Of a DNA stretch of 64,000 nt, positions 1 to 64,000 are shown in pieces. Source of the DNA: Variovorax boronicumulans (lineage in GTDB: Bacteria; Pseudomonadota; Gammaproteobacteria; Burkholderiales; Burkholderiaceae_C); contig NZ_JARXVG010000004.1 in assembly GCF_029892485.1 (NCBI RefSeq), positions 434,001 through 498,000 on the forward strand, given 5' to 3'. The number at the start of each line of letters is the position of its first letter. Position 1 is the stretch's first letter. The notes under the pieces were generated by a model. That model was not told the DNA's origin, did no database searches, and worked only from the letters and a program-made list of their open reading frames with translations. A program made the position numbers and the translations under genes.

Positions 1-656
1 CCATCGGCCTGCGCTGCCCCTCGCACCCTGTGGCGCAAGCGCTGCTCGAAGCCTGCGCCGAGCAGGGCGTGCCGGGCGTCGCGGGGCCGAGCGCCAACCG
101 CTTCGGCCGCGTGAGCCCGACCACCGCCCAGCATGTGTACGACGAGTTCGGCGATGCCGTGCCGGTGATCGACGGCGGCGCCTGCGAGGTCGGCATCGAA
201 TCGACCATCGTCGACTGCAGCCGCGGCGCGCCCGTGCTGCTGCGCCCGGGCCTCATCACGCGCGCGCAGATCGAAGCCGCCTGCGGCGAAAAGCTGAGCA
301 ACCGCGAAGTGCTCGAAACCCCCGACCCGCGCGCCTCGGGCACGCTCGAAGCGCATTACGCGCCGAACGCCAAGCTGCGGCTGATGGACGCCAAGGCGCT
401 GCAGGCCGGCCTCGACGTGCTGGGCGCCAGTGCCGCGCACATCGCCATCTGGTCGCGCAGCAGCCTGCGTTGCCGCTCGCAGCGCGTGCTGCAGCGGCGA
501 ATGCCCGACGACGCGGCCACCAGCGCGCACCAGCTGTTCGCGGTGCTGCGCGAATTCGACGCGCAGGGCGTCAAGCTGATCTGGGTAGAGACGCCGCCCG
601 ACACGCCCGAGTGGGAGGGTGTCAGAGACCGCCTCCAACGGGCGGCAGCGGCCTGA
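1..656 (+). CDS. tsaC: Sua5-type L-threonylcarbamoyladenylate synthase, C-terminal part (cut by window start)
   Basis: Makes threonylcarbamoyl-AMP from threonine, bicarbonate and ATP, the first step of t6A37 modification of ANN-decoding tRNAs. The gene is open to the left edge in the frame starting at base 3, so the true start is outside the window. Visible family motifs are PSANRFGRVSPT, ESTIVD and RPGLIT in the YrdC domain, then GTLEAHYAP opening the C-terminal Sua5 domain. That extra domain marks it as the long Sua5 type rather than the short E. coli TsaC. TsaB, which acts later in the same pathway, lies about 5 kb downstream on the same strand. Identity is secure; only the 5' end is unknown. 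Confidence 0.9.
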   Translation, partial: IGLRCPSHPVAQALLEACAEQGVPGVAGPSANRFGRVSPTTAQHVYDEFGDAVPVIDGGACEVGIESTIVDCSRGAPVLLRPGLITRAQIEAACGEKLSNREVLETPDPRASGTLEAHYAPNAKLRLMDAKALQAGLDVLGASAAHIAIWSRSSLRCRSQRVLQRRMPDDAATSAHQLFAVLREFDAQGVKLIWVETPPDTPEWEGVRDRLQRAAAA

Positions 657-696
657 CCCAGAACACCGAGGAACCGGCTTTGCCCGGCCTCAGGTG

Positions 697-750
697 TTGC
701 CCCCGTAGGGGGAAGGCGCGCGCGACACGAAGTGCGCGCAGCCTGGGGGC
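697..750. repeat. Nested GC-rich inverted-repeat element between convergent genes
   Basis: The stretch holds a short CCCCC/GGGGG hairpin, an outer GCCCCC...GGGGGC pair and an inner GCGCGC...GCGCGC pair, so it can fold into a compact stem structure. It sits between the convergent tsaC and hydrolase genes. From memory it resembles intergenic palindromic elements common in Comamonadaceae genomes, but no second copy was seen in this window. A role as bidirectional terminator or dispersed repeat is an inference. Confidence 0.4.
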
Positions 751-760
751 GAGCCTAGCC

Positions 761-2347
761 TTAGCCCCCGGCCGCCAGCACGCCCTGGAAGAAACCGCGC
801 GCTGCCGCCAGGCAGAACGGCGGCGCCAGCGTGCCGTGGTACGCCGCGGTGACCGCGCGTGCCTTGTCGGCGTCGCTGCCCTGCGTGTTCTGCGCCAGCG
901 TGCCCTTGGCCTGCGCGAAGCCGGCGCGGGCGGCCGAGTAGGCGTCGGTCGCGCCCGAATCCTCCAGGTCCACCACCGCCAGCGCCGAGGCCGGCATGCC
1001 CTTCGCGCGGAAATAACCTGCCGTGGCGCGGGTGCTGACGAAGTTCACCGTCGGGTCGTTGGCGCCGCCGCACATCAGCATCGGCCGGGTCGGCACCCAG
1101 TTGCGCAGGTCGTTGGCGAGCGCCGCCTTGCGAAAGCCCACCGAGGGGCTGCAGTTGAGCGGCGAGGTCGAACCGAGGGATGCCGCCGTCGCGGGCAGCG
1201 CATTGCCCGGGCATGCGTTCGACTGGATGTCGCCGGCCGCCTGCGTCAGGTAGCTCTGGCGGATCAGGTTGTTGGCGCCGTAGAAGATCGAGAGTTCGGG
1301 GCTCACCGGCCCCGGCGTCGCATTGGCCGGGAACAGCGCCAGCTGCGGCAGCCTGCCCTGCGCGAAGAGCGTGCTGGTGGGCGTGAGGCTCGGCAGCAGG
1401 GTGTCGATGCCGGTGGCGTACTGCGCCTCGTACACGTCGCTGGTGGCGTTGTAGACGTTGCCGAACTGCTGCTGCCAGCTGGTCGACAGCAGCGGCACGA
1501 AGACCGTCGAGCCCAGCGCGGGCCAGCCGAGGAAGGTGTAGTCGGTCAGGAGGCTGATGGCCGAGGGTGCCGAGAGCGGCGCGGAGGCCGTCACCGTCTT
1601 GCCCGTGGCCTGCATCTCGCGGTGCGCGGCCATCGCCACGTAGCCGCCCTGCGAGTAGCCGGTGATGAAGAGCGAGCCCGCGTCGTTCGCGTCGATGCCC
1701 GAGAAGGTCTTGCGCGCCGCGGTGAGCGCATCGACCATGTCCTTGCCCTGCTGGTCGCCGTTGAGGTACGGGTGGTAGGCCAGCGTCGACTTGTCGTAGC
1801 CCGCGTAGTTGGGCGCCACCACGATGAAACCCTGCGCCGCGAGCATGGCCGCGACCACCACGCCTTCGCCGGCCGCCGCCTGGTTGATGTCGGTCCACTT
1901 GGCGAGGTTGTAGTCGCGCGCGGTGTTGGTGCCGTGCGCATAGAGCACCACCGGGCGCGGTCCATTGCAGGCCACGTCGGTGCCCGCGGGCACCATGATC
2001 GCGGCGGTCGCGGTGGTGGCTTCGCCCTTGCCGCCGACGGTGCGGTATTCGAGGTAGCGCGTATCGATGCCGCACTTGGGCGTGCCCGCGACCTGCAACA
2101 GCGCGCGGCCCTTGTCGTCGGCCCCCAGCAGCGTCTTGAACTGGTCGACCGATAGCCGCGTGATCTGCGCGGGCGGGTTGGTGACGACCGAGCCGCGCCC
2201 GGTGTCGGTGGCCGGCGGCGGAAAGCCCACGCCGATGCCGCCGCCTCCACCTCCGCCGCCCCCGCAGGCTGCGAGCAGCAGCGTGGTGCCCGCGAGTGCC
2301 GCTACCTTGAGCAGCGAGTTGATCGGTCGTGATTGCGGCTTTTTCAA
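761..2347 (-). CDS. Alpha/beta-hydrolase-fold lipoprotein, secretory-lipase-like
   Basis: Predicted exported lipoprotein esterase or lipase of 528 residues; the substrate is unknown. The N-terminus has a basic start, a hydrophobic core and a lipobox LLAAC, followed by a run of nine glycines that probably acts as a flexible linker from the membrane anchor. The nucleophile elbow is GYSQGGY, after a YAHGTNT oxyanion segment, which fits the alpha/beta-hydrolase fold. A late region with CGGANDP and a C-terminal YHG could supply the acid and histidine. A ribosome binding site (CAGGAG) lies before the ATG. It is transcribed toward tsaC, with dacB upstream in the same orientation. Function beyond hydrolase is inferred. 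Confidence 0.75.
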   Translation of the reverse strand: MKKPQSRPINSLLKVAALAGTTLLLAACGGGGGGGGGIGVGFPPPATDTGRGSVVTNPPAQITRLSVDQFKTLLGADDKGRALLQVAGTPKCGIDTRYLEYRTVGGKGEATTATAAIMVPAGTDVACNGPRPVVLYAHGTNTARDYNLAKWTDINQAAAGEGVVVAAMLAAQGFIVVAPNYAGYDKSTLAYHPYLNGDQQGKDMVDALTAARKTFSGIDANDAGSLFITGYSQGGYVAMAAHREMQATGKTVTASAPLSAPSAISLLTDYTFLGWPALGSTVFVPLLSTSWQQQFGNVYNATSDVYEAQYATGIDTLLPSLTPTSTLFAQGRLPQLALFPANATPGPVSPELSIFYGANNLIRQSYLTQAAGDIQSNACPGNALPATAASLGSTSPLNCSPSVGFRKAALANDLRNWVPTRPMLMCGGANDPTVNFVSTRATAGYFRAKGMPASALAVVDLEDSGATDAYSAARAGFAQAKGTLAQNTQGSDADKARAVTAAYHGTLAPPFCLAAARGFFQGVLAAGG

Positions 2348-2497
2348 GGCGTGTCTCCTGCGGTGTCGTTGTGCCTGGAATCGAAAGAGCGTCCGATTCT
2401 GGGCAGCGCCATGCCCGCGCGCAAGCGGTGTACACCTACAGAAGTTTTCAGTACACGGCGGCCCGGATGTGTCTTCGGCCGCACCGTGGGCGGCCGC

Positions 2498-3922
2498 TCA
2501 GTTGTCCTGCGCCGCCCAGTCGACCAGCGCATCGAACGCGGCGCGCGTGGCGCCCGCGTTCTCGCCGTTGGCGATGGCGACCAGCACATAGCGGCGGCCG
2601 CTCGTGCCGTGCACATAGCCGGCCACGCCCGAGGCATCGCGCAGCGTGCCGGTCTTCAGGTGCGCGGCGCCGCCCGAGCGCAGGGCGCGCCTTTTCAGCG
2701 TGCCATCGACGCCCGAGGCGGGCAGCGAGGACATCAGCTCCGGCATCACCGGCGAGCGCCACGCCACCTGCAGCATCTTGCCCAGCGCCGCGGCGCTGAT
2801 GCGCTCGTCGCGCGACAGGCCCGAGCCGTTCTCGAACACCGGCTGCGCCTCGCCGGTGCCGATGCGATCGCGCCACCACTGGCCCAGCGCGCTGCGCGAG
2901 GCCTCGAAGGTGCCGCGGTTCTTCTGCGTGAGGCCGATGGTGAGGAACACCTGCTGCGCCATCACGTTGTTGCTGTACTTGTTGATGTCGCGGATCACCT
3001 CCGCGAGCGGCGGCGAGCCGAACTCGAAGGCCGGCTTGAGCCCCGCGGGCACGCGGCCCTCGCGCATCTGGCCGCCCACGCGCCCGCCCATTTCGGCCCA
3101 CATGCCGCCGAGCGCGCGCAGGCTGTAGGTGCGCGGATCGCCATATGCCACGGCCCAGCTCTTCTCGCCGCAGGCGGCCGGGAAGCCGCCGTTGAAGCGG
3201 ATGCGGTTGACGTCGCTGAAATCGGTTTTGAGCGCCGTGCGCCAGTCGCCGCATTCGCCGGGGGTGAGCGGCACGGTGGCCGGCATCGCCACGCTCGCGA
3301 GCGGCGGCTCGTAGCTCACGCGCGCGATCTGTCCGGCGCGGTCGGGCGCGAAGGTCATGTTGACCGACTTGAAGTTGATCAAGAGCGCATCGGGCGATGC
3401 GTTGTACGGCCGCAGCGGCTCGCCGTCGAAGGCGCTCGGGTCGTTCTCGACCGTGTTCTCGAAGGCGCTGCGGTCGATCACGATGTCGCCGCTCACCGTG
3501 GTGATGCCCAGGCCCTGCACGTGGCGCAGCATCAGCCACACGCGTTCGAGCACCAGCTTCGGATCGCCCTGGCCCTTGATGTAGAGGTTGCCGTTGAGCA
3601 CGCCGTTGTTCACCGTGCCCTCGACGTACACCGGCGTGTTCCAGCTGTAGGCCGGGCCCAGCAGGTCGAGCGCCGCGTAGGTGGTGACCAGCTTCATCAT
3701 CGACGCCGGGTTCACCGGGACCTGCGAGCGCCAGGCCAGGCGCGGCGGGCGGGTGCCGTCGGCATCGATTACCAGCATCGTCACCGTCTCGCGCGAGACC
3801 TTGGCGCGTGCCAGGGCGGTTTCGACTTCGGTGGGCAGGGCCTGCTGGGCGAGGGCGCTGGCCGAGGCCAGCGTGGCAAGGGAGACGGCAAGGGACGGGA
3901 TCAGGCGGGTGGCGAAAGGCAT
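2498..3922 (-). CDS. dacB: D-alanyl-D-alanine carboxypeptidase/endopeptidase (PBP4 family, peptidase S13)
   Basis: Periplasmic penicillin-binding protein that trims stem peptides and cuts 4,3 crosslinks in peptidoglycan. It begins with a clear signal peptide ending near ALAQQ. The three penicillin-binding motifs are present in order: SMMK (Ser74, Lys77), SNN within YSNNVMAQ, and KTG within HLKTGTLRD. At 474 residues it matches E. coli DacB (about 477). The large insert between SxxK and SxN expected for class C low-molecular-mass PBPs is present. It is a stand-alone gene about 150 bp upstream of the hydrolase lipoprotein gene; nothing ties it to the Nudix gene behind it. Confidence 0.93.
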   Translation of the reverse strand: MPFATRLIPSLAVSLATLASASALAQQALPTEVETALARAKVSRETVTMLVIDADGTRPPRLAWRSQVPVNPASMMKLVTTYAALDLLGPAYSWNTPVYVEGTVNNGVLNGNLYIKGQGDPKLVLERVWLMLRHVQGLGITTVSGDIVIDRSAFENTVENDPSAFDGEPLRPYNASPDALLINFKSVNMTFAPDRAGQIARVSYEPPLASVAMPATVPLTPGECGDWRTALKTDFSDVNRIRFNGGFPAACGEKSWAVAYGDPRTYSLRALGGMWAEMGGRVGGQMREGRVPAGLKPAFEFGSPPLAEVIRDINKYSNNVMAQQVFLTIGLTQKNRGTFEASRSALGQWWRDRIGTGEAQPVFENGSGLSRDERISAAALGKMLQVAWRSPVMPELMSSLPASGVDGTLKRRALRSGGAAHLKTGTLRDASGVAGYVHGTSGRRYVLVAIANGENAGATRAAFDALVDWAAQDN

Positions 3923-3950
3923 CCGGCGATTATCCCGGTCACGTTCGCAG

Positions 3951-4538
3951 CTACACCGCGGGGAAGACGTGCAGCTTCGCGTGATAGAGCAGCATCACCG
4001 TCTTCGCATCGGCGATGCGGCCGTCCGCCACCATCGCCAGCGCCTCGTCGATGCCGAGTTCAAGCACCTCGATGTCCTCGCCCTCTTCGGCCAGACCTCC
4101 GCCGCTGCCGATGCGCATCGCGGGCTCGTAGGGCGCGACGAAGAAGTGCAGCTTCTCGGTCACCGAGCCGGGGCTCATGAAGCTCTCGAAGATCTTCTGC
4201 ACGGTGCCGAGGCGGTAGCCCAGTTCTTCCTCGACCTCGGCGCGGATGCGCTCCTCGGGCGCCGCGTTGTCGAGCAGGCCCGCCGCGACCTCGATCAGCA
4301 GGTCGTCATGGCCGTTGACGAAGGCCGGATAGCGGAACTGCCGCGTCAGCAGCACGGTGCGCTGCGCGAGGTTGTAGGGCAGCAGCGTCGCGCCGTTGCC
4401 GCGGTCGTAGGTCTCGCGGTCCATGCGCTGCCACTGGCCGTCGTTGCGGCGCCACTCGAAGCGGGTGGTCTTGAGCGTGTACCAGTTGTCGGAAAGGAGG
4501 GTGACTTCGTGCACCCGGACGCGGTCTTGGAGGGTCAT
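3951..4538 (-). CDS. Nudix hydrolase, NudK / ADP-sugar pyrophosphatase-like
   Basis: Predicted hydrolase of nucleotide-sugar or other nucleoside diphosphate derivatives, 195 residues. The Nudix box is visible as GLLDNAAPEE followed by AEVEEELGY, carrying the metal-binding glutamates; the usual Arg before the first Glu is Ala, as tolerated in NudK-like enzymes. The C-terminal LELGIDEAL segment and overall size fit the GDP-mannose pyrophosphatase group. I chose the ATG at 4538 because the upstream candidate is a TTG. It is divergent from a DeoR-type regulator, and the 86-bp gap carries direct repeats that may control both genes. The exact substrate cannot be read from the sequence. Confidence 0.8.
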   Translation of the reverse strand: MTLQDRVRVHEVTLLSDNWYTLKTTRFEWRRNDGQWQRMDRETYDRGNGATLLPYNLAQRTVLLTRQFRYPAFVNGHDDLLIEVAAGLLDNAAPEERIRAEVEEELGYRLGTVQKIFESFMSPGSVTEKLHFFVAPYEPAMRIGSGGGLAEEGEDIEVLELGIDEALAMVADGRIADAKTVMLLYHAKLHVFPAV

Positions 4539-4563
4539 GGGCGGCGAGCATAGGCGCGAATGC

Positions 4564-4605
4564 AAATTCGTGCAATAACAAGAAAATTCGTGCAGAAAGC
4601 GTGCA
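4564..4605. promoter_or_regulatory. Tandem direct repeats, candidate DeoR-family operator
   Basis: AAATTCGTGCA occurs at 4564-4574 and again, identical over 11 bases, at 4584-4594, exactly 20 bp apart. A degenerate third unit AAAGCGTGCA lies at 4596-4605. The array sits in the divergent gap between the Nudix gene and the DeoR-type gene. DeoR/GlpR proteins typically bind repeated half-sites near their own promoters, so autoregulation and control of the Nudix gene is a reasonable inference. Confidence 0.5.
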
Positions 4606-4624
4606 GGCCCGCTACCATCGGCCG

Positions 4625-5398
4625 ATGCTCACCCGCCAGCGCAAGCAACACATCCTCTCGGTCCTGCAGCGCGACGGCAACGTCGTCGCCAAGTCGCTCA
4701 GCGAAGAACTCGCGCTCTCCGAAGACACCATCCGCCGCGACTTGCGCGAGCTGGCGGCCGAAGGGCTCCTGCAGCGCGTGCACGGTGGCGCATTGCCCAT
4801 TGCCCCGGCCGACACCGATTTCGCCAGCCGCCAGCAGCTCGCGCCCGACGAGAAGGTGGCCATCGGCCGCGCCGCTGCGCGCCTGGTGAAACCCGGGCAG
4901 GTGGTGTTCATCGACGGTGGCACCACCGCCGTGCAACTCGCGCGCCACCTGGCGAAGAACCTGCAGGCGACGGTGGTGACGCACAGCCCCTCGGTGGCGA
5001 TCGAACTGGTTTCACACGCGCAGCTGGAGGTGGTGCTGATCGGCGGACGCCTCTTCAAGCATTCGCTGGTGGCGGTGGGGGCCGCCGCCATGGGGGCCAT
5101 CGCGCGCATTCACGCCGACACCTACTTCATGGGCGTCGCGGGCGTGCATGCCGAGGCGGGGCTCACCACCGGCGACATCGAAGAGGCCGAGATCAAGCGC
5201 GCGCTGATGGCCGCCGCGGCCGAGACGGTGGTGCTGGCTTCGTCCGAGAAGCTCGGCGTGGCGTCAGCCTGGGTGATCAACCCCGTCAGCGCGGCGACGA
5301 GCCTGCTGGTATCGCCCGATGCGCCCGCGAAGGCGCTGGCGCCGCTGCGCCAGGCCGGGCTCGCCATCCTGCGCAGCGACGACCCGGGCGCCGGCTGA
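4625..5398 (+). CDS. DeoR/GlpR-family transcriptional regulator
   Basis: Sugar-phosphate-responsive repressor type, 257 residues. The N-terminal winged HTH carries the DeoR signature: RQRKQHILSVLQ, then LSEDTIRRDLRELAAEG and LLQRVHGGAL. The C-terminal DeoR effector domain has the IDGGTTAVQLARHL phosphate-loop region and GVAGVHAEAGLTT. Start chosen at ATG 4625, which opens directly on the HTH. It is divergent from the Nudix gene with tandem repeats between them, and 47 bp ahead of tsaB on the same strand. No adjacent carbohydrate operon reveals the ligand. Confidence 0.88.
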   Translation: MLTRQRKQHILSVLQRDGNVVAKSLSEELALSEDTIRRDLRELAAEGLLQRVHGGALPIAPADTDFASRQQLAPDEKVAIGRAAARLVKPGQVVFIDGGTTAVQLARHLAKNLQATVVTHSPSVAIELVSHAQLEVVLIGGRLFKHSLVAVGAAAMGAIARIHADTYFMGVAGVHAEAGLTTGDIEEAEIKRALMAAAAETVVLASSEKLGVASAWVINPVSAATSLLVSPDAPAKALAPLRQAGLAILRSDDPGAG

Positions 5399-5445
5399 TT
5401 CGCCCCGGGCGGGCGAGGCGCCCGAGCGCCCTCGATAATCGGGGG

Positions 5446-6171
5446 ATGCCCATCGCGCCCCGCCTCCTCGCCTTCGACACCAGCACCGAACACCTGTCGG
5501 TCGCGGTGCAAAACGGCGAGCAGCTGCTCGCGCACAGCGGCGCGGGCGGCGCGCAGGCGTCCACCACGCTGCTGCCGCTGATCCAGCAACTGCTGGCCGA
5601 CGCCGGCCTGGCGCTGGCCGATCTGGACGCCATCGTCTTCGGCCGCGGGCCGGGTTCTTTCACCGGGTTGCGCACGGCCTGCTCGGTGGCGCAGGGCCTG
5701 GCCTTCGGCGCCAACGTGCCGCTGCTGCCGGTCGATACGTTGCTGGCCGTCGCCGAGGAAGCGCGCCACGCCTTCGGCGCCCGGCAGGTGGTCGCCGTGC
5801 TCGATGCGCGCATGGACCAGCTCTACGCCGCCAGCTACGACTTCGACGCGGCTGGCCCGCTCGGCGGCGACGACGAGCCGCTGCTGCTGTCGCCCGAGGC
5901 GCTAGCCGTGCCCGCCGGCTGGTCGCTCGCCGGCAACGCCTTCACCGCCTATGGCCCGCGCCTGGCGCCGGCCACGGCCCGCCACGAGGTGCTGCCCACC
6001 GCTACCGCGATGCTGCGGCTGGCCCCCGCGTTGCTCGCGGCCGGGCGAATCGTTCCCGCGGCGCAGGCCTGGCCGCTCTATGTTCGCGATAAAGTGGCGC
6101 AAACCACCGAGGAGCGCGCCGCCATCAAGGCGGCCGCTGCCGCAGCGGTTACACCACCCACCACCGCATGA
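5446..6171 (+). CDS. tsaB: tRNA threonylcarbamoyladenosine biosynthesis protein TsaB
   Basis: Inactive ASKHA-fold partner of TsaD in the complex that transfers the threonylcarbamoyl group to A37 of tRNA. The protein (241 residues) has the N-terminal LAFDTSTEHLSVAV phosphate-1 region and the hallmark GRGPGSFTGLR segment. It overlaps rimI by four bases (ATGA), and tsaB-rimI linkage is common in proteobacteria. Together with the Sua5 gene at the left edge, two of the t6A genes are in this window. Confidence 0.95.
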   Translation: MPIAPRLLAFDTSTEHLSVAVQNGEQLLAHSGAGGAQASTTLLPLIQQLLADAGLALADLDAIVFGRGPGSFTGLRTACSVAQGLAFGANVPLLPVDTLLAVAEEARHAFGARQVVAVLDARMDQLYAASYDFDAAGPLGGDDEPLLLSPEALAVPAGWSLAGNAFTAYGPRLAPATARHEVLPTATAMLRLAPALLAAGRIVPAAQAWPLYVRDKVAQTTEERAAIKAAAAAAVTPPTTA

Positions 6172-6710
6172 GCGCTGTCCTCCAGCCCGTCGAAGCCCGC
6201 CTCGAGCCGCTCACCGTCGAGCGGATCGAAGCCGTCTGCGCGGTCGAGCAGGCGGCCTACACCCACCCGTGGACGCAGGCGAACTTCACTGACTCTGTGG
6301 CCGTCGGCTACCACTGCCAGTGCCTGCTGGCCCCCGGGCTGGCACAGGGGGTGAGCTCGCCGGTCACCAGCCTGGGCGAGACGCTCATCGGCTACTTCGT
6401 CGCCATGAAGGGCGTCGACGAGGTGCACCTGCTCAACATCACCGTGGCGCCGGCTTTCCAGCGCCAGGGCTGGGCGCCGCTGATGCTGGGGGCGCTCACC
6501 GGCTGGTCGCGTGCCGAGGGCGCGCAGTGGCTCTGGCTGGAAGTTCGCGAGAGCAATCGGCGCGCGCTGGAGATCTATGCACGTCAGGGTTTTCGCAGCG
6601 TCGGCGTGCGCAAGGGCTACTACCCGGCGTTCGAAGGCAAGCGCGAAGACGCGGTGGTCATGAGTTTGCGATTGAACGAAACAGGCTCCGCCTGGGGAGC
6701 CCTGAAGTAA
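6168..6710 (+). CDS. rimI: Ribosomal protein S18 alanine N-acetyltransferase
   Basis: GNAT enzyme that acetylates the N-terminal alanine of S18. Motif A is readable as VHLLNITVAP followed by the acetyl-CoA loop QRQGWA. The catalytic-region glutamate lies in LEVRESN, and the C-terminal IYARQGF tyrosine is conserved. At 180 residues it is longer than E. coli RimI (148). Part of the difference is an insertion of roughly 17 residues between GYHCQCLL and GYFVAMKG. It starts inside the tsaB stop codon, so translational coupling is likely. The next gene begins in its own stop (TAATG). Confidence 0.92.
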   Translation: MSAVLQPVEARLEPLTVERIEAVCAVEQAAYTHPWTQANFTDSVAVGYHCQCLLAPGLAQGVSSPVTSLGETLIGYFVAMKGVDEVHLLNITVAPAFQRQGWAPLMLGALTGWSRAEGAQWLWLEVRESNRRALEIYARQGFRSVGVRKGYYPAFEGKREDAVVMSLRLNETGSAWGALK

Positions 6711-7495
6711 TGACCGCCGTGCAGACACTGAAGCTCGATGCGCGCCAGCGCGCGATGCTCGACGAGATGGGGGTCAAGGTCTGGTGGCCGATGCCCGAGG
6801 CGGTCGAGGCTGCGCCCGTTGTCGAAGAGGCGGTTGCAGCAGCGCCGGAACCGGTCGCCGAGCGGTACGTGGCGGAAGTGCCGGTCGCCGCACCGACGCC
6901 TGCGCCCGTCGCAAGGCCTGTGGCGGCCCCCGCGCCCGTTCCGCGCCCCGCCGTGACGGCAACGCAGGGTGCCGCGGTACTCGTCGAAGCGCCCTGCCGC
7001 CTCTATGCGGATGCCGCCGAAGCCCCCGCCTCTGCCCAAGGCGGCTGGCTCGTCGTGGCCGACATGCCTCCCGAGGCCGACGGCCGCCACGGCGAGCCTT
7101 TTTCGGGCGACGCGGGCCGCCTGCTCGACAACATGCTGCGCGCCCTGAAGCTGCACGACGGCAAGACGCCCGTTCACCTCATGCGCACGCACCGTGGCGT
7201 GGCCGCCGGCCAGCCCGGCAGCCCGCGCCCGATGGCGGAATCCTTCGACGAACACGCCGCCGCGCTGGCACCCAGCGTCGTGCTGGCGATGGGCCCGCTG
7301 GCCGCGCAAAGCCTGATGCAGAGCGGCGACCCGCTCGGCAAGCTGCGCGGCCGCGCGGTGCCGCTGGCATCGGTCAATGGCGTGCCGGTGGTGGCGACCT
7401 ACCACCCGGCGTACCTGTTGCGGAATCCGGCCGACAAGGCCCGCGCCTGGGCCGACCTGTGCCTCGCCGCGGAACGGCAAGCGCCTTCGAACTAG
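6710..7495 (+). CDS. Uracil-DNA glycosylase family 4-like protein, degenerate
   Basis: A 261-residue protein whose C-terminal half aligns by eye with family 4 (UdgA-type) uracil-DNA glycosylases: GEPFSGDAGRLLDNML, LAMGPLAAQSLM and the motif-2 region YHPAYLLRNP are all recognisable. The first catalytic motif, normally GEAPG followed by acidic residues, reads ADMPPEAD. Only two cysteines remain in the whole protein, so the four [4Fe-4S] ligands of this family cannot be present. The first 85 residues are an Ala/Pro/Val-rich, probably disordered extension. It overlaps rimI by one base. It may be catalytically altered or inactive. Confidence 0.75.
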   Translation: MTAVQTLKLDARQRAMLDEMGVKVWWPMPEAVEAAPVVEEAVAAAPEPVAERYVAEVPVAAPTPAPVARPVAAPAPVPRPAVTATQGAAVLVEAPCRLYADAAEAPASAQGGWLVVADMPPEADGRHGEPFSGDAGRLLDNMLRALKLHDGKTPVHLMRTHRGVAAGQPGSPRPMAESFDEHAAALAPSVVLAMGPLAAQSLMQSGDPLGKLRGRAVPLASVNGVPVVATYHPAYLLRNPADKARAWADLCLAAERQAPSN

Positions 7496-7528
7496 GGCAG
7501 CCACATGGGGTCCTTAAAATCAGCCCCC

Positions 7529-8356
7529 ATGACTTTTCTCGACAAGCTGGCCGCCGCACAGCAAAAAAACGGTTCGTTGCTCTGCGTGGGGCTCGATCCC
7601 GAGCCGGCCAGGTTCCCCGGGGGATACAAGGACGACGCCGCCAGCATCTACGACTTCTGCGCGCGCATCGTCGACGCGACGGCCGACCTGGTCATCGCCT
7701 TCAAGCCGCAGATCGCCTACTTCGCCGCGCACCGTGCCGAAGCCCAGCTCGAAAAGCTCATGGAGCACATGCGCCGCAACGCGCCCCATGTGCCCGTGAT
7801 CCTGGACGCCAAGCGCGGCGACATCGGCTCGACCGCCGAGCAGTACGCCATCGAGGCGTTCGATCGCTACGGCGCCGATGCGGTGACGCTCTCGCCTTTC
7901 ATGGGCTTCGACTCGGTGGCGCCGTACCTCAAGCACGAAGGCAAGGGAGCCTTCCTGCTGTGCCGCACCAGCAACCCCGGCGGTGCCGACCTGCAGGGCC
8001 AGCGGCTGGCGGACATCGAAGGCCAGCCCTTCCTCTACGAGCACGTTGCCAAGCTGGCGCAGGGGCCGTGGAACCTGAACGGCCAGCTCGGCCTGGTGGT
8101 GGGCGCGACCTATCCGGCGGAAATCGAACGGGTGCGCGAACTCGCGCCGACGGTGCCGCTGCTGATTCCGGGCGTCGGCGCCCAGGGCGGCGATGCGGTC
8201 GCCACCGTGCGTGCCGGCTGGCGTGCCGATGCGCCGATCGTCGTGAACTCGTCGCGGGCGATCATTTACGCCTCGTCGGGCGAAGACTTCGCCGATGCGG
8301 CCAAGAACGCCGCGCGCACGATGCGCGACACGCTCGAAGCCGCGAAGGCCTCCTGA
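7529..8356 (+). CDS. pyrF: Orotidine 5'-phosphate decarboxylase, type 2
   Basis: Last step of de novo UMP synthesis, OMP to UMP plus CO2. The 275-residue protein has the catalytic DAKRGD motif at about residues 93-98, followed by IGSTAEQYA, diagnostic of the long type 2 enzymes of actinobacteria and beta-proteobacteria. The phosphate-binding [10 protein letters not shown] and VNSSRAI segments are present near the C-terminus. Start taken at ATG 7529 (MTFLDKL), because the alternative upstream ATG adds only eight unconserved residues. Confidence 0.95.
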
Positions 8357-8360
8357 GCCG

Positions 8361-9095
8361 TCAGGCTCTCCGGAGCCGGGTGAAGAGCTCGAACTCCCAG
8401 TTGCGCATCCCCAGCAGCAGCGTGTAGCCCTCGCGGTCCTTGGCCGACAGCTTCTGGTCGGTCTGGTGCTGCTGCGCGAAGTCTTGCGCCACGCGCTGCA
8501 GGCGCTCTAGGAAGGCCGGCGCCAGCGAACGGCTGATCGAGCCGTGCACCAGTAGCAGGCCCTCGGCCGGGCCGTCGAAGCCGCCGCGGTAGTAGTCCAG
8601 CACCACGTTCTCGCGGAAGAACTCCATCACCGGGCCGTGCGGCCGCCAGCGGAAGGTCTTGGCGAGCTTCAGGCGATACCGGTTGAGCGGACGCAGCTCG
8701 ATGATGCCGATGCGGTCCAGCTGCGCGAGGCAGCCGATGCACTCGGCCTCGCTGATCCGGTAGGCCGTCACGATCTGCTCCAACGTCCACTGGCTCAGCA
8801 CGCTGATGGCCACCAGCAGCAGCTTCTTGTCCTTGACCACTGCCTTTTCCTGCTCCTGCGTCAGCTCCTTGAGCAGCGGCTGGGCGTCGGCCACGCGGCG
8901 CGCGAGTTCTGCGAAATCGATCTTCAGGGCCCGGCAGATGGCGTCCACGCGCGACAGCGGCATGTCGCTCTTGGCCAGCATCCGCTTGACGCTGGATTCG
9001 GCCATGTCGAGCGACCGGGCCAGGTCGGCGTAGGTCATGCGGGCGCTTTTGAGTTCGTTCTTGAGGGCGAGTACGAGGTCGACGGTGGTGCTCAT
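8361..9095 (-). CDS. XRE-family HTH transcriptional regulator
   Basis: A 244-residue regulator. An N-terminal Cro/C1-type helix-turn-helix (YADLARSLDMAESSVKRMLA, residues about 21-40) is followed by a longer alpha/beta domain without an identifiable ligand pocket. The C-terminal part (FFRENVVLDYYRGGF onward) is a conserved extension often seen in Comamonadaceae proteins of this type. It converges with pyrF, with only four bases between the stops, and is divergent from the CREST-family membrane protein, a possible target. The target is an inference. Confidence 0.8.
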   Translation of the reverse strand: MSTTVDLVLALKNELKSARMTYADLARSLDMAESSVKRMLAKSDMPLSRVDAICRALKIDFAELARRVADAQPLLKELTQEQEKAVVKDKKLLLVAISVLSQWTLEQIVTAYRISEAECIGCLAQLDRIGIIELRPLNRYRLKLAKTFRWRPHGPVMEFFRENVVLDYYRGGFDGPAEGLLLVHGSISRSLAPAFLERLQRVAQDFAQQHQTDQKLSAKDREGYTLLLGMRNWEFELFTRLRRA

Positions 9096-9233
9096 GAAGG
9101 GTGCTGGGCGCTGGATGGGTATTAGAAAGAGATACCGTTGGGTGTGAAATAGTGCCTCGTATCGATTCTCGATGCCTGCAGAGCGACTGGCAACTAAATT
9201 CCGCGGCTCGTTACCCACCCACCGAGGTCCGCC

Positions 9234-10091
9234 ATGCTCCTGCCCACTTTCAGCCGCCGTGAACGCGCATTGCTCTTCACCTTCGCGTTGCTCACGCTGA
9301 TCGCCTTCTTCGGCCCGGCACTGCCGGCCGCCGACGTGGCGTTCGCCTCGGTCTTCGCCGACGACCGGGCCTGGCATGGCCTGCCGAACGCGATGGACGT
9401 GCTGAGCAACCTGCCGTTCGTGGTGATCGGCGTCCTCGGGCTGTACCGGCTCAATCGCATCGACCGTTCGCACCAGGAGGCGCTGGCCGAGTTCCCGCTT
9501 GCCCCGCCCGCCATCGATCCGCCGGACAACACGCTGGACTGCGCCTGGCTCTTCTTCGCCGGCCTGATCGCCACTGCCGCCGGCTCGGCCTTCTATCACC
9601 TGATGCCCGACGTCCCCCGGCTCGCGGCGGACCGCGCCGGCATGGCGGTGGCCTTCGCGGGGCTGATCGGCATCGCGGTGTGCGAACGGGTGAGCCAGCG
9701 CGCCGGCTGGCCGGCAGCGTGGTTCGTCCTCACGGCCGGCCTGCTGGCGGCCGAGGTGTCGCAGGAAAGCGGCAACGTCATGCCGTGGGCGCTGGTGCAG
9801 TTCGGCGGCATGGCGCTGGTGCTCACCCTGGCGCTGGCCGCGCCGATGCGCGGCGCGGTGGGGCTCAAGCTGGGCTGGGTGATCTTTTTCTACGCACTGG
9901 CCAAGGCCTTCGAGCTGGGCGACCGGCAGATCTACGAGGCGACGCAGCACCTGGTCTCGGGCCACACGCTCAAGCACCTGACGGCGGCGCTGGCGGGCCT
10001 GCCGGTGTTGCTGGCGCTGCGCACGCTGGAGAAGGGCTGGGAAGCACGGCTGCTGCGGCACAATCCCGACGCAGCCGCTATCACGGCCTGA
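9234..10091 (+). CDS. CREST-superfamily (alkaline ceramidase-like) integral membrane protein
   Basis: A 285-residue protein with about seven hydrophobic segments. The spaced polar motifs of the CREST hydrolase superfamily are visible: GSAFYH (Ser and His), then AADR (Asp), and near the end GHTLKH (His-x3-His), the set proposed to bind zinc in alkaline ceramidases. SNLPF after the second segment is also typical. The family acts on amide bonds in membrane lipids; the bacterial substrate is unknown. It lies 14 bp before an LplT-PlsC lipid-recycling fusion on the same strand, which supports a lipid-related role. A GAGGTC ribosome binding site precedes the ATG. Confidence 0.65.
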   Translation: MLLPTFSRRERALLFTFALLTLIAFFGPALPAADVAFASVFADDRAWHGLPNAMDVLSNLPFVVIGVLGLYRLNRIDRSHQEALAEFPLAPPAIDPPDNTLDCAWLFFAGLIATAAGSAFYHLMPDVPRLAADRAGMAVAFAGLIGIAVCERVSQRAGWPAAWFVLTAGLLAAEVSQESGNVMPWALVQFGGMALVLTLALAAPMRGAVGLKLGWVIFFYALAKAFELGDRQIYEATQHLVSGHTLKHLTAALAGLPVLLALRTLEKGWEARLLRHNPDAAAITA

Positions 10092-10105
10092 GGAGAATTC
10101 TTCGA

Positions 10106-12061
10106 ATGACAACCCCCGCCGCTGCTGCCGCCCCCGTGGCGCCTCACGAAGCGAACGCTCACGCCAACCAGTTCGCCTTGCTCAAGCAGCGGCGCTTCGC
10201 GCCTTTCTTCTGGACGCAGTTCGCGGGCGCGGCGAACGACAACCTCTTCAAGTTCGCCTTCACCGTCATGGTGACCTACCAGCTCCAGTTGAGCTGGATG
10301 CCGCCGGCCATGGCGGGCCTGGCGATCGGGGCGCTGTTCATCCTGCCCTTCTTGCTGTTCTCGGCCACGGCTGGCCAGCTCACCGACAAGTTCGACAAGA
10401 CGAAGATGATCCGCTTCGTCAAGAACCTGGAAATCGCGATCATGCTGATCGCGGCCTGGGGCTTCGTCACCGCCAATGCGGTGGTGCTGCTGGGCTGCGT
10501 GTTTCTCATGGGGCTGCACTCCACGCTGTTCGGGCCGGTCAAGTTCGCCTACCTGCCGCAGGTGCTCGATTCGCGAGAGCTCACCGGCGGCAACGGCATG
10601 GTCGAGATGGGCACCTTCGTCGCGATCCTGCTGGGCCAGGTGGCGGGCGGCCTACTGGTGGCGGTGCCGCAGATCGGCCACACGAGCGTGGCCGTGGCCT
10701 GCGTGCTGCTCGCGCTGATCGGCCGGGGCGTGGCGCAGGCCATTCCGCAGGCGCCGGCCACCGACCCGGGGCTGGTCATCAACTGGAATCCCTTCAGCGA
10801 AACCTGGCGCAACCTGAAGCTCGCGCACGGCAACGTGGTGGTGTTCCGCTCGCTGCTGGGCATTTCGTGGATGTGGTTCTTCGGCGCGGTGTTCCTGAGC
10901 CAGTTTCCGAGCTTCGCCAAGGAAGTGCTGCACGGCGACGAGCAGGTGGCCTCGCTGCTGCTGGTGGTGTTCTCCATCGGCATCGGCGTCGGCTCGCTGC
11001 TGTGCGAGACGCTGAGCCGCCGGCAGGTGGAGATCGGCCTCGTGCCGCTGGGCGCGATCGGCATGAGCGTGTTCGCGATCGACCTGTACTTCGCCTCGCG
11101 CGCGCTGCCCAAGGTGGGCGAAATGGGCCTTGGCACCTTCGTGCACCAGCCCGCGCACTGGCGCGTGATGGCCGACCTGGGGCTGCTCTCGCTCTTCGCG
11201 GGCCTCTACAGCGTGCCGATGTACGCGCTCATCCAGCTGCGCAGCCAGCCCACGCACCGGGCGCGGATCATCGCGGCGAACAACATCCTCAATGCGCTGT
11301 TCATGATCGGCAGCTCGGTCATCGCGGGCGCGCTGCTGGGCGCGGGCTTCACGATTCCGCAGATCTTCCTGTTCACCGGCATCGCCAATGCGGTGGTGGC
11401 GTTCTACATCTTCATGCTGGTGCCCGAGTACCTGCTGCGCTTCGTGGCCTGGGTGCTGTCGCGCTTCGTCTACCGCTTCGACATCAAGGGCGACGAGCAC
11501 ATTCCCACCGAGGGTGCCGCCGTGCTGGTGTGCAACCACGTGAGCTTCATCGACGCGGTGCTGCTGATGGCGGCGAGCCCGCGGCCCATCCGCTTCATCA
11601 TGGACCACCGCATCTTCAAGGTGCCGGTGCTCGGCTGGCTGTTCAAGCTGGCCAAGGCCATTCCGATCGCGCCGCAGAGGGAAGACCCGGCGGCCTACGA
11701 AGCGGCCTTTGCCAAGGCGCTGGCCGTGCTGCGGGAAGGCGACCTGCTCGCGATCTTCCCCGAGGGCGCGATCACGCGCGACGGCACGCTGCAGCCCTTC
11801 AAGGGCGGCGTGATGAAGATCGTCGAGAGCGCGCGCGCCGAAGGCATCGAGCCGCCGGTGATCCCGATGGCGCTGACCAACCTCTGGGGCTCGTACTTCA
11901 GCCGCATCGAGCTGCGCGGCGGCCAGCAGGTCGCGATGGCCAAGCCTTTCCGTCGCGGCTTCTACAGCCGCGTGGGCCTGAACGTCGGGCAGGCCGTGCC
12001 GCCGCTGGAGGTGCGGCCCGAGGCGCTGCAGCAGCGCGTGAGCGGGCTGCTGGTGGCCTGA
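10106..12061 (+). CDS. LplT-like MFS transporter fused to a PlsC acyltransferase
   Basis: Predicted to flip lysophospholipid across the inner membrane and re-acylate it. Residues about 30-445 form an MFS domain of the LplT type, opening with FWTQFAGAANDNLFKFA. Residues about 460-651 are a glycerophospholipid acyltransferase with NHVSFID (His478, Asp483) and FPEG (551-554). In E. coli LplT is separate and works with Aas, in which the acyltransferase is fused to an acyl-ACP synthetase; here the synthetase domain is absent. The ATG at 10106 follows AGGAG at good spacing, 14 bp after the CREST-family gene, so the two look co-transcribed. Confidence 0.87.
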   Translation: MTTPAAAAAPVAPHEANAHANQFALLKQRRFAPFFWTQFAGAANDNLFKFAFTVMVTYQLQLSWMPPAMAGLAIGALFILPFLLFSATAGQLTDKFDKTKMIRFVKNLEIAIMLIAAWGFVTANAVVLLGCVFLMGLHSTLFGPVKFAYLPQVLDSRELTGGNGMVEMGTFVAILLGQVAGGLLVAVPQIGHTSVAVACVLLALIGRGVAQAIPQAPATDPGLVINWNPFSETWRNLKLAHGNVVVFRSLLGISWMWFFGAVFLSQFPSFAKEVLHGDEQVASLLLVVFSIGIGVGSLLCETLSRRQVEIGLVPLGAIGMSVFAIDLYFASRALPKVGEMGLGTFVHQPAHWRVMADLGLLSLFAGLYSVPMYALIQLRSQPTHRARIIAANNILNALFMIGSSVIAGALLGAGFTIPQIFLFTGIANAVVAFYIFMLVPEYLLRFVAWVLSRFVYRFDIKGDEHIPTEGAAVLVCNHVSFIDAVLLMAASPRPIRFIMDHRIFKVPVLGWLFKLAKAIPIAPQREDPAAYEAAFAKALAVLREGDLLAIFPEGAITRDGTLQPFKGGVMKIVESARAEGIEPPVIPMALTNLWGSYFSRIELRGGQQVAMAKPFRRGFYSRVGLNVGQAVPPLEVRPEALQQRVSGLLVA

Positions 12062-12178
12062 AAAGTATCCCTGCGAGATACCAGTAGCGGCCCAAACCGC
12101 AACTGGGCCAAGCATTCGAGTCCCGCGGTGCGGTGGCGAACCATCATTCGCCCACCTTCACAACGCCGCGAGGCACTC

Positions 12179-12676
12179 ATGCAACCCTTCTCATCCACCA
12201 CCGTTTCGATCCAGCGCGACACGCGGGCCTGGCAGTTCCAGGCCTGGGCCTCCTTCGCAGTCGCCGTCTTCCTCTGCGCCACCGGCTTGAGCTGGCTGCC
12301 GGGCGAGGCGCTGGACCGGGCGTTCATGGTGATGGGCTACGTGTTCTGCCTGAGCACCGCCTTCGTGCTGGCGAAGTTCATCCGCGACAGCCGGCAGGCC
12401 GAAGGCGCCGCCAGCCGCGACGTGCCCATGTGGCGCCTCGTGGTCTGGGGCAGCTTCTTCACCGCGATAGGCCTGACCGGCTGGGGTCTGGTCCGAATGG
12501 ACATCAACGACGCCTACAAGGCCTTCCTGGGCGTGAGCTGGCTGTTCCTCATCAGCTCGGCGTTCACGCTGGCCAAGACGCTGCGCGACCGCCATGAAGC
12601 CGACCTGATCGACGCCCGCCTGCAAGGCCGCCGCGCCGCCCGCCAGGAAGCCGCTGCTTCCGCCTCGGCCGCATGA
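12179..12676 (+). CDS. YiaA/YiaB-family inner membrane protein
   Basis: A 165-residue protein with two copies of a two-helix membrane unit, about residues 18-60 and 84-125. Each ends in a related basic motif (LAKFIRDSRQAE and LAKTLRDRHEAD), the internal duplication typical of the YiaAB family. The function of the family is unknown. Start at ATG 12179; the upstream candidate adds an unconserved arginine-rich stretch. A possible start of the next gene overlaps its stop (ATGA). Confidence 0.8.
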   Translation: MQPFSSTTVSIQRDTRAWQFQAWASFAVAVFLCATGLSWLPGEALDRAFMVMGYVFCLSTAFVLAKFIRDSRQAEGAASRDVPMWRLVVWGSFFTAIGLTGWGLVRMDINDAYKAFLGVSWLFLISSAFTLAKTLRDRHEADLIDARLQGRRAARQEAAASASAA

Positions 12677-12717
12677 GCCGCCGTATTCCGTCCACCGTCA
12701 GCCAACGAAAGAACGTC

Positions 12718-13176
12718 ATGAAAAAGTCCATGGCCACGCTTGCTCTCGCCGTCTGCACCGCGTTCGCGGGTGTCGCGGCTCCGCTTCACGCGCAGGCCCA
12801 GAGCGATGCATCGGCCGCGCTCTCGCTGCTGCCCGTCGCCTCGGTGATCGGCGCGGCGTCCGTCGTCGGCGCTTCCGCCATGGCGGTGGTTGCGGTGCCC
12901 GCGGCACTGTCGGTGGGCGGCTCCACGCTCGCCGTGGTGGCCGTCGAGGCGTCGGCCGACGGCACCGTCTATGTGCTGGAACGCGCATCGGACGGCGCGC
13001 GCGCCAGCGTCAAGGTGATGGGGCGCGCCGCCAACGGCGCGGCCGCCTCGGTCGGCACGGCCGTCGTGGTCAGCGTGATCGGCAGCGGCATCGTGCTGTC
13101 GGCCGCGGGCGAGGTGCTGGCCTTCGTGCCGAATGCCATCGGCCGTGCGCTGTTGCACAACGAGAGGCTGTCATGA
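12718..13176 (+). CDS. Exported hydrophobic protein of unknown function
   Basis: A 152-residue protein with a clear Sec signal peptide (MKKSMATLALAVCTAFAG, cleavage probably after LHAQAQ). The mature part is very rich in Ala, Val, Gly and Ser with two long apolar stretches separated by a short charged region (TVYVLERASDGARASVKV), so it may associate with a membrane. I do not recognise the family. An alternative start at 12673 would overlap the YiaA/B stop by four bases, but it places 15 charged residues before the signal peptide. Its stop overlaps the DUF2145 start (ATGA), which suggests a shared job. Confidence 0.65.
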   Translation: MKKSMATLALAVCTAFAGVAAPLHAQAQSDASAALSLLPVASVIGAASVVGASAMAVVAVPAALSVGGSTLAVVAVEASADGTVYVLERASDGARASVKVMGRAANGAAASVGTAVVVSVIGSGIVLSAAGEVLAFVPNAIGRALLHNERLS

Positions 13177-13958
13177 AGCGCGCGCTCGCGGTGTGCCTGC
13201 TCGCGCTCGTGGCACTGCAGGCGCAGGCCGGCCGCTCGTGCGAGCAGGTCAAGCCGAGTCCGGCGCTCATCGTCAAAGGCATGCAGTTGGCCGAGCGCAC
13301 GTCGCAGCAGCTCGATACGAGCGGCGCGCGCGTCGTGCTGCTGGCGCGCGCCGGGCAGGACCTGAGCAAGTACGGCCTGCGCTACTCGCACCTGGGCATT
13401 GCCTACAAGACCGACGAAGGCCCGTGGCGCGTGGTGCACAAGCTCAACCAGTGCGGCACCGCGGTGGCTGCGGTCTACCGGCAGGGGCTCGGCGAATTCT
13501 TCCTCGATGACCTGTGGCGCTACGAAGCCGCCTGGATCGTGCCCACGCCGCAGGTACAGACGCAGCTCTTGGCCGCGCTCAACGAGTCGCCCTCGCGCAT
13601 CGTGCGGCTCAACGTGGCGCCCTACAGCATCGTGAGCTACGCCTGGGGCCAGAAATACCAGCAGTCGAACCAATGGGCCATCGAGACGCTGGCTGCGGCC
13701 ATGGAGCCCGCCACCATCAACAACCGCGCGCAGGCACAGGCGTGGATGCAGTTCAAGGGCTACGAACCGACCACCTTGAAGCTCGGCCCGCTCACCCGGC
13801 TGGGCGGCCGCGTGGGCTCGGCAAACATTGCCTTCGACGATCATCCGAACGAAAAGCGGTTTTCGGACCGCATCGAGACAGTGACGGTCGACTCGGTCTT
13901 TGCGTGGATGCCGCGCGCGGGGCTGGGTTCGGCGCCGGTGGCGTTCAAGCTGCAGTAA
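13173..13958 (+). CDS. DUF2145 exported protein
   Basis: A 261-residue protein with an N-terminal signal peptide (cleavage near LQAQA-GRS). It carries the DUF2145 features YSHLGIAYK and SYAWGQKYQQSNQWAIETLA. Two mature cysteines (Cys23 or nearby, and the Cys of LNQCGT) could form a disulfide. The SHLGIA segment looks like the histidine motif of permuted NlpC/P60-type papain-like hydrolases, but I see no cysteine at the partner position, so hydrolase activity is speculative. It is translationally coupled to the upstream exported protein, and 25 bp separate it from the zinc-ribbon membrane protein. Confidence 0.8.
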   Translation: MKRALAVCLLALVALQAQAGRSCEQVKPSPALIVKGMQLAERTSQQLDTSGARVVLLARAGQDLSKYGLRYSHLGIAYKTDEGPWRVVHKLNQCGTAVAAVYRQGLGEFFLDDLWRYEAAWIVPTPQVQTQLLAALNESPSRIVRLNVAPYSIVSYAWGQKYQQSNQWAIETLAAAMEPATINNRAQAQAWMQFKGYEPTTLKLGPLTRLGGRVGSANIAFDDHPNEKRFSDRIETVTVDSVFAWMPRAGLGSAPVAFKLQ

Positions 13959-13983
13959 CTACAAATCCAGAAGAAAGCATCGA

Positions 13984-15048
13984 ATGAGCAAGTCATTGCG
14001 CCTGTCCGAAAAATGGTTTCGCCGCGGCCTCTGGCTCGTGGCGCTGGTGTTCGCGAGCTTCCTGATCGGCCTGGGCAGCACGGTCGTCGGCGACCTGCCG
14101 CAGGTCGAGCGCGTGCGCGGCATCGACGACTTCATCGACCTGCGCGCGGCCGAGCCGCTGCGCGACACCATCAAGGCGTCGGAAGCCGCGGAGTTGCAGG
14201 CCTCACGCGACCTCGACCAGATTCGCCTGCAGCTCAATGCCGCGCAGCAGGCCAGCGCCAATGCGCGTGAGACTTTCGGCAACTGGATCGCCACTCGCCG
14301 CGCGACCGCGCAGCCCGACCAGGACACCGAGCTCATCGCGCGCACCAAGGCGCTCGATGCGTTCAAGCAGAAGGAAGATGCGGTCCAGCGCCAGGTCAAT
14401 GCGCAGCAGAAGATCATGCTCGACGCGCGCCAGGCCGAGCAGCGCGCCCGCACGACGCTCGCGGAACTGGAGCGCGATGCGCAGGTGAAGCTCGATGCCG
14501 AGTACCGCCGCATCGAGCTGCGCGTGTTCGCCTACCGCCTGGCGCTCACGTTGCCGCTGCTGGTCGTGGCCGGCTGGCTGTTCGCGAAGAAGCGCAAGAG
14601 CACCTACTGGCCGTTCGTCTGGGGCTTCATCTTCTTCGCGCTGTTCGCGTTCTTCGTTGAGCTGGTGCCGTACCTGCCAAGCTACGGCGGCTATGTGCGC
14701 TACGTGGTGGGGATCGTGCTCACGGTGCTGGTGGGGCGCTACGCCATCGTTGCGCTCAACGCGTATCTCGCGCGCCAGAAGCTCGCCGAGCAGCAGCCCG
14801 ACCAGGTGCGCCGCGAAGAGTTGAGCTACGACGTTGCGCTCGCACGGCTCGGCAAGGGCGTGTGCCCCGGCTGCGAGCGGCCGGTGGACCTGAAGAACGG
14901 CGAGATCGATTTCTGCCCGCATTGCGGCATCGGCCTGTTCGACCACTGCGGCGTGTGCGAGGCGCGCAAGAGCGCGTTCTCGAAGTTCTGCCACGCCTGC
15001 GGCACCTCGGCGCATGCGGGGCCCGGTAGCGGCACAGCGCTAGCCTGA
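13984..15048 (+). CDS. Coiled-coil membrane protein with C-terminal double zinc ribbon
   Basis: A 354-residue protein. One membrane segment (about 13-35) is followed by a long, probably periplasmic coiled coil (about 50-180, rich in Ala, Gln, Arg, Glu). A cluster of three membrane segments follows (about 180-270), then a cytoplasmic tail with four CxxC pairs: CPGC, CPHC, CGVC and CHAC, i.e. two zinc ribbons. No enzymatic motif is visible, so it looks like a scaffold or sensor. It follows DUF2145 by 25 bp on the same strand, so it is probably in the same operon. The family name is not known to me. Confidence 0.7.
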   Translation: MSKSLRLSEKWFRRGLWLVALVFASFLIGLGSTVVGDLPQVERVRGIDDFIDLRAAEPLRDTIKASEAAELQASRDLDQIRLQLNAAQQASANARETFGNWIATRRATAQPDQDTELIARTKALDAFKQKEDAVQRQVNAQQKIMLDARQAEQRARTTLAELERDAQVKLDAEYRRIELRVFAYRLALTLPLLVVAGWLFAKKRKSTYWPFVWGFIFFALFAFFVELVPYLPSYGGYVRYVVGIVLTVLVGRYAIVALNAYLARQKLAEQQPDQVRREELSYDVALARLGKGVCPGCERPVDLKNGEIDFCPHCGIGLFDHCGVCEARKSAFSKFCHACGTSAHAGPGSGTALA

Positions 15049-15228
15049 GCCGCGCGTGGAGGCGCTGCACTTTCCACTGCAAGCGGGTATTCCGCACGCT
15101 GCGTGGCCAACTTTGGCGAAGCTGTCGCCGCAAAGTGTTAGAACCTTGGCCTGCGCTGCATTTCGCACGCAGCCGGCGTTCACTTTCATGCATCGCCCGG
15201 CCTCCACCACGCACGACGAGGACCTCCC

Positions 15229-15606
15229 ATGAGCTTTTTCGGCAAGATTTTTTCCAAGATTTTTCCGTCGGCCAACGCCGCTGAAGTCGTCGCCGCACCG
15301 CCGGCGGCTGCACCGGGCGCACCGGCCGTTGCGGCACCGCCGCCCTCGATCCCGCTGGGCGACGTGCCCGCCATCCTGGACGCGATGCCCGGTGCCGCCG
15401 CCCTGAACTGGCGCACCTCCATCGTCGACCTGCTCAAGTTGCTGGGCCTGGACAGCAGCCTCGCCGCGCGCAAGGAACTGGCCAGCGAAATTCTCTACAG
15501 CGACGGCGAGCCCGGTTCGGCCGAATGGAACATCGGCCTGCACAAGCAGGTGATGACCCGCATCGCAGCCAATGGCGGCACGCTGCCAGCCGAACTGCGC
15601 GACTGA
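15229..15606 (+). CDS. DUF3597 domain protein
   Basis: A 125-residue protein. The N-terminus MSFFGKIFSKIF looks like a short amphipathic helix, followed by an Ala/Pro-rich linker (about 17-45) and a folded C-terminal domain (LNWRTSIVDLLKLLGLD to the end). That domain carries WNIGLHKQVM and fits DUF3597. Members resemble LysM-associated or secreted small helical domains, but no function is established. A GAGGAC ribosome binding site lies before the ATG, and a strong intrinsic terminator follows 20 bp after the stop. The 180 bp upstream hold no gene that I can see. Confidence 0.78.
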   Translation: MSFFGKIFSKIFPSANAAEVVAAPPAAAPGAPAVAAPPPSIPLGDVPAILDAMPGAAALNWRTSIVDLLKLLGLDSSLAARKELASEILYSDGEPGSAEWNIGLHKQVMTRIAANGGTLPAELRD

Positions 15607-15626
15607 TCCGCGGTACGACGCTCAAC

Positions 15627-15652
15627 AAAAAACCCGGCATGCCGGGTTTTTT
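15627..15652. terminator. Bidirectional intrinsic terminator between convergent genes
   Basis: A perfect stem AAAAAACCCGGCA/TGCCGGGTTTTTT with A-run and T-run at either side, between the DUF3597 gene (plus) and the SDR gene (minus). It can act in both directions. Confidence 0.9.
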
Positions 15653-15673
15653 GCTTTCTGAAGGAGGAAGGCT

Positions 15674-16453
15674 TCAGGTCCAGCCCGCATCCACCACGTA
15701 GTCCTGCGCGGTGCACATGCGCGAATCGTCGGCGGCCAGGAACAGCGCCATCGCCGCGATGTCCTCGGCCATCACCCGGCCCGGCAGGCACTGGGCCGCA
15801 TCGATCTCGGCAGCGGATTCGGGCTTGACCCACAGCTTGATCTGCCGCTCGGTCATTACCCAGCCCGGCATGATCGTGTTGACCCGGATGTTCTGCTTGC
15901 CCAGGTCGCGCGCCAGCGAGCGCGTGAGGCCGATCACGCCCGCCTTGCAGGCCTGGTAGACCGGGTAGCCGCGGCCCTTCATGAGCCAGCTGATCGAGCC
16001 GAAGTTGACGATCGAGCCTCCGCCCAGCGCGCGCATGTCGTCGGCCACGGCCTGGGCGGCGAAGAACTGGTGCTTGATGTTGACGGCCACGAGGCGGTCG
16101 AAATCCTCGCTGGTCACGTCGGCCATCTCGTGGCGCCGGTCGTTGGCCGCGTTGTTCAGCAGCACGCCGATGGGCCCGAAATGGGCGCGTACACCAGCGA
16201 TGGTGGCGGCCAGCGCGGCCGTGTCGGTCACGTCGCAGACGCTGAACAGCGCGGGCGTCTCGCCCTGCAGTTCGGCTGCGAGCGCCGTGCCGGCGGCGGT
16301 GTCGAGGTCGCAGAAGCCGACCTTCGCGCCCTGCGCATGGAAGGCCCGCACCAGCGCCTCGCCGATGCCGCTGGCACCGCCCGAAATGAAGACGGTGCGC
16401 CCGGCGAGTGACGGATAGCGGGCGGTGTAAGAGGAAAGAGTGGCTGTGGTCAT
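15674..16453 (-). CDS. SDR-family NAD(P)-dependent oxidoreductase
   Basis: Classical short-chain dehydrogenase of 259 residues. The cofactor motif is GGASGIG, followed by LNNAAN (NNAG variant), the catalytic Ser in FGSISWL, and the YQACK form of YxxxK. The acidic residue after beta-2 (CDLD) favours NAD. By eye it is closest to sugar dehydrogenases of the xylose/galactose 1-dehydrogenase kind, but the substrate cannot be assigned. It stands alone, converging on DUF3597 and divergent from a small exported protein. Confidence 0.85.
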   Translation of the reverse strand: MTTATLSSYTARYPSLAGRTVFISGGASGIGEALVRAFHAQGAKVGFCDLDTAAGTALAAELQGETPALFSVCDVTDTAALAATIAGVRAHFGPIGVLLNNAANDRRHEMADVTSEDFDRLVAVNIKHQFFAAQAVADDMRALGGGSIVNFGSISWLMKGRGYPVYQACKAGVIGLTRSLARDLGKQNIRVNTIMPGWVMTERQIKLWVKPESAAEIDAAQCLPGRVMAEDIAAMALFLAADDSRMCTAQDYVVDAGWT

Positions 16454-16572
16454 GAGAATGAGGACGACGGCAATGGCGACAGGGCACGAGCGTACCGGAT
16501 GCCGCCGACATCGGGGAAACGCGGGCTTCCACCTGGCGTATGGCTTCCGGCATGTGGGCAGGAAGGCTTCGC

Positions 16573-16962
16573 ATGGATAGCCTTGCGGCCATGAACTCGT
16601 TCAACCGCCGCGCCCTTGTCAGCTTCGCGCTTCTCCCGGCCTTCCTCGTGGTGCGGCAGGTGCGTGCCCAGGCCGCGGCGCCCATTCTGCTGTTCAAGGT
16701 GGTCTCGCCGCACGACGACGTCGTGGTCGGCATCGAGGCGGCTCAGTTGGGTGCCGGCGCCACGCCGCCCGTTCAGCGCCTGGCCGCGATGCTGGCCGAA
16801 AAGGGGCAACTCACGCTGTGGCAATACGCCTCGCAGCACGGCGAGGGTGGCGCGCTGGTGCAGGCGCCGCTGCGGCAGATCGTGGTGTTCAAGAACGAGC
16901 TGCTGCGCATCGAGCCGTACACCACGGCCTTGGCGATCAAGGCGCCGGGCGCCGCGAAGTAG
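16573..16962 (+). CDS. Small exported protein of unknown function
   Basis: A 129-residue protein starting at ATG 16573, where GGAAGG sits six bases upstream. ATG 16591 is a weaker alternative. A signal peptide with a twin-arginine pair (NRRALVSFALLPAFLVV) is followed by a mature part beginning near AQAAAPILLF. The rest is a compact alpha/beta-looking domain without cysteines or recognisable motif. I do not recognise the family. It converges with tgt, with 20 bases between the stops. Confidence 0.6.
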   Translation: MDSLAAMNSFNRRALVSFALLPAFLVVRQVRAQAAAPILLFKVVSPHDDVVVGIEAAQLGAGATPPVQRLAAMLAEKGQLTLWQYASQHGEGGALVQAPLRQIVVFKNELLRIEPYTTALAIKAPGAAK

Positions 16963-16982
16963 GGCGCGGACAGGGCCGCCGG

Positions 16983-19210
<2,228 letters not shown>

Positions 19211-19339
19211 GGTGCTTGAGGGCCGGACGGGCCCGTGCCAAGGAGGCATGGGGAAAGGGAAGAAACCGCGGGAAGGCGGCGATTCTCCCATGCCCGGAAT
19301 CCGGTCTGCGGCGCGGGGTTGCCGAGGCAGAATCGACAG

Positions 19340-20008
19340 ATGGTCGATTCATCCGTCGCGCGCGTCCCGCTGGCGCCTCCTCCCTCCGAAGGCGAGCTCT
19401 TCAAGAAGATCCTCGGAAGCGCCTGGCAGGGCCTGCACCCGGACATCCGCCGGCGCTTCGACAAGAACCCCTCGCCCGGCAAGGCGCTGCATTACCTGGG
19501 TGCGTTGAGCGAGCTGCGCTGCTCGCGCTTCGGCAAGCTGCTGGGGCACCTGACGCAGCCGCTGATCCAGGGCGCGTTGATTCCGTACAGCGACAGCCAC
19601 TTCCCGGTCGAGATCCAGGTCTACGCCAAGCCCGACGACCCGGCCATCTACAAACAGCGCATCTACCGCCTGCACGGCCGCAAGCCGATCCAGTTCACCA
19701 GCTTCATGCGCGAGAGCGCGCGCGGAGAAGTGCTGGAGTACGTGGGCATGGGCCTCGGCATGAAGCTGGTGCTGAGCGTGGAGAACGGCAGCCTGCATTT
19801 CCAGAGCGACGGGTATTTCTGGGACGTGTTCGGCTGGCGCATTCCGCTGCCCGGCGTCTTCACGCCTGGCAAGACTTTTCTCTGGCACCACAACGAAACG
19901 CCCGAGCGCTTCAACATCCGCATCGAGATCCGGCACTGGCTCATGGGCACGACCTTCACGCAGGTCGGCGTGTTCGAGGAAGTGGCCGACCCGGGGGTGG
20001 CCGCATGA
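19340..20008 (+). CDS. DUF4166 domain protein
   Basis: A 222-residue soluble protein ([31 protein letters not shown], and a tryptophan-rich [12 protein letters not shown] core) fitting DUF4166. The function is unknown. Its stop overlaps the next start by four bases (ATGA). As far as I recall, DUF4166 is sometimes fused to SDR or epimerase domains in other bacteria, so the pair here probably represents the split version of that arrangement. The divergent gap to queA is 129 bp. Confidence 0.8.
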
Positions 20009-21501
20009 TCGACACGCACCTGCTCGCGCTGCAGCTCATGGCCGCGCAGGGCCTGATGGGCGCTTTCGACACGCTCTATCACCACGAGGGCACCGAGGCG
20101 CTCGCGCAACGCAACACGGCGCGGCGCGAACTGGCGATCCATGCGGTGCGCTCGTCGATCTACTGCGCGATGTTCATCGGCCTCTCTTCCTGGGCCTGGC
20201 ACGGCGCGTGGGCGTGGGTGCTGCTGGCGGTGTTCGGCGTGGAGATCGTGCTCACGCTGTGGGACTTCGTGGTCGAGGACGGCAGCCGCCTCCTGCCGCC
20301 GACCGAGCGTGTCACGCACACGGTGCTGGCCATCAACGCCGGCGCGTTCATCGCGCTGCTGGCAATGAACGCGGTGGACTGGGCGGCACAGCCGACGGCG
20401 CTGGTGTGGCAGCCGCAAGGCTGGTTGGGCGCTTTTCTCGCGCTGTGCGGTGTGGGTGTCGGCATCTCCGGGCTGCGCGACGGGCTTGCGGCACGTGCGT
20501 TGTTCCGACGCACGGCGCAGGAAGAAACGCGAGCCGCCGAGGCGCCGGTGCATTTCGGCACGCGGCCGCAGCGCGTGCTGGTGACCGGCGGCACCGGCTT
20601 CATCGGTCAGATCCTCGTGCGCCACCTGCTGGCCGACGGCCATGCCGTGACGGTCTGGACGCGCGACGCGCGCTCAGCCGCATGGAGCTTCGGTGGCGCG
20701 GTGCGCTGCGTGCAGCGGCTAGACCAGATTCCCGAGACCGACCCGTGCGATGTGGTCATCAACCTCGCAGGTGCGCGCATCCTCGGCCAGCGCTGGAGCG
20801 AGCGGCGCCAGCAGCAGTTGCTGCAAAGCCGTGAGGGGCTCACCCGCACGCTGGTCGCATGGATCGCTACCCGTCCGCGCAAGCCCTGGCTGCTGCTCTC
20901 GGGCTCGGCCATCGGCTACTACGGCGTGCAGCCGCAAGGCGATACCGCCGAGCTGGCCGAAGACGCGGCGCCGCAGGACATCTTCATGTCGACGCTGTGC
21001 CAGCGGTGGGAGAAAGCGGCGCAGGCCGCGACGGCGCATGGCGTGCACGTGGCCTGCATGCGCTTCGGATTCGTGCTCGGCCACCAGGGCTCGTTGCCGC
21101 AACTGCTGCTGCCCGTGGCGTTGGGCATGGGCGGCCGACTGGGGAGCGGGCGCCAGTGGCTGTCGTGGGTGCACGTACACGACGTCATCCGTGCCATGGC
21201 GCATGTGTGGAGTGCTGCCGAGCAGGCGGGAACCGGCGGCCCCGCGACCGCGCAGGCCGTCAACTTCACCGCACCCGGCGCGCTCAGCCAGGAAGACTTC
21301 ACGCGTGTGGCCGCGAGCGTCATGCACCGCCCCTTCTGGATGCCGACGCCCGCCGCGCCCGTCAAGCTGCTGCTCGGCGAACAGGCCGACCTGCTGCTCG
21401 AAGGCCAGCGCGTGGTGCCGGCCCGCCTGCTGCAGACAGGGTTCCGCTTCGCGTTCCCCGACGCCCGCAGCGCCTTGACGGACCTTTGCCGGCCGCGATA
21501 G
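20005..21501 (+). CDS. TIGR01777-family epimerase with N-terminal membrane domain
   Basis: A 498-residue fusion. Residues about 1-170 contain four hydrophobic segments (IYCAMFIGLSSWAW, WVLLAVFGVEIVLTL, VLAINAGAFIALLAM, WLGAFLALCGVGVG) plus two histidines in the first loop. Residues about 188-498 are an extended-SDR epimerase of the TIGR01777 (YfcH-like) family: VTGGTGFIG, NLAGARILGQRW, SGSAIGYYG and MRFGFVLG. The reaction of the family is unestablished. It is translationally coupled to the DUF4166 gene, so a common pathway is likely. recG follows 11 bp later on the same strand. Confidence 0.83.
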   Translation: MIDTHLLALQLMAAQGLMGAFDTLYHHEGTEALAQRNTARRELAIHAVRSSIYCAMFIGLSSWAWHGAWAWVLLAVFGVEIVLTLWDFVVEDGSRLLPPTERVTHTVLAINAGAFIALLAMNAVDWAAQPTALVWQPQGWLGAFLALCGVGVGISGLRDGLAARALFRRTAQEETRAAEAPVHFGTRPQRVLVTGGTGFIGQILVRHLLADGHAVTVWTRDARSAAWSFGGAVRCVQRLDQIPETDPCDVVINLAGARILGQRWSERRQQQLLQSREGLTRTLVAWIATRPRKPWLLLSGSAIGYYGVQPQGDTAELAEDAAPQDIFMSTLCQRWEKAAQAATAHGVHVACMRFGFVLGHQGSLPQLLLPVALGMGGRLGSGRQWLSWVHVHDVIRAMAHVWSAAEQAGTGGPATAQAVNFTAPGALSQEDFTRVAASVMHRPFWMPTPAAPVKLLLGEQADLLLEGQRVVPARLLQTGFRFAFPDARSALTDLCRPR

Positions 21502-21512
21502 AAGCCTTGTCC

Positions 21513-23639
21513 GTGCCCGCCAAGAAAGCCCCCTCCACGTCCGCGGACGCCGCCATCGCGCCGTCGCCACCGCAGCCGCCCGGCACCGGCCTGAGCCTCG
21601 TGCAGCGCGCCCTGCGCAAGCTCGGCCTCGTGCGCGACATCGACTTCGCGCTCTACCTCCCAATGCGCTACGAAGACGAGACCCGCATCGTGAAGCTCGC
21701 CGACACGCGCGACGGCGACATGGCGCAGGTCGAGGGCGTGGTCACCGAGTGCGAGGTGGTGTTCCGCCCGCGGCGCCAGCTGATCGCCACCATCGACGAC
21801 GGCAGCGACACCTGCCAGCTGCGCTTCTTCAACTTCTATCCCTCGCAGCAAAAGCAGCTCGCGGTCGGCGCGCGGGTGCGCGTGCGGGGCGAGATGCGCG
21901 GCGGCTTCGTGGGGCGGCAGATCATGCATCCCACGGTCAAGGCCGCGGGCACTTCGCTGCCGGAGGCGCTCACGCCGGTCTATTCGACTGTGGCGGGTCT
22001 CGCGCAACCGGTGCTGCGGCGCGAGGTGCGCTCGGGCCTTGCACGCGCGGTGCTCGACGAGACGATTCCCGTGCAGATCGGCCTGCGGGGCGCGTGGGAC
22101 CTGCGCAGTTCGCTGACCTTCCTGCACTATCCGACGCCCGATGTGGCGATGGCGACGCTCGAAGACCACAGCCACCCGGCCTGGCAGCGCATCAAGGCCG
22201 AGGAACTGCTCGCGCAGCAGCTTTCGCAGCTGCAGGCGCGGCTCGAACGCGCGGCGCAGCGTGCACCGGTGCTGCCTTCATCGCCGGAACCCGTGGCGAC
22301 TTCGCTGCATACGCAGCTGCTCGTCGTGCTGCCCTTCGGCCTGACCAGCGCGCAGCAGCGCGTGGGCGAAGAGATCACGCGCGACCTCGGCCGCGAGATT
22401 CCGATGCACCGGCTGCTGCAAGGCGACGTGGGCTCGGGCAAGACCGTGGTGGCGGCGCTGGCGGCGGCGCGCGCCATCGATGCGGGCTTCCAGTGCGCGC
22501 TGATGGCGCCGACCGAAATCCTTGCGGCGCAGCACTTCGGCAAGCTCGTGGGCTGGCTCGATCCGCTGCTCGCCGCGCGCGGCTTGCGCGTGGCCTGGCT
22601 CACCGGCAGCCAGAAGAAGAAGGAGCGCGATGCGATGTCGGCCGCGGTCGAGAGCGGCGAGGCCGCGCTGGTCATCGGCACGCACGCCGTCATCTCGGAG
22701 AAGGTGCGTTTCAAGAACCTCGCGCTCGCGATCATCGACGAGCAGCACCGCTTCGGCGTGGCGCAGCGGCTCGCGCTGCGCGGCAAGGCCGTGGGCCATC
22801 TAGAACCGCATCTGCTGATGATGAGCGCCACGCCCATCCCGCGCACGCTTGCGATGAGCTACTACGCCGACCTGGACGTCTCCACGCTCGATGAACTGCC
22901 GCCGGGCCGCACGCCCATCGTCACCAAGCTGGTGGCCGACCACCGGCGCGACGAGGTGATCGACCGCATCCAGGCGCAGATCTCGCAGGGCCGGCAGGTC
23001 TACTGGGTGTGCCCGCTGATCGAGGAGAGCGAAGCGGTCGACCTGCGCAATGCCACCGAGACGCGCGACGAGCTGGCCGAAACGCTCGGCGAGGCCATCC
23101 ACGTCGGCCTGCTGCACTCGCGCATGCCGACGGCCGAGAAGCAGGCGGTGATGGCGGCCTTCACCGCCAACGAGATCCAGGTGCTGGTGAGCACCACGGT
23201 GATCGAGGTGGGCGTCGATGTGCCGAACGCTTCGCTGATGGTGATCGAGCATGCGGAGCGCTTCGGGCTCTCGCAGCTGCACCAGCTGCGCGGCCGCGTG
23301 GGGCGCGGCGCCGCGGCGTCGGCCTGCGTGCTGCTCTACGCACCGGGCGACAGCGGCCGCGTGGGCGAGGCGGCGCGCGCGCGGCTCAAGGCGATGGCCG
23401 AGACGGGCGACGGTTTCGAGATTGCGCGGCGCGACCTGGAGATTCGCGGCCCCGGCGAATTCCTGGGCGCGCGCCAGTCGGGTGCGCCGCTGCTGCGCTT
23501 CGCCGACCTCACCACCGACACGCTGTTGCTCGACTGGGCCCGCGAGCTGGCGCCCGTGATGCTCGAGAAACACCCCGACCTTGCCCAGCGGCACATCGAT
23601 CGCTGGCTCGGCACCAAGGCCGAGTACCTGAAAGCCTGA
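21513..23639 (+). CDS. recG: ATP-dependent DNA helicase RecG
   Basis: Branch-migrating helicase that remodels stalled forks and Holliday junctions. The wedge/OB domain is N-terminal (RFFNFYPSQQKQL, RGEMRGGFVG). The SF2 motifs follow: GDVGSGKTVVAALAA (Walker A), APTEILAAQHF, DEQHRFGV (motif II), MSATPIPRTLA (motif III), STTVIEVGVDVPNA, and QLRGRVGRG (motif VI). I chose GTG 21513, 11 bp after the epimerase stop, giving 708 residues, close to E. coli RecG (693). The Ala/Ser/Pro-rich first 35 residues are family-variable, so the exact start is uncertain. Confidence 0.95.
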   Translation: MPAKKAPSTSADAAIAPSPPQPPGTGLSLVQRALRKLGLVRDIDFALYLPMRYEDETRIVKLADTRDGDMAQVEGVVTECEVVFRPRRQLIATIDDGSDTCQLRFFNFYPSQQKQLAVGARVRVRGEMRGGFVGRQIMHPTVKAAGTSLPEALTPVYSTVAGLAQPVLRREVRSGLARAVLDETIPVQIGLRGAWDLRSSLTFLHYPTPDVAMATLEDHSHPAWQRIKAEELLAQQLSQLQARLERAAQRAPVLPSSPEPVATSLHTQLLVVLPFGLTSAQQRVGEEITRDLGREIPMHRLLQGDVGSGKTVVAALAAARAIDAGFQCALMAPTEILAAQHFGKLVGWLDPLLAARGLRVAWLTGSQKKKERDAMSAAVESGEAALVIGTHAVISEKVRFKNLALAIIDEQHRFGVAQRLALRGKAVGHLEPHLLMMSATPIPRTLAMSYYADLDVSTLDELPPGRTPIVTKLVADHRRDEVIDRIQAQISQGRQVYWVCPLIEESEAVDLRNATETRDELAETLGEAIHVGLLHSRMPTAEKQAVMAAFTANEIQVLVSTTVIEVGVDVPNASLMVIEHAERFGLSQLHQLRGRVGRGAAASACVLLYAPGDSGRVGEAARARLKAMAETGDGFEIARRDLEIRGPGEFLGARQSGAPLLRFADLTTDTLLLDWARELAPVMLEKHPDLAQRHIDRWLGTKAEYLKA

Positions 23640-23656
23640 GGGACGGACGTGCGCAC

Positions 23657-24340
23657 TCAGCCGGGTGCGGCGTCCAGCCGGTAGCCCAGGCCGCGCACCG
23701 TCTTCAGCAGAGCCACGGGATGACCGTCGTCGATCTTGCCGCGCAGGCGCCGCACGTACACATCGACGATGTTGGTCAGCGGGTCTTCGTTGGTCCCCCA
23801 CACGTTGGAGAGGATGCGCTCGCGGCTGTAGACGCGGCCCGGCGCGGTCATCAGGAGCTCCAGGAAGGCGAGCTCCTTGGCGGTCAGCGCCACGAGCTTG
23901 CCGGCGCGGGTCACCTCCATGCGCTCGCGGTCGAGCACGAGGTCGGCCACCTGCAGCGTGCTGGCCCGGGGCCGCAGTTCGCGGCCGCGGCGCAGCAGGG
24001 CCTCGATGCGCGCGAGCAGCTCCTCGAAGGCGAAGGGCTTGGTGAGGTAGTCGTCGGCGCCCAGGCGCAGGCCGCTCACCTTGTCCTGGGTGTTGCTGAG
24101 CGCGGTGAGCATCAGCACCGGCACCTGATGGCCCTCGGCGCGCAGCGTCTGGCACAGCTCCAGGCCGCTCAGGCCGGGGAGCATCAGGTCGAGCAGCAGC
24201 AGCGAAAGGTCGCTGTTGCGCGCGAGGGCCAGGCCTTCGGGGCCGGTGCGCGCCAGCTGCACGCGGTAGCCTTCGGCGCCGAGGCCCCGCAGCAGAAAGT
24301 CGGCGACGCGCGCGTCGTCTTCGACAACCAGGATGTTCAT
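23657..24340 (-). CDS. OmpR-family response regulator
   Basis: A 227-residue regulator. Receiver domain: acidic pocket EDD at 7-9, phospho-acceptor Asp51 in LLLDLMLPG, and Lys in LTKPF. The C-terminal winged helix has ELAFLELLM and VYVRRLRGKIDD. It is cotranscribed with the histidine kinase, whose stop codon overlaps the start here (ATGA in reverse). The signal and target genes are not evident. It converges with recG. Confidence 0.93.
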   Translation of the reverse strand: MNILVVEDDARVADFLLRGLGAEGYRVQLARTGPEGLALARNSDLSLLLLDLMLPGLSGLELCQTLRAEGHQVPVLMLTALSNTQDKVSGLRLGADDYLTKPFAFEELLARIEALLRRGRELRPRASTLQVADLVLDRERMEVTRAGKLVALTAKELAFLELLMTAPGRVYSRERILSNVWGTNEDPLTNIVDVYVRRLRGKIDDGHPVALLKTVRGLGYRLDAAPG

Positions 24341-25977
24341 GTTTCTTGTGTCTGGGTGGAAAAATGGCACGGCAACTCGACCCGGACCGTGGTGCCCTGC
24401 AGCGGGGTGCTCTCGATCCGGATGCTGCCATGGTGCGCATGCACGATGGCCTGCGCGATCGACAGGCCGATGCCGGTGCCGTCGGCCCGGTGGATACGCG
24501 CACGGCGGCCGCGCACGAAGCGGTCGAACACCTTCGGCAGTTCGTCCGCGTCGATGCCGATGCCCTCGTCGGTCACGCGCACCTGCACGCGGCGGCCATC
24601 CGGTGCGTCCATCTCCAGCTGCCAGCTCACCCGCACCGTGCCGTCGTGGCGCGAATAGCGCACCGCGTTGTCGAGCACGATCACGAGCGCCTGGCGCAGC
24701 CGGTCGGCGTCGGCCTGCAGCATGACCGCAGGCTGGTCGGCGCCAGCAGCGTCGAGCTGCACGCGAACGTTGTGCCGCGCGCCCAGCGCGCTGGCCATGT
24801 CGGTGACGTCGCCAAGGAGCTCGGACAGGTCGACCTCGCCGAAGCGCATCGCCAGCTGATCGGCCTCGGCCCGGGCGACGAGCAGCAGATCGTCGATCAC
24901 GCCGGCCAGTTGCTTCACGCCGCCCACGATGCGGGTCAGCGTCTCGCGGTACTCGGCCTGCGGCTTGTCCGCACCGCGCAGGGCAATTTCTGCCTCGCCC
25001 CGGATCGCCGTGGCGGGAGTGCGCAGTTCGTGGCTCAGGTCGGCCAGCAGCTGGCGCCGCCGCTGGTCGACCTGCTGCAGCGTCTGGTGCGCGGCGCTCA
25101 GTTCGCTGGTGCGCTCCAGCACCGCCTCTTCGAGCCGGCGGCGCGCGGCGTCGGCGTCGCGCCGGTGGCGCTGCAGTTCGGCGGCCATCGCATTGAAGTG
25201 CTCGGCGACGTGATCGAACTCGTCGTGCGAACCGATCGCGATGCGGTGCTCGAGCGCGCCAGCCCGCAGTGCCCGCGTGCCTTCGAGCAGGCGGTCCAGC
25301 GGGCGCTTGAGCCGCTGGTTCAGGTAGAGCGCGAGCACCACGGCCGCGGCCAGTGTCACGAGCGCCAGGCCGATGGTCTGCAGGCGCAGCCGGTCCAGCC
25401 CGCGCTCGGTCGCCGCGCGGGCCACGGGCACGACGCTGCGCTGGCGTTCGATGGCGCCGTTGATCAGCTCGCGCAGGTCGCGGCCGCGCGCCTTGTCGAA
25501 CACTTCGTTCAGTTCCTGCCACACGCTGGCGAACTCGGCACCGCGCTCCAGCGGTGCGAGTTTCACCAGCCGGGCCCGCACCGCGGCGATGTTGTCGTCG
25601 AGCAGGTCGCTGACGGCGACGAGCTGGTCGATTTCGGGCGGAATGGGCACGTCTTCGCGCGCCGCGATCTCGCCCCACAGCGACAGGTCGCGCCGCGCAA
25701 GCTGCCGGAGCGTTTCGGTGCTGGCCTGCATGCGCGCCAGCTGGCTGGCGCGCACCTCGGGCGAGGCGTCGGCGTCCATCAGCTGCTGGGAGGCCCAGAC
25801 GCGCAGCCTTTGCTTGCTGGCCGACAGCTCCAGCAGTTCCGACAGGATGTCGCTGGCCAGGCGGCTGTGCTGGGCGTAGTCGTTGACCCGGTTCGATCCC
25901 CAGTAGACAAAACCGGCCTGGATGCAGACCAGCGCGACGAGAACGGCGAATGCGAGGGAGAGGCGAAGACGGAACAT
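24337..25977 (-). CDS. Membrane sensor histidine kinase
   Basis: A 546-residue kinase. One membrane helix at 7-28, a periplasmic helical sensor domain (about 29-200, four-helix-bundle-like), a second membrane helix (about 202-220), HAMP (about 221-275), a coiled-coil linker, and the phospho-acceptor box LADLSHELRTP with His316. The ATPase motifs follow: VLDNAVRYSRH (N), DEGIGIDADELP (G1/F) and GTGIGLSIAQAI (G2). First gene of the kinase-regulator pair, divergent from oxyR. The ligand cannot be predicted. Confidence 0.92.
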   Translation of the reverse strand: MFRLRLSLAFAVLVALVCIQAGFVYWGSNRVNDYAQHSRLASDILSELLELSASKQRLRVWASQQLMDADASPEVRASQLARMQASTETLRQLARRDLSLWGEIAAREDVPIPPEIDQLVAVSDLLDDNIAAVRARLVKLAPLERGAEFASVWQELNEVFDKARGRDLRELINGAIERQRSVVPVARAATERGLDRLRLQTIGLALVTLAAAVVLALYLNQRLKRPLDRLLEGTRALRAGALEHRIAIGSHDEFDHVAEHFNAMAAELQRHRRDADAARRRLEEAVLERTSELSAAHQTLQQVDQRRRQLLADLSHELRTPATAIRGEAEIALRGADKPQAEYRETLTRIVGGVKQLAGVIDDLLLVARAEADQLAMRFGEVDLSELLGDVTDMASALGARHNVRVQLDAAGADQPAVMLQADADRLRQALVIVLDNAVRYSRHDGTVRVSWQLEMDAPDGRRVQVRVTDEGIGIDADELPKVFDRFVRGRRARIHRADGTGIGLSIAQAIVHAHHGSIRIESTPLQGTTVRVELPCHFSTQTQET

Positions 25978-26088
25978 GCGGCACTTTAGCGGCGCAATGC
26001 GGGCCTCTGGATGAACGGCAGATGAAAAGCGGGCGTCGTCCATCCGTTTCGTGCGGGTTCCCGCCTCTGACGACGCCGGGTCACGGAG

Positions 26089-26111
26089 GCTTGCGCATAA
26101 TTGACGCAAGC
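26089..26111. promoter_or_regulatory. Inverted repeat over the oxyR start region
   Basis: GCTTGCG and CGCAAGC flank a 9-bp spacer that holds CATAAT, a good -10 match, and the repeat ends one base before the oxyR ATG. LysR-type genes are commonly autoregulated through such sites, but this one does not follow the OxyR tetranucleotide pattern. A role is an inference. Confidence 0.35.
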
Positions 26112-26112
26112 T

Positions 26113-27078
26113 ATGACTCTCACAGAACTCAAATACATCGTCGCAGTAGCCCGCGAACGGCACTTCGGCAAGGCGGCCGAGGCCTGCTACGTCTCCCAAC
26201 CGACCCTCTCGGTGGCCATCAAGAAGCTCGAGGATGAACTCGAGGTCAAGCTCTTCGAGCGCAGCGCCGGCGAAGTGACCGTCACGCCGCTGGGCGAGCA
26301 GATCGTGCAGCAGGCGCAAAGCGTGCTCGATCAGGCCGCCAGCATCAAGGAGATCGCCAAGCGCGGCAAGGACCCGCTGGCCGGCCCGCTGAACCTGGGC
26401 GTGATCTACACCATCGGCCCGTACCTCCTGCCCGACCTGGTGCGCCAGGTGATCGCGCGCACGCCGCAGATGCCGCTGGTGCTGCAGGAGAACTTCACCG
26501 CCAAGCTGCTTGAGATGCTGCGTGCCGGCGAGATCGACTGCGCGATCATGGCCGAGCCCTTTCCCGACACGGGCCTTGCGATGGCGCCGCTGTACGACGA
26601 GCCCTTCATGGCCGCGCTGCCCATCAATCACAAGTTCGCCAGCCGCGAGTCGATCACCTCAGACGAGCTGCAGAACGAGACCCTGCTGTTGCTGGGCACC
26701 GGCCACTGTTTTCGCGACCACGTGCTCGAGGTGTGCCCCGAGTTCGCGCGCTTCTCCAGCAATGCCGAAGGCATCCGCAAGAGCTTCGAGGGCTCGTCGC
26801 TCGAAACCATCAAGCACATGGTGGCCTCGGGCATGGGCGTGACGCTGGTGCCGCGCCTGTCGGTGCCGGCGGAGGCGCTCAAGCCCAAGGGCAAAGGCCG
26901 CAAGGACTCCGAGCAGATGGTGCGCTACCTGCCCGTACGCGATGCACACGACCGCGATCCGCCCACGCGGCGCGTGGTGCTCGCATGGCGGCGCACCTTC
27001 ACGCGCTACGAGGCCATCGCCGCGTTGCGCAATGCGATCTATGCCTGCGAGCTGCCGGGCGTCAAGCGCCTGTCATAG
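26113..27078 (+). CDS. oxyR: Hydrogen-peroxide-sensing LysR-type regulator OxyR
   Basis: Thiol-switch activator of peroxide defence, 321 residues. The N-terminal LysR HTH (FGKAAEACYVSQPTLSVAIK) is followed by the effector domain. By direct count the redox cysteines fall at 199 and 208 in GTGHCFRDHVLEVC, the same numbers as in E. coli OxyR, and the surrounding His and Asp are kept. The 136-bp gap ahead of dps, a classical OxyR target, is the likely site of regulation. It is divergent from the kinase gene. No convincing Shine-Dalgarno precedes the ATG. Confidence 0.95.
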   Translation: MTLTELKYIVAVARERHFGKAAEACYVSQPTLSVAIKKLEDELEVKLFERSAGEVTVTPLGEQIVQQAQSVLDQAASIKEIAKRGKDPLAGPLNLGVIYTIGPYLLPDLVRQVIARTPQMPLVLQENFTAKLLEMLRAGEIDCAIMAEPFPDTGLAMAPLYDEPFMAALPINHKFASRESITSDELQNETLLLLGTGHCFRDHVLEVCPEFARFSSNAEGIRKSFEGSSLETIKHMVASGMGVTLVPRLSVPAEALKPKGKGRKDSEQMVRYLPVRDAHDRDPPTRRVVLAWRRTFTRYEAIAALRNAIYACELPGVKRLS

Positions 27079-27214
27079 CGATATTCGCGACCTTGGCCTA
27101 CGCGCCGGCTGTTCTGAATCGTTGATCGCTGGGATAGAGTGACGCTGTTGCGAAGCCGCCCGCCGGCTTCGAGAATCGACACGTTCCTCCCAACTTGAAG
27201 AAAGACCACTCGCC

Positions 27215-27796
27215 ATGGCCAAAGCTCCAAAGAAAACCAAGCCAGCGTCCACGCCCTCCTCGGGCAAGGTGCCCAAGAAGGGCGGCGCCGTCGTCGCGCA
27301 GGAGTCGGGCAGCCGCAATGCGCCGATCATCAACATCGGCATCGAGCGCCAGGACCGCGCGGCCATCGCCGAAGGCCTGAGCCGCGTGCTGGCCGACACC
27401 TACACGCTGTACCTCACGACGCACAACTTCCACTGGAACGTGACGGGCCCGCATTTCAACTCGCTGCACGCGATGTTCATGGGCCAGTACACCGAGCTCT
27501 GGACCGCGACCGACGTGCTCGCCGAACGCATCCGCGCCCTCGGCCACTACGCGCCGGGCTCGTATGCCGAGTTCAGCAAGATCTCCACCGTGCCCGATGT
27601 GCCCCAGAACCCGCCCAAGGCGATGGAGATGGTGCGCATCCTGGTCAAGGGCCACGAGACGGTTTCGCGCATCGCGCGCGAATTCATTCCCGTGGCGGAA
27701 GAGGCCGGCGACGACCCGACTGCCGACATGCTGACCGCGCGCTGCACGGTGCACGACCAGACGGCCTGGATGCTGCGCTCGCTGCTCGAGGACTGA
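27215..27796 (+). CDS. dps: Dps-family DNA-binding ferritin-like protein
   Basis: Dodecameric ferritin-like protein that oxidises iron with peroxide and compacts DNA in starvation, 193 residues. The ferroxidase region is readable: [19 protein letters not shown] then the acidic [15 protein letters not shown]. The N-terminal 35 residues are Lys-rich (KAPKKTK, KVPKKGG), like the DNA-binding tails of long Dps proteins. It stands directly downstream of oxyR on the same strand, which fits peroxide induction, and ends at a strong terminator. Confidence 0.94.
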
Positions 27797-27832
27797 GCTC
27801 GCTGCGATCCCGGAATCCGGGACACGAAACCG

Positions 27833-27859
27833 AGAGCGGCACAATGGCCGCTCTTTTTT
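27833..27859 (+). terminator. Intrinsic terminator of dps
   Basis: An 8-bp perfect stem AGAGCGGC/GCCGCTCT with a 6-base loop, followed by five T. It lies 36 bp after the dps stop and just before ubiA. Confidence 0.9.
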
Positions 27860-27881
27860 CGTCCGTCTCTACTGCTGCCGC

Positions 27882-28742
27882 ATGCTCGCCCGCCGTTTTG
27901 CGCTCTACCTCGACCTGATCCGCTGGAACCGGCCTGCCGGCTGGCTGCTGTTGCTCTGGCCCACCCTGGGCGCGCTGTGGTTCGCAGCCGATGGCTGGCC
28001 GGGCTGGCAGCTGGTCGTGGTGTTCACGCTTGGCACCTTCCTCATGCGCAGCGCAGGCTGCTGCGTCAACGACGTGGCCGACCGCGACTTCGACCGCCAC
28101 GTCAAGCGCACCGCGCAGCGGCCGGTGACCAGCGGCGCGATCTCGGTCAAGGAGGCGCTCTCGCTCGGCGCCATGCTGGCGCTCGCGGCCTTCGGGCTGG
28201 TGCATACCACCAACCGGGTGACGGTGCTGTGGTCGTTCGCGGCGCTGGCCATCACGCTCGTCTATCCCTTTGCCAAGCGCTTCGTTTCGATCCCGCAGGC
28301 GGTGCTGGGCATTGCCTTCAGCTTCGGCATCCCGATGGCCTTTGCGGCGGTGCAGTCCACCGTCCCGGTGTTCGCCGCGTGGCTGCTGGCCGGCAACCTG
28401 TTCTGGGTGCTGGCCTACGACACCGAGTACGCCATGGTCGACCGCGACGACGACCTCAAGATCGGCATGAAGACCTCGGCCATCACTTTCGGCCGTTTCG
28501 ACGTGGCGGCAGTGATGCTGAGCTACGCGATCTTCCTCGCGGTCTGGGCGTGGGCCGGTGCCAGCCGGTCGCTGGGCGTGTTGTTCTTCGCGGGGATCGC
28601 CATCGCGGCGGGGCAGGCGTTCTGGCACTGGCGCTTGATTCGCGAACGGACCCGCGATGGTTGCTTCAAGGCATTCCGGCTAAATCACTGGCTGGGCTTC
28701 GCGGTGTTCGTTGGTGTCGTGGCCGGCTACGCCATCCGATAA
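27882..28742 (+). CDS. ubiA: 4-hydroxybenzoate octaprenyltransferase
   Basis: Integral-membrane prenyltransferase that commits 4-hydroxybenzoate to ubiquinone. The 286-residue protein has the two aspartate-rich motifs binding Mg-diphosphate, NDVADRDFD and [12 protein letters not shown], with about eight membrane helices. [15 protein letters not shown] near the N-terminus is typical of UbiA. It starts 23 bp after the dps terminator, so it needs its own promoter. The MaoC-type gene follows by 17 bp. Confidence 0.95.
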
Positions 28743-28759
28743 AAAGAAAGAGGACGCGC

Positions 28760-29227
28760 ATGCTCGAACGACTGACGCAGAAGATCGGCCAGGAGGGCCT
28801 GTCCGAATGGCACGTCATCACGCAGCAGATGGTCGACCAGTACGCGGTGCTCTCGGGCGATGGCGAAGGCGAATGGATCCACCTCGATCCGGAGCGCGCG
28901 GCCCGCGAGGCGAACTACGGCGGAACGATCGTGCCGGGCTTCTTCCAGGTTTCGCACCTGATCCGGCTGACCGGCGAGGCGATGCGCACCTTGCTGCCGT
29001 TCGATTCGAACCACGCGCTGAACTACGGCTTCGACCGCCTGCGCTTTGTCAGGCCGATGCCGGTGGGCGCGCGCTTCCGGGCGCGGGTGCGCATTCTTGG
29101 CGCGACGCCCAAGGGAGAAGATGGCTTTCTGCTGAAGGAAGAGGTGCTGCTCGAACTCGAGGACGGCACCGTCACGCTGGCGGCCGAGTGGCTGTTCTTT
29201 CTCGGACCGCGCGCATTGCCTGCTTGA
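28760..29227 (+). CDS. MaoC-family hot-dog hydratase/dehydratase
   Basis: A 155-residue single hot-dog protein. The hydratase-2 signature is present as SGDGEGEWIHLDPERAA, with the Asp and His expected at the active site, followed by YGGTIVPGFFQVSHL. Family members hydrate trans-2-enoyl-CoA to the (R)-3-hydroxyacyl-CoA. Position after ubiA suggests co-transcription but not a shared pathway. Converges with proC. Confidence 0.85.
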   Translation: MLERLTQKIGQEGLSEWHVITQQMVDQYAVLSGDGEGEWIHLDPERAAREANYGGTIVPGFFQVSHLIRLTGEAMRTLLPFDSNHALNYGFDRLRFVRPMPVGARFRARVRILGATPKGEDGFLLKEEVLLELEDGTVTLAAEWLFFLGPRALPA

Positions 29228-29233
29228 TCGGGC

Positions 29234-30091
29234 TCAGCCGCGCCCGAATTCCTCGCCCAACTCGGCGGCCCGCTTCTGCGCGGCGCGGATAGCGGTCTTG
29301 AACTGCGCCTTGACGTCCGCGCCTTCGAGCGAGGTGATCGCCGCGTAGGTCGTTCCGCCCTTGGAGGTCACGCGTTCACGCAATACCGAAGGCGGCTCGG
29401 TCGCGCTGTGCGCCAGCGCCGAGGCGCCGGTGAAGGTGCCGATGGCCAGGCGCTGGGCCTGGTCGGGCGTGAGGCCCATCTCGATGCCGGCCTCCGTCAT
29501 CGCCTCGATGAAATAGAACACATAGGCCGGACCCGAGCCGGACATGGCGGTGACCGCATCGAGCGCGGGTTCGGTATCGACCCAGAGCAGCTCGCCCGTG
29601 GGCGTCAGCAGTTGCGCGACGAGTGCGCGATCGGCGCCGCTGACGTCCGGCCGCGCGAACAGGCCGGTCATGCCCTGGCCGACCAGCGCAGGCGTGTTGG
29701 GCATGGCGCGCACCACGCGTTCGGTGCCGACCCAGCGGGCGATGCTGTCCGACGGGATGCCTGCGGCCACGCTCAGGTGCAGCGCGTCCCCGGCGAATGC
29801 GCGCACCGGCTTGGCGGCTTCGGCGAAGGTCTGCGGCTTGACGGCCCACACCACGACGGCGCAGCGCGAAAGCGCCTCGCTGGCCTCCGCCTGCGCCGTG
29901 ATGCCGAAAGAGTGCGCGAGCTTCGTGCGCGCCGCCTCGAAGGGCTCGACGACCTCGAACGAATCGGCGGGGGTACCCTGCTGGATCAGTCCGCCGATGA
30001 TGGCGCTGGCCATGTTGCCGCCGCCGATGAAGGCAATAGGCGGTAGCGGCGCGGGGGCGGTGCGGGGCAGGAAGGTCACGGCGATGGTCAT
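29234..30091 (-). CDS. proC: Pyrroline-5-carboxylate reductase
   Basis: Last step of proline synthesis, P5C plus NAD(P)H to proline. The 285-residue protein has the Rossmann motif IGGGNMASAIIGG, WAVKPQ, RAMPNTPALVGQGMTG, and the C-terminal SGSGPAYVFYFIEAM and TSKGGTT regions. It starts inside the stop of the Tat lipoprotein gene (ATGA), so it is the second gene of a two-gene unit. The first 16 residues before PIAFIGGGN are longer than usual. Confidence 0.95.
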   Translation of the reverse strand: MTIAVTFLPRTAPAPLPPIAFIGGGNMASAIIGGLIQQGTPADSFEVVEPFEAARTKLAHSFGITAQAEASEALSRCAVVVWAVKPQTFAEAAKPVRAFAGDALHLSVAAGIPSDSIARWVGTERVVRAMPNTPALVGQGMTGLFARPDVSGADRALVAQLLTPTGELLWVDTEPALDAVTAMSGSGPAYVFYFIEAMTEAGIEMGLTPDQAQRLAIGTFTGASALAHSATEPPSVLRERVTSKGGTTYAAITSLEGADVKAQFKTAIRAAQKRAAELGEEFGRG

Positions 30092-31257
30092 GGTCGGTCG
30101 ATGTATTCGAAGGCGGCGAACTGGGTCACTTGCAGCGGATTGAAATTGTCGTCGCTCACGACCACCAGCAGGCGATTGCCATTGGGCAGGGGCGGCCCCC
30201 AGCACATGCCCTCGGTGTTGTCGAGGCGGGAGAGGCCGAGCGTGGCGAAGTCGGCTACCAGGGTCTTGGCGACCGGCTGGTGGTTGCCTGCTGCCAGCGT
30301 ATCGATGGCGAGCACGTCGTCGGCGGCGCGGGTGTCGACTTCGTAGAGGCGCAGCGAATTGCCGGTGCCGGCGGCATAGGCGCGCTCGAGCACCAGCATG
30401 CGGTGCGCATCGAGCATCAGCACCTCGCTCACGCCGTTGTCGGCGTAGGTGCCGGGGATGAGGGGGCGCAGGGGGATGGCGTCGGGAACGTAGGCGATCT
30501 GGCGGGTGGCCTGGCCGGTCTCCAGGTCGACCTGGGTGAAGCGGCAAGGGCCACCGGACGCCCGGGTGGTGGGGATGGGGCCGTCCTGGATCAGGGCGTT
30601 TTCCATCGACAACCACGCGAAACGGCCGTCGGGCGTGAGCGCGATGCCCTCGAAAGTCAGGTTGTCGCGCGGCCCGCGACGCTGGGCTGGATCGGGCGTG
30701 AACATCGCTGGCAGGGCGAATTCGCGCAGAAAGCGGCCGTCGCGCGCCGATTCGTACAGGGCGGGGCCGAAACCGCGCGCGATATCGCCTTCGCTGGTCC
30801 AGAGCAAGGTGCCGGTGGACGGGCGCAGGCGGATGGCTTCGGGATCGGGAACCGGGAGCCCGTTGACCGCGTGCCGCCGGTCGGGCCAGGGGCCGCCGCC
30901 GGGGCGTTGCAGCTGAACAACGCCCGTGGGCGTCGGTTGGGCGGCATGCGGCAGGGGCCAGCGGGCCATGTAGTAGCGAATGGGAGCAAGGTCTGATCGA
31001 TCGTCGCTGATAAGCAGGTACTCACCTCGTGCGGGGTCGTAGTCGATGCCGGAGAGGCCGCCCGCCGTGGTGTCTTCTATATGAAGACGGTGCGCCCAGC
31101 TCGTCTCGGCGAGGCGCCGCAGGCGCGCGGTGCCCGGAATCGGCGCTGCGCTCCCGCAGCCGGCGATGCCCAGTGCCAGCGCGGCCGCTGCGCCTCCAAG
31201 GAAGCTGCGACGGGTAGAAAGCGGGGGCGAAAGGTGGGTTCTGGCAGTGACGCGCAC
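30088..31257 (-). CDS. Tat-exported lipoprotein with phytase-like/esterase-like beta-propeller
   Basis: A 389-residue protein starting at GTG 31257. It has a Tat motif STRRSFLGG, a hydrophobic stretch, and a lipobox IAGC, so it is probably exported folded and lipid-anchored. The mature part carries YDPARGEYLLISDDRSD, FEGIALTPDGRFAWLSME and NTEGMCWGP, matching the phytase-like (PF13449-type) propeller family, which is often annotated as esterase-like. The enzymatic role is unproven. No other start is convincing, since upstream codons give no signal peptide. It overlaps proC by four bases and is divergent from the rplN operon. Confidence 0.75.
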   Translation of the reverse strand: MRVTARTHLSPPLSTRRSFLGGAAAALALGIAGCGSAAPIPGTARLRRLAETSWAHRLHIEDTTAGGLSGIDYDPARGEYLLISDDRSDLAPIRYYMARWPLPHAAQPTPTGVVQLQRPGGGPWPDRRHAVNGLPVPDPEAIRLRPSTGTLLWTSEGDIARGFGPALYESARDGRFLREFALPAMFTPDPAQRRGPRDNLTFEGIALTPDGRFAWLSMENALIQDGPIPTTRASGGPCRFTQVDLETGQATRQIAYVPDAIPLRPLIPGTYADNGVSEVLMLDAHRMLVLERAYAAGTGNSLRLYEVDTRAADDVLAIDTLAAGNHQPVAKTLVADFATLGLSRLDNTEGMCWGPPLPNGNRLLVVVSDDNFNPLQVTQFAAFEYIDRP

Positions 31258-31300
31258 GCCCCGGAGTCTAGTGCCAGCGCGTGATGGTGTAATGAGTCGG

Positions 31301-31329
31301 TTGACATCGGCAGAAGTGCCTGCAATAAT
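31301..31329 (+). promoter_or_regulatory. Sigma70-type promoter of the rplN operon
   Basis: TTGACA (31301-31306), 17-bp spacer, then AATAAT (31324-31329), five of six for the -10. Transcription should start near 31336 and give a leader of about 137 bases before rplN. This is the strongest promoter seen by eye in the window and marks a real transcriptional start for the spc cluster. Confidence 0.75.
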
Positions 31330-31334
31330 CGCGG

Positions 31335-31395
31335 GCTTCGCTTCCAAAAGGCGAAGCTTTCAGCCCAAAGCGGAAGTGCCTCGAGTGGTTCGAGG
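31335..31395 (+). other. Structured leader of the rplN operon, two hairpins
   Basis: The first hairpin, GCTTCGC/GCGAAGC, is a 7-bp perfect stem with a 9-base loop at 31335-31357, close to the predicted start site. The second, CCTCGA/TCGAGG, has a 5-base loop at 31379-31395. Neither is followed by a T-run, so they do not look like terminators. A role in autoregulation or mRNA stability is an inference. Confidence 0.4.
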
Positions 31396-31472
31396 TGCCG
31401 ACGACGGGCCCAAGACTGACCACGGTGTCTCCCTCCTGGAGGCTCATTGGTACAAGTTGGGAATATCAAGAA

Positions 31473-31841
31473 ATGATCCAAACTGAATCCCGGCTCGAAG
31501 TGGCCGACAACACGGGCGCGAAATCCGTCCTGTGTATCAAGGTGCTCGGTGGCTCCAAGCGGCGTTATGCCAGCGTGGGCGACGTCATCAAGGTCAGCAT
31601 CAAGGAAGCCGCTCCACGTGGTCGCGTCAAGAAGGGCGAGATCTACAGTGCAGTGGTGGTCCGTACCGCCAAGGGCATCCGTCGCGCCGACGGTTCGCTC
31701 GTCAAGTTCGACGGCAACGCAGCAGTGTTGCTCAACGCCAAGCTGGAGCCTATCGGCACCCGCATCTTCGGACCGGTGACGCGCGAGCTGCGCACCGAGA
31801 AGTTCATGAAGATCGTGTCGCTGGCACCCGAAGTTCTGTAA
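31473..31841 (+). CDS. rplN: 50S ribosomal protein L14
   Basis: L14 of 122 residues, beginning [17 protein letters not shown], with [17 protein letters not shown] and the C-terminal [15 protein letters not shown]-like end (here [16 protein letters not shown]). First gene of the spc cluster here. No rpsQ or other S10-operon gene lies upstream; instead a divergent lipoprotein gene does. The Shine-Dalgarno is weak (AAGA directly upstream). Confidence 0.97.
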
Positions 31842-31854
31842 GGACAACAACGCC

Positions 31855-32187
31855 ATGAACAAGATTCGCAAAGGCGACCAGGTCATCGTGTTGGCCGGTC
31901 GTGACAAGGGCAAGCGCGGCACCGTCTCGCTTCGCAAGGACGACTCGCACGTCGTCATCGAAGGCCTGAACCTCGTCAAGAAGCACACCAAGCCGAACCC
32001 GCTCAAGGGTACGACCGGTGGCATCGTCGAGAAGTCCATGCCCATTCACCAATCCAACGTGGCGATCTTCAATGCCGCGACCGGCAAGGCCGATCGCGTG
32101 GGCATCAAGATCTCCCAGGGTGCTGACGGCAAGCGCGTGGCTGTTCGCGTCTTCAAGTCCAGCGGCGACGAAATCAAGTTCGCCTAA
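31855..32187 (+). CDS. rplX: 50S ribosomal protein L24
   Basis: L24 of 110 residues, an assembly-initiating protein with a KOW motif ([19 protein letters not shown]) at the N-terminus. KKHTKPNP and [10 protein letters not shown] are conserved. Spacing to rplN is 13 bp and to rplE 11 bp. Confidence 0.97.
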
Positions 32188-32198
32188 GAGGTACTCAC

Positions 32199-32738
32199 AT
32201 GGCACGTCTCCAACAACACTATCGCGAAAAGATCGCGAAAGACCTGACGGAAAAGTTCGGCTACAAGTCGCCGATGCAGGTCCCCCGTCTCACCAAGATC
32301 ACCCTGAACATGGGTGTGGGTGAAGCGGTTGCCGACAAGAAGGTCCTCGACAACGCTGTCGCCGACCTCACCAAGATTGCCGGCCAGAAGCCCGTGGTCA
32401 CCAAGTCGAAGAAGGCTATCGCCGGTTTCAAGATCCGCGAAAACCAGCCCATCGGCTGCATGGTCACGCTGCGTGGCGTGCAGATGTATGAGTTCCTGGA
32501 CCGTTTCGTGACCATCGCGCTGCCGCGTGTTCGCGACTTCCGCGGCATCTCCGGCCGTGCGTTCGACGGCCGTGGCAACTACAACATCGGCGTCAAGGAA
32601 CAGATCATTTTCCCTGAGATCGAGTACGACAAGGTCGATGCCCTGCGCGGTCTCAATATCAGCATCACGACGACGGCCAAGACCGACGAAGAGGCCAAGG
32701 CACTCCTCGCTGGTTTCCGTTTCCCGTTCAAGAACTGA
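32199..32738 (+). CDS. rplE: 50S ribosomal protein L5
   Basis: L5 of 179 residues, which binds 5S rRNA. Typical segments are [41 protein letters not shown] and [15 protein letters not shown]. Third gene of the spc cluster. In E. coli the S8 repressor site lies at the start of this gene; I did not identify an equivalent structure. Confidence 0.97.
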
Positions 32739-32746
32739 GGCGAACC

Positions 32747-33052
32747 ATGGCTAAACAATCTTTGATCCAGCGCGAACTCAAGCGCGACAAGCTGGTTGCC
32801 AAGTTCGCTGCGAAGCACGCCGAACTGAAGGCGGCCTCCAACGACCTGAAGAAGAGCGACGAAGAACGCGCAGCCGCCCGTCTGGGCCTGCAGAAGCTTC
32901 CGCGCAACGCGAACCCGACCCGTCAGCGCAACCGTTGCGCCATCACCGGTCGTCCGCGTGGCACCTTCCGTCAATTCGGTCTGGCTCGCGCCAAGATCCG
33001 TGAACTGGCTTTCAATGGCGACATCCCCGGTGTCACCAAGGCCAGCTGGTAA
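32747..33052 (+). CDS. rpsN: 30S ribosomal protein S14, zinc-free form
   Basis: S14 of 101 residues, the long form without CxxC pairs (only one Cys, in [11 protein letters not shown]). It matches the standard proteobacterial zinc-independent S14. It lies 8 bp after rplE with a clear GAGGCGA ribosome binding site. Confidence 0.97.
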
Positions 33053-33072
33053 GCCAGGCAGGAGCAAACAAC

Positions 33073-33468
33073 ATGAGCATGAGTGATCCCATTGCCGACC
33101 TGCTGACGCGTATCCGTAACGCGCAGATGGTGGCGAAGCCCACCGTGTCGGTCCCATCTTCCAAGGTGAAGATCGCGATCGCACAAGTCCTGAAGGACGA
33201 GGGCTACATCGACGGCTTCCAGGTCAAGACCGAAGCCGGCAAGAGCGAACTTGAAATCGTCCTGAAGTACTACGCTGGCCGTCCCGTCATCGAGCGCATC
33301 GAGCGCGTGAGCCGTCCTGGCCTGCGTGTCTACAAGGCCAGTGCTTCCATTCCGCAAGTCCAGAACGGCCTCGGCGTTGCGATCGTCACGACCCCCCAGG
33401 GCGTGATGACCGACCGCAAGGCTCGCGCCACCGGTGTCGGCGGCGAAGTTCTGTGCTACGTCGCCTAA
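33073..33468 (+). CDS. rpsH: 30S ribosomal protein S8
   Basis: S8 of 131 residues, an early 16S rRNA binder and, in E. coli, the translational repressor of the spc operon. [27 protein letters not shown] and the C-terminal [11 protein letters not shown] are diagnostic. Preceded by AGGAGC. Confidence 0.97.
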
Positions 33469-33492
33469 CCGAGACATCGAGGAGTCACTGAA

Positions 33493-34026
33493 ATGTCCCG
33501 AGTAGGAAAAATGCCGATCACCATCCCCGCAGGCGTGGATGTGTCGATCAAGGAAGACCAGATCAGCGTCAAGGGCACGGGCGGCACGCTCAACCTTGCA
33601 CGCAACCCCCTGGTCAAGGTCGTCAGCAATGACGGCAAGCTGAACTTCGAACCCGCCAACGAATCGCGTGAAGCGAATGCGATGAGCGGCACGATCCGTC
33701 AGCTGGTGAACAACATGGTGGTTGGCGTGACCAAGGGCTTCGAGAAGAAGCTCAACTTGGTCGGCGTCGGCTACAAGGCCGCAGCGTCCAACAACAAGTT
33801 GAACCTGCAAGTCGGTTATTCGCACCCGGTCAACATCGACATGCCGCAAGGCATCACGGTGGCCACCGCGACCCCGACCGAAATCGTGATCAAGGGTGCT
33901 GACCGTCAGCGCGTTGGTCAAATCGCCGCTGAGATCCGCGCTGTTCGTCCGCCTGAGCCTTACAAGGGCAAGGGCATCCGTTATTCGGACGAGAAGATCG
34001 TGATCAAAGAGACCAAGAAGAAGTAA
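33493..34026 (+). CDS. rplF: 50S ribosomal protein L6
   Basis: L6 of 177 residues with the duplicated beta-alpha domains. [15 protein letters not shown] opens the protein, and the C-terminal [17 protein letters not shown] motif is the L6 signature. GAGGAG ribosome binding site. Confidence 0.97.
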
Positions 34027-34037
34027 GGGGCAGCAAA

Positions 34038-34406
34038 ATGATGTTGACCAAAAAAGCACAGCGTCTTCGCCGCTCGCGCCAGACCCGCATTCGCATCGCG
34101 ACGCAGGGCGTGGCCCGTCTGACGGTGAACCGCACCAACCTGCACATCTATGCCACCGTCATCTCCGACGACGGCACCAAGGTGATTGCAACCGCATCGA
34201 CGGCCGAAGCCGAAGTGCGTACCTCGCTCGGCGGCTCGGGCAAGGGCGGCAACGCCGCTGCAGCCACCGCCGTCGGCAAGCGCATCGCTGAAAAGGCGAA
34301 GGCTGCCGGCGTCGAGAAGGTCGCCTTCGACCGCGCAGGTTTTGCGTACCACGGCCGCGTCAAGGCGCTGGCCGAGGCGGCTCGCGAAGCCGGTCTGCAG
34401 TTCTAA
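34038..34406 (+). CDS. rplR: 50S ribosomal protein L18
   Basis: L18 of 122 residues, which binds 5S rRNA with L5. [16 protein letters not shown] and [22 protein letters not shown] are diagnostic. Two ATG codons are adjacent (34038 and 34041); the first is better spaced from GGGG, while the second gives the more usual MLTKK start. Confidence 0.96.
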
Positions 34407-34424
34407 CCGGACACGAGATTCAAA

Positions 34425-34943
34425 ATGGCAAAGATTCAAGCAAGAACGCAGAACGAAGGCCCTGAAGACGGTTTGCGCGAGAAGATGATCGCGATCAACC
34501 GCGTCACCAAGGTGGTGAAGGGTGGTCGTATCCTCGGTTTCGCAGCACTGACCGTCGTGGGCGACGGCGACGGCCGCGTCGGCATGGGCAAGGGCAAGTC
34601 GAAGGAAGTGCCTGCTGCCGTGCAAAAGGCGATGGAAGAAGCCCGTCGCAACCTGGCCAAGATCTCGATCAAGAACGGCACGCTGCATCACCGCGTGACG
34701 GGTCACCATGGCGCCGCTTCGGTCGTCATGATCCCCGCCCCGAAGGGTACCGGCATCATCGCCGGCGGCCCGATGCGCGCCGTGTTCGAAGTCATGGGCA
34801 TCACCGACATCGTGGCCAAGAGCCATGGTTCGTCGAATCCCTACAACATGGTTCGCGCCACGCTCGACGGGTTGAAGAACTCGACGACTGCGTCCGCAGT
34901 GGCTGCCAAGCGTGGCCTGACCGTCGAAGAAATCTTCGCTTAA
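34425..34943 (+). CDS. rpsE: 30S ribosomal protein S5
   Basis: S5 of 172 residues, involved in decoding fidelity. Diagnostic parts are [33 protein letters not shown] and [17 protein letters not shown]. Spacing to rplR 18 bp. Confidence 0.97.
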
Positions 34944-34968
34944 GCGCAAGCCTGAAAGAAGTATTCAA

Positions 34969-35154
34969 ATGACGACGCAACAACAAACCCTCAAGGTGCA
35001 ATTGGTCAAGAGCCCGATTGGCACCAAGGAATCGCATCGCGCGACCGTGCGTGGCCTCGGCCTGCGCAAGCTCAACAGCGTGAGCGAGCTGCAAGACACC
35101 CCGGCGGTGCGCGGCATGATCAACAAGATCAGTTATCTGGTCAAAGTTCTGTAA
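34969..35154 (+). CDS. rpmD: 50S ribosomal protein L30
   Basis: L30 of 61 residues. [20 protein letters not shown] and [19 protein letters not shown] match the family. It lies between rpsE and rplO as expected for the spc order. Confidence 0.96.
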
Positions 35155-35165
35155 GAGAGACTGAT

Positions 35166-35597
35166 ATGGAACTCAATGGCATCAAGCCGGCAGCCGGCGC
35201 CAAGCACGCCAAGCGTCGCGTTGGCCGTGGTATCGGCTCTGGCATCGGCAAGACCGCAGGTCGCGGTCACAAGGGCCAGAAGTCGCGCGCAGGCGGTTTC
35301 CACAAGGTTGGTTTCGAAGGCGGCCAGATGCCGCTGCAACGTCGCCTGCCCAAGCGTGGTTTCAAGTCGCACCTGCTGAAGTTCAACGCCGAAGTCACGC
35401 TGACTGCCCTCGAGCAGCTCGGCCTGGCCGAAGTGGACATCCTGGCGCTCAAGCAGGCCGGCCTCGTGGGCCAGCTCGCCAAGGTCGTCAAGATCGTCAA
35501 GACCGGTGAACTCACCAAGGCCGTCAAGCTGACGGGCGTGGGTGCAACCGCTGGCGCCAAGGCTGCTATCGAAGCAGCCGGCGGCAGCGTCGCCTGA
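35166..35597 (+). CDS. rplO: 50S ribosomal protein L15
   Basis: L15 of 143 residues. [20 protein letters not shown], the Gly-rich [13 protein letters not shown] and [17 protein letters not shown] are diagnostic. Last ribosomal gene before secY. Confidence 0.97.
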
Positions 35598-35624
35598 TCA
35601 CCATCGGACTGAAAGAAGTTCTTC

Positions 35625-36938
35625 GTGGCAACTAACGCGGCAACGATCGCAAAAACAGGCAAGTTCGGCGACCTTCGTCGTCGGCTCGTCTTTTTGCTGC
35701 TCGCGCTCGTGGTCTACCGGATTGGCGCGCACATTCCTGTGCCGGGTATCAACCCGGACCAGCTGGCGGCGCTCTTCCAGGGCCAGCAGGGCGGCATTCT
35801 GAGCCTGTTCAACATGTTCTCGGGCGGGGCGCTGTCGCGCTTCACTGTGTTCGCGTTGGGGATCATGCCGTACATCTCGGCGTCGATCATCATGCAGCTG
35901 ATGACCTACGTGCTTCCGACCTTCGAGCAATTGAAGAAGGAAGGCGAGGCCGGTCGCCGCAAGATCACGCAGTACACGCGCTATGGCGCGCTTGGCTTGG
36001 CGTTGTTCCAGTCGTTCAGCATCGCGGTGGCCCTCGAATCGTCGGCCGGCCTGGTGATCACCCCCGGTTTCGGCTTCCGCCTGACCGCCATGGTGAGCCT
36101 GACGGCAGGTTCGATGTTCCTGATGTGGCTCGGCGAGCAGATCACCGAACGTGGCTTGGGCAACGGCATCTCGATCCTGATCTTTGCAGGCATCGCGGCA
36201 GGTCTGCCGAGTGCCGTCGCAGGTCTGGGTTCGCTGGTGACTACCGGTGCCATGAACCCGATCGTCGCGCTGTTCATCATCGCGGTCGTCGTCCTGGTGA
36301 CCTACTTCGTGGTGTTCGTGGAACGCGGCCAGCGCAAGATCCTCGTGAACTATGCGCGGCGCCAGGTCGGCAACAAGGTCTATGGCGGCCAGTCGTCGCA
36401 CCTGCCCTTGAAGCTGAACATGGCCGGCGTGATTCCGCCGATCTTCGCCTCGTCGATCATCCTGCTGCCCGCAACGGTGGTCGGCTGGTTCAGCACCGGT
36501 GAAGGTGGTTTCCGCTGGATCAAGGACATTGCCGGCGCGCTGCGTCCGGGCGAGCCGATCTACGTGCTGCTGTACGCTGCTGCGATCGTTTTCTTCTGCT
36601 TCTTCTACACGGCACTCGTGTTCAACAGCAAGGAAACGGCCGATAACCTGAAGAAGAGTGGTGCATTCATTCCGGGCATTCGTCCGGGTGACCAGACCGC
36701 TCGCTATATCGACAAGATTCTGGTTCGCTTGACGCTGGCCGGCGCGGTGTACATCACCTTCGTCTGCCTGCTGCCCGAGTTCCTGATCCTGAAGTACAAC
36801 GTGCCGTTCTACTTCGGTGGTACCTCCCTGCTGATCATCGTGGTCGTCACGATGGACTTCATGGCCCAGGTGCAAAACTACATGATGTCCCAGCAGTACG
36901 AATCGCTGCTGAAGAAGGCGAACTTCAAGACATCGTAG
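35625..36938 (+). CDS. secY: Preprotein translocase channel subunit SecY
   Basis: Core of the Sec translocon, 437 residues with ten predicted membrane helices. [16 protein letters not shown] opens helix 1. [30 protein letters not shown], given in pieces ([17 protein letters not shown], then [12 protein letters not shown]), and VNPADNLKK-like [19 protein letters not shown] near the plug/cytosolic loop are typical. It starts with GTG, 27 bp after rplO. Expression from the ribosomal operon is usual. rpmJ follows after 64 bp with no infA between. Confidence 0.97.
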
Positions 36939-37002
36939 GGCTGTGGTTCAGTATTGAGATCGGGCGGTAGACCGCCACGTTAAACAGTTTTAGGAGAATG
37001 AA

Positions 37003-37116
37003 ATGAGAGTTTCGGCTTCGGTCAAAACCATCTGCCGTAATTGCAAGGTCATCCGCCGTAAAGGTGTGGTGCGTGTGATTTGCACCGACCCGCGCCACAA
37101 GCAGCGCCAGGGTTGA
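37003..37116 (+). CDS. rpmJ: 50S ribosomal protein L36, zinc-binding form
   Basis: L36 of 37 residues ([20 protein letters not shown], continuing to HKQRQG at the end). The zinc ligands CRNC, the Cys of VICTDP and the His of PRHK are all present, so this is the C+ form, in contrast to the zinc-free S14 nearby. A perfect TAGGAGAATG ribosome binding region precedes the ATG. It links secY to rpsM. Confidence 0.96.
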
Positions 37117-37139
37117 TTGAAGAGTATTAGAGGACGCAC

Positions 37140-37505
37140 ATGGCACGTATTGCTGGCATCAACATTCCGCCGCACAAGCACGCTGAAATCGGCCTGACCG
37201 CCATTTTCGGTATCGGTCGCACCCGCGCCCGTCAAATCTGCGAAGCGAGCGGCATCGAATATTCGAAGAAGATCAAGGATCTGACCGACGCCGATCTCGA
37301 GAAGATCCGCGACCAGATCGCTCTGTTCACGATCGAAGGCGATCTGCGTCGCGAGACGACGATGAACATCAAGCGTTTGATGGACATCGGTTGCTATCGC
37401 GGCTTCCGTCACCGTCGCGGCCTGCCGATGCGCGGCCAGCGCACGCGCACCAATGCCCGCACCCGCAAGGGTCCGCGCAAGGCTGCGCAGTCCCTGAAGA
37501 AATAA
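37140..37505 (+). CDS. rpsM: 30S ribosomal protein S13
   Basis: S13 of 121 residues, at the head of the 30S and contacting the P-site t[23 protein letters not shown] and the C-terminal [14 protein letters not shown] are diagnostic. First gene of the classical alpha operon. GAGGACGCAC precedes the ATG. Confidence 0.97.
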
Positions 37506-37517
37506 GGATAGACCAGC

Positions 37518-37922
37518 ATGGCTAAAGCACCTGCAAACAACGCCGCACAGCGCGTTCGCAAGAAGGTTCGCAAGAACGTTGCGGACGGTATCGCCCACGT
37601 GCATGCCTCGTTCAACAACACCATCATCACGATCACCGATCGCCAGGGCAACGCCCTGTCGTGGGCTTCGTCGGGTGGCCAGGGCTTCAAGGGCTCGCGC
37701 AAGTCGACCCCGTTCGCTGCGCAGGTCGCTTCCGAAGTGGCCGGCCGTGCTGCTGTCGAACAAGGTATCAAGAACCTCGACGTCGAGATCAAGGGCCCGG
37801 GCCCCGGTCGCGAATCGTCGGTGCGCGCACTGGCTGCGCTCGGCATCCGGATCAATTCCATTGCCGACGTGACGCCCGTTCCGCACAACGGCTGCCGTCC
37901 CCAGAAGCGTCGCCGCATCTGA
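37518..37922 (+). CDS. rpsK: 30S ribosomal protein S11
   Basis: S11 of 134 residues, on the platform of the 30[35 protein letters not shown] and the C-terminal [13 protein letters not shown] are diagnostic. A terminator-like hairpin follows 15 bp after the stop, which is unusual inside the alpha operon. Confidence 0.97.
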
Positions 37923-37937
37923 TCGTCAGTCCGCAAG

Positions 37938-37975
37938 GCGCAGCCAGCTTTCGAGCGGCTGCGCATTTGTTTTTT
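37938..37975 (+). terminator. Terminator-like hairpin between rpsK and rpsD
   Basis: An 8-bp perfect stem GCGCAGCC/GGCTGCGC with an 11-base loop, followed by ATTTGTTTTTT. It has the form of an intrinsic terminator, or an attenuator, inside the alpha ribosomal cluster. Confidence 0.65.
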
Positions 37976-38013
37976 AACTAAGCCCACCGCCATCCGCGTC
38001 CCGCTGATGGCTC

Positions 38014-38029
38014 CCGCAGGCAACTGCGG
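38014..38029 (+). other. GNRA-capped hairpin in the rpsD leader
   Basis: CCGCAG/CTGCGG with a GCAA tetraloop, ending 21 bases before the GTG start of rpsD. S4 represses its own operon in other bacteria by binding structured mRNA, so this could be part of such a site; that is an inference from position only. Confidence 0.4.
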
Positions 38030-38050
38030 CAGATACACAAAGGAATACTC

Positions 38051-38674
38051 GTGGCACGCTACCTCGGCCCCAAGGCCAAACTTTCCCGCCGTGAAGGCAC
38101 CGACCTGTTCCTGAAGAGCGCCCGCCGCTCCATTCAGGACAAGGCCAAGTTCGACTCCAAGCCCGGCCAGCATGGTCGTACTTCGGGTCAGCGCACGTCG
38201 GACTACGGTCTGCAACTGCGTGAAAAGCAGAAGGTCAAGCGCATGTACGGCGTGCTGGAAAAGCAATTCCGCCGCTACTTCGAAGAAGCCGACCGCCGCC
38301 GTGGCAACACCGGCGCCAACCTGCTGTTCATTCTCGAATCGCGCCTGGACAACGTCGTCTACCGCATGGGCTTCGGCTCGACCCGCGCCGAAGCACGTCA
38401 ACTCGTGTCGCACAAGGCGATCACGGTGAATGGCCAGTCGGTCAACATCCCGTCGTACCTGGTCAAGACCGGCGACGTGATCGCCGTGCGCGACAAGTCG
38501 AAGAAGCAGACCCGCATTGCCGAAGCGCTCCAGCTGGCCCAGCAAGTCGGTATCCCGGCTTGGGTCGAAGTGAATGCCGACAAGGCCGAAGGCACCTTCA
38601 AGAAGGTGCCCGATCGCGACGAATTCGCAGCCGACATCAACGAATCGCTGATCGTCGAACTCTATTCGCGTTGA
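38051..38674 (+). CDS. rpsD: 30S ribosomal protein S4
   Basis: S4 of 207 residues, a primary 16S rRNA binder. [39 protein letters not shown] and the S4 domain ([20 protein letters not shown]) are diagnostic. GTG start with AAAGGA upstream. It is separated from rpsK by 128 bp carrying two hairpins and from rpoA by another hairpin, so it may be expressed as its own unit. No zinc cysteines. Confidence 0.97.
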
Positions 38675-38681
38675 TTTTTTT

Positions 38682-38719
38682 GTTCCCGCACACCTCGCGT
38701 GTGTGGGAAACAAGTTTTT
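38682..38719 (+). terminator. Hairpin with T-run between rpsD and rpoA
   Basis: An 11-bp stem TTCCCGCACAC/GTGTGTGGGAA (one G-U pair, 5-base loop CTCGC) followed a few bases later by TTTTT and preceded by a T-run. It may partially terminate or attenuate transcription into rpoA, or stabilise the rpsD message. Confidence 0.6.
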
Positions 38720-38813
38720 GTTGTTCACGTTCCTGCCCCGTGCTTTGTTGCGGGTCAGGTGCTTCACCAGCCTTACCGGTGTAACGAGCCGGGGGTATTG
38801 AGAGGAAGTCTGC

Positions 38814-39803
38814 ATGCAAACCACCCTGCTGAAACCCAAGACCATCCAGGTCGAGCAACTTGCCGCCAACAAGGCCAAGGTGACGCTCGAGCCTTTCGAG
38901 CGCGGCTACGGCCACACGCTCGGCAACGCGCTGCGCCGCGTTCTGCTGTCGTCCATGGTCGGTTATTCGGCCACCGAAGTCACGATCGCTGGCGTTCTGC
39001 ATGAGTACTCGTCGATCGACGGCGTGCAGGAAGATGTAGTCAACATCCTTCTGAATCTCAAGGGCGTGGTGTTCAAGCTCCACAACCGCGATGAAGTCAC
39101 GCTGAGCCTGCGCAAGGATGGCGAAGGCCCGGTCCTGGCATCGGACATCCAGACCCCGCACGACGTCGAGATCATCAACCCTGACCACGTGATCGCGCAC
39201 CTGTCGCAAGGCGGCAAGCTCGACATGCAGATCAAGGTCGAAAAGGGTCGCGGCTACGTGCCCGGTACGATGCGCCGCTACGCCGACGAGCCGACCAAGT
39301 CGATTGGCCGCATCGTCCTCGACGCATCGTTCTCGCCCGTCAAGCGCGTGAGCTACACGGTCGAAAGCGCCCGTGTTGAACAGCGTACGGACCTGGACAA
39401 GCTGCTGGTCGAAATCGAAACCAACGGTGCCATCACCGCTGAAGATGCGGTTCGCGCCTCGGCTAAAATCCTGGTCGAGCAGCTCGCAGTGTTTGCACAA
39501 CTCGAAGGCGGCGAACTGGCTGCATTCGATGCACCCGCACCGCGCAGCGCACAGCAATTCGATCCGATCCTGCTGCGCCCTGTCGACGAACTCGAGCTCA
39601 CCGTGCGTTCGGCCAACTGCCTGAAGGCCGAGAACATCTACTACATCGGTGACCTGATCCAGCGCACCGAGAACGAGCTGCTCAAGACCCCGAATCTGGG
39701 TCGCAAGTCGCTCAACGAAATCAAGGAAGTCCTCGCTTCGCGCGGCCTGACCTTGGGTATGAAGCTTGAAAGCTGGCCGCCGGCCGGTCTCGACAAGCGT
39801 TGA
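38814..39803 (+). CDS. rpoA: RNA polymerase alpha subunit
   Basis: Alpha subunit of 329 residues. N-terminal assembly domain about 1-235 ([20 protein letters not shown]). A linker around residues 236-255, then the C-terminal domain with [19 protein letters not shown], whose Arg corresponds to the UP-element/activator-contacting Arg265 region of E. coli, and [16 protein letters not shown]. It follows rpsD by 139 bp and precedes rplQ. GAGGAA ribosome binding site. Confidence 0.97.
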
Positions 39804-39818
39804 TTTTTGTTTTGAATT

Positions 39819-39834
39819 GAGCCCCTGAGGGCTC
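39819..39834 (+). other. Hairpin between rpoA and rplQ
   Basis: A perfect 6-bp stem GAGCCC/GGGCTC with a CTGA loop. There is no T-run, so it is more likely an RNA-processing or stability element than a terminator. Confidence 0.4.
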
Positions 39835-39890
39835 GTGCCCGGGCAGTACCTGATACGGCTGCCTGTTTAATAAAGTAAAGGAAAAGCACC

Positions 39891-40289
39891 ATGCGTCACG
39901 GACACGGACTTCGCAAACTCAACCGCACCAGCTCGCACCGCCTTGCGATGCTGCAGAACATGATGAATTCGCTCATCGAGCATGAAGTCATCAAGACCAC
40001 GGTCCCCAAGGCCAAGGAACTGCGCCGCGTCATCGAACCGATGATCACGCTCGCCAAGAAGCCCACGCTCGCCAACAAGCGCCTGGCCTTCGACCGCCTG
40101 CGCGACCGCGACAGCGTCGTCAAGCTCTTCGCCGATCTGGGCCCGCGTTTCGCGGCACGTCCGGGCGGCTACACGCGCATCCTGAAAATGGGTTTCCGCG
40201 TGGGCGACAACGCGCCGATGGCTCTGGTCGAACTGGTTGACCGTCCTGAAATTAAAGAAGCAGATGCCGAGCAAGGCGCTGCTGAATAA
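39891..40289 (+). CDS. rplQ: 50S ribosomal protein L17
   Basis: L17 of 132 residues. [37 protein letters not shown] and [20 protein letters not shown] are diagnostic. The C-terminus is extended by an acidic tail ([13 protein letters not shown]). Last gene of the ribosomal cluster; the promoter of the initiator tRNA lies just past its stop. Confidence 0.97.
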
Positions 40290-40291
40290 GG

Positions 40292-40297
40292 TATAAT
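40292..40297 (+). promoter_or_regulatory. -10 box of the initiator tRNA gene
   Basis: A perfect TATAAT, 3 bp after the rplQ stop and 10 bp before the mature tRNA 5' end. The -35 region inside rplQ (GAGCAA at 17-bp spacing) is poor, so activity may rely on the -10 or be supplemented by read-through. Confidence 0.55.
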
Positions 40298-40307
40298 TCC
40301 ATCTTGC

Positions 40308-40384
<77 letters not shown>

Positions 40385-40388
40385 ATTT

Positions 40389-40422
40389 AAAAGGCCCTTT
40401 GAATTTCAAAGGGCCTTTTTTC
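40389..40422 (+). terminator. Intrinsic terminator after tRNA-fMet
   Basis: A long stem AAAAGGCCCTTTG/CAAAGGGCCTTTT with a 5-base loop and a T-run, starting 5 bp after the tRNA CCA. Confidence 0.92.
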
Positions 40423-40447
40423 TTGGGTCGGTGAATTGAATGAATCA

Positions 40448-40471
40448 AGCCCTCGCAATGAGGGCTTTTTT
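40448..40471 (+). terminator. Second tandem intrinsic terminator
   Basis: A 7-bp stem AGCCCTC/GAGGGCT, loop GCAAT, followed by a T-run. It lies 26 bp behind the first terminator and isolates the cluster from the convergent HD-domain gene. Confidence 0.88.
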
Positions 40472-40485
40472 ACTTCCCTGATTTC

Positions 40486-41133
40486 TCAGCCGTGCCAGGC
40501 CGAGCAGCGAATCACGCTGCAGAAATTGCCGCGATGGAAATGCGGCTCCTTGTCCGCGATCACATCGGCCTTCACGTTGCCGAAGGTGGTCTCCGGCTTG
40601 TGTTTGATGCCGTCGTAGAAGGCCTGGATGATGTCCTCCTTGAAGTGTTCGGTGCGCGGGTGTGCATGCACGACCTGCGTGCGTTCGGCGTCGCTGTACT
40701 CCGGGTAGCTCAGGCCCAGAACGTCCATCTCGACGCCGGCCGTCACGAGCGCAACGACCGGGTGCATGTGCTGCGGAATCCCCGGCGTTGTGTGCAGCGC
40801 GATCGCCGTCCAGACCAGGTCGACGTCCCGCTGCGAGATCCCGCGACTGCGCAGGAAATCTCGCGCCACATTCGCTCCATCGACTTCGAAGCGTTCGTTG
40901 GCACTGCTGTGCGCCTTCACCAGCCCCAAGTCGTGGAACATCGCGCCCGCGTAGAGCAGCTCGGGGTCGAAGGTCAGGCCACGGTGCTTGCCGGCCAGTG
41001 CGCCGAAGTAGTAGACGCGGCTGGAGTGGTGGAAGAGCAGCGAGGGCGCCGTGTCCCGGACCAACTCAGTGATCTCTCCCGCAAGCTTGCTGTCGGGGAT
41101 GCGGACCCCTTCGATCATCGTCGTCAAAGCCAT
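40486..41133 (-). CDS. HD-domain metal-dependent phosphohydrolase, cyanamide-hydratase-like
   Basis: A 215-residue protein. The HD signature is complete: His-His in LLFHHSSRVYYF (35-36), HD at 67-68 in AMFHDLGL, and further His/Asp in IALHTTPG and VTAGVEMDVLG. Fungal and plant cyanamide/urea hydratase-like proteins share this layout, but the substrate here cannot be given. AGGAGA precedes the ATG. It is divergent from a GlxA/FtrA-type regulator 115 bp away, its probable controller. Confidence 0.8.
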   Translation of the reverse strand: MALTTMIEGVRIPDSKLAGEITELVRDTAPSLLFHHSSRVYYFGALAGKHRGLTFDPELLYAGAMFHDLGLVKAHSSANERFEVDGANVARDFLRSRGISQRDVDLVWTAIALHTTPGIPQHMHPVVALVTAGVEMDVLGLSYPEYSDAERTQVVHAHPRTEHFKEDIIQAFYDGIKHKPETTFGNVKADVIADKEPHFHRGNFCSVIRCSAWHG

Positions 41134-41248
41134 GTGTATTTCTCCTGTGAGTGTGAGAACAACTTTAGGAGTCGACTACAGTGTCTTCAACAGACGTGAT
41201 GCGGCAAATGCTGCCATTGCGACTCTGAAAGAGACACTGAGAACAGTC

Positions 41249-42223
41249 ATGCGCACCACGAAGACCATCGCGATCCTTGCCATGCCCGGCGTCCAGTTGC
41301 TGGACGTCTCCGGCCCACTCGACGTGTTCGCTGAAGCGAATGTGCAGGCGCGTACCGAGGCTTACAGGCTGCGCGTCATCGCGAGCCAGCCGGGCGCGAT
41401 CCGCAGTTCATCGGGTGTGCGGCTCATGCCTGACGCCGTCATCGGCGAGGACATCGGCGAGCCAATCCACACGCTTCTCGTGGCCGGCATGCCGCATGCC
41501 GCGACCGCGGCGACCAACCTCGACGTGACCGCATGGCTGCGCAAGCTCGCTCCCAAGACGCGCCGTTTCGGCTCGGTCTGCAGCGGCGCCTTCGTGCTGG
41601 CGCAGGCGGGGTTGCTCAGCGGCAGGCGAGTCACGACGCACTGGGCGGTGGCCGATCAGTTGGCGCAGGCTTTCCCTGCGGTGCACGTCGATGCCGATGC
41701 CATCCACGTGCGAGACGGCCGCCTGCGCACCGCAGCCGGCGTGACCGCGGGCCTCGACCTTTCGCTGGCGCTGGTGGAGGAAGACCTTGGCCGGGAAATC
41801 GCCATGAAGGTCGCCGCCCAGCTCGTGATGTTCTTCAAGCGCCCGGGTGGCCAGATGCAGTTCAGCCGCAAGGGCGAAGCCGCGCCCACCGGTCGATCGG
41901 CCTTGCAGGAGGTTCAGCGCTGGATCGTGGCAAACCCCGCGGAAGACCACAGCGTCGCCCACCTTGCCGGGCGCATGAGCCTGAGCCCACGCCACTTCGC
42001 ACGGCTGTTCGCACAAGAGGTCGGGGCCACACCCGCGGCCTGGGTGGAAGGCATCCGCGTCTCCGCCGCACGCCGTCTGCTCGAGGCCGGCGATGCCGCA
42101 CCGAAACAGGTGGCAGCCCAATGCGGATTTGCCGATGCCGACACGCTGCGGCGCGCATTCCAGCGCCAGGTCGGCATCACGCCGGCGGAGTACCGCAAGC
42201 GCTACGCGCACGCCGTCGGCTGA
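41249..42223 (+). CDS. GlxA/FtrA-family AraC-type regulator with DJ-1/PfpI domain
   Basis: A 324-residue regulator. Residues 1-180 are a DJ-1/PfpI-like amidotransferase fold with the nucleophile-elbow cysteine in FGSVCSGAFVLAQAG. Residues about 210-320 contain the two AraC HTH motifs (SVAHLAGRMSLSPRHFARLF and PKQVAAQCGFADADTLRRAF). These proteins usually activate degradation of small nitrogenous or amine compounds. ATG 41249 chosen because MRTTKTIAILAMPG opens the domain directly. It is divergent from the HD-domain gene. Confidence 0.87.
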   Translation: MRTTKTIAILAMPGVQLLDVSGPLDVFAEANVQARTEAYRLRVIASQPGAIRSSSGVRLMPDAVIGEDIGEPIHTLLVAGMPHAATAATNLDVTAWLRKLAPKTRRFGSVCSGAFVLAQAGLLSGRRVTTHWAVADQLAQAFPAVHVDADAIHVRDGRLRTAAGVTAGLDLSLALVEEDLGREIAMKVAAQLVMFFKRPGGQMQFSRKGEAAPTGRSALQEVQRWIVANPAEDHSVAHLAGRMSLSPRHFARLFAQEVGATPAAWVEGIRVSAARRLLEAGDAAPKQVAAQCGFADADTLRRAFQRQVGITPAEYRKRYAHAVG

Positions 42224-42243
42224 CGGCACGGCGAAGAAAGCGA

Positions 42244-42642
42244 TCAGTCCGGAATGACCGCCGTGACCTCGATCTCGACCTTCGCCCGATGCTCGACCAG
42301 CGCCGCCACCTGCACGCAGGTCATCGCTGGAAAGTTGCGCCCCATCGCATCGCGATAGACCGGACCCAGCTCGGCCAACCGGCGGCTGTATTCGTCGCGG
42401 TCAGTCACATACCAGGTCATGCGGACCATGTGCTCCGGGCCCGCGCCGCCCGCGCGAAGCACCTCGGCGATGTTGCGCAGCGCCAAGCCGCACTGCTCGA
42501 TGAAGTCGTCCGACTCGAATTGCTGCTGCGCATTCCAGCCGATCTGGCCACCGACGAACAGCATGGTGCCGCGCGCGGCCACGCCGTTCGCATAGCCCTT
42601 GGGAGGCAACCAGCCCTCGGGCTGCAGGAGTTTGTTGATCAT
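42244..42642 (-). CDS. RidA/YjgF-family protein, last gene of the aryl-CoA operon
   Basis: Trimeric imine/enamine deaminase family, 132 residues. GYANGVAARGTMLFVGGQIG and KVEIEVTAV are family features. The residue that binds the substrate carboxylate in E. coli RidA (Arg105 in FPARS) is Met107 here (FPAMT). It overlaps the CoA ligase stop by four bases, so it is translationally coupled to it. The product of the neighbouring monooxygenase is an enamine-type CoA ester, so deamination of a CoA-bound imine is an attractive role; that is inference. Confidence 0.82.
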   Translation of the reverse strand: MINKLLQPEGWLPPKGYANGVAARGTMLFVGGQIGWNAQQQFESDDFIEQCGLALRNIAEVLRAGGAGPEHMVRMTWYVTDRDEYSRRLAELGPVYRDAMGRNFPAMTCVQVAALVEHRAKVEIEVTAVIPD

Positions 42643-44261
42643 GGTGTGCTGTTGAGTTGTCTCAGTCTGAATCGCTGGAGCTTGCCGGTCTCGGTGCGCG
42701 GAAGCACCGTCACGAACTCGATCTCCCGCGGGTATTTGAAGGGCGCGATGGTGGCCTTCACATGGTCCTGCAGCGCCTTCACGAGGGCTGCGTCGCCTTC
42801 GTTGCCGGGCTTGAGCACGCAGAAGGCCTTCACGATCATGCCGCGGTCGGCGTCGGGCTTGCCGATCACGCCGCATTCAGCCACCGCGGGGTGCTTGAGC
42901 AGCGCGTCCTCGACCTCCGGCCCACCGACGTTGTAGCCGGCGGTGATGATCATGTCGTCGGCGCGCGCCTGGTAGAAGAAGTAGCCGTCGTCGTCCTGCA
43001 CGAAGGAATCGCCGGGGTAGTTCCAGCCGTTCTTCACGTAGTCGGTCTGGCGCGGATCGTCGAGGTAGCGGCAGCCGACAGGTCCTTGCAAGGCCAGCTT
43101 GCCGACTGTGCCGTGCGGCACCTCGTTGCCCTTGTCGTCCACCACCTTCGCGGTGAAGCCCGGCACCGCCTTGCCAACCGCGCCCTTGCGCACATCGTCG
43201 CCCGCGGCGGAGATGTAGATGTGAAACACCTCGGTGCCGCCGATGCCGTCGAGCATCTCGATGCCGGCTGCTTCCTTCCACAGCTGGCGCGTCGCATCCG
43301 GCAGCGCCTCGCCCGCACTCACGCTGATGCGCAGGCTCGGCATGCCGTGCTGCCGCACGAAAGGCGCCATCTGGCGATAGAACGTGGGCGCGGTGTAGCA
43401 GATGGTCGCGCCGATCTCGTTGATGAGCTTCACGAGGCCTTCGGGGGTGAACGGCGCATCGGCGAAATACACGGACGCGCCGGCCCACATCGGAAACACG
43501 AGCAGCCCGCCAAGCCCGAAGGTGAAGGCCAGCGGCGGCGAGCCCACCACGATGTCGTCGCTGCGCGCCTTGAGCACGTGGCGCGGCCAGGTCTCGCACA
43601 TCGCGAGCACGTCGCGGTGCGTGGTGACGGGAGCCTTGGGTTTGCCCGTCGTGCCCGATGTGAATGCGAGCAACGCGATGTCGTCGGCTGCGGTGGGGCA
43701 TGCAGCGAACACGCCGCTCTTGCCGGCCGCGCGTGCGGAGAGCGAATCCTTTGCGTCCGGCTTGTTGAATGCGATCACCGTCGCAAGCACCGGATGCTCC
43801 TTTTGCGCCGTCGCCAATTCGTCGAGCAGACGACCGTCGCACAGCGCGGCCACGGGGCGCGCCTTCTCGATGATCTCGCCGAGCTCCTTCGCACGCAGCA
43901 GCGGCATCGTCGCCACCGCGATCAAGCCGGCCTTCACCACTGCGAGCCAAGCGAGCGCCATCGCCACCGAGTTGCCGCCGCGCAGCAGCACGCGGTTGCC
44001 CGGCACGAGGCCGAGGTCTTCGATCAGCACCTGCGCGATGCGGTTGACCTCGACAACGGCCTGGTTGTACGTGAGCGTGCCGCCCGGCGAGCGCAGCATC
44101 GGCTTGTCGCCAAAACCCTTGGCGTCGGCCTTGTCCAGCAGTTCCTCCACGAGGTTCAACTGGTCGGGCAGCTGCAACTCGGGCAGGTCATAGCGAAACA
44201 CCGGCAACTGCTCGGCGGGCGGCAGGCGGTCGTGAACGAAGCGGTCGACTTGGGCAGACAC
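42639..44261 (-). CDS. abmG: 2-aminobenzoate-CoA ligase (benzoate-CoA ligase family)
   Basis: AMP-forming ligase that activates an aromatic acid as its CoA thioester, 540 residues. Motifs: FTSGTTGKPKAPVTTH (P-loop), YNVGGPEVED, and the C-terminal catalytic lysine in PRTETGKLQRFRLR. By position in an operon with the monooxygenase/reductase it is best assigned to 2-aminobenzoate (anthranilate); benzoate or salicylate are alternatives that the sequence alone cannot exclude. It lies 5 bp after the acyl-CoA dehydrogenase. Confidence 0.82.
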   Translation of the reverse strand: MSAQVDRFVHDRLPPAEQLPVFRYDLPELQLPDQLNLVEELLDKADAKGFGDKPMLRSPGGTLTYNQAVVEVNRIAQVLIEDLGLVPGNRVLLRGGNSVAMALAWLAVVKAGLIAVATMPLLRAKELGEIIEKARPVAALCDGRLLDELATAQKEHPVLATVIAFNKPDAKDSLSARAAGKSGVFAACPTAADDIALLAFTSGTTGKPKAPVTTHRDVLAMCETWPRHVLKARSDDIVVGSPPLAFTFGLGGLLVFPMWAGASVYFADAPFTPEGLVKLINEIGATICYTAPTFYRQMAPFVRQHGMPSLRISVSAGEALPDATRQLWKEAAGIEMLDGIGGTEVFHIYISAAGDDVRKGAVGKAVPGFTAKVVDDKGNEVPHGTVGKLALQGPVGCRYLDDPRQTDYVKNGWNYPGDSFVQDDDGYFFYQARADDMIITAGYNVGGPEVEDALLKHPAVAECGVIGKPDADRGMIVKAFCVLKPGNEGDAALVKALQDHVKATIAPFKYPREIEFVTVLPRTETGKLQRFRLRQLNSTP

Positions 44262-44266
44262 GGTAT

Positions 44267-45460
44267 TTATCCCCGCAGAACGGATTTGCCAATGATCAGT
44301 TGTTGGACTTCCGTCGCGCCTTCGTAGATGCGCAGCGAGCGGATGTCGCGGTAGAGGCTTTCAATCTTCGTGCCAACCTTCACGCCGAGGCCGCCATGCA
44401 TCTGCAATGCCATGTCGATCACGCGGCTCGCGTTCTCGGTGGCGCACATCTTGGCCATCGCCGCGGCTGCGGATACATCGCCCACGGCTGCTGCGCCACG
44501 TTGCTCGGCGTCGTCGCGCATCCATGCGGCGCGGTAGGTGAGCAGTGCGGCGCTGTCGATCAGCGCGGCCATCTCGCCGAGCTTGGCTTGCGTGAGCTGG
44601 AAGTCCGCGAGCGTCTGGCCGAACATGCGGCGGCTCTTCGCCTGCGCGATGGCTTCGGCCAGTGCGCGGCGTCCCATGCCGAGTGCAGCCGCGGCGACCG
44701 AGGCGCGAAAGATGTCTAGCGTGCGCATCGCAAGCTTGAAGCCGCCGTGGAGTTCGCCGAGCTGCGCAGTGCGCGGCACCACGCAGTTCTCGAAGCGCAG
44801 CGTGGCCAGCGGGTGAGGGGCCATCACGTCGATGTGCTCGGAAGTGTCGAGGCCGGGCGTGGTCGCATCGACGATGAACACCGTGATGCCGCGCGTGCCG
44901 CCCGTCGGATCGGTCTTTGCAAACACGCAATAGAAGTCGGCGATGCCGCCGTTGCTGATCCAGGTCTTCTGGCCATTCAGCAGCCAGCCATCGGCCGTCG
45001 GCTCGGCGCGCATGGCCATCGCGGCCACGTCCGAGCCCGCGTCGGGTTCGCTCAACGCGAAGGCTGCGATCTTGTCGCCCTTGCCGACTGCATTCAGATA
45101 CTGCGATTGCTGCTCCGGCGTGCCCGCGAGCGTGATCGCACCGCTGCCCAGGCCCTGCATCGCAAAGGCGAAGTCGGCCAGCGGCGAGTGGTAGCCGAGC
45201 GTCTCGCGCAGCAGCACCAGCGCGCGCGAATCGAGGCGCTCCAGCGCACCGCCCGCGCTGCCGGGCACGGCGTAACGCAGCCAGCCGCCGTCGCCGAGGC
45301 GCCGCACCCATTCGCGGCAAGCCGCGCGGTCATCGCGCTCGTCGATCTCCTGCGCTGCGCACCAGGGCAGCAGGTCACGCGCGAGCGAGCGATGGGCTTC
45401 GTCGAAGAACGGCAGCGCGAGGTGCGCCGTCGAAGGCGGTGCGGGGATCTTCGTCATCAT
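44267..45460 (-). CDS. Acyl-CoA dehydrogenase
   Basis: Flavin enzyme introducing a double bond next to a CoA thioester, 397 residues. FALSEPDAGSDVAAM and TWISNGGIADFYCV bind FAD. The catalytic glutamate is in LRIYEGATEVQQLIIGKS, the short-chain/aryl position. In this pathway it probably acts after ring reduction. Two ATG codons are adjacent (45460 and 45457); the first is 4 bp after the hydratase stop. It converges with nothing and is tightly packed in the operon. Confidence 0.88.
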   Translation of the reverse strand: MMTKIPAPPSTAHLALPFFDEAHRSLARDLLPWCAAQEIDERDDRAACREWVRRLGDGGWLRYAVPGSAGGALERLDSRALVLLRETLGYHSPLADFAFAMQGLGSGAITLAGTPEQQSQYLNAVGKGDKIAAFALSEPDAGSDVAAMAMRAEPTADGWLLNGQKTWISNGGIADFYCVFAKTDPTGGTRGITVFIVDATTPGLDTSEHIDVMAPHPLATLRFENCVVPRTAQLGELHGGFKLAMRTLDIFRASVAAAALGMGRRALAEAIAQAKSRRMFGQTLADFQLTQAKLGEMAALIDSAALLTYRAAWMRDDAEQRGAAAVGDVSAAAAMAKMCATENASRVIDMALQMHGGLGVKVGTKIESLYRDIRSLRIYEGATEVQQLIIGKSVLRG

Positions 45461-45464
45461 GACT

Positions 45465-46319
45465 TCAGTCCCCACCGAACACGGGCTTGCGCTTGGCCGC
45501 GAAGGCTTCGTAGGCGCGCTTGAAGTCCTCGGTCTGCATGCAGATCGCCTGCGCCTGCGCTTCGGCCTCGATCGCCTGGTCGATGGTCATCGACCATTCC
45601 TGCGCCAGCATCGTCTTGGTCATGCCGTGCGCGAAGCTCGGGCCTTCGGCCAGTTCGCGCGCCATCCTGGTGGCGGCTTCGAGCAGTGCATCGCTTTCGT
45701 GCAGCGCATTGAAGAAGCCCCAGGCGTGGCCTTCCTGCGCCGTCATCGCGCGGCCGGTGAAAAGCAGCTCCGATGCACGGCCCTGCCCGATCACGCGCGG
45801 CAGCAGTGCGCACGCACCCATGTCCGCACCAGCGAGGCCCACACGGGTGAAGAGGAATGCGGTGCGCGTGGCCGGCGAGCCGTAGCGCAGGTCGCAAGCC
45901 AGCGCGATCATCGCGCCGGCACCGGCGCACACACCGTCGATGGCGCCCACGATCGGTTGCGGGCACGCGCGAATCGCCTTCACCAGGTCGCCCGTCATGC
46001 GCGTGAACTCGAGCAGCTCGGGCATGCGCATGCCAGTGAGCGGGCCGATGATTTCGTGCACGTCACCGCCCGAGCAGAAGTTGCCGCCCGCGCCGGTGAC
46101 CACGATCGCCTTCACGTCGGTTGCGTAGTTCAACGCGCGGAACAGGTCGCGCAGTTCGGCGTACGAGTCGAAGGTCAGCGGATTCTTGCGTTCGGGACGG
46201 TTCAGCGTGACGGTGCCGACCCCGGCCTCGTAGCTCCATGCGAAGTGCTCGGCCTTGTAGGTTGCCTTCGCTTCGAATTGCGCGCGCATGGGATTGCCTG
46301 CGCCGATGTAGTGCTTCAT
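45465..46319 (-). CDS. Enoyl-CoA hydratase/isomerase family protein
   Basis: Crotonase-fold enzyme of 284 residues. The oxyanion-hole segments [13 protein letters not shown] and [15 protein letters not shown] are clear. The position of the usual second acidic catalyst reads GLAGADMGA, so the chemistry may be ring-cleaving hydrolysis or hydration rather than a standard enoyl hydration. Its start overlaps the MarR stop by four bases. Supplies a beta-oxidation-like step in the proposed pathway. Confidence 0.85.
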
Positions 46320-46795
46320 TCGGTCTCCGCCATCGATTGGTTGTGTGAGTGTTGCTTGACCTTGCCGAGCAGCTTGTGCAGCTGCGCGATCTCTTTGCTG
46401 CTGAGGCCCGCGAAGGCCCCGACGATCCAGTCTTCGTGCTGCTGCGCCATCTCGTGGAAGAGCTTGCGGCCGCGCGCGGTGAGCCGCACGCGCCAGGCGC
46501 GGCGATCGCCTTCGACGTTGATGCGCTCGACCAGCCCTTCGGTCACGAGCTGGTCGGTGATGCCCGTGACGTTGCCGCCCGTCACCATCATCCGGCGCGA
46601 GAGTTCGTTCATCTTCAACCCGTCGGGCGAGCGCTCGAGTTGCGACATCAGGTCGAAGCGCGGCAGCGTGGTGGCGAACTGGGCGCGCAATTCATTGCGC
46701 ACCTGCTTCTCGATCAGCTGGGTGCAGGTGAGCAACCGCAGCCAGAGCCTCAAGGCTTCGGGGTGTTCGCTGTGCGCGCGCGCTTCGAGGTCCAT
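46316..46795 (-). CDS. MarR-family transcriptional regulator
   Basis: A 159-residue winged-helix dimer. The MarR signature is [20 protein letters not shown] (recognition helix), followed by the wing [16 protein letters not shown]. It lies second in the operon, 1 bp after the monooxygenase stop, so it is made from the same transcript. The palindrome over the operon's -10 box is the natural candidate for its operator. MarR proteins of such clusters usually release DNA on binding the aryl-CoA thioester. Confidence 0.88.
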
Positions 46796-46796
46796 G

Positions 46797-49181
46797 TCAG
46801 TGTGTCTCCTCGGGGTTCGGTGCGGCGGCCATCGCGGCGTTGGCCGCGGCGATCTGCTGCTGCTTGGCGATCTCGCGGTACATCTGGTCGCGGCCGCTCA
46901 GGTATTGCTTGGGCCAGTCGACATCGCGGCTCTGCAGCTTGGCCGCTTCGTGCAGCGTCCATGCGGGGTCCGCGAGGTGCGGGCGCGCGATGGCGCAGAG
47001 GTCGGCGCGGCCGGCCGCGATGATGCTGTTGGCCTGGTCCGCCTCGGTGATCGCGCCCACCGCGATGGTCGCGATGCCGACCTCGTTGCGGATGCGGTCG
47101 GAGAACGGCGTCTGGTACATGCGGCCATACACCGGCTTGGCGGCGCGCGTGGTCTGTCCTGACGACACGTCGATGAAATCGGCACCGGCTTCCTTGAAGA
47201 GTCGCGCGACGATGACGGCATCCGCGTCGGTGTTGCCGCCGGGTGCCCAGTCGTGCGCGGAGATGCGCACGCTCATCGGCTTGTCCTGCGGCCACACGGC
47301 GCGCATCGCGCGGAACACTTCCAGCGGATAGCGGCAGCGCGCCTCGATATCGCCGCCGTATTCGTCGGTGCGCTGGTTCGTGAGCGGGCTGATGAAGGCC
47401 GACAGCAGGTAGCCGTGCGCGCAGTGCAGTTCGACCCAGTCGAAGCCGCATTCGGCGGCGCGGCGGGTGGAGTCCACGAACTGGTCGCGCAGCGTGTCCA
47501 TCTGGTCGCGCGTGATTGCGGCCGGCAGCTGGTTCTGCTCGCCGTAGGGCAATGCGCTGGCGCCGAGCACCGGCCAGTTGCCGTCTTCGAGCGGCTCGTC
47601 GGTGCCCTCCCAGCCCACGCGCGTGGAGCCCTTGGGTCCGCTGTGGCCGAGTTGCATCGCGATCTTCGCGCTCGACTGGGTGTGCACGAAATCGACGATG
47701 CGCTTGAAGGCCGCTTGCTGCGTGTCGTTGTAGAGGCCGGTGCAGGCGGGGGTGATGCGGCCTTCGGGCGTCGGGCTCGTCATTTCGACGAACACCATCG
47801 CCGCGCCGCCGAGCGCGCGTGCGCCCAGGTGGACCAGCAGGAAATCCTGCGGCACGCCGTCGACCGCACTGTAGGTCGCCATCGGCGAGACCAGGATGCG
47901 GTTCTTCAGCGTGAGGCCGCGCACCTTGTAGGGCATGAGCATCGGCGCCATCGCCTTGCCGCCCGCGAGCCATTGCTCGTAGCCGCCGAGCCATTGCGTG
48001 TCGCGCACGCGCAGGTTCTCGTGGCTGATGCGCTGCGAGCGGGTGAGCAGCGAGTAGGCGAACTGCTCGATCTGCATGCCGGTGTAGCGCGGCACGTTCT
48101 CGAACCACTCGGTGGAATTGCGCGCGGCATTCTGGATCTTCAGCACCTCGACGCTGCGGCGTGCTTCATAACCTTCGAGCACATGGTCGAGCGTGCCGCC
48201 CTGCTCGAATTCGTTCGCGAGGTCGATCGCGTCTTCGAGCGCGAGCTTGGTGCCCGAGCCGATGGAGAAGTGCGCCGTGTGCGCCGCATCGCCCATCAAC
48301 ACCACGGGCACCGAACGGCCTTCGACGTCGATGCGGTGCGTCCAGCGTTCGCACACCACGCGCGGAAAGCGGATCCAGTTGGCCGAGCCGCGCAGGTGCG
48401 TGGCGTTGCTGATCAGCGCGTGGCCGCCCAGGTACCTGGCGAACAGCTTCTCGCAGAAGGCGATGGCTTCTGGCTGCTCCATCTGGTCGAGGCCGTGGGC
48501 CTTCCACACGGCTTCGGGCGTCTCGACGATGAAGGTCGAGGTCTTGTCGTCGAACTGGTAGGCGTGCGCCTGGAACCAGCCGTGCTCGGTCTGTTCGAAG
48601 GCGAAGGTGAAGGCGTCGAAGGTCTGATGCGTGCCCAGCCACACGAAGCGGCAGTTGCGCAGGTCGACGTCGGGCTTGAACACATCGGCGTAGCGCTGGC
48701 GGATGCGGCTGTTGAGACCGTCGCTCGCGATCACGAGGTCGGCCTTGTATTGCGCGGCGATCGCTTGGTCATCCGTCGCGTCGGTTTCGAACACGAGGTC
48801 CACGCCGAGCGCGAGGCAGCGCTCCTGCAGGATGTTCAGGAGGCGCTTGCGTCCGATGCCGCAGAAGCCGTGGCCGCCCGAGCGCACCTGGCGGCCCTTG
48901 AAGAAGACCTGGATGTCGTCCCAGTGATGGAACTCGTTGCCGATCAGCGCCGCGGTGTCGGCATCGGCGGCCTTGAGGTTGCCCAGCGTCTGGTCGCTCA
49001 GCACCACGCCCCAGCCGAAGGTGTCGAACGGCCGGTTGCGCTCCACCACCGTGATCTGTAGCGCGGGGTTGCGCGCCTTCATCAAGAGCGCGAAATACAG
49101 GCCTGCCGGACCGCCGCCGATGCACAGGATGCGCTGGAGGTCCGAGGCGGGAGCGGATTTGGCCGGGCTGATGCTGTTCAT
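46797..49181 (-). CDS. abmA: 2-aminobenzoyl-CoA monooxygenase/reductase (FAD monooxygenase-OYE fusion)
   Basis: A 794-residue fusion. Residues 1-about 405 form a class A flavin monooxygenase: [10 protein letters not shown] (22-31), [12 protein letters not shown], and [20 protein letters not shown] (297-316). Residues about 410-794 are an old-yellow-enzyme reductase with catalytic His586 and His589 in [10 protein letters not shown] and TDEYGG. This architecture is that of the Azoarcus evansii enzyme that hydroxylates and then reduces the ring of 2-aminobenzoyl-CoA; databases often call it salicylyl-CoA 5-hydroxylase/oxidoreductase. First gene of the operon. Start at ATG 49181 has no Shine-Dalgarno. 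Confidence 0.88.
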
Positions 49182-49189
49182 GGTTGAAT

Positions 49190-49217
49190 AGTTTAGACAT
49201 AAACAATCTACTGTCAA
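49190..49217 (-). promoter_or_regulatory. Operon promoter with overlapping palindromic operator
   Basis: Read on the minus strand: TTGACA (49212-49217), 16-bp spacer, TAAACT (49190-49195). The palindrome GTTTA-N4-TAAAC at 49191-49204 covers the -10, the typical place for a MarR operator. The predicted start of transcription falls only 0-5 bases before the abmA ATG at 49181, so the message may be leaderless. Confidence 0.65.
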
Positions 49218-49297
49218 TGCTGGTTTCGTAACGGGGCCCGAGGGGGCTGGTGCCGGTAGTGATGCAAACACTTGCAAAAATCAATACCATGGGCCCC

Positions 49298-50569
49298 ATG
49301 CAAAACTTGATACCCAAGATCGAGTCGCAGCTGGCTTCGCTGCCTGTCCCCATCGCGCTGGAACTGCCGGATGGCCGGCGCGTTGCCCAGGCGGGGGCCC
49401 GCGTCACGCTGGCTTTCAAGGAGTGGGCGGTGCTGGCCAAGCTGGCCGCCCGGCAGGTGGGGGCCATCGGAGAGGCCTATGTCGAGGGCAAGGTGCAGAT
49501 CGAAGGCGCCATGCGCGACCTGATCGACGCCACCGTCGGCATGCTGCCCGGCAACCCGGCCGAAACCGACACCGGCTGGTGGAGCCGCCTGCAGCACCGC
49601 GCCAAGTCGCATGGCGCGCATTCGCTGCGCAAGGATGCGGCGCAGATCGAGTTCCACTACGACGTCTCCGACGACTTCTACGCGCTGTGGCTCGATGCGC
49701 GCCGCGTCTATTCATGCGCCTACTTCCGCACGCCCGACCTCACGTTGGCAGAGGCGCAGGAAGCCAAGCTTGACCACATTTGCCGCAAGTTGATGCTGCA
49801 GCCGGGCGAGCGCTATCTCGACATTGGCTCCGGCTGGGGCGCGCTGCTCCTGTGGGCTGCGGAGCACTACGGGGTCGATGCCACCGGCATCACGCTGTCG
49901 AAGAACCAGCATGCATACGTGCAGCGTCTCATCGAAGAGAAGGGCCTGCAGGGCCGCGTGCGCGTCGAGCTGCGCGACTACCGCGAGCTCTCGGCCGACC
50001 AGCCCTTCGACAAGATCTCCTCGGTCGGCATGTTCGAGCATGTGGGCGCGGCCAACATGCCGACCTACTTCCGCAAGATCCATGCGCTGCTCAAGCCCGG
50101 CGGCCTGGTCATGAACCACGGCATCACCTCGGGCGAGCTCAACTACCGCCAGCTCGGCGCGGGCATGGGCGACTTCATCGAGAAGTACATCTTTCCCGGC
50201 GGCGAGTTGCTGCACGTCACGCACGTGCTGCGCGAGACGGCGGCGGCCGGCCTGGAGATGGTCGATACCGAGAGCCTGCGCCCGCACTATGCGCGCACGC
50301 TCTGGGCCTGGTCCGACGCGCTCGAAGCGCAGCTCGACGCGGCGCTCGAAGTGCTGCAGCGCAACGGCGGCCGCCAGGCCGAGAACGCCGAGCGCGTGCT
50401 GCGCGCCTACCGCCTGTACCTCGCCGGCTCGGCCATGAGTTTCGAGCAGGGATGGATCTCCCTGCACCAGATGTTGTCGACAAAGCCTGACGGCAATGTA
50501 GGGCGCGCGGGCGTCTTGCGCGGCGCGCAATCGGTGTACCCTTTTGCCCGTGACTACATCTACAAGTGA
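49298..50569 (+). CDS. cfa: Cyclopropane-fatty-acyl-phospholipid synthase
   Basis: SAM-dependent methyltransferase that converts cis double bonds of membrane phospholipids into cyclopropanes. About 423 residues. HYDVSDDFYALWLD and the SAM loop YLDIGSGWGALLL are diagnostic; VGMFEHVGAANM and FEQGWISLHQML near the C-terminus are also conserved. The start is uncertain: ATG 49262, 49289 and 49298 are all in frame and none has a good ribosome binding site; I used 49298. It is divergent from the abm operon. Confidence 0.92.
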   Translation: MQNLIPKIESQLASLPVPIALELPDGRRVAQAGARVTLAFKEWAVLAKLAARQVGAIGEAYVEGKVQIEGAMRDLIDATVGMLPGNPAETDTGWWSRLQHRAKSHGAHSLRKDAAQIEFHYDVSDDFYALWLDARRVYSCAYFRTPDLTLAEAQEAKLDHICRKLMLQPGERYLDIGSGWGALLLWAAEHYGVDATGITLSKNQHAYVQRLIEEKGLQGRVRVELRDYRELSADQPFDKISSVGMFEHVGAANMPTYFRKIHALLKPGGLVMNHGITSGELNYRQLGAGMGDFIEKYIFPGGELLHVTHVLRETAAAGLEMVDTESLRPHYARTLWAWSDALEAQLDAALEVLQRNGGRQAENAERVLRAYRLYLAGSAMSFEQGWISLHQMLSTKPDGNVGRAGVLRGAQSVYPFARDYIYK

Positions 50570-50581
50570 GTGAAAAAAACC

Positions 50582-50905
50582 ATGCTCTATCGTTTCAAGT
50601 CCCGGGCCGCTCCTGATTTCGTGATGCTCGAAATCCATGCGCGCCAGCTGCTCGACATCGTCGGCAAATCCCCGGCGCCGCAAGGCATCATCACGGTCGA
50701 GCAGATTCCCAGCGCCATTGCCGCGCTGGAGGCCGCATTGGCGCGCGAGGGCAGCAATGCCCACAACAACGACGACTACGCCGTCGAAGGCCACACCAGC
50801 GATGCCGAGAAGCAGCATGTCGGACTGCACCAGCGTGCAGCCCCCCTGCTTCACATGCTCAAGGACTCGCAGGCCGACGGCAAGGACGTGACCTGGAGCA
50901 CCTGA
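50582..50905 (+). CDS. DUF1840 protein
   Basis: A 107-residue protein, MLYRFKSRAAPDFVMLE at the start, with IITVEQIPSAIAALEAAL and HQRAAPLLHMLKDS. This fits DUF1840, small cytoplasmic proteins of beta-proteobacteria with no known function. It begins 12 bp after cfa, possibly co-transcribed. A GTG at 50570 is a less likely start. Confidence 0.85.
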   Translation: MLYRFKSRAAPDFVMLEIHARQLLDIVGKSPAPQGIITVEQIPSAIAALEAALAREGSNAHNNDDYAVEGHTSDAEKQHVGLHQRAAPLLHMLKDSQADGKDVTWST

Positions 50906-50917
50906 AGCAGGTCGTCA

Positions 50918-51934
50918 TCAGTCCACCTTTGCGCCGGAGTCTTTCACGACCTTCGCCCACTTCACGTGCTCGCTCGCGATGAGCTTCGTGAAGTCGGCCG
51001 GCGAATTGCCGCTCGGGATCGCACCCTGGGCAAGCATCTTCTCCTTGATGGCGGGCGTGCCGAGCGACTTGGCCACTTCCTGCTGAATCCGGTTCACGAT
51101 CTCCGGCGAGGTGCCGGCCGGCGCCAACAGCCCGAACCATGAGCTCGCCTCGAAACCCTTGAGCGTTGGCCCGCCCGCTTCTTCCACCGTCGGAAGGTCG
51201 GGCAGCGCAGGCGAGCGCTGCGCGCTGGTCACCGCCAGCGCGGTGAGCTTGCCGCCCTTGATCTGCGCCATCGACGAAGGCAGGTTGTCGAACATCACGT
51301 CGGCATTGCCGCCCACCATGTCCAGCAGCGCCGGGCCCGAGCCCTTGTACGGGATGTGCGCCATGAAGGTGCCCGTCATGCTCTTGAAGAGCTCGCCCGC
51401 CAGGTGGATCGAGGTGCCGCTGCCGCTCGATGCCATGTTCAGCTTGCCGGGGTTCGCCTTGGCGTACTTGATGAAGTCCTGCACGTTGTGGATGTTCAGC
51501 GCCTTGGCCTTCTCTGCGTTCATTTCCATCACGTTCGGCACCGCTGCCACCAGCGTGATCGGTACGAAGTCCTTGATCGGATCGAAGGGCAGCTTGGGAT
51601 ACAGCGCGCGGTTGATGCCGTGCGTGCCCACCGTGCCCATGAGGAGCGTGTAGCCGTCGTTCGGCGCGCGCGCCACGAGCTCGGCGCCGACGTTGCCACC
51701 CGCGCCCGCGCGGTTGTCCACGATGAACTGCTGGCCGAAGGCCTTGGAGAGTTCGGGCGCGACCGCGCGCGCCAGGATGTCGGTAGTGCCGCCGGCCGCG
51801 AAGGGCACGACGATGCGCACAGGCTTGGTCGGCCAAGTGCCCTGGGCCCACGCGGTGGGCGCCATCAGCGCAATGGCAGCCGCGGCGGACGCCGTCAGCG
51901 CGGCCCGGCGATTCGTTTTGAAAGATAAGTTCAT
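50918..51934 (-). CDS. Bug-family solute receptor (tripartite tricarboxylate transporter type)
   Basis: Periplasmic binding protein of 338 residues, signal peptide ending in APTAWAQG. Family landmarks: [52 protein letters not shown] and [16 protein letters not shown]. No TctA/TctB membrane subunits are adjacent, as is usual for the expanded Bug receptors of Burkholderiales. The ligand is unknown. It lies downstream of a LysR gene in the same orientation and may be its target. Confidence 0.9.
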
Positions 51935-51998
51935 GCGCGTCTTTTTACAGGCGAACCGCACCCGCCGCCGCGAGTGAAAACCCCGGGAATCGCCGCTT

Positions 51999-52925
51999 TC
52001 AAGCCACCTGCATCCGCTCGGCGAACCGCTCGCTGCGAAAGCGCTCCAGCACGAAGTCGATGAACACGCGCGTCTTGGGCGGCAGCAGCTTCTTGCTCGG
52101 GTAGTAGAGCCACACCACCCCCGCATCGAAATGCCATTCGGGCAGGAGCCGCACCAGCCCGCCGCTGCGCAGGCCGCGCTCGACGAAAGGCATCGGCAGC
52201 ATCGCCGCGCCCAGCCCCAGCAGCGCGGCATGCGCGATCGCCTCGGGGTCGTTGAAGATGGCGCGCGGCCGCGGCAGTTCCACCGTGGCCTGCTGGCCGT
52301 TGGCATGCTGTAGCGTCCAGCTGCGCAGGCGCCCGGTGGGCGAAGAGCGGCGCAGCAGCACGTCCAGCTGTGCCAGGTCGGCGGGCTGCACGGGCAGCGC
52401 ACGCCCCGCCATGTAGGCCGGCGATGCAACCGCCACCACATGGATGCGCGACAGCTCCCGCGCCACCACGCCTGGCGACAGCTCGATGCCGCCGCCGATG
52501 GCCGCATCGAAGCCCTCGCCGACCAGGTCGACCTGCTGGTTGTCGAAATGCCAGTCGGGAACGATGGCCGGATACCGCGCCAGAAAGTCGCCCATCATCG
52601 GCAGCACATGCTCGCGCCCGAAGGCCTGGCCCATGCTGATCTTCAGCGTGCCGGCGGGCTGGCCGTCGTCCTTGGCCAAGCCTGCCACCGCCTCCTGCAG
52701 CGTGGCGAGCGGGCCGCCGATCTGCGCCAGGAAGCGCTCCCCGCCCTCGGTGAGCGTGAGGCGCCGCGTGCTGCGCTGGAACAGCCGCACGCCCAGCCGG
52801 GCCTCCAGCCGCGCGACGTTCTTGCTGACCGCCGCCGGCGTGAGCCCGAGGCGCCGCGCGGCCGCCGAGAAACTGCCGCTTTCGGCGCTTTGCACGAAGG
52901 ATTCGAGGTGATTGAGCGGTTCCAT
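51999..52925 (-). CDS. LysR-family transcriptional regulator
   Basis: A 308-residue regulator. HTH at the N-terminus ([20 protein letters not shown]), then the substrate-binding domain ([20 protein letters not shown]). It is divergent from the following SDR with an inverted repeat between them, the classical arrangement of a LysR activator or repressor and its target. ATG 52925 chosen over an upstream GTG. Confidence 0.9.
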
Positions 52926-52946
52926 GCGCACATTTTCGATCTCATC

Positions 52947-52963
52947 TTCAACTTCGGGTTGAA
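52947..52963. promoter_or_regulatory. Inverted repeat in the LysR-SDR intergenic region
   Basis: TTCAAC-N5-GTTGAA, a perfect 6-bp dyad about 22 bp from the LysR start and 85 bp from the SDR start. It is a candidate LysR-type operator, though the spacing is not the canonical T-N11-A. Confidence 0.5.
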
Positions 52964-53047
52964 TTTGATTGGGCCTATTGATGGCTACCGGACAAGGAGT
53001 GGAATCCCGACACTGAAGTCATTCCTCCACTCGACAACGGAAAAATC

Positions 53048-53809
53048 ATGGCTTTCACCACTTCTTCTTCCCCCGTCCTGGCCGGCAAGGTCGCCTTCGT
53101 CACCGGCGGTTCGCGCGGCATCGGCGCGGCCATCGTGCGCCGCCTGGTGCGCGATGGCGCCGCCGTCGCCTTCAGCTACAGCAGCGCGGCAGCTCCGGCC
53201 GACGAACTGGTGCGCAGCATTCAGTCCGAAGGCGGCCGCGCGCTCGCGCTGAAGATCGACAGCGCCGACGCAGCCGCCCTCACCGCCGGCATCGACGAAG
53301 CGGCCCGCACGCTCGGCAAGATCGACATCCTGGTGAACAACGCCGGCGTGTTCCTCGGCGGTGCCCTGGACGACTTCTCGCTCGAAGACTTCGACAAGAC
53401 GCTCAATGTCAACGTGCGCGCCGTGTTCGTCGCGGCCAAGGCCGCCTCGCGCCACATGGGCGAGGGCGGCCGCATCATCAACATCGGCAGCACCAACGCC
53501 GAGCGCATGCCCTGGCCCGGCGGTGCGGCCTACGCCATGAGCAAGTCGGCATTGAAGGGCCTGGTGCAAGGCCTTTCACGCGACCTCGGCCCGCGCGGCA
53601 TCACCGTCAACAACGTGCAGCCCGGCCCGGTCAACACCGACATGAACCCGGTCGACGGCCCGAACGCCGCTGCGATGCACGGCCTGATGGCGCTGCCCCG
53701 CCACGGCCATCCTGACGAAATCGCGAGCATGGTCGCGTACCTGGCCAGCCCCGAAGCGGCCTTCGTGACCGGTGCGAGCCTGAACATCGACGGCGGCTTC
53801 GCCGCCTGA
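53048..53809 (+). CDS. SDR-family oxidoreductase, LysR-linked
   Basis: A 253-residue classical SDR. TGGSRGIG cofactor loop, NNAGVFLGG, catalytic Ser in IGSTNAE, and YAMSK. The serine after beta-2 (SYSSAAAP, no Asp) favours NADP. By eye it belongs to the 3-oxoacyl-ACP-reductase-like group of cluster-linked SDRs. It is divergent from its probable regulator. The substrate is not evident. Confidence 0.87.
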   Translation: MAFTTSSSPVLAGKVAFVTGGSRGIGAAIVRRLVRDGAAVAFSYSSAAAPADELVRSIQSEGGRALALKIDSADAAALTAGIDEAARTLGKIDILVNNAGVFLGGALDDFSLEDFDKTLNVNVRAVFVAAKAASRHMGEGGRIINIGSTNAERMPWPGGAAYAMSKSALKGLVQGLSRDLGPRGITVNNVQPGPVNTDMNPVDGPNAAAMHGLMALPRHGHPDEIASMVAYLASPEAAFVTGASLNIDGGFAA

Positions 53810-53839
53810 AAGCAGGCCCGCAAGCTCAGCCCCGCGGGC

Positions 53840-54805
53840 TCAGCCCAGCAGCTTCCTCGCGGCGGCCACGACGGCCTCCACGCCGATGCGCGACTGCGCC
53901 TCCAGCACCGGCGAATAGCCGACTGGAATGCGCGGCGCGCCGAGCCTCGCGATGCGGCAACCCGTCGCTTCCGCGGTGCAGGCCGCGATCTCCGCGCCGA
54001 AGCCCGCGGCCTGCACCGCCTCGTGCACCACCAGCAATCGCCCGGTGCGCGCGCATGAGGAGAGCACCGTCTCGCGATCCCACGGCCACAGCGTGCGCAG
54101 GTCTATCAGGTCCACCGCGATGCCTTCGGCCGCGAGCGCGTTGCACGCCGCGGTACACGCCTGCATCTGCCGGCTCCAGCTCACGAGCGTGAGCGCATTG
54201 CCTTCGCGCACGCGCGCCGCCTTGCCGAGCGGCACCGCGATGTCTTCATCGACCTCACCGCGCAGCCCCCACAGCGTCTTGTGCTCGATGTAGACCACCG
54301 GGTCGCCGCATTGCAGCGCGGCGCGCAGCAGGCCGTAGTTGTCCTGCGGCGTCGACGGGCTCACCACCACCACGCCCGGCAGGTGCGCGAACCAGGCTTC
54401 GAGCGACTGCGAATGCTGCGCGGCCGAGGCGTCCCAGATGCCGCCCGGCATGCGCGCCACCAGCGGCACGCGGCCCTGGCCGCCGAACATGAAGCGGTTC
54501 TTGGCGGCCTGGTTCACCAGCTCGTCCATGCCGCAGAGCGCGAAGTCCACCACGCGCATCTCGACCACGGGGCGCAGCCCTGCGAGCGCCATGCCCACGC
54601 CCGCGCCCATGATCGCGGCCTCGCTGATCGGCGTGTCGATCACGCGCTCTTCACCGAAGGTCTGCTGCAGTCCCTTGTACTGGCCGAAGATGCCGCCGCG
54701 GCCCACGTCTTCGCCGAGCACGACCACGCGCGCATCGGCTTCCATCTCGCGCTGCACGGCGAGCACGGCGGCTTCGGCGTAACTCAGTTCCTTGCTCAAT
54801 GCCAT
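53840..54805 (-). CDS. 2-oxoacid dehydrogenase E1 beta subunit (acetoin/branched-chain type)
   Basis: A 321-residue ThDP-binding subunit partner with GEDVGRGGIFGQYKGL, TPISEAAIMGAGVGMAL and DLIDLRTLWPWDRETV, all typical of E1 beta. It overlaps E1 alpha by ten bases, so it is the second gene of a two-gene unit. No E2 (lipoyl acyltransferase) or E3 follows, so the acyl acceptor must come from elsewhere or the pair may use an artificial-acceptor-type reaction as in acetoin cleavage. Confidence 0.88.
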   Translation of the reverse strand: MALSKELSYAEAAVLAVQREMEADARVVVLGEDVGRGGIFGQYKGLQQTFGEERVIDTPISEAAIMGAGVGMALAGLRPVVEMRVVDFALCGMDELVNQAAKNRFMFGGQGRVPLVARMPGGIWDASAAQHSQSLEAWFAHLPGVVVVSPSTPQDNYGLLRAALQCGDPVVYIEHKTLWGLRGEVDEDIAVPLGKAARVREGNALTLVSWSRQMQACTAACNALAAEGIAVDLIDLRTLWPWDRETVLSSCARTGRLLVVHEAVQAAGFGAEIAACTAEATGCRIARLGAPRIPVGYSPVLEAQSRIGVEAVVAAARKLLG

Positions 54806-55818
54806 TGGCCTGCTCCGATGGTCTGCACGTCGGTGAATGCGGCGCCGGCATCGGGCCAGGGCGCCGCGTCGGCAACTGCCAATGCGGTGTCGACTTCGTC
54901 GCGCGCCGCGTTCTCGATGGCATCGAGCGTGGCCGCGGTCACACCGATGGAGAGCAGGTGGCCGCGCGTGCGCGCGATCGGGTCGGTCTCCAGCGCCGCG
55001 GCCAGTTCGGCCGGGTCGCGGTACGCCGCGAGATCGACCGACACATGCCCCTTCACGCGATACGTCAGCGCATGCAGCAGGCGCGGTCCGGCGCCGCCGC
55101 GCACTTCCTTCACGAGGCGCGCGGCGGCCTCGTGCACCGCGAACACGTCGTTGCCGTCAACCTGCGTGGCCGCGATGTCCGTCGACATGGCGCGCGCCGA
55201 TGCGCCCTCGCCCGCCGTCATCGGCCCGCTCGCCGTGGTGGCGCTCCAGCGGTTGTCTTCGCAGACGAAGAGCACCGGCAGTTCGTACACGCGCGCCCAG
55301 TTCAGTGCTTCGAGAAAGGGCCCGCGGTTGATCGCGCCATCACCGAAGAAGCAAACCGTGATGTCGTCACTTTTCTTGAGCAGCTTCTGCGCATGCGCCG
55401 CGCCTACTGCAATCGGCAGCCCTGCCGCCACCACGCCGTTGGCACCCAGCATGCCGACCGAGAAATCGGCGATGTGCATCGAGCCGCCCTTGCCGCCGTT
55501 GAAGCCCGTGGCCTTGCCGAACAGCTCGCACATCATGCGGGTGAGGTCCGCGCCCTTGGCCAGCGTGTGGCCGTGGCCGCGATGGGTGGAGGTGAGGTAG
55601 TCGCTGGTGCGCAGGTGCGCGCACACGCCGGCGGGCACGGCTTCCTGCCCGGTCGACAGGTGCAGCGGGCCGCGCACTTTGGCGGCGCCGCCGGCCTGCT
55701 GGCCATAGGCGCTCACGCCGCCCTGGCTCGCCGTTTCGGCGGCGTTCTCGAAGGCGCGGATGCGCACCATCGTCCGGTACAGCGCCTCGCCGGCGCCGGG
55801 GGGAATGCTCGGGTCCAT
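54796..55818 (-). CDS. 2-oxoacid dehydrogenase E1 alpha subunit (acetoin/pyruvate type)
   Basis: A 340-residue protein with the ThDP motif GDGAINRGPFLEALNWA continuing to VCEDN. The TGQEAVPAGVCAHL and THRGHGHTLAKG substrate regions match AcoA/PdhA proteins. The flexible phosphorylation-type loop is STDIAATQVDGNDVFAVHEA. Start at ATG 55818 with GGAGAC upstream. First gene of the E1 pair, divergent from a CHAP-domain gene. Confidence 0.88.
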   Translation of the reverse strand: MDPSIPPGAGEALYRTMVRIRAFENAAETASQGGVSAYGQQAGGAAKVRGPLHLSTGQEAVPAGVCAHLRTSDYLTSTHRGHGHTLAKGADLTRMMCELFGKATGFNGGKGGSMHIADFSVGMLGANGVVAAGLPIAVGAAHAQKLLKKSDDITVCFFGDGAINRGPFLEALNWARVYELPVLFVCEDNRWSATTASGPMTAGEGASARAMSTDIAATQVDGNDVFAVHEAAARLVKEVRGGAGPRLLHALTYRVKGHVSVDLAAYRDPAELAAALETDPIARTRGHLLSIGVTAATLDAIENAARDEVDTALAVADAAPWPDAGAAFTDVQTIGAGQWH

Positions 55819-55926
55819 CGGTTGTCTCCAGTGCTCTTTTTTGTGCACGCGATCATGCCCGAGGACCGGCGGCGAGGCAGTCCATGGGACGATACCCGCT
55901 GCCGCGGGGCGCTAACCTCGGGCCCC

Positions 55927-56550
55927 ATGATTCGCCTGCGCACTCTTGTTCTTTCCCTCGCCGGGGCCGCCGTGCTGGCCGTTGCCGGTTACCGCGTCGC
56001 GACCTACACCAACCTCAACCCCGGCCAGGAGGTGGGCGCGGTGGTCGACGAGTTCAACGGCGTGAAGGTCTACTACAACGGCGGCGTCAACAACTCCGAA
56101 GGCCGCAACCTCTCGCGCGACGGCTACAACCTGGGCATCAAGTACCAGTGCGTGGAGTTCGTCAAACGCTACTACTTCGAGCGCTTTGGCCACCGCATGC
56201 CGGACGCCTTCGGCAACGCCAGGGACTTCTTCGACGCCGACACGGCGCAGGGCGCGCTGAATCCGAAGCGGGCGCTCGTGCAGTACCGCAACGCCGGATC
56301 GGAGAAGCCGCAGGTGGACGACCTCATCGTGTTTCCGCCCACGCTCTTCAACCCGTACGGCCACGTCGCCATCGTGGCCGGAGTGAACGAGCGCGAACTC
56401 GAGATCGTCCAGCAGAACCCCGGCCCGTTCTCGGGCAGCCGGGCCCGCTTTGCGCTGGAGAGCATCGATGGCCGCTGGACGGTGGCGGGCCGCGCACTGG
56501 GCTGGCTCCGGGTGGCCACCGCCCCGCCATCGACGCCTGCTCCGCACTGA
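55927..56550 (+). CDS. CHAP-domain amidase-like protein with N-terminal signal anchor
   Basis: A 207-residue protein. A hydrophobic segment at 5-22 is a signal peptide or anchor. The rest is a CHAP (NlpC/P60-type) domain with Cys75 in YQCVEFVKRYY, His146 in YGHVAIV, and Asn164 in VQQNPG, the expected catalytic triad. Such proteins cut peptide or amide bonds in cell wall or glutathionyl-spermidine. No neighbour clarifies the target; xylF follows 113 bp later. Confidence 0.82.
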   Translation: MIRLRTLVLSLAGAAVLAVAGYRVATYTNLNPGQEVGAVVDEFNGVKVYYNGGVNNSEGRNLSRDGYNLGIKYQCVEFVKRYYFERFGHRMPDAFGNARDFFDADTAQGALNPKRALVQYRNAGSEKPQVDDLIVFPPTLFNPYGHVAIVAGVNERELEIVQQNPGPFSGSRARFALESIDGRWTVAGRALGWLRVATAPPSTPAPH

Positions 56551-56609
56551 TTCGCTGCATTCCGGCGCTCGGGGAATTCCCCGATGCCAATCCTCTGTGC
56601 CAGATGGGA

Positions 56610-56636
56610 TAGTTAGTTCGCCTTTCAAACTAACTA
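56610..56636. promoter_or_regulatory. XylR-like (ROK) operator upstream of xylF
   Basis: An imperfect 27-bp palindrome: arms TAGTTAGTTCG and CAAACTAACTA around CCTTT, with one mismatch. It contains the half-sites TTAGTTcG and CAAACTAA, similar to those of Bacillus XylR operators, but with a shorter spacer. It ends 27 bp before the xylF ATG. The ROK regulator encoded at the end of this transport operon is the natural ligand. Confidence 0.65.
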
Positions 56637-56663
56637 ATTTCTTACACGGCAGGAGAGACACCG

Positions 56664-57686
56664 ATGCAACTCAAACACACACTGGCCGCCATGGCCTTCG
56701 GCCTGACCGCCGTGAGCGCTCTGGCCCAGACCGTGGTCGGCGTGAGCTGGTCGAACTTCCAGGAAGAACGCTGGAAGACCGACGAAGCCGCCATCAAGGC
56801 GCAACTCGAAAAGCTGGGCGCCAAGTACATCAGCGCCGACGCGGGCGGTTCGCCCGAGAAGCAGCTGGGCGACATCGAGGGCCTGATGTCCAAGGGCGCC
56901 AAGGCGCTCATCGTGCTTGCGATGGACAAGGACGCGATCCTGCCGGCCGTCACCAAGGCCACGCGCCAGAAGGTGCCCGTCGTCGCCTACGACCGCCTGA
57001 TCGAGGCGCCCGGCGTCTTCTACATCACCTTCGACAACGTCGAGGTCGGCCGCATGGAGGCACGCGAGGTGCTCAAGGTCAAGCCCAAGGGCAACTACGT
57101 GATCATCAAGGGCTCGCCGAGCGACCCGAATGCCGACTTCCTGCGCGCGGGCCAGCAGGAAGTGCTGGAGGCCTCCATCAAGAAGGGCGACATCAAGATC
57201 GTCGGCGACGAATACACCGAAGGCTGGAAGCCCGAGGTCGCGCAGAAGAACATGGAGCAGATCCTCACCAAGAACGCCAACAAGGTCGACGCGGTGGTGG
57301 CTGCCAACGACGGCACCGCCGGCGGCGCGGTCGCTGCGCTCACGGCCAAGGGCCTGCGCGGCGTGCCGGTGTCGGGCCAGGACGCCGACTTCGCCGCGCT
57401 CAACCGCGTGGCGCTCGGCACGCAGACCGCCACCATCTGGAAGGACTCGCGCGAACTCGGCCGCGAAGCCGCCAGCGCCGCCGTCGCACTCGCGGGCGGC
57501 AAGCCGGTCGACAAGGCCGCACCGTGGGCCGGCGGCGCCAAGAAGATCTCGCTCTCCTCGCGCCTGCTCACGCCGGTGCCGATCACGCGCGACAACCTCG
57601 ACGTGATCGTCAAGGCCGGCTGGATCAAGAAGGACGAGCTCTGCAAGGGCGTCCAGGCCGCCAGCGCGCCCGCGGCCTGCAAGTAA
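56664..57686 (+). CDS. xylF: D-xylose-type ABC transporter substrate-binding protein
   Basis: Periplasmic sugar receptor of 340 residues, signal peptide cleaved near SALAQT. It follows the E. coli XylF pattern closely: [41 protein letters not shown], and [15 protein letters not shown]-xylose is the probable ligand. First gene of xylF-xylH-xylG-ROK with a 105-bp gap that carries a hairpin before xylH. GGAGAG ribosome binding site. Confidence 0.9.
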
Positions 57687-57728
57687 GCAAGCCAGCCGAC
57701 AGTCGTCCATCCGCGCGATGCTGCGCCA

Positions 57729-57751
57729 GGCCGGCCTTTGCAGGCCCGGCC
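57729..57751 (+). other. Intercistronic hairpin between xylF and xylH
   Basis: A 9-bp stem GGCCGGCCT/AGGCCCGGCC with one bulged C and a TTGC loop. Such structures downstream of binding-protein genes commonly protect the upstream message and give excess binding protein; that role here is inferred. Confidence 0.5.
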
Positions 57752-57791
57752 GGGGCGCGGTCGCGCACCCGCTTCGAGGGGTATCCAGAAA

Positions 57792-58982
57792 ATGAGCAAC
57801 CAAACTCCGGGATGGTGGCGCCGCACGGGCGTCGACCTGCGCCTGATCCTGATGTGCGTGCTGCTGGTCGCCATGGCGGTGGCCTTCAGCATCATGTCGG
57901 GCGGCGTGTTTCTCTCGCCCGAGAATCTCTACAACGTCGCGCAGCAGACCGCCGTGGTGGGCATCGTCTCCACCGTGATGGTGCTGATCATCGTGGCGCG
58001 CCACATCGATCTTTCGGTCGGCTCGGTGATGGGCTTCGTGGGCGTGCTCATCGCGTACCTGCAATACACCTCGGGCTGGTCGTGGCCCACGGCCTGCCTC
58101 GCTGGCCTGGCGGTGGCGCTGCTGGTGTCGATCTACCAGGGGTGGCTCACCGCGGTGCTCGGCGTGCCCTCGTTCGTGGTCACGCTCGGCGGCCTGATGT
58201 CGTTCCGCGGCGCGGCCTTTCTCGTGGCCGACGGCAAGACGCAGCCGGTGAACGACGAATTCTTCCAGCGCCTGGGCGGCGGCTACGACGGCGGCGTCGG
58301 CACCACCGCGAGCTGGGTGATCGCGGCGCTGGTGGCGATCGTGCTCTTCGGGCGCATGGTGCAGAAGCGCCGCGCGCGCCAGCGCTACGAGATGCCCACC
58401 GAGCCGCTCTGGCTCGACGTGCTCATCACGGCCGTGCCCGTGGCGGTGGTGTTCGGTTTCGCGGCGGTCATGAACAACTACCAGATCTCCTCCAAGTCGG
58501 AGCCGCAGGGCATTCCGATCCCGGTGCTGATCTGGGCGGTGGTGGCGATCGTGCTGTCGTTCATCGTGCACCGCACCCGCTTCGGGCGCTATGTGTTCGC
58601 GATGGGCGGAAACCCCGATGCGGCGGCGCTCGTGGGCATTCCGGTCAAGCGCGTGACGCTGATGCTGTTCGCGCTGCTCGCGGTGCTGGTCACCATCGCG
58701 GCCATCGTGTCGATCGCGCGGCTCAACGCGGGCACCAATTCGCTGGGCACCGGCATGGAGCTCTACGTGATCGCGGCGGCCGTCATCGGCGGCACCGCAC
58801 TCGCAGGCGGCAGCGGCTCGATCTTCGGCTCGGTGCTGGGCGCGCTCATCATGCAGTCGCTCGACAGCGGCATGCTGCTGCTCGATGTGCCCATCGGCAA
58901 GCGCATGGTCATCATCGGCCAGGTGCTGATCGTGGCGGTGGTGTTCGACGTGCTCTACCGCCGCAAGTTCGGAGAGAACTGA
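57792..58982 (+). CDS. xylH: Xylose-type ABC transporter permease
   Basis: Membrane permease of 396 residues, close in length to E. coli XylH (393), with about ten to eleven hydrophobic segments. Typical pieces are [19 protein letters not shown] and [20 protein letters not shown], and [21 protein letters not shown] near the end. The cytoplasmic loop [15 protein letters not shown] is a XylH-group insertion. ATG 57792 chosen; earlier codons give an unconserved arginine-rich leader. Confidence 0.92.
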
Positions 58983-58983
58983 G

Positions 58984-59781
58984 ATGACCATCGACACCTC
59001 CAAACCCCTTGTCGAACTGAAGGAAATCCGCAAGTCCTTCGGCGGCGTGAAAGCGGTCGATGGCGTGAGCGTCAACCTCTACCCCGGCGAAGTGGTCGCG
59101 CTGCTCGGCCACAACGGCGCGGGCAAGTCCACGCTCATGAAGATGCTCGCGGGCGCCTACCCCATCGATTCGGGCGACACGCTGATCGCGGGCGAGAAGG
59201 TCAACATCCGCACGCCCGCCGAAGCGCAGGCGCAGGGCATCGAGACCATCTACCAGACGCTCGCGCTCGCCGATAACCTCGACTCGGTGTCCAACCTCTT
59301 CCTTGGTCGCGAGAAGATGACGCGCTGGAACACGCTGGACGACCACTTCATGGAAGTGCAGGCGCGCAAGGTGTTCCACCGCCTCAACAAGAACTTCACC
59401 AACATCCGCGTGCCGGTGCGCCGTCTCTCGGGCGGCCAGCGGCAGGTGGTGGCGATCTCGCGTGCGCTGTATTTCAACGCGCGCATCCTCATCATGGACG
59501 AGCCCTGCGCCGCGCTCGGTCCCGAAGAAACCGCGATGGTCGGCGGCCTCGTGAAGCAGCTCAAGGCCGATGGCGTGGGCATCTTCCTGATCACGCACGA
59601 CATGCCCGACGTGTTCTCGCTGAGCGACCGTGTCGCGGTGATGAAGAACGGCAAGCTCGTGGGCACCTACCGCACCGAAGACGTGACCGAAGACGAAGTG
59701 CTCGGGATGATCATCGCGGGCAAGCGCCCCGAAGGCAAAGCGCAGGCGCATCACGCCGCGACCGCCGCAGTGGCCGCCTGA
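58984..59781 (+). CDS. xylG: Sugar ABC transporter ATP-binding protein, single-domain
   Basis: A 265-residue single ABC domain: Walker [11 protein letters not shown]-loop [10 protein letters not shown], signature LSGGQRQ, Walker B ILIMDEP, H-loop LITHD. E. coli XylG has two fused ABC domains of about 500 residues, so this one must dimerise, as FrcA does in the fructose transporter. The Ala after Asp-Glu-Pro (CAALGPEET) is a D-loop variant. Directly after xylH (1 bp gap). A His/Ala-rich tail ends the protein. Confidence 0.88.
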
Positions 59782-59794
59782 CGCTGCGCGCCAC

Positions 59795-60952
59795 ATGAAA
59801 ACCATCGGCGACCAGCAGCTGCTCAAGCGCATGAACCGCAGCGTGCTGCTGCGGCTGCTGCGCGCGCAGCCCGGCCTGTCGCGTGCGCGCCTGGCCATCG
59901 AAAGCGGCCTCACGAAATCCACCGTGAGCCTGCTGGTGCGCGAACTGCTCGACGAAGGTTGGCTGAAGGAATCCGATGCGGCGGTGAACGACGGCCTCGG
60001 CCGGCCTTCGACACCGCTGCAGATCAACGTCGGCGTGCGCGCGTTGATGGGCGTGGAGATCGCGGTGGAGACCGTGCGCCTCGTGTGCGTCTCGCTGCAG
60101 GGCGAGGTGCTGTACTCCAACACCCATGCGCTCACCGACGGCTCGCCCGCCGGCGTGTGCGCGCAGGTCGCGCGCATGGCCTCGGCCGCGCACAGGCAGC
60201 TCGAAGCATTGGGCCTGCGCCTCTCGAGCATCGGCGTCTGCGTGCCGGGCGCGGTGGACGACTGCACCGGCGTGGTCCGCTTCGCGCCCAACCTCGGCTG
60301 GCGCAACGTGAGCCTGCTGCCGGCGCTCGAGGAGGCCTTCGCCGCCGCGGGCCTGCCCGGCGTCACGGTGCAACTGCAGAACGATGCCGATGCGGCCGTG
60401 CTCGGCGAATACGAATTCGCCGCGGGCGAGGGCGAAGACCCCTTGATCTTCGTGAGCTGCGACGTCGGCGTGGGCGCGGGCGTGGTGCTCAACGATCGCC
60501 TCTTCACCGGCGCGCAGGGCATGGCCGGCGAGATCGGCCACACCATCCTCGAACTCGACGGGCCGCTGTGTTCCTGCGGCCGGCGCGGTTGCGCCGAGGC
60601 CTTCTTCGGCTCGCGCACGCTGGAGCGCGAGGGCGTGGACATGCGGCGCGCCTCGGCTTTCTTCGGCGTGCTGCTGCAGAACCTCTGGGTGACTTTCAAT
60701 CCGCGAGCGATCGTGCTGGGCGGCAAGTCGTGCGCGGCGCATCGCGGCTTCGTGCAGGCCGCGTTCGAAGCGGTCAAGCGCCATGCCGATGGCGCCGGCA
60801 TGCCGGCGCCCGCGCTGCGCATCGCGCGCTATGAAGCGCTCGCACCCGCGGTCGGCGCCGCGGCGCTGGCATTGCACGAATACTTAAGGCCGCTGCAACC
60901 CGATGCGAGGACGCGCCGGGCGCGCGCTGCACAAGTTTTCGCCGCGGCCTGA
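59795..60952 (+). CDS. ROK-family transcriptional regulator, XylR-like
   Basis: A 385-residue repressor. N-terminal winged HTH (LSRARLAIESGLTKSTVSLL) is followed by the ROK sugar-kinase-like domain with the zinc/ROK signature GHTILELDG and CSCGRRGCAEAFFGS. It is the last gene of the transporter operon, 13 bp after xylG. The palindrome before xylF carries half-sites resembling those bound by Bacillus XylR, supporting autoregulation in response to xylose or a related sugar. The exact inducer is inferred. Confidence 0.87.
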   Translation: MKTIGDQQLLKRMNRSVLLRLLRAQPGLSRARLAIESGLTKSTVSLLVRELLDEGWLKESDAAVNDGLGRPSTPLQINVGVRALMGVEIAVETVRLVCVSLQGEVLYSNTHALTDGSPAGVCAQVARMASAAHRQLEALGLRLSSIGVCVPGAVDDCTGVVRFAPNLGWRNVSLLPALEEAFAAAGLPGVTVQLQNDADAAVLGEYEFAAGEGEDPLIFVSCDVGVGAGVVLNDRLFTGAQGMAGEIGHTILELDGPLCSCGRRGCAEAFFGSRTLEREGVDMRRASAFFGVLLQNLWVTFNPRAIVLGGKSCAAHRGFVQAAFEAVKRHADGAGMPAPALRIARYEALAPAVGAAALALHEYLRPLQPDARTRRARAAQVFAAA

Positions 60953-60993
60953 GCCATCGGCCTACGCGCGGCGCGCCGTTGATGGCCTAACGT

Positions 60994-61017
60994 CTGGACT
61001 CCGACCCCGGAGTCCAG
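60994..61017. other. Perfect hairpin covering the gcd ribosome-binding region
   Basis: A 10-bp perfect stem CTGGACTCCG/CGGAGTCCAG with a 4-base loop, ending 2 bp before the gcd ATG (61020). It occupies the place where a Shine-Dalgarno should be; none is visible. It may be a protein operator or an RNA element controlling translation. Confidence 0.5.
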
Positions 61018-61019
61018 TC

Positions 61020-63506
61020 ATGCAGCGTTCCTTCACCCAGCCGGCCGAATCTTCGTCGTCGCCCTCCGTATTGCTTGTCGTCACCGCCGTGGTGCTCGGT
61101 CTCGCGGGCCTTGCGCTCGCCATCGCGGGCGCTTGGCTCATCGCGCTCGGCGGCTCGTGGTACTACCTTGTCGCGGGGCTCGGGCTCATCGCCTCGGCCT
61201 TGCTGCTCAGGCGTGGCGGCGGCATCGGTTTGCTGTTCTATGCGGCGGTGGTCCTGCTCACGCTGGTGTGGGCACTGTGGGAAGTGGGTTTCGACTGGTG
61301 GCCGCTGGCCGCGCGCGGCGATGTGTTCTTCGTGTTCGGCCTGTTCCTGCTCTCGCCCTGGGTGGCGCGTGCGCTCGCGCGCCGCGATGCAACAGGCATC
61401 GGCGGCACGCGCGCTGTGCTCGGCGTGGTGCTCGCGGCCTTCCTGGTGGCCGCGGTGTTCTCGTGGACGCGCGAGCCGGGCCGCATCGAAGGCATCGCAC
61501 CGCTGGCTGACGCACCGGTTGGGGCGCAGGTCAATGCAGCCGCCGCACTCGCGAGTCCGCCACCCCCGAAGGACGACTGGACCGCCTATGGCGGCACCGC
61601 ATTCGGCCAGCGCTACTCGGCCCTGGACCAGATCACGCCGGCCAACGTCGCCCAACTCGAGGAGGCGTGGCATTTCCGCACCGGCGACGTGCGCGGCCAA
61701 CCTGGCGATCCGGAGGAAACCACCTTCGAAGTCACACCGCTCAAGATTGGCGAGCGGCTCTTCCTCTGCACACCGCACCAGGCGGTGATCGCACTCGACG
61801 CGACCACGGGCGCGCAGATCTGGCGCTACACGCCCGAGGTCCGGAAATCGCTCGCGCTGCAGCACCTGACCTGCCGGGGCCTTTCGTACCACGCGGGCGG
61901 CGCGGCGGCATCAGCCGCACCGGTGACCGCATCGGCTGTTCCGGCGCCTGCGTCCGGACAGCCGGCCGCGCCGGTCGGCGGCGACTGCAATGCGAAGCTC
62001 TTCATGCCCACCGCCGACGGCCGCATCCTCGCGCTCAACCCCGACACCGGCAAGCCATGCATGGCCTTCGGCGGCGGCACTGGCCAGATCGACCTGTGGA
62101 AGAACATGCCCAACGTGAAGCCGGGCTCCTACTACTCCACCTCGCCGGTCGTGGTGACGCGCTCGCTCATCGTGGTGGGCGGTACGGTGCTCGACAACGT
62201 CTCGACCCAGGAAACCTCGGGCGTGATCCGCGCCTTCGACGTGAACACCGGCGCGCTGGTATGGAACTGGGATTCGGGCAACCCCGAAGAGACCGCCCCC
62301 ATCGCGGCCGACCGCACCTACACCGTCAACTCGCCGAACAGCTGGTCCATCTCGAGCGTGGACGAGGCGCTGGGCCTGGTCTACGTGCCCACGGGCAACC
62401 AGCCGCCCGACCAATGGGGCGGCAAGCGCACCGAGGGCGCGGAGCGCTATTCGTCGTCGGTGGTGGCGCTCGATCTGGCGAGCGGCCGCGTGCGCTGGAG
62501 CTTCCAGACGGTGCACCACGATCTCTGGGACTACGACGTTCCTTCGCAGCCCAGCCTCATCGACCTGCGCGTGGGCAGCGAGACCATTCCCGCGCTCGTG
62601 CAGCCGACCAAGCAGGGCGAGCTCTTCGTGCTGGACCGCCGCAACGGCCGGCCCATCGTGCCGGTGAACGAGCGGCCCGCGCCGCAGGGCGCGGCCGCGG
62701 GCGACCGCACCGCGCCGACGCAACCGGTGTCGGGCCTGTCTTTCGATCCGCCCGCGTTGAAGCCATCCGACATGTGGGGCGGCACGATCTTCGACCAGCT
62801 CGCCTGCCGCATTGCCTTCCACCGGCTGCGCTACGAAGGCCGCTTCACGCCGCCGTCGACACAGGGCTCGCTCATCTATCCGGGCAACTTCGGCGTCTTC
62901 AACTGGGGCAGCATCGCGGTCGATCCGCAGCGGCAGATCGCCTTCACCACGCCGGCGTCGCTGGCCTTCGTGTCCAAGCTCGTGCCGCGCGCGGACGCCA
63001 CCTCGCTGTATGTGCAGGGCAAGAGCCGGCCGAACGACAGCCTGCCCGCGCTCAACGAGAACTTCGGCGCGCCGTTCGCGGTCAAGCTCAGCGCATTCAC
63101 TTCGGTCTTCGGCCTGCCGTGCCAGGCGCCGCCCTGGGGGCATGTGGCGGCTGCGGACCTGCGCAGCGGCAAGGTCATCTGGAAGCACAAGAACGGCACG
63201 GTGCGCGACAGCTCGCCGCTGCCGCTGCCCTTCGCGATGGGCGTGCCCAACCTGGGTGGCCCCGTCATGACGGCCGGCGGCGTGGCTTTTCTTTCTGGAA
63301 CGCTCGACCAGTACGTGCGCGGGTATGACGTCGGCAATGGGAAGGAACTGTGGCGCAGCCGCCTGCCGGCCGGGGGGCAGGCCACGCCGATGACCTATCG
63401 CGGCAGGGATGGGCGGCAATACGTGCTGGTGGCGGCTGGGGGCCACGGGTCCCTCGGCACGCGGACCGGGGACCATGTGATTGCCTATGCATTGCCCAAG
63501 CGATAG
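61020..63506 (+). CDS. gcd: Membrane-bound PQQ-dependent glucose dehydrogenase
   Basis: Quinoprotein oxidising aldoses to lactones in the periplasm and passing electrons to ubiquinone, 828 residues. The N-terminal 150 residues hold five hydrophobic segments. From about residue 180 the beta-propeller follows (DDWTAYGGTAFGQRYSALDQ, VYVPTGNQPPDQWGGKR, WDYDVPSQPSLIDL, SGTLDQYVRGYDV), the pattern of the glucose/quinate/shikimate group. A signal-like Ala-rich insert (residues about 298-320) interrupts the propeller. It may use the ROK-regulated sugars; there is no PQQ biosynthesis gene nearby. Confidence 0.92.
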   Translation: MQRSFTQPAESSSSPSVLLVVTAVVLGLAGLALAIAGAWLIALGGSWYYLVAGLGLIASALLLRRGGGIGLLFYAAVVLLTLVWALWEVGFDWWPLAARGDVFFVFGLFLLSPWVARALARRDATGIGGTRAVLGVVLAAFLVAAVFSWTREPGRIEGIAPLADAPVGAQVNAAAALASPPPPKDDWTAYGGTAFGQRYSALDQITPANVAQLEEAWHFRTGDVRGQPGDPEETTFEVTPLKIGERLFLCTPHQAVIALDATTGAQIWRYTPEVRKSLALQHLTCRGLSYHAGGAAASAAPVTASAVPAPASGQPAAPVGGDCNAKLFMPTADGRILALNPDTGKPCMAFGGGTGQIDLWKNMPNVKPGSYYSTSPVVVTRSLIVVGGTVLDNVSTQETSGVIRAFDVNTGALVWNWDSGNPEETAPIAADRTYTVNSPNSWSISSVDEALGLVYVPTGNQPPDQWGGKRTEGAERYSSSVVALDLASGRVRWSFQTVHHDLWDYDVPSQPSLIDLRVGSETIPALVQPTKQGELFVLDRRNGRPIVPVNERPAPQGAAAGDRTAPTQPVSGLSFDPPALKPSDMWGGTIFDQLACRIAFHRLRYEGRFTPPSTQGSLIYPGNFGVFNWGSIAVDPQRQIAFTTPASLAFVSKLVPRADATSLYVQGKSRPNDSLPALNENFGAPFAVKLSAFTSVFGLPCQAPPWGHVAAADLRSGKVIWKHKNGTVRDSSPLPLPFAMGVPNLGGPVMTAGGVAFLSGTLDQYVRGYDVGNGKELWRSRLPAGGQATPMTYRGRDGRQYVLVAAGGHGSLGTRTGDHVIAYALPKR

Positions 63507-63537
63507 GCGATAGCGCGAACCAGGGATCGGCCAGGGC

Positions 63538-64000
63538 TCAGTCGAGCTGCAATCCAGCGTCCTGCGCCGCCTTGGGCAGCACGGCCAGTTCGCGCTTGAG
63601 CACCTCGGCAAAAGCCTCGGGCGTGTTGCCGGTCGCCGGCGCCACGCCGCCCAGCTCGTTGAGCCGCTTGCGGAAAGCCGGCTCGGCTGTGATCTTGGCG
63701 ATCTTCTCGCCCAGCAGCTTGACGACCGGGGCGGGCGTCTTCGCGGGGGCCACCACGCCGAACCACACATCGAAGTCCACGCCGCCGGGCACGCCCTGTT
63801 CGGTCAGGGTCGCCACGTCGGGCCACAGTTCGGAGCGGCCGTTTCGCAGCTGGCCGATCGCCTTGAGCTTGCCCGACTGGATGAAGCTGCGCACGTCGCC
63901 GGTCCCCAGCAGGCCCCAGGTCACTTCGTTGGCCATCAATGCCTGCACCAGCGGCGCACCGCCCTTGTAGGGCACATGCGTGAAGTTGCCGTCGGCGTTG
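63538..64000 (-). CDS. Bug-family solute receptor, C-terminal part (cut by window end)
   Basis: The reading frame is open to the window's right edge, so the N-terminus and signal peptide are missing. The visible part begins NADGNFTHVPYKGGAPLVQA and contains WGLLGTGDVRSFIQSGKLKA, DVATLTEQGVPGGVDFDVWF and APAKTPAPVVKLLGEKIAKI. These are Bug/TTT receptor features, different in sequence from the receptor at 50.9 kb. The ligand is unknown. It converges with gcd. Confidence 0.88.
   Translation of the reverse strand, partial: NADGNFTHVPYKGGAPLVQALMANEVTWGLLGTGDVRSFIQSGKLKAIGQLRNGRSELWPDVATLTEQGVPGGVDFDVWFGVVAPAKTPAPVVKLLGEKIAKITAEPAFRKRLNELGGVAPATGNTPEAFAEVLKRELAVLPKAAQDAGLQLD

Follow-up and report, generated by a model that had tools for sequence, protein, structure and literature searches.

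What do four neighbouring genes for poorly described envelope proteins do in Variovorax boronicumulans, and do they act as one system? In the window, which is the whole stretch of 64,000 nucleotides that we analysed, these genes are followed by a fifth:

12179..12676, + strand: YiaAB, inner membrane protein with two YiaAB domains (PF05360, 8.9e-31, two stretches)
12718..13176, + strand: small exported apolar protein, the DUF2145 partner (signal peptide by eye)
13173..13958, + strand: DUF2145, exported, predicted permuted NlpC/P60-like fold (PF09916, 9.4e-82; model and fold comparison)
13984..15048, + strand: zinc-ribbon membrane protein: four hydrophobic stretches, a coiled coil and, at the C-terminus, a double zinc ribbon
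15229-15606: DUF3597 gene, after a 180-bp gap from the zinc-ribbon gene

YiaAB and the apolar gene are spaced by +41 bp (or -4 bp if the latter starts at the ATG at 12673), the apolar and DUF2145 genes overlap by 4 bp, and a 25-bp gap precedes the zinc-ribbon gene. This bears out the sequence-only reading, which had described four genes with overlaps or gaps of at most 45 bp. The interval proposed there ended at 15606; it holds the four packed genes and also DUF3597, which its text did not mention. We exclude DUF3597 from the operon because of the 180-bp gap and because it comes next in just 33 of the 75 relatives that have the zinc-ribbon gene and 3 kb downstream (counted by single-sequence search; an iterated DUF3597 profile had drifted into chance frames). 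YiaAB passes its Pfam model at 106.3 bits (cut-off 26.6) and stays below the narrower NCBIfam YiaA model (33 bits against a cut-off of 150).

Conservation of the neighbourhood had been named as a check. Among the 92 loci with at least 2.5 kb on both sides of a Ser-type DUF2145 (with serine at the nucleophile position, see below), 67 have YiaAB before it and the zinc-ribbon gene after it on the same strand, more than chance would give, and the four-gene order is kept in most Comamonadaceae loci examined. Outside this family the constant members of the loci examined are the exported partner and DUF2145 only. As part of our best explanation as a whole, we hold with moderate confidence that the four genes are a single operon. 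None of their products matches a known anti-phage defence protein (PADLOC, none at E <= 0.1), and we found no biochemistry for any of them in the literature. A defence-system reading is rejected on the PADLOC result; mad1 alone appeared (E 0.0067), on the HTH part of the regulator listed here with the other features upstream of the operon:

8361..9095, - strand: Cro/C1-type HTH regulator gene, 244 aa, start MSTTVDL (PF13443 HTH_26)
9118..9136, no strand: palindrome GGTATT-N7-GATACC by the regulator gene, one mismatch to GGTATC-N7-GATACC
9234..10091, + strand: membrane protein, weakly ceramidase-like, between the regulator and LplT genes
10106..12061, + strand: LplT-type MFS transporter and PlsC-type acyltransferase in one fused protein (PF07690 and PF01553 both pass their cut-offs)
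12064..12082, no strand: palindrome AGTATC-N7-GATACC, proposed operon switch, 115 to 97 bp before the YiaAB start

With at most one mismatch, GTATC-N7-GATAC lies upstream in 89 of the 92 Ser-type loci that have the zinc-ribbon gene, against 1 and 1 of 92 for the controls; exact copies occur in 66 loci and in none of the controls. It is absent upstream from 13 of 112 Ser-type loci. The spacer carries 0.04-0.56 bits per column in 99 sites, which were picked by their arms. Genome-wide, GGTATC-N7-GATACC with at most one mismatch occurs at 5 places against 1 for a reversed control. The three places elsewhere give no clear regulon member and therefore may be chance. The search for a sigma-70 promoter at the operon was negative, and inspection of the leader by eye gave no support for a sigma-54 or ECF promoter either. 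A literature search pairing GGTATC/GATACC with a palindromic operator returned nothing on these genes, as judged by title.

The regulator (PF13443 at 39.8 bits, cut-off 22; best E in a PDB sequence search 0.063) is found in 30 of 398 genomes, and DUF2145 in 39 of these 398, sampled from the phylum. Both occur in 23 genomes (Fisher p 4.5e-21, uncorrected for kinship); 16 of the 39 DUF2145 genomes have no regulator and 7 of the 30 regulator genomes no DUF2145. Counting the best match per genome, the divergent side of the regulator holds DUF2145 in 14 of 30, the LplT/acyltransferase gene in 10 (in 7 of these behind the ceramidase-like gene) and other genes in 6. Two distant genomes that lack DUF2145 have, next to the regulator, the LplT part of acyl-ACP--phospholipid O-acyltransferase (E about 1e-126); a third, with an exact palindrome (L236), has a 3-oxoacyl-ACP synthase III-like gene there. 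In 26 of the 30 genomes a wider palindrome, RGTAT-N9-ATACY, occurs with at most one mismatch no more than 90 bp from the start of the regulator gene. Where the regulator faces the DUF2145 pair it is present in 17 of 17 loci (0.51 expected) and exact in 12 (0.01 expected), a pattern picked after viewing the very loci then counted.

The protein at 10106-12061 matches NF005291, acyl-ACP--phospholipid O-acyltransferase, at E 1.1e-155 (residues 22-604 of the frame from 10100). Its score of 520 bits is below the curated cut-off of 1349 as this protein has nothing that corresponds to the profile's second half (2-575 of 1140 matched). The ceramidase-like protein scores 13.2 bits on PF05875 (E 0.059, cut-off 32.5), and relatives occupy the same place in many Comamonadaceae loci. 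A regulatory link between regulator, palindrome and operon is well supported. The HTH regulator encoded 3 kb upstream probably controls the operon and would most likely bind its palindrome; the same regulator and palindrome would also control the adjacent lysophospholipid transporter/acyltransferase gene. Both the binding and the sign of the regulation are what we infer from this arrangement.

A growth condition comes from biofilms of V. paradoxus strain EPS, where Varpa_5795, 5794, 5796 and 5797 (yiaab) are induced 42.2x, 35.4x, 30.4x and 26.2x, all within the top 25 of the loci induced in biofilm only (PMC7494200, Table 1). We assigned Varpa_5794-5797 to the DUF2145 operon by position: the YiaAB gene of genome G429 at 6.303 Mb lies less than 5 kb from the place of Varpa_5797 as set by three PilY1 landmarks, and a second YiaAB gene is found at 6.440 Mb. 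If this mapping is right, the operon is co-induced in strain EPS biofilm. Judged by position, neither the LplT gene nor the regulator is in the published top-25 list (PMC7494200).

Do all four proteins share one task? The zinc-ribbon protein has hydrophobic segments at 12-30, 179-197, 210-228 and 240-258. By eye, using the positive-inside rule, the coiled coil between the first two is predicted to be periplasmic and the double zinc ribbon cytosolic. The latter scores 23.8 bits on PF12773, below the cut-off of 27.3, and at least four CxxC motifs are present in 104 of 106 homologues. It is possible, if on the unlikely side, that the four genes are merely co-transcribed and that this protein has another task. 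Its gene is not found next to DUF2145 in loci from genomes of other families, and it is retained in five of the six Variovorax genomes found without intact DUF2145 (the sixth assembly is 62% complete). Since it persists in those five, it does not need the other three. On the other hand, all five genomes, which have no intact YiaAB, apolar or DUF2145 gene, keep the same palindrome ahead of the zinc-ribbon gene, and the induction of Varpa_5794 accompanies that of the other three (PMC7494200). Three of these five look like a single old loss. The earlier suggestion of one envelope system is supported, with limits: the zinc-ribbon gene can be separated from the others, and the unit extends further than was thought, taking in the palindrome, the linked regulator gene and a lipid-repair neighbour.

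DUF2145 passes PF09916 over the whole profile (273.8 bits, cut-off 25), and its model (pLDDT 91.5) is nearest to YiiX (Z 11.7, 169 residues, 4.0 A), followed by 3kw0, a permuted cysteine peptidase of Bacillus (Z 9.0), and TseH (Z 8.1). All three are permuted NlpC/P60 proteins. The hint that SHLGIA (residues 72-77) recalls permuted papain-like hydrolases is hereby strengthened, and the proposed comparison with NlpC/P60 folds comes out in favour, though Foldseek gave nothing at E <= 0.001 (no E below 0.4). Profile comparison with Peptidase C92 relatives gave no significant match either, so the assignment rests on the second-look aligner. A PDB sequence search gave a best E of 0.91, and no relative was found in viral contigs. 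Mapping residues by hhalign to four Peptidase C92 relatives is unsupported; one aligned the SHxG stretch at E 0.0037 and a probability of 8.9%. Candidate active-site residues were assigned by motif and order:

13389..13391, + strand: His73, candidate catalytic His (His in 146 of 146 sequences covering the position)
13437..13439, + strand: His89, candidate for the third residue (Cys-type relatives have Asn or Gln)
13623..13625, + strand: Tyr151, possible counterpart of the Tyr conserved in permuted NlpC/P60 enzymes (PMC3142127); Tyr in 147 of 147
13665..13667, + strand: Ser165, nucleophile position (Ser 114, Cys 33 of 147)

DUF2145 thus models as the permuted papain-like fold of permuted NlpC/P60 proteins (PPNE), with Ser165 at the nucleophile position where a catalytic Cys after the His is expected. 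An excerpt of PMC10318531 already describes DUF2145 as papain-like and states that it carries Ser in place of Cys. The latter statement is narrowed by our count, as 33 of 147 sequences carry Cys. Residue 89 changes along with residue 165: it is His in 114 of 114 Ser-type sequences and Asn (25), Gln (7) or Ser (1) in the 33 Cys-type ones, so that His, Asn or Gln is found in 146 of 147. The candidate site is Ser-His-His in the Variovorax lineage and Cys-His-Asn/Gln in other lineages.

With Ser in place of Cys, DUF2145 may be inactive. We consider it unlikely that the Ser type is non-catalytic and serves to bind its apolar partner, or a lipid, and escort it through the periplasm, with catalysis left to the Cys types. 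The tree requires one Cys/Ser change, with Ser fixed in its group, as this alternative would have it (189 loci were thinned to 148 by identical cores, 69 of which are in the tree; the program warns of long branches for L103, L073 and the join of second copies). The constant partner also fits an escort: a gene for a small, apolar, exported protein stands ahead of DUF2145 in 140 of 147 loci against 40 of 566 random positions with the same script (wrong picks in L071 and L095 are left out, the pick in L084 is doubtful and the apolar threshold missed L104; an earlier script missed L100, whose partner is found by profile). However, a dead site is expected to drift, whereas in the Ser type His73 (113 of 113 covering), His89, Tyr151, Gln163 and Ser165 (each 114 of 114) are invariant, and residues 89 and 165 co-vary.

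Action on peptidoglycan, as in canonical NlpC/P60 enzymes, would agree with the superfamily fold and the periplasmic location. The nearest folds, however, are permuted members, for which lipid binding or activity is reported: YiiX carries a bound fatty acid, a hydrophobic pocket is present in permuted members (PMC3142127), and one such protein is a phospholipase in vitro (PMC12994826). We therefore regard peptidoglycan as an improbable substrate. Very improbable is a DUF2145 peptidase or amidase that processes the apolar protein into a product reporting to the HTH regulator, reminiscent of the hydrophobic-peptide signalling beside HTH regulators of Gram-positives: the partner is small, apolar and exported, the regulator is divergent to the pair and induction occurs in dense biofilm, but the other genes linked to the regulator belong to lipid metabolism, and the five genomes that lost partner and DUF2145 kept the palindrome, at least one (G379) with the regulator gene.

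The partner itself has no Pfam or NCBIfam match at E <= 1, including the STM0539 family NF033820 and DUF7765 (PF24958). Its model (pLDDT 60.6, pTM 0.32) is of low confidence at 23-65 and has a small beta domain at about 63-146 (pLDDT blocks 48-81); the best PDB hit (Z 4.5, no Foldseek E below 0.2) is taken as no match. The Salmonella STM0539/DUF7765-DUF2145 pair shares the order, the 4-bp overlap and the Ser type. Unlike the Variovorax partner, the Salmonella protein matches NF033820 and PF24958, and its 16.7-kb stretch has no YiaAB, zinc-ribbon gene or GTATC-N7-GATAC palindrome. Profile alignments of the Salmonella partner with partner types A3 and A5 are weak (probability 40.8% with ours). 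Homology among the three partner types is not supported (A3 against A4: E 0.014, probability 3%; A3 against A5: E 0.0024, probability 12%; A5 against A4: E 0.056).

We prefer to read the set as an envelope operon for lipid remodelling that is controlled by the regulator and coupled to the recycling of lysophospholipids; for this reading we see the balance as even. DUF2145 would be a periplasmic protein of the permuted NlpC/P60 fold that, via Ser165-His73-His89, either hydrolyses an envelope lipid at an acyl chain or transfers that chain, jointly with the apolar exported partner, which it may contact. YiaAB and the zinc-ribbon protein would form the inner-membrane side, and the resulting lysophospholipid would be imported and re-acylated by the LplT-acyltransferase. 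The set would be produced when cells live in biofilm. The lipid chemistry, with a lipid as substrate and Ser as working nucleophile, is what the fold neighbours and linked genes suggest.

Several known systems come close. Like the permuted enzymes YaeF/YiiX, LRAT/HRASLS, LnsA and Tox-Act1, DUF2145 has a His before the nucleophile, a conserved Tyr and a polar third residue; unlike them, it has here Ser instead of Cys and His as third residue, and shows no significant sequence match, and its gene almost always follows that of an exported partner and often lies close to an HTH regulator gene. The gene at 10106-12061 has the fused architecture of PA3267 in the LplT-Aas repair known from E. coli and P. 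aeruginosa, where, according to the excerpt of PMC8926400, the fused protein is required for PE regeneration from lyso-PE; regulator, palindrome and DUF2145 are unmentioned in that excerpt. LnsA of Staphylococcus is likewise an exported YiiX/HRASLS-like protein with an integral membrane partner, LnsB, and serves lipoprotein N-acylation; it has a His/Cys dyad, and its partner is of CPBP type, unlike YiaAB or the zinc-ribbon protein (excerpt of PMC7387801, which mentions no exported apolar partner or shared regulator).

A bolder version, which we think quite unlikely, is an undescribed lipid-repair system of the envelope: the HTH regulator would sense membrane lipid damage in surface-grown cells and, via one palindrome, turn on two things, namely the recycling of lysophospholipids and a periplasmic acyltransferase with a Ser-His-His site and the permuted papain fold, which would attach acyl chains to, or remove them from, a dedicated exported acceptor protein.

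Summarizing, families of no known function are linked to one switch, a probable regulator, a growth condition and a candidate chemistry, which can be tested in a soil bacterium. DUF2145 gains a testable hypothesis, and a Ser-His-His site in a permuted papain fold would, if true, be chemically unusual.

Gene order around DUF2145 is largely kept in relatives of this Variovorax window, and the sequence-only reading, which had grouped four envelope genes into one set, was right in outline. The features concerned are the following:

9095-8361, divergent: HTH regulator gene (PF13443)
9118-9136: second palindrome, upstream of the divergent HTH gene
10106-12061: fusion of an LplT-type transporter with the acyltransferase part of Aas
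12064-12082: operon palindrome
12179-12676, plus strand: YiaAB
12718-13176, plus strand: exported apolar protein
13173-13958, plus strand: DUF2145
13984-15048, plus strand: membrane protein of 354 residues, containing one coiled coil and two zinc ribbons
15229-15606: DUF3597, beginning 180 bp past the zinc-ribbon gene

DUF2145 loci were taken from genomes of the genus, class and phylum, from named GTDB genomes (the best 80 of a larger number of matches) and from plasmid records. This gave 189 loci, or 148 once identical cores were removed, with Comamonadaceae over-weighted. The named genome closest to the window, among those best 80 matches, is V. paradoxus MEDvA23 (97% for DUF2145). Gene order was counted in the 115 loci with at least 2.5 kb on either side of DUF2145, of which 92 are of the Ser type (Ser at residue 165, as opposed to Cys in the Cys type). 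In 67 of these 92 loci DUF2145 is flanked on its own strand by YiaAB upstream and by the zinc-ribbon gene downstream. The remainder have YiaAB only (7), the zinc-ribbon gene only (6), another arrangement (1) or neither (11). A zinc-ribbon gene adjoining DUF2145 was not found in the loci examined from genomes of other families. Of 22 Cys-type loci, 4 have YiaAB close to DUF2145: directly downstream on the same strand in L083 and L086, and about 1.4 kb upstream on the opposite strand in L076 and L077. In one locus, L060 (genome G404, 420 contigs), YiaAB and DUF2145 are each broken across two frames with the zinc-ribbon gene open, reflecting true breakage or assembly error. The window's own genome has a second YiaAB gene (C4:316506-316853; L186, L188), which scores higher and lies about 130 kb from DUF2145. 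We treated the DUF3597 gene as separate from the operon; it follows in 33 of the 75 relatives that carry the zinc-ribbon gene and whose sequence runs on for 3 kb downstream. In Bacillus phage endolysins DUF3597 is described as a putative cell-wall binding domain (PMC11674121).

A palindrome, GTATC-N7-GATAC, lies about 114 bp upstream of the YiaAB start, and in aligned upstream DNA its arms are conserved and its spacer is free (0.04-0.56 bits per spacer column over 99 sites, which were selected by their arms). Ser-type loci that carry the zinc-ribbon gene and extend 1.4 kb upstream number 92; of these, 89 have the palindrome with at most one mismatch and 66 exactly, against 1 and 1 (exact: 0 and 0) for the reversed and everted control palindromes. 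For all Ser-type loci with 1.4 kb upstream the count is 99 of 112 at the same tolerance. Five Variovorax loci (L095, L213-L216) lack intact copies of YiaAB, the apolar gene and DUF2145; they retain the zinc-ribbon gene and, ahead of it, an exact palindrome, short remnants lying in between. In L095 (genome G379) a deletion at about 5780-6130 joined the YiaAB start to the DUF2145 end and removed the apolar gene, while the palindrome and zinc-ribbon gene remain; L214-L216 are mutually alike and may descend from a single loss event. G409, the sixth genome found to lack DUF2145, is 62% complete and gave no zinc-ribbon match. The conservation of the palindrome, together with its retention in the five loss genomes, therefore provides good evidence for a single predicted transcription unit of four genes. 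Since those five loci kept the zinc-ribbon gene, it can also persist without the other three. In Variovorax the leader at 12145-12178 (ACCTTCAC-ACGCCGCGAGGC), directly 5' of the YiaAB start, is strongly conserved, beyond what a ribosome binding site needs.

Relatives of the HTH regulator adjoin the partner-DUF2145 pair divergently in other proteobacteria. Between regulator and pair, RGTAT-N9-ATACY, a widened pattern picked after viewing the 17 loci in which it was counted, occurs in 17/17 at no more than one mismatch (shuffles predict 0.51), and 12/17 match it exactly (0.01 expected). In a phylum sample of 398 genomes the regulator is found in 30 (E <= 1e-12), DUF2145 in 39 and both in 23 (Fisher p 4.5e-21, uncorrected for kinship). 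In 26 of the 30 genomes the palindrome, at one mismatch or less, is no more than 90 bp from the regulator start. On the divergent side of the best regulator match per genome we find DUF2145 in 14, an LplT/MFS-acyltransferase gene in 10 (preceded by a ceramidase-like gene in 7 of these) and other genes in 6. Two distant loci without DUF2145, L234 and L235, have regulators 37% and 35% identical, and the adjoining gene aligns with acyl-ACP--phospholipid O-acyltransferase over the LplT part (E about 1e-126). In a third, L236 (2359-3408), where the palindrome is exact, the gene opposite the regulator relative is 3-oxoacyl-ACP synthase III-like and may be one more lipid gene of the regulon. Judged from these neighbours (DUF2145, LplT/acyltransferase or 3-oxoacyl-ACP synthase III-like genes), the regulator is linked to DUF2145 and, in different genomes, to lipid genes. 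In the window, a site 40 bp off the second palindrome (CGTATCGATTCTCGATGCC, 9158-9176) is nearly invariant in Variovorax relatives and retains one palindrome arm.

The predicted structure of DUF2145 (pLDDT 91.5, from 26 sequences) also supports the suggested kinship with NlpC/P60 folds: the best matches are permuted NlpC/P60 proteins, led by YiiX (Z 11.7 over 169 residues), with 3kw0 at Z 9.0 and TseH at Z 8.1, though Foldseek alone gave no significant match. That DUF2145 is papain-like, with a conserved Ser replacing Cys, is already in print (PMC10318531). Our alignment refines this. Ser165 is found in 114 of the 147 sequences covering the residue, all with His89, and Cys165 in 33, where residue 89, the candidate third residue, is Asn (25), Gln (7) or Ser (1). 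One Ser/Cys change suffices in a maximum-likelihood tree (69 sequences); the branch has support 93/92 and is recovered in 92% of bootstrap trees, with long-branch warnings. Because 33 of 147 sequences have Cys and the tree needs one change, Ser165 appears to mark one DUF2145 group and not the entire family, the third residue differing along with it. The pair Cys23/Cys94, which may form a disulfide, is complete in 113 of 114 Ser-type sequences (the remaining one is gapped at 23) and in the seven second DUF2145 copies, but not in other Cys types.

A small exported apolar protein gene lies immediately 5' of DUF2145 in 140/147 loci, against 40/566 random positions, according to a simple script whose pick in L084 is doubtful and which missed the partners of L100 and L104. 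The partner is absent or unrecognised in L070, L071, L072, L014, L084 and L091. Three kinds occur: A3, the apolar kind of the window; A4, of about 100-135 residues, containing His and Ser and an AVP motif, in Cys-type loci; and A5, Ser-rich, alongside second copies of DUF2145 in Comamonadaceae and related groups. Such second copies (L074, L075, L079, L080, L093, L094, L104) are of a Cys/Gln type, with the distinct Ser-rich exported gene directly upstream. Salmonella has the same gene pair order as the window, annotated as STM0539 family followed by DUF2145; profile alignments did not establish homology between the kinds. One Salmonella record, L103 (CP082688.1), is labelled a plasmid and carries folD, cysS, ppiB, lpxH, purE and fim genes, resembling a chromosome piece.

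Expression data come from RNA-seq of V. paradoxus EPS, where Varpa_5795 is raised 42.2-fold in biofilm, Varpa_5794 35.4-fold, Varpa_5796 30.4-fold and Varpa_5797, 'yiaab', 26.2-fold, all within the 25 loci most raised in biofilm only (PMC7494200). A text search returned these tags solely in Table 1 of that paper. We infer that they are the four operon genes, because their interpolated position agrees with the locus in genome G429, a single contig of 6,550,056 bases: with its three PilY1 places equated to Varpa_3518, 4912 and 5900, interpolation by hand puts Varpa_5795 at 6.3055 Mb, and DUF2145 is on the minus strand at 6.302 Mb with the four genes present in order. The other YiaAB gene of G429 is at 6.440 Mb. 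If this mapping holds, strong biofilm induction of the operon has stood in a printed table since 2020.

We found no assays of these proteins in the open-access literature, and related systems give the following background. In P. aeruginosa a fused protein of the LplT-acyltransferase sort is required for regeneration of PE from lyso-PE (PMC8926400) and also has a role against lipase attack (PMC12663445); in E. coli, lysophospholipids generated by PldA are recycled through LplT-Aas (PMC13170283). A hydrophobic pocket is a feature of permuted NlpC/P60 proteins, with a fatty acid bound in YiiX (PMC3142127), and one such protein is a phospholipase producing lysophospholipids (PMC12994826). LnsA acts in lipoprotein N-acylation (PMC7387801).

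Summarizing, the palindrome, the linked regulator and the link to lysophospholipid repair are new, as are the Ser/Cys split of DUF2145 and, provided the tags are correctly mapped, the recognition of the biofilm response in the published table. The probable shared regulation and the modelled fold together point to a putative acyl chemistry on envelope lipids.
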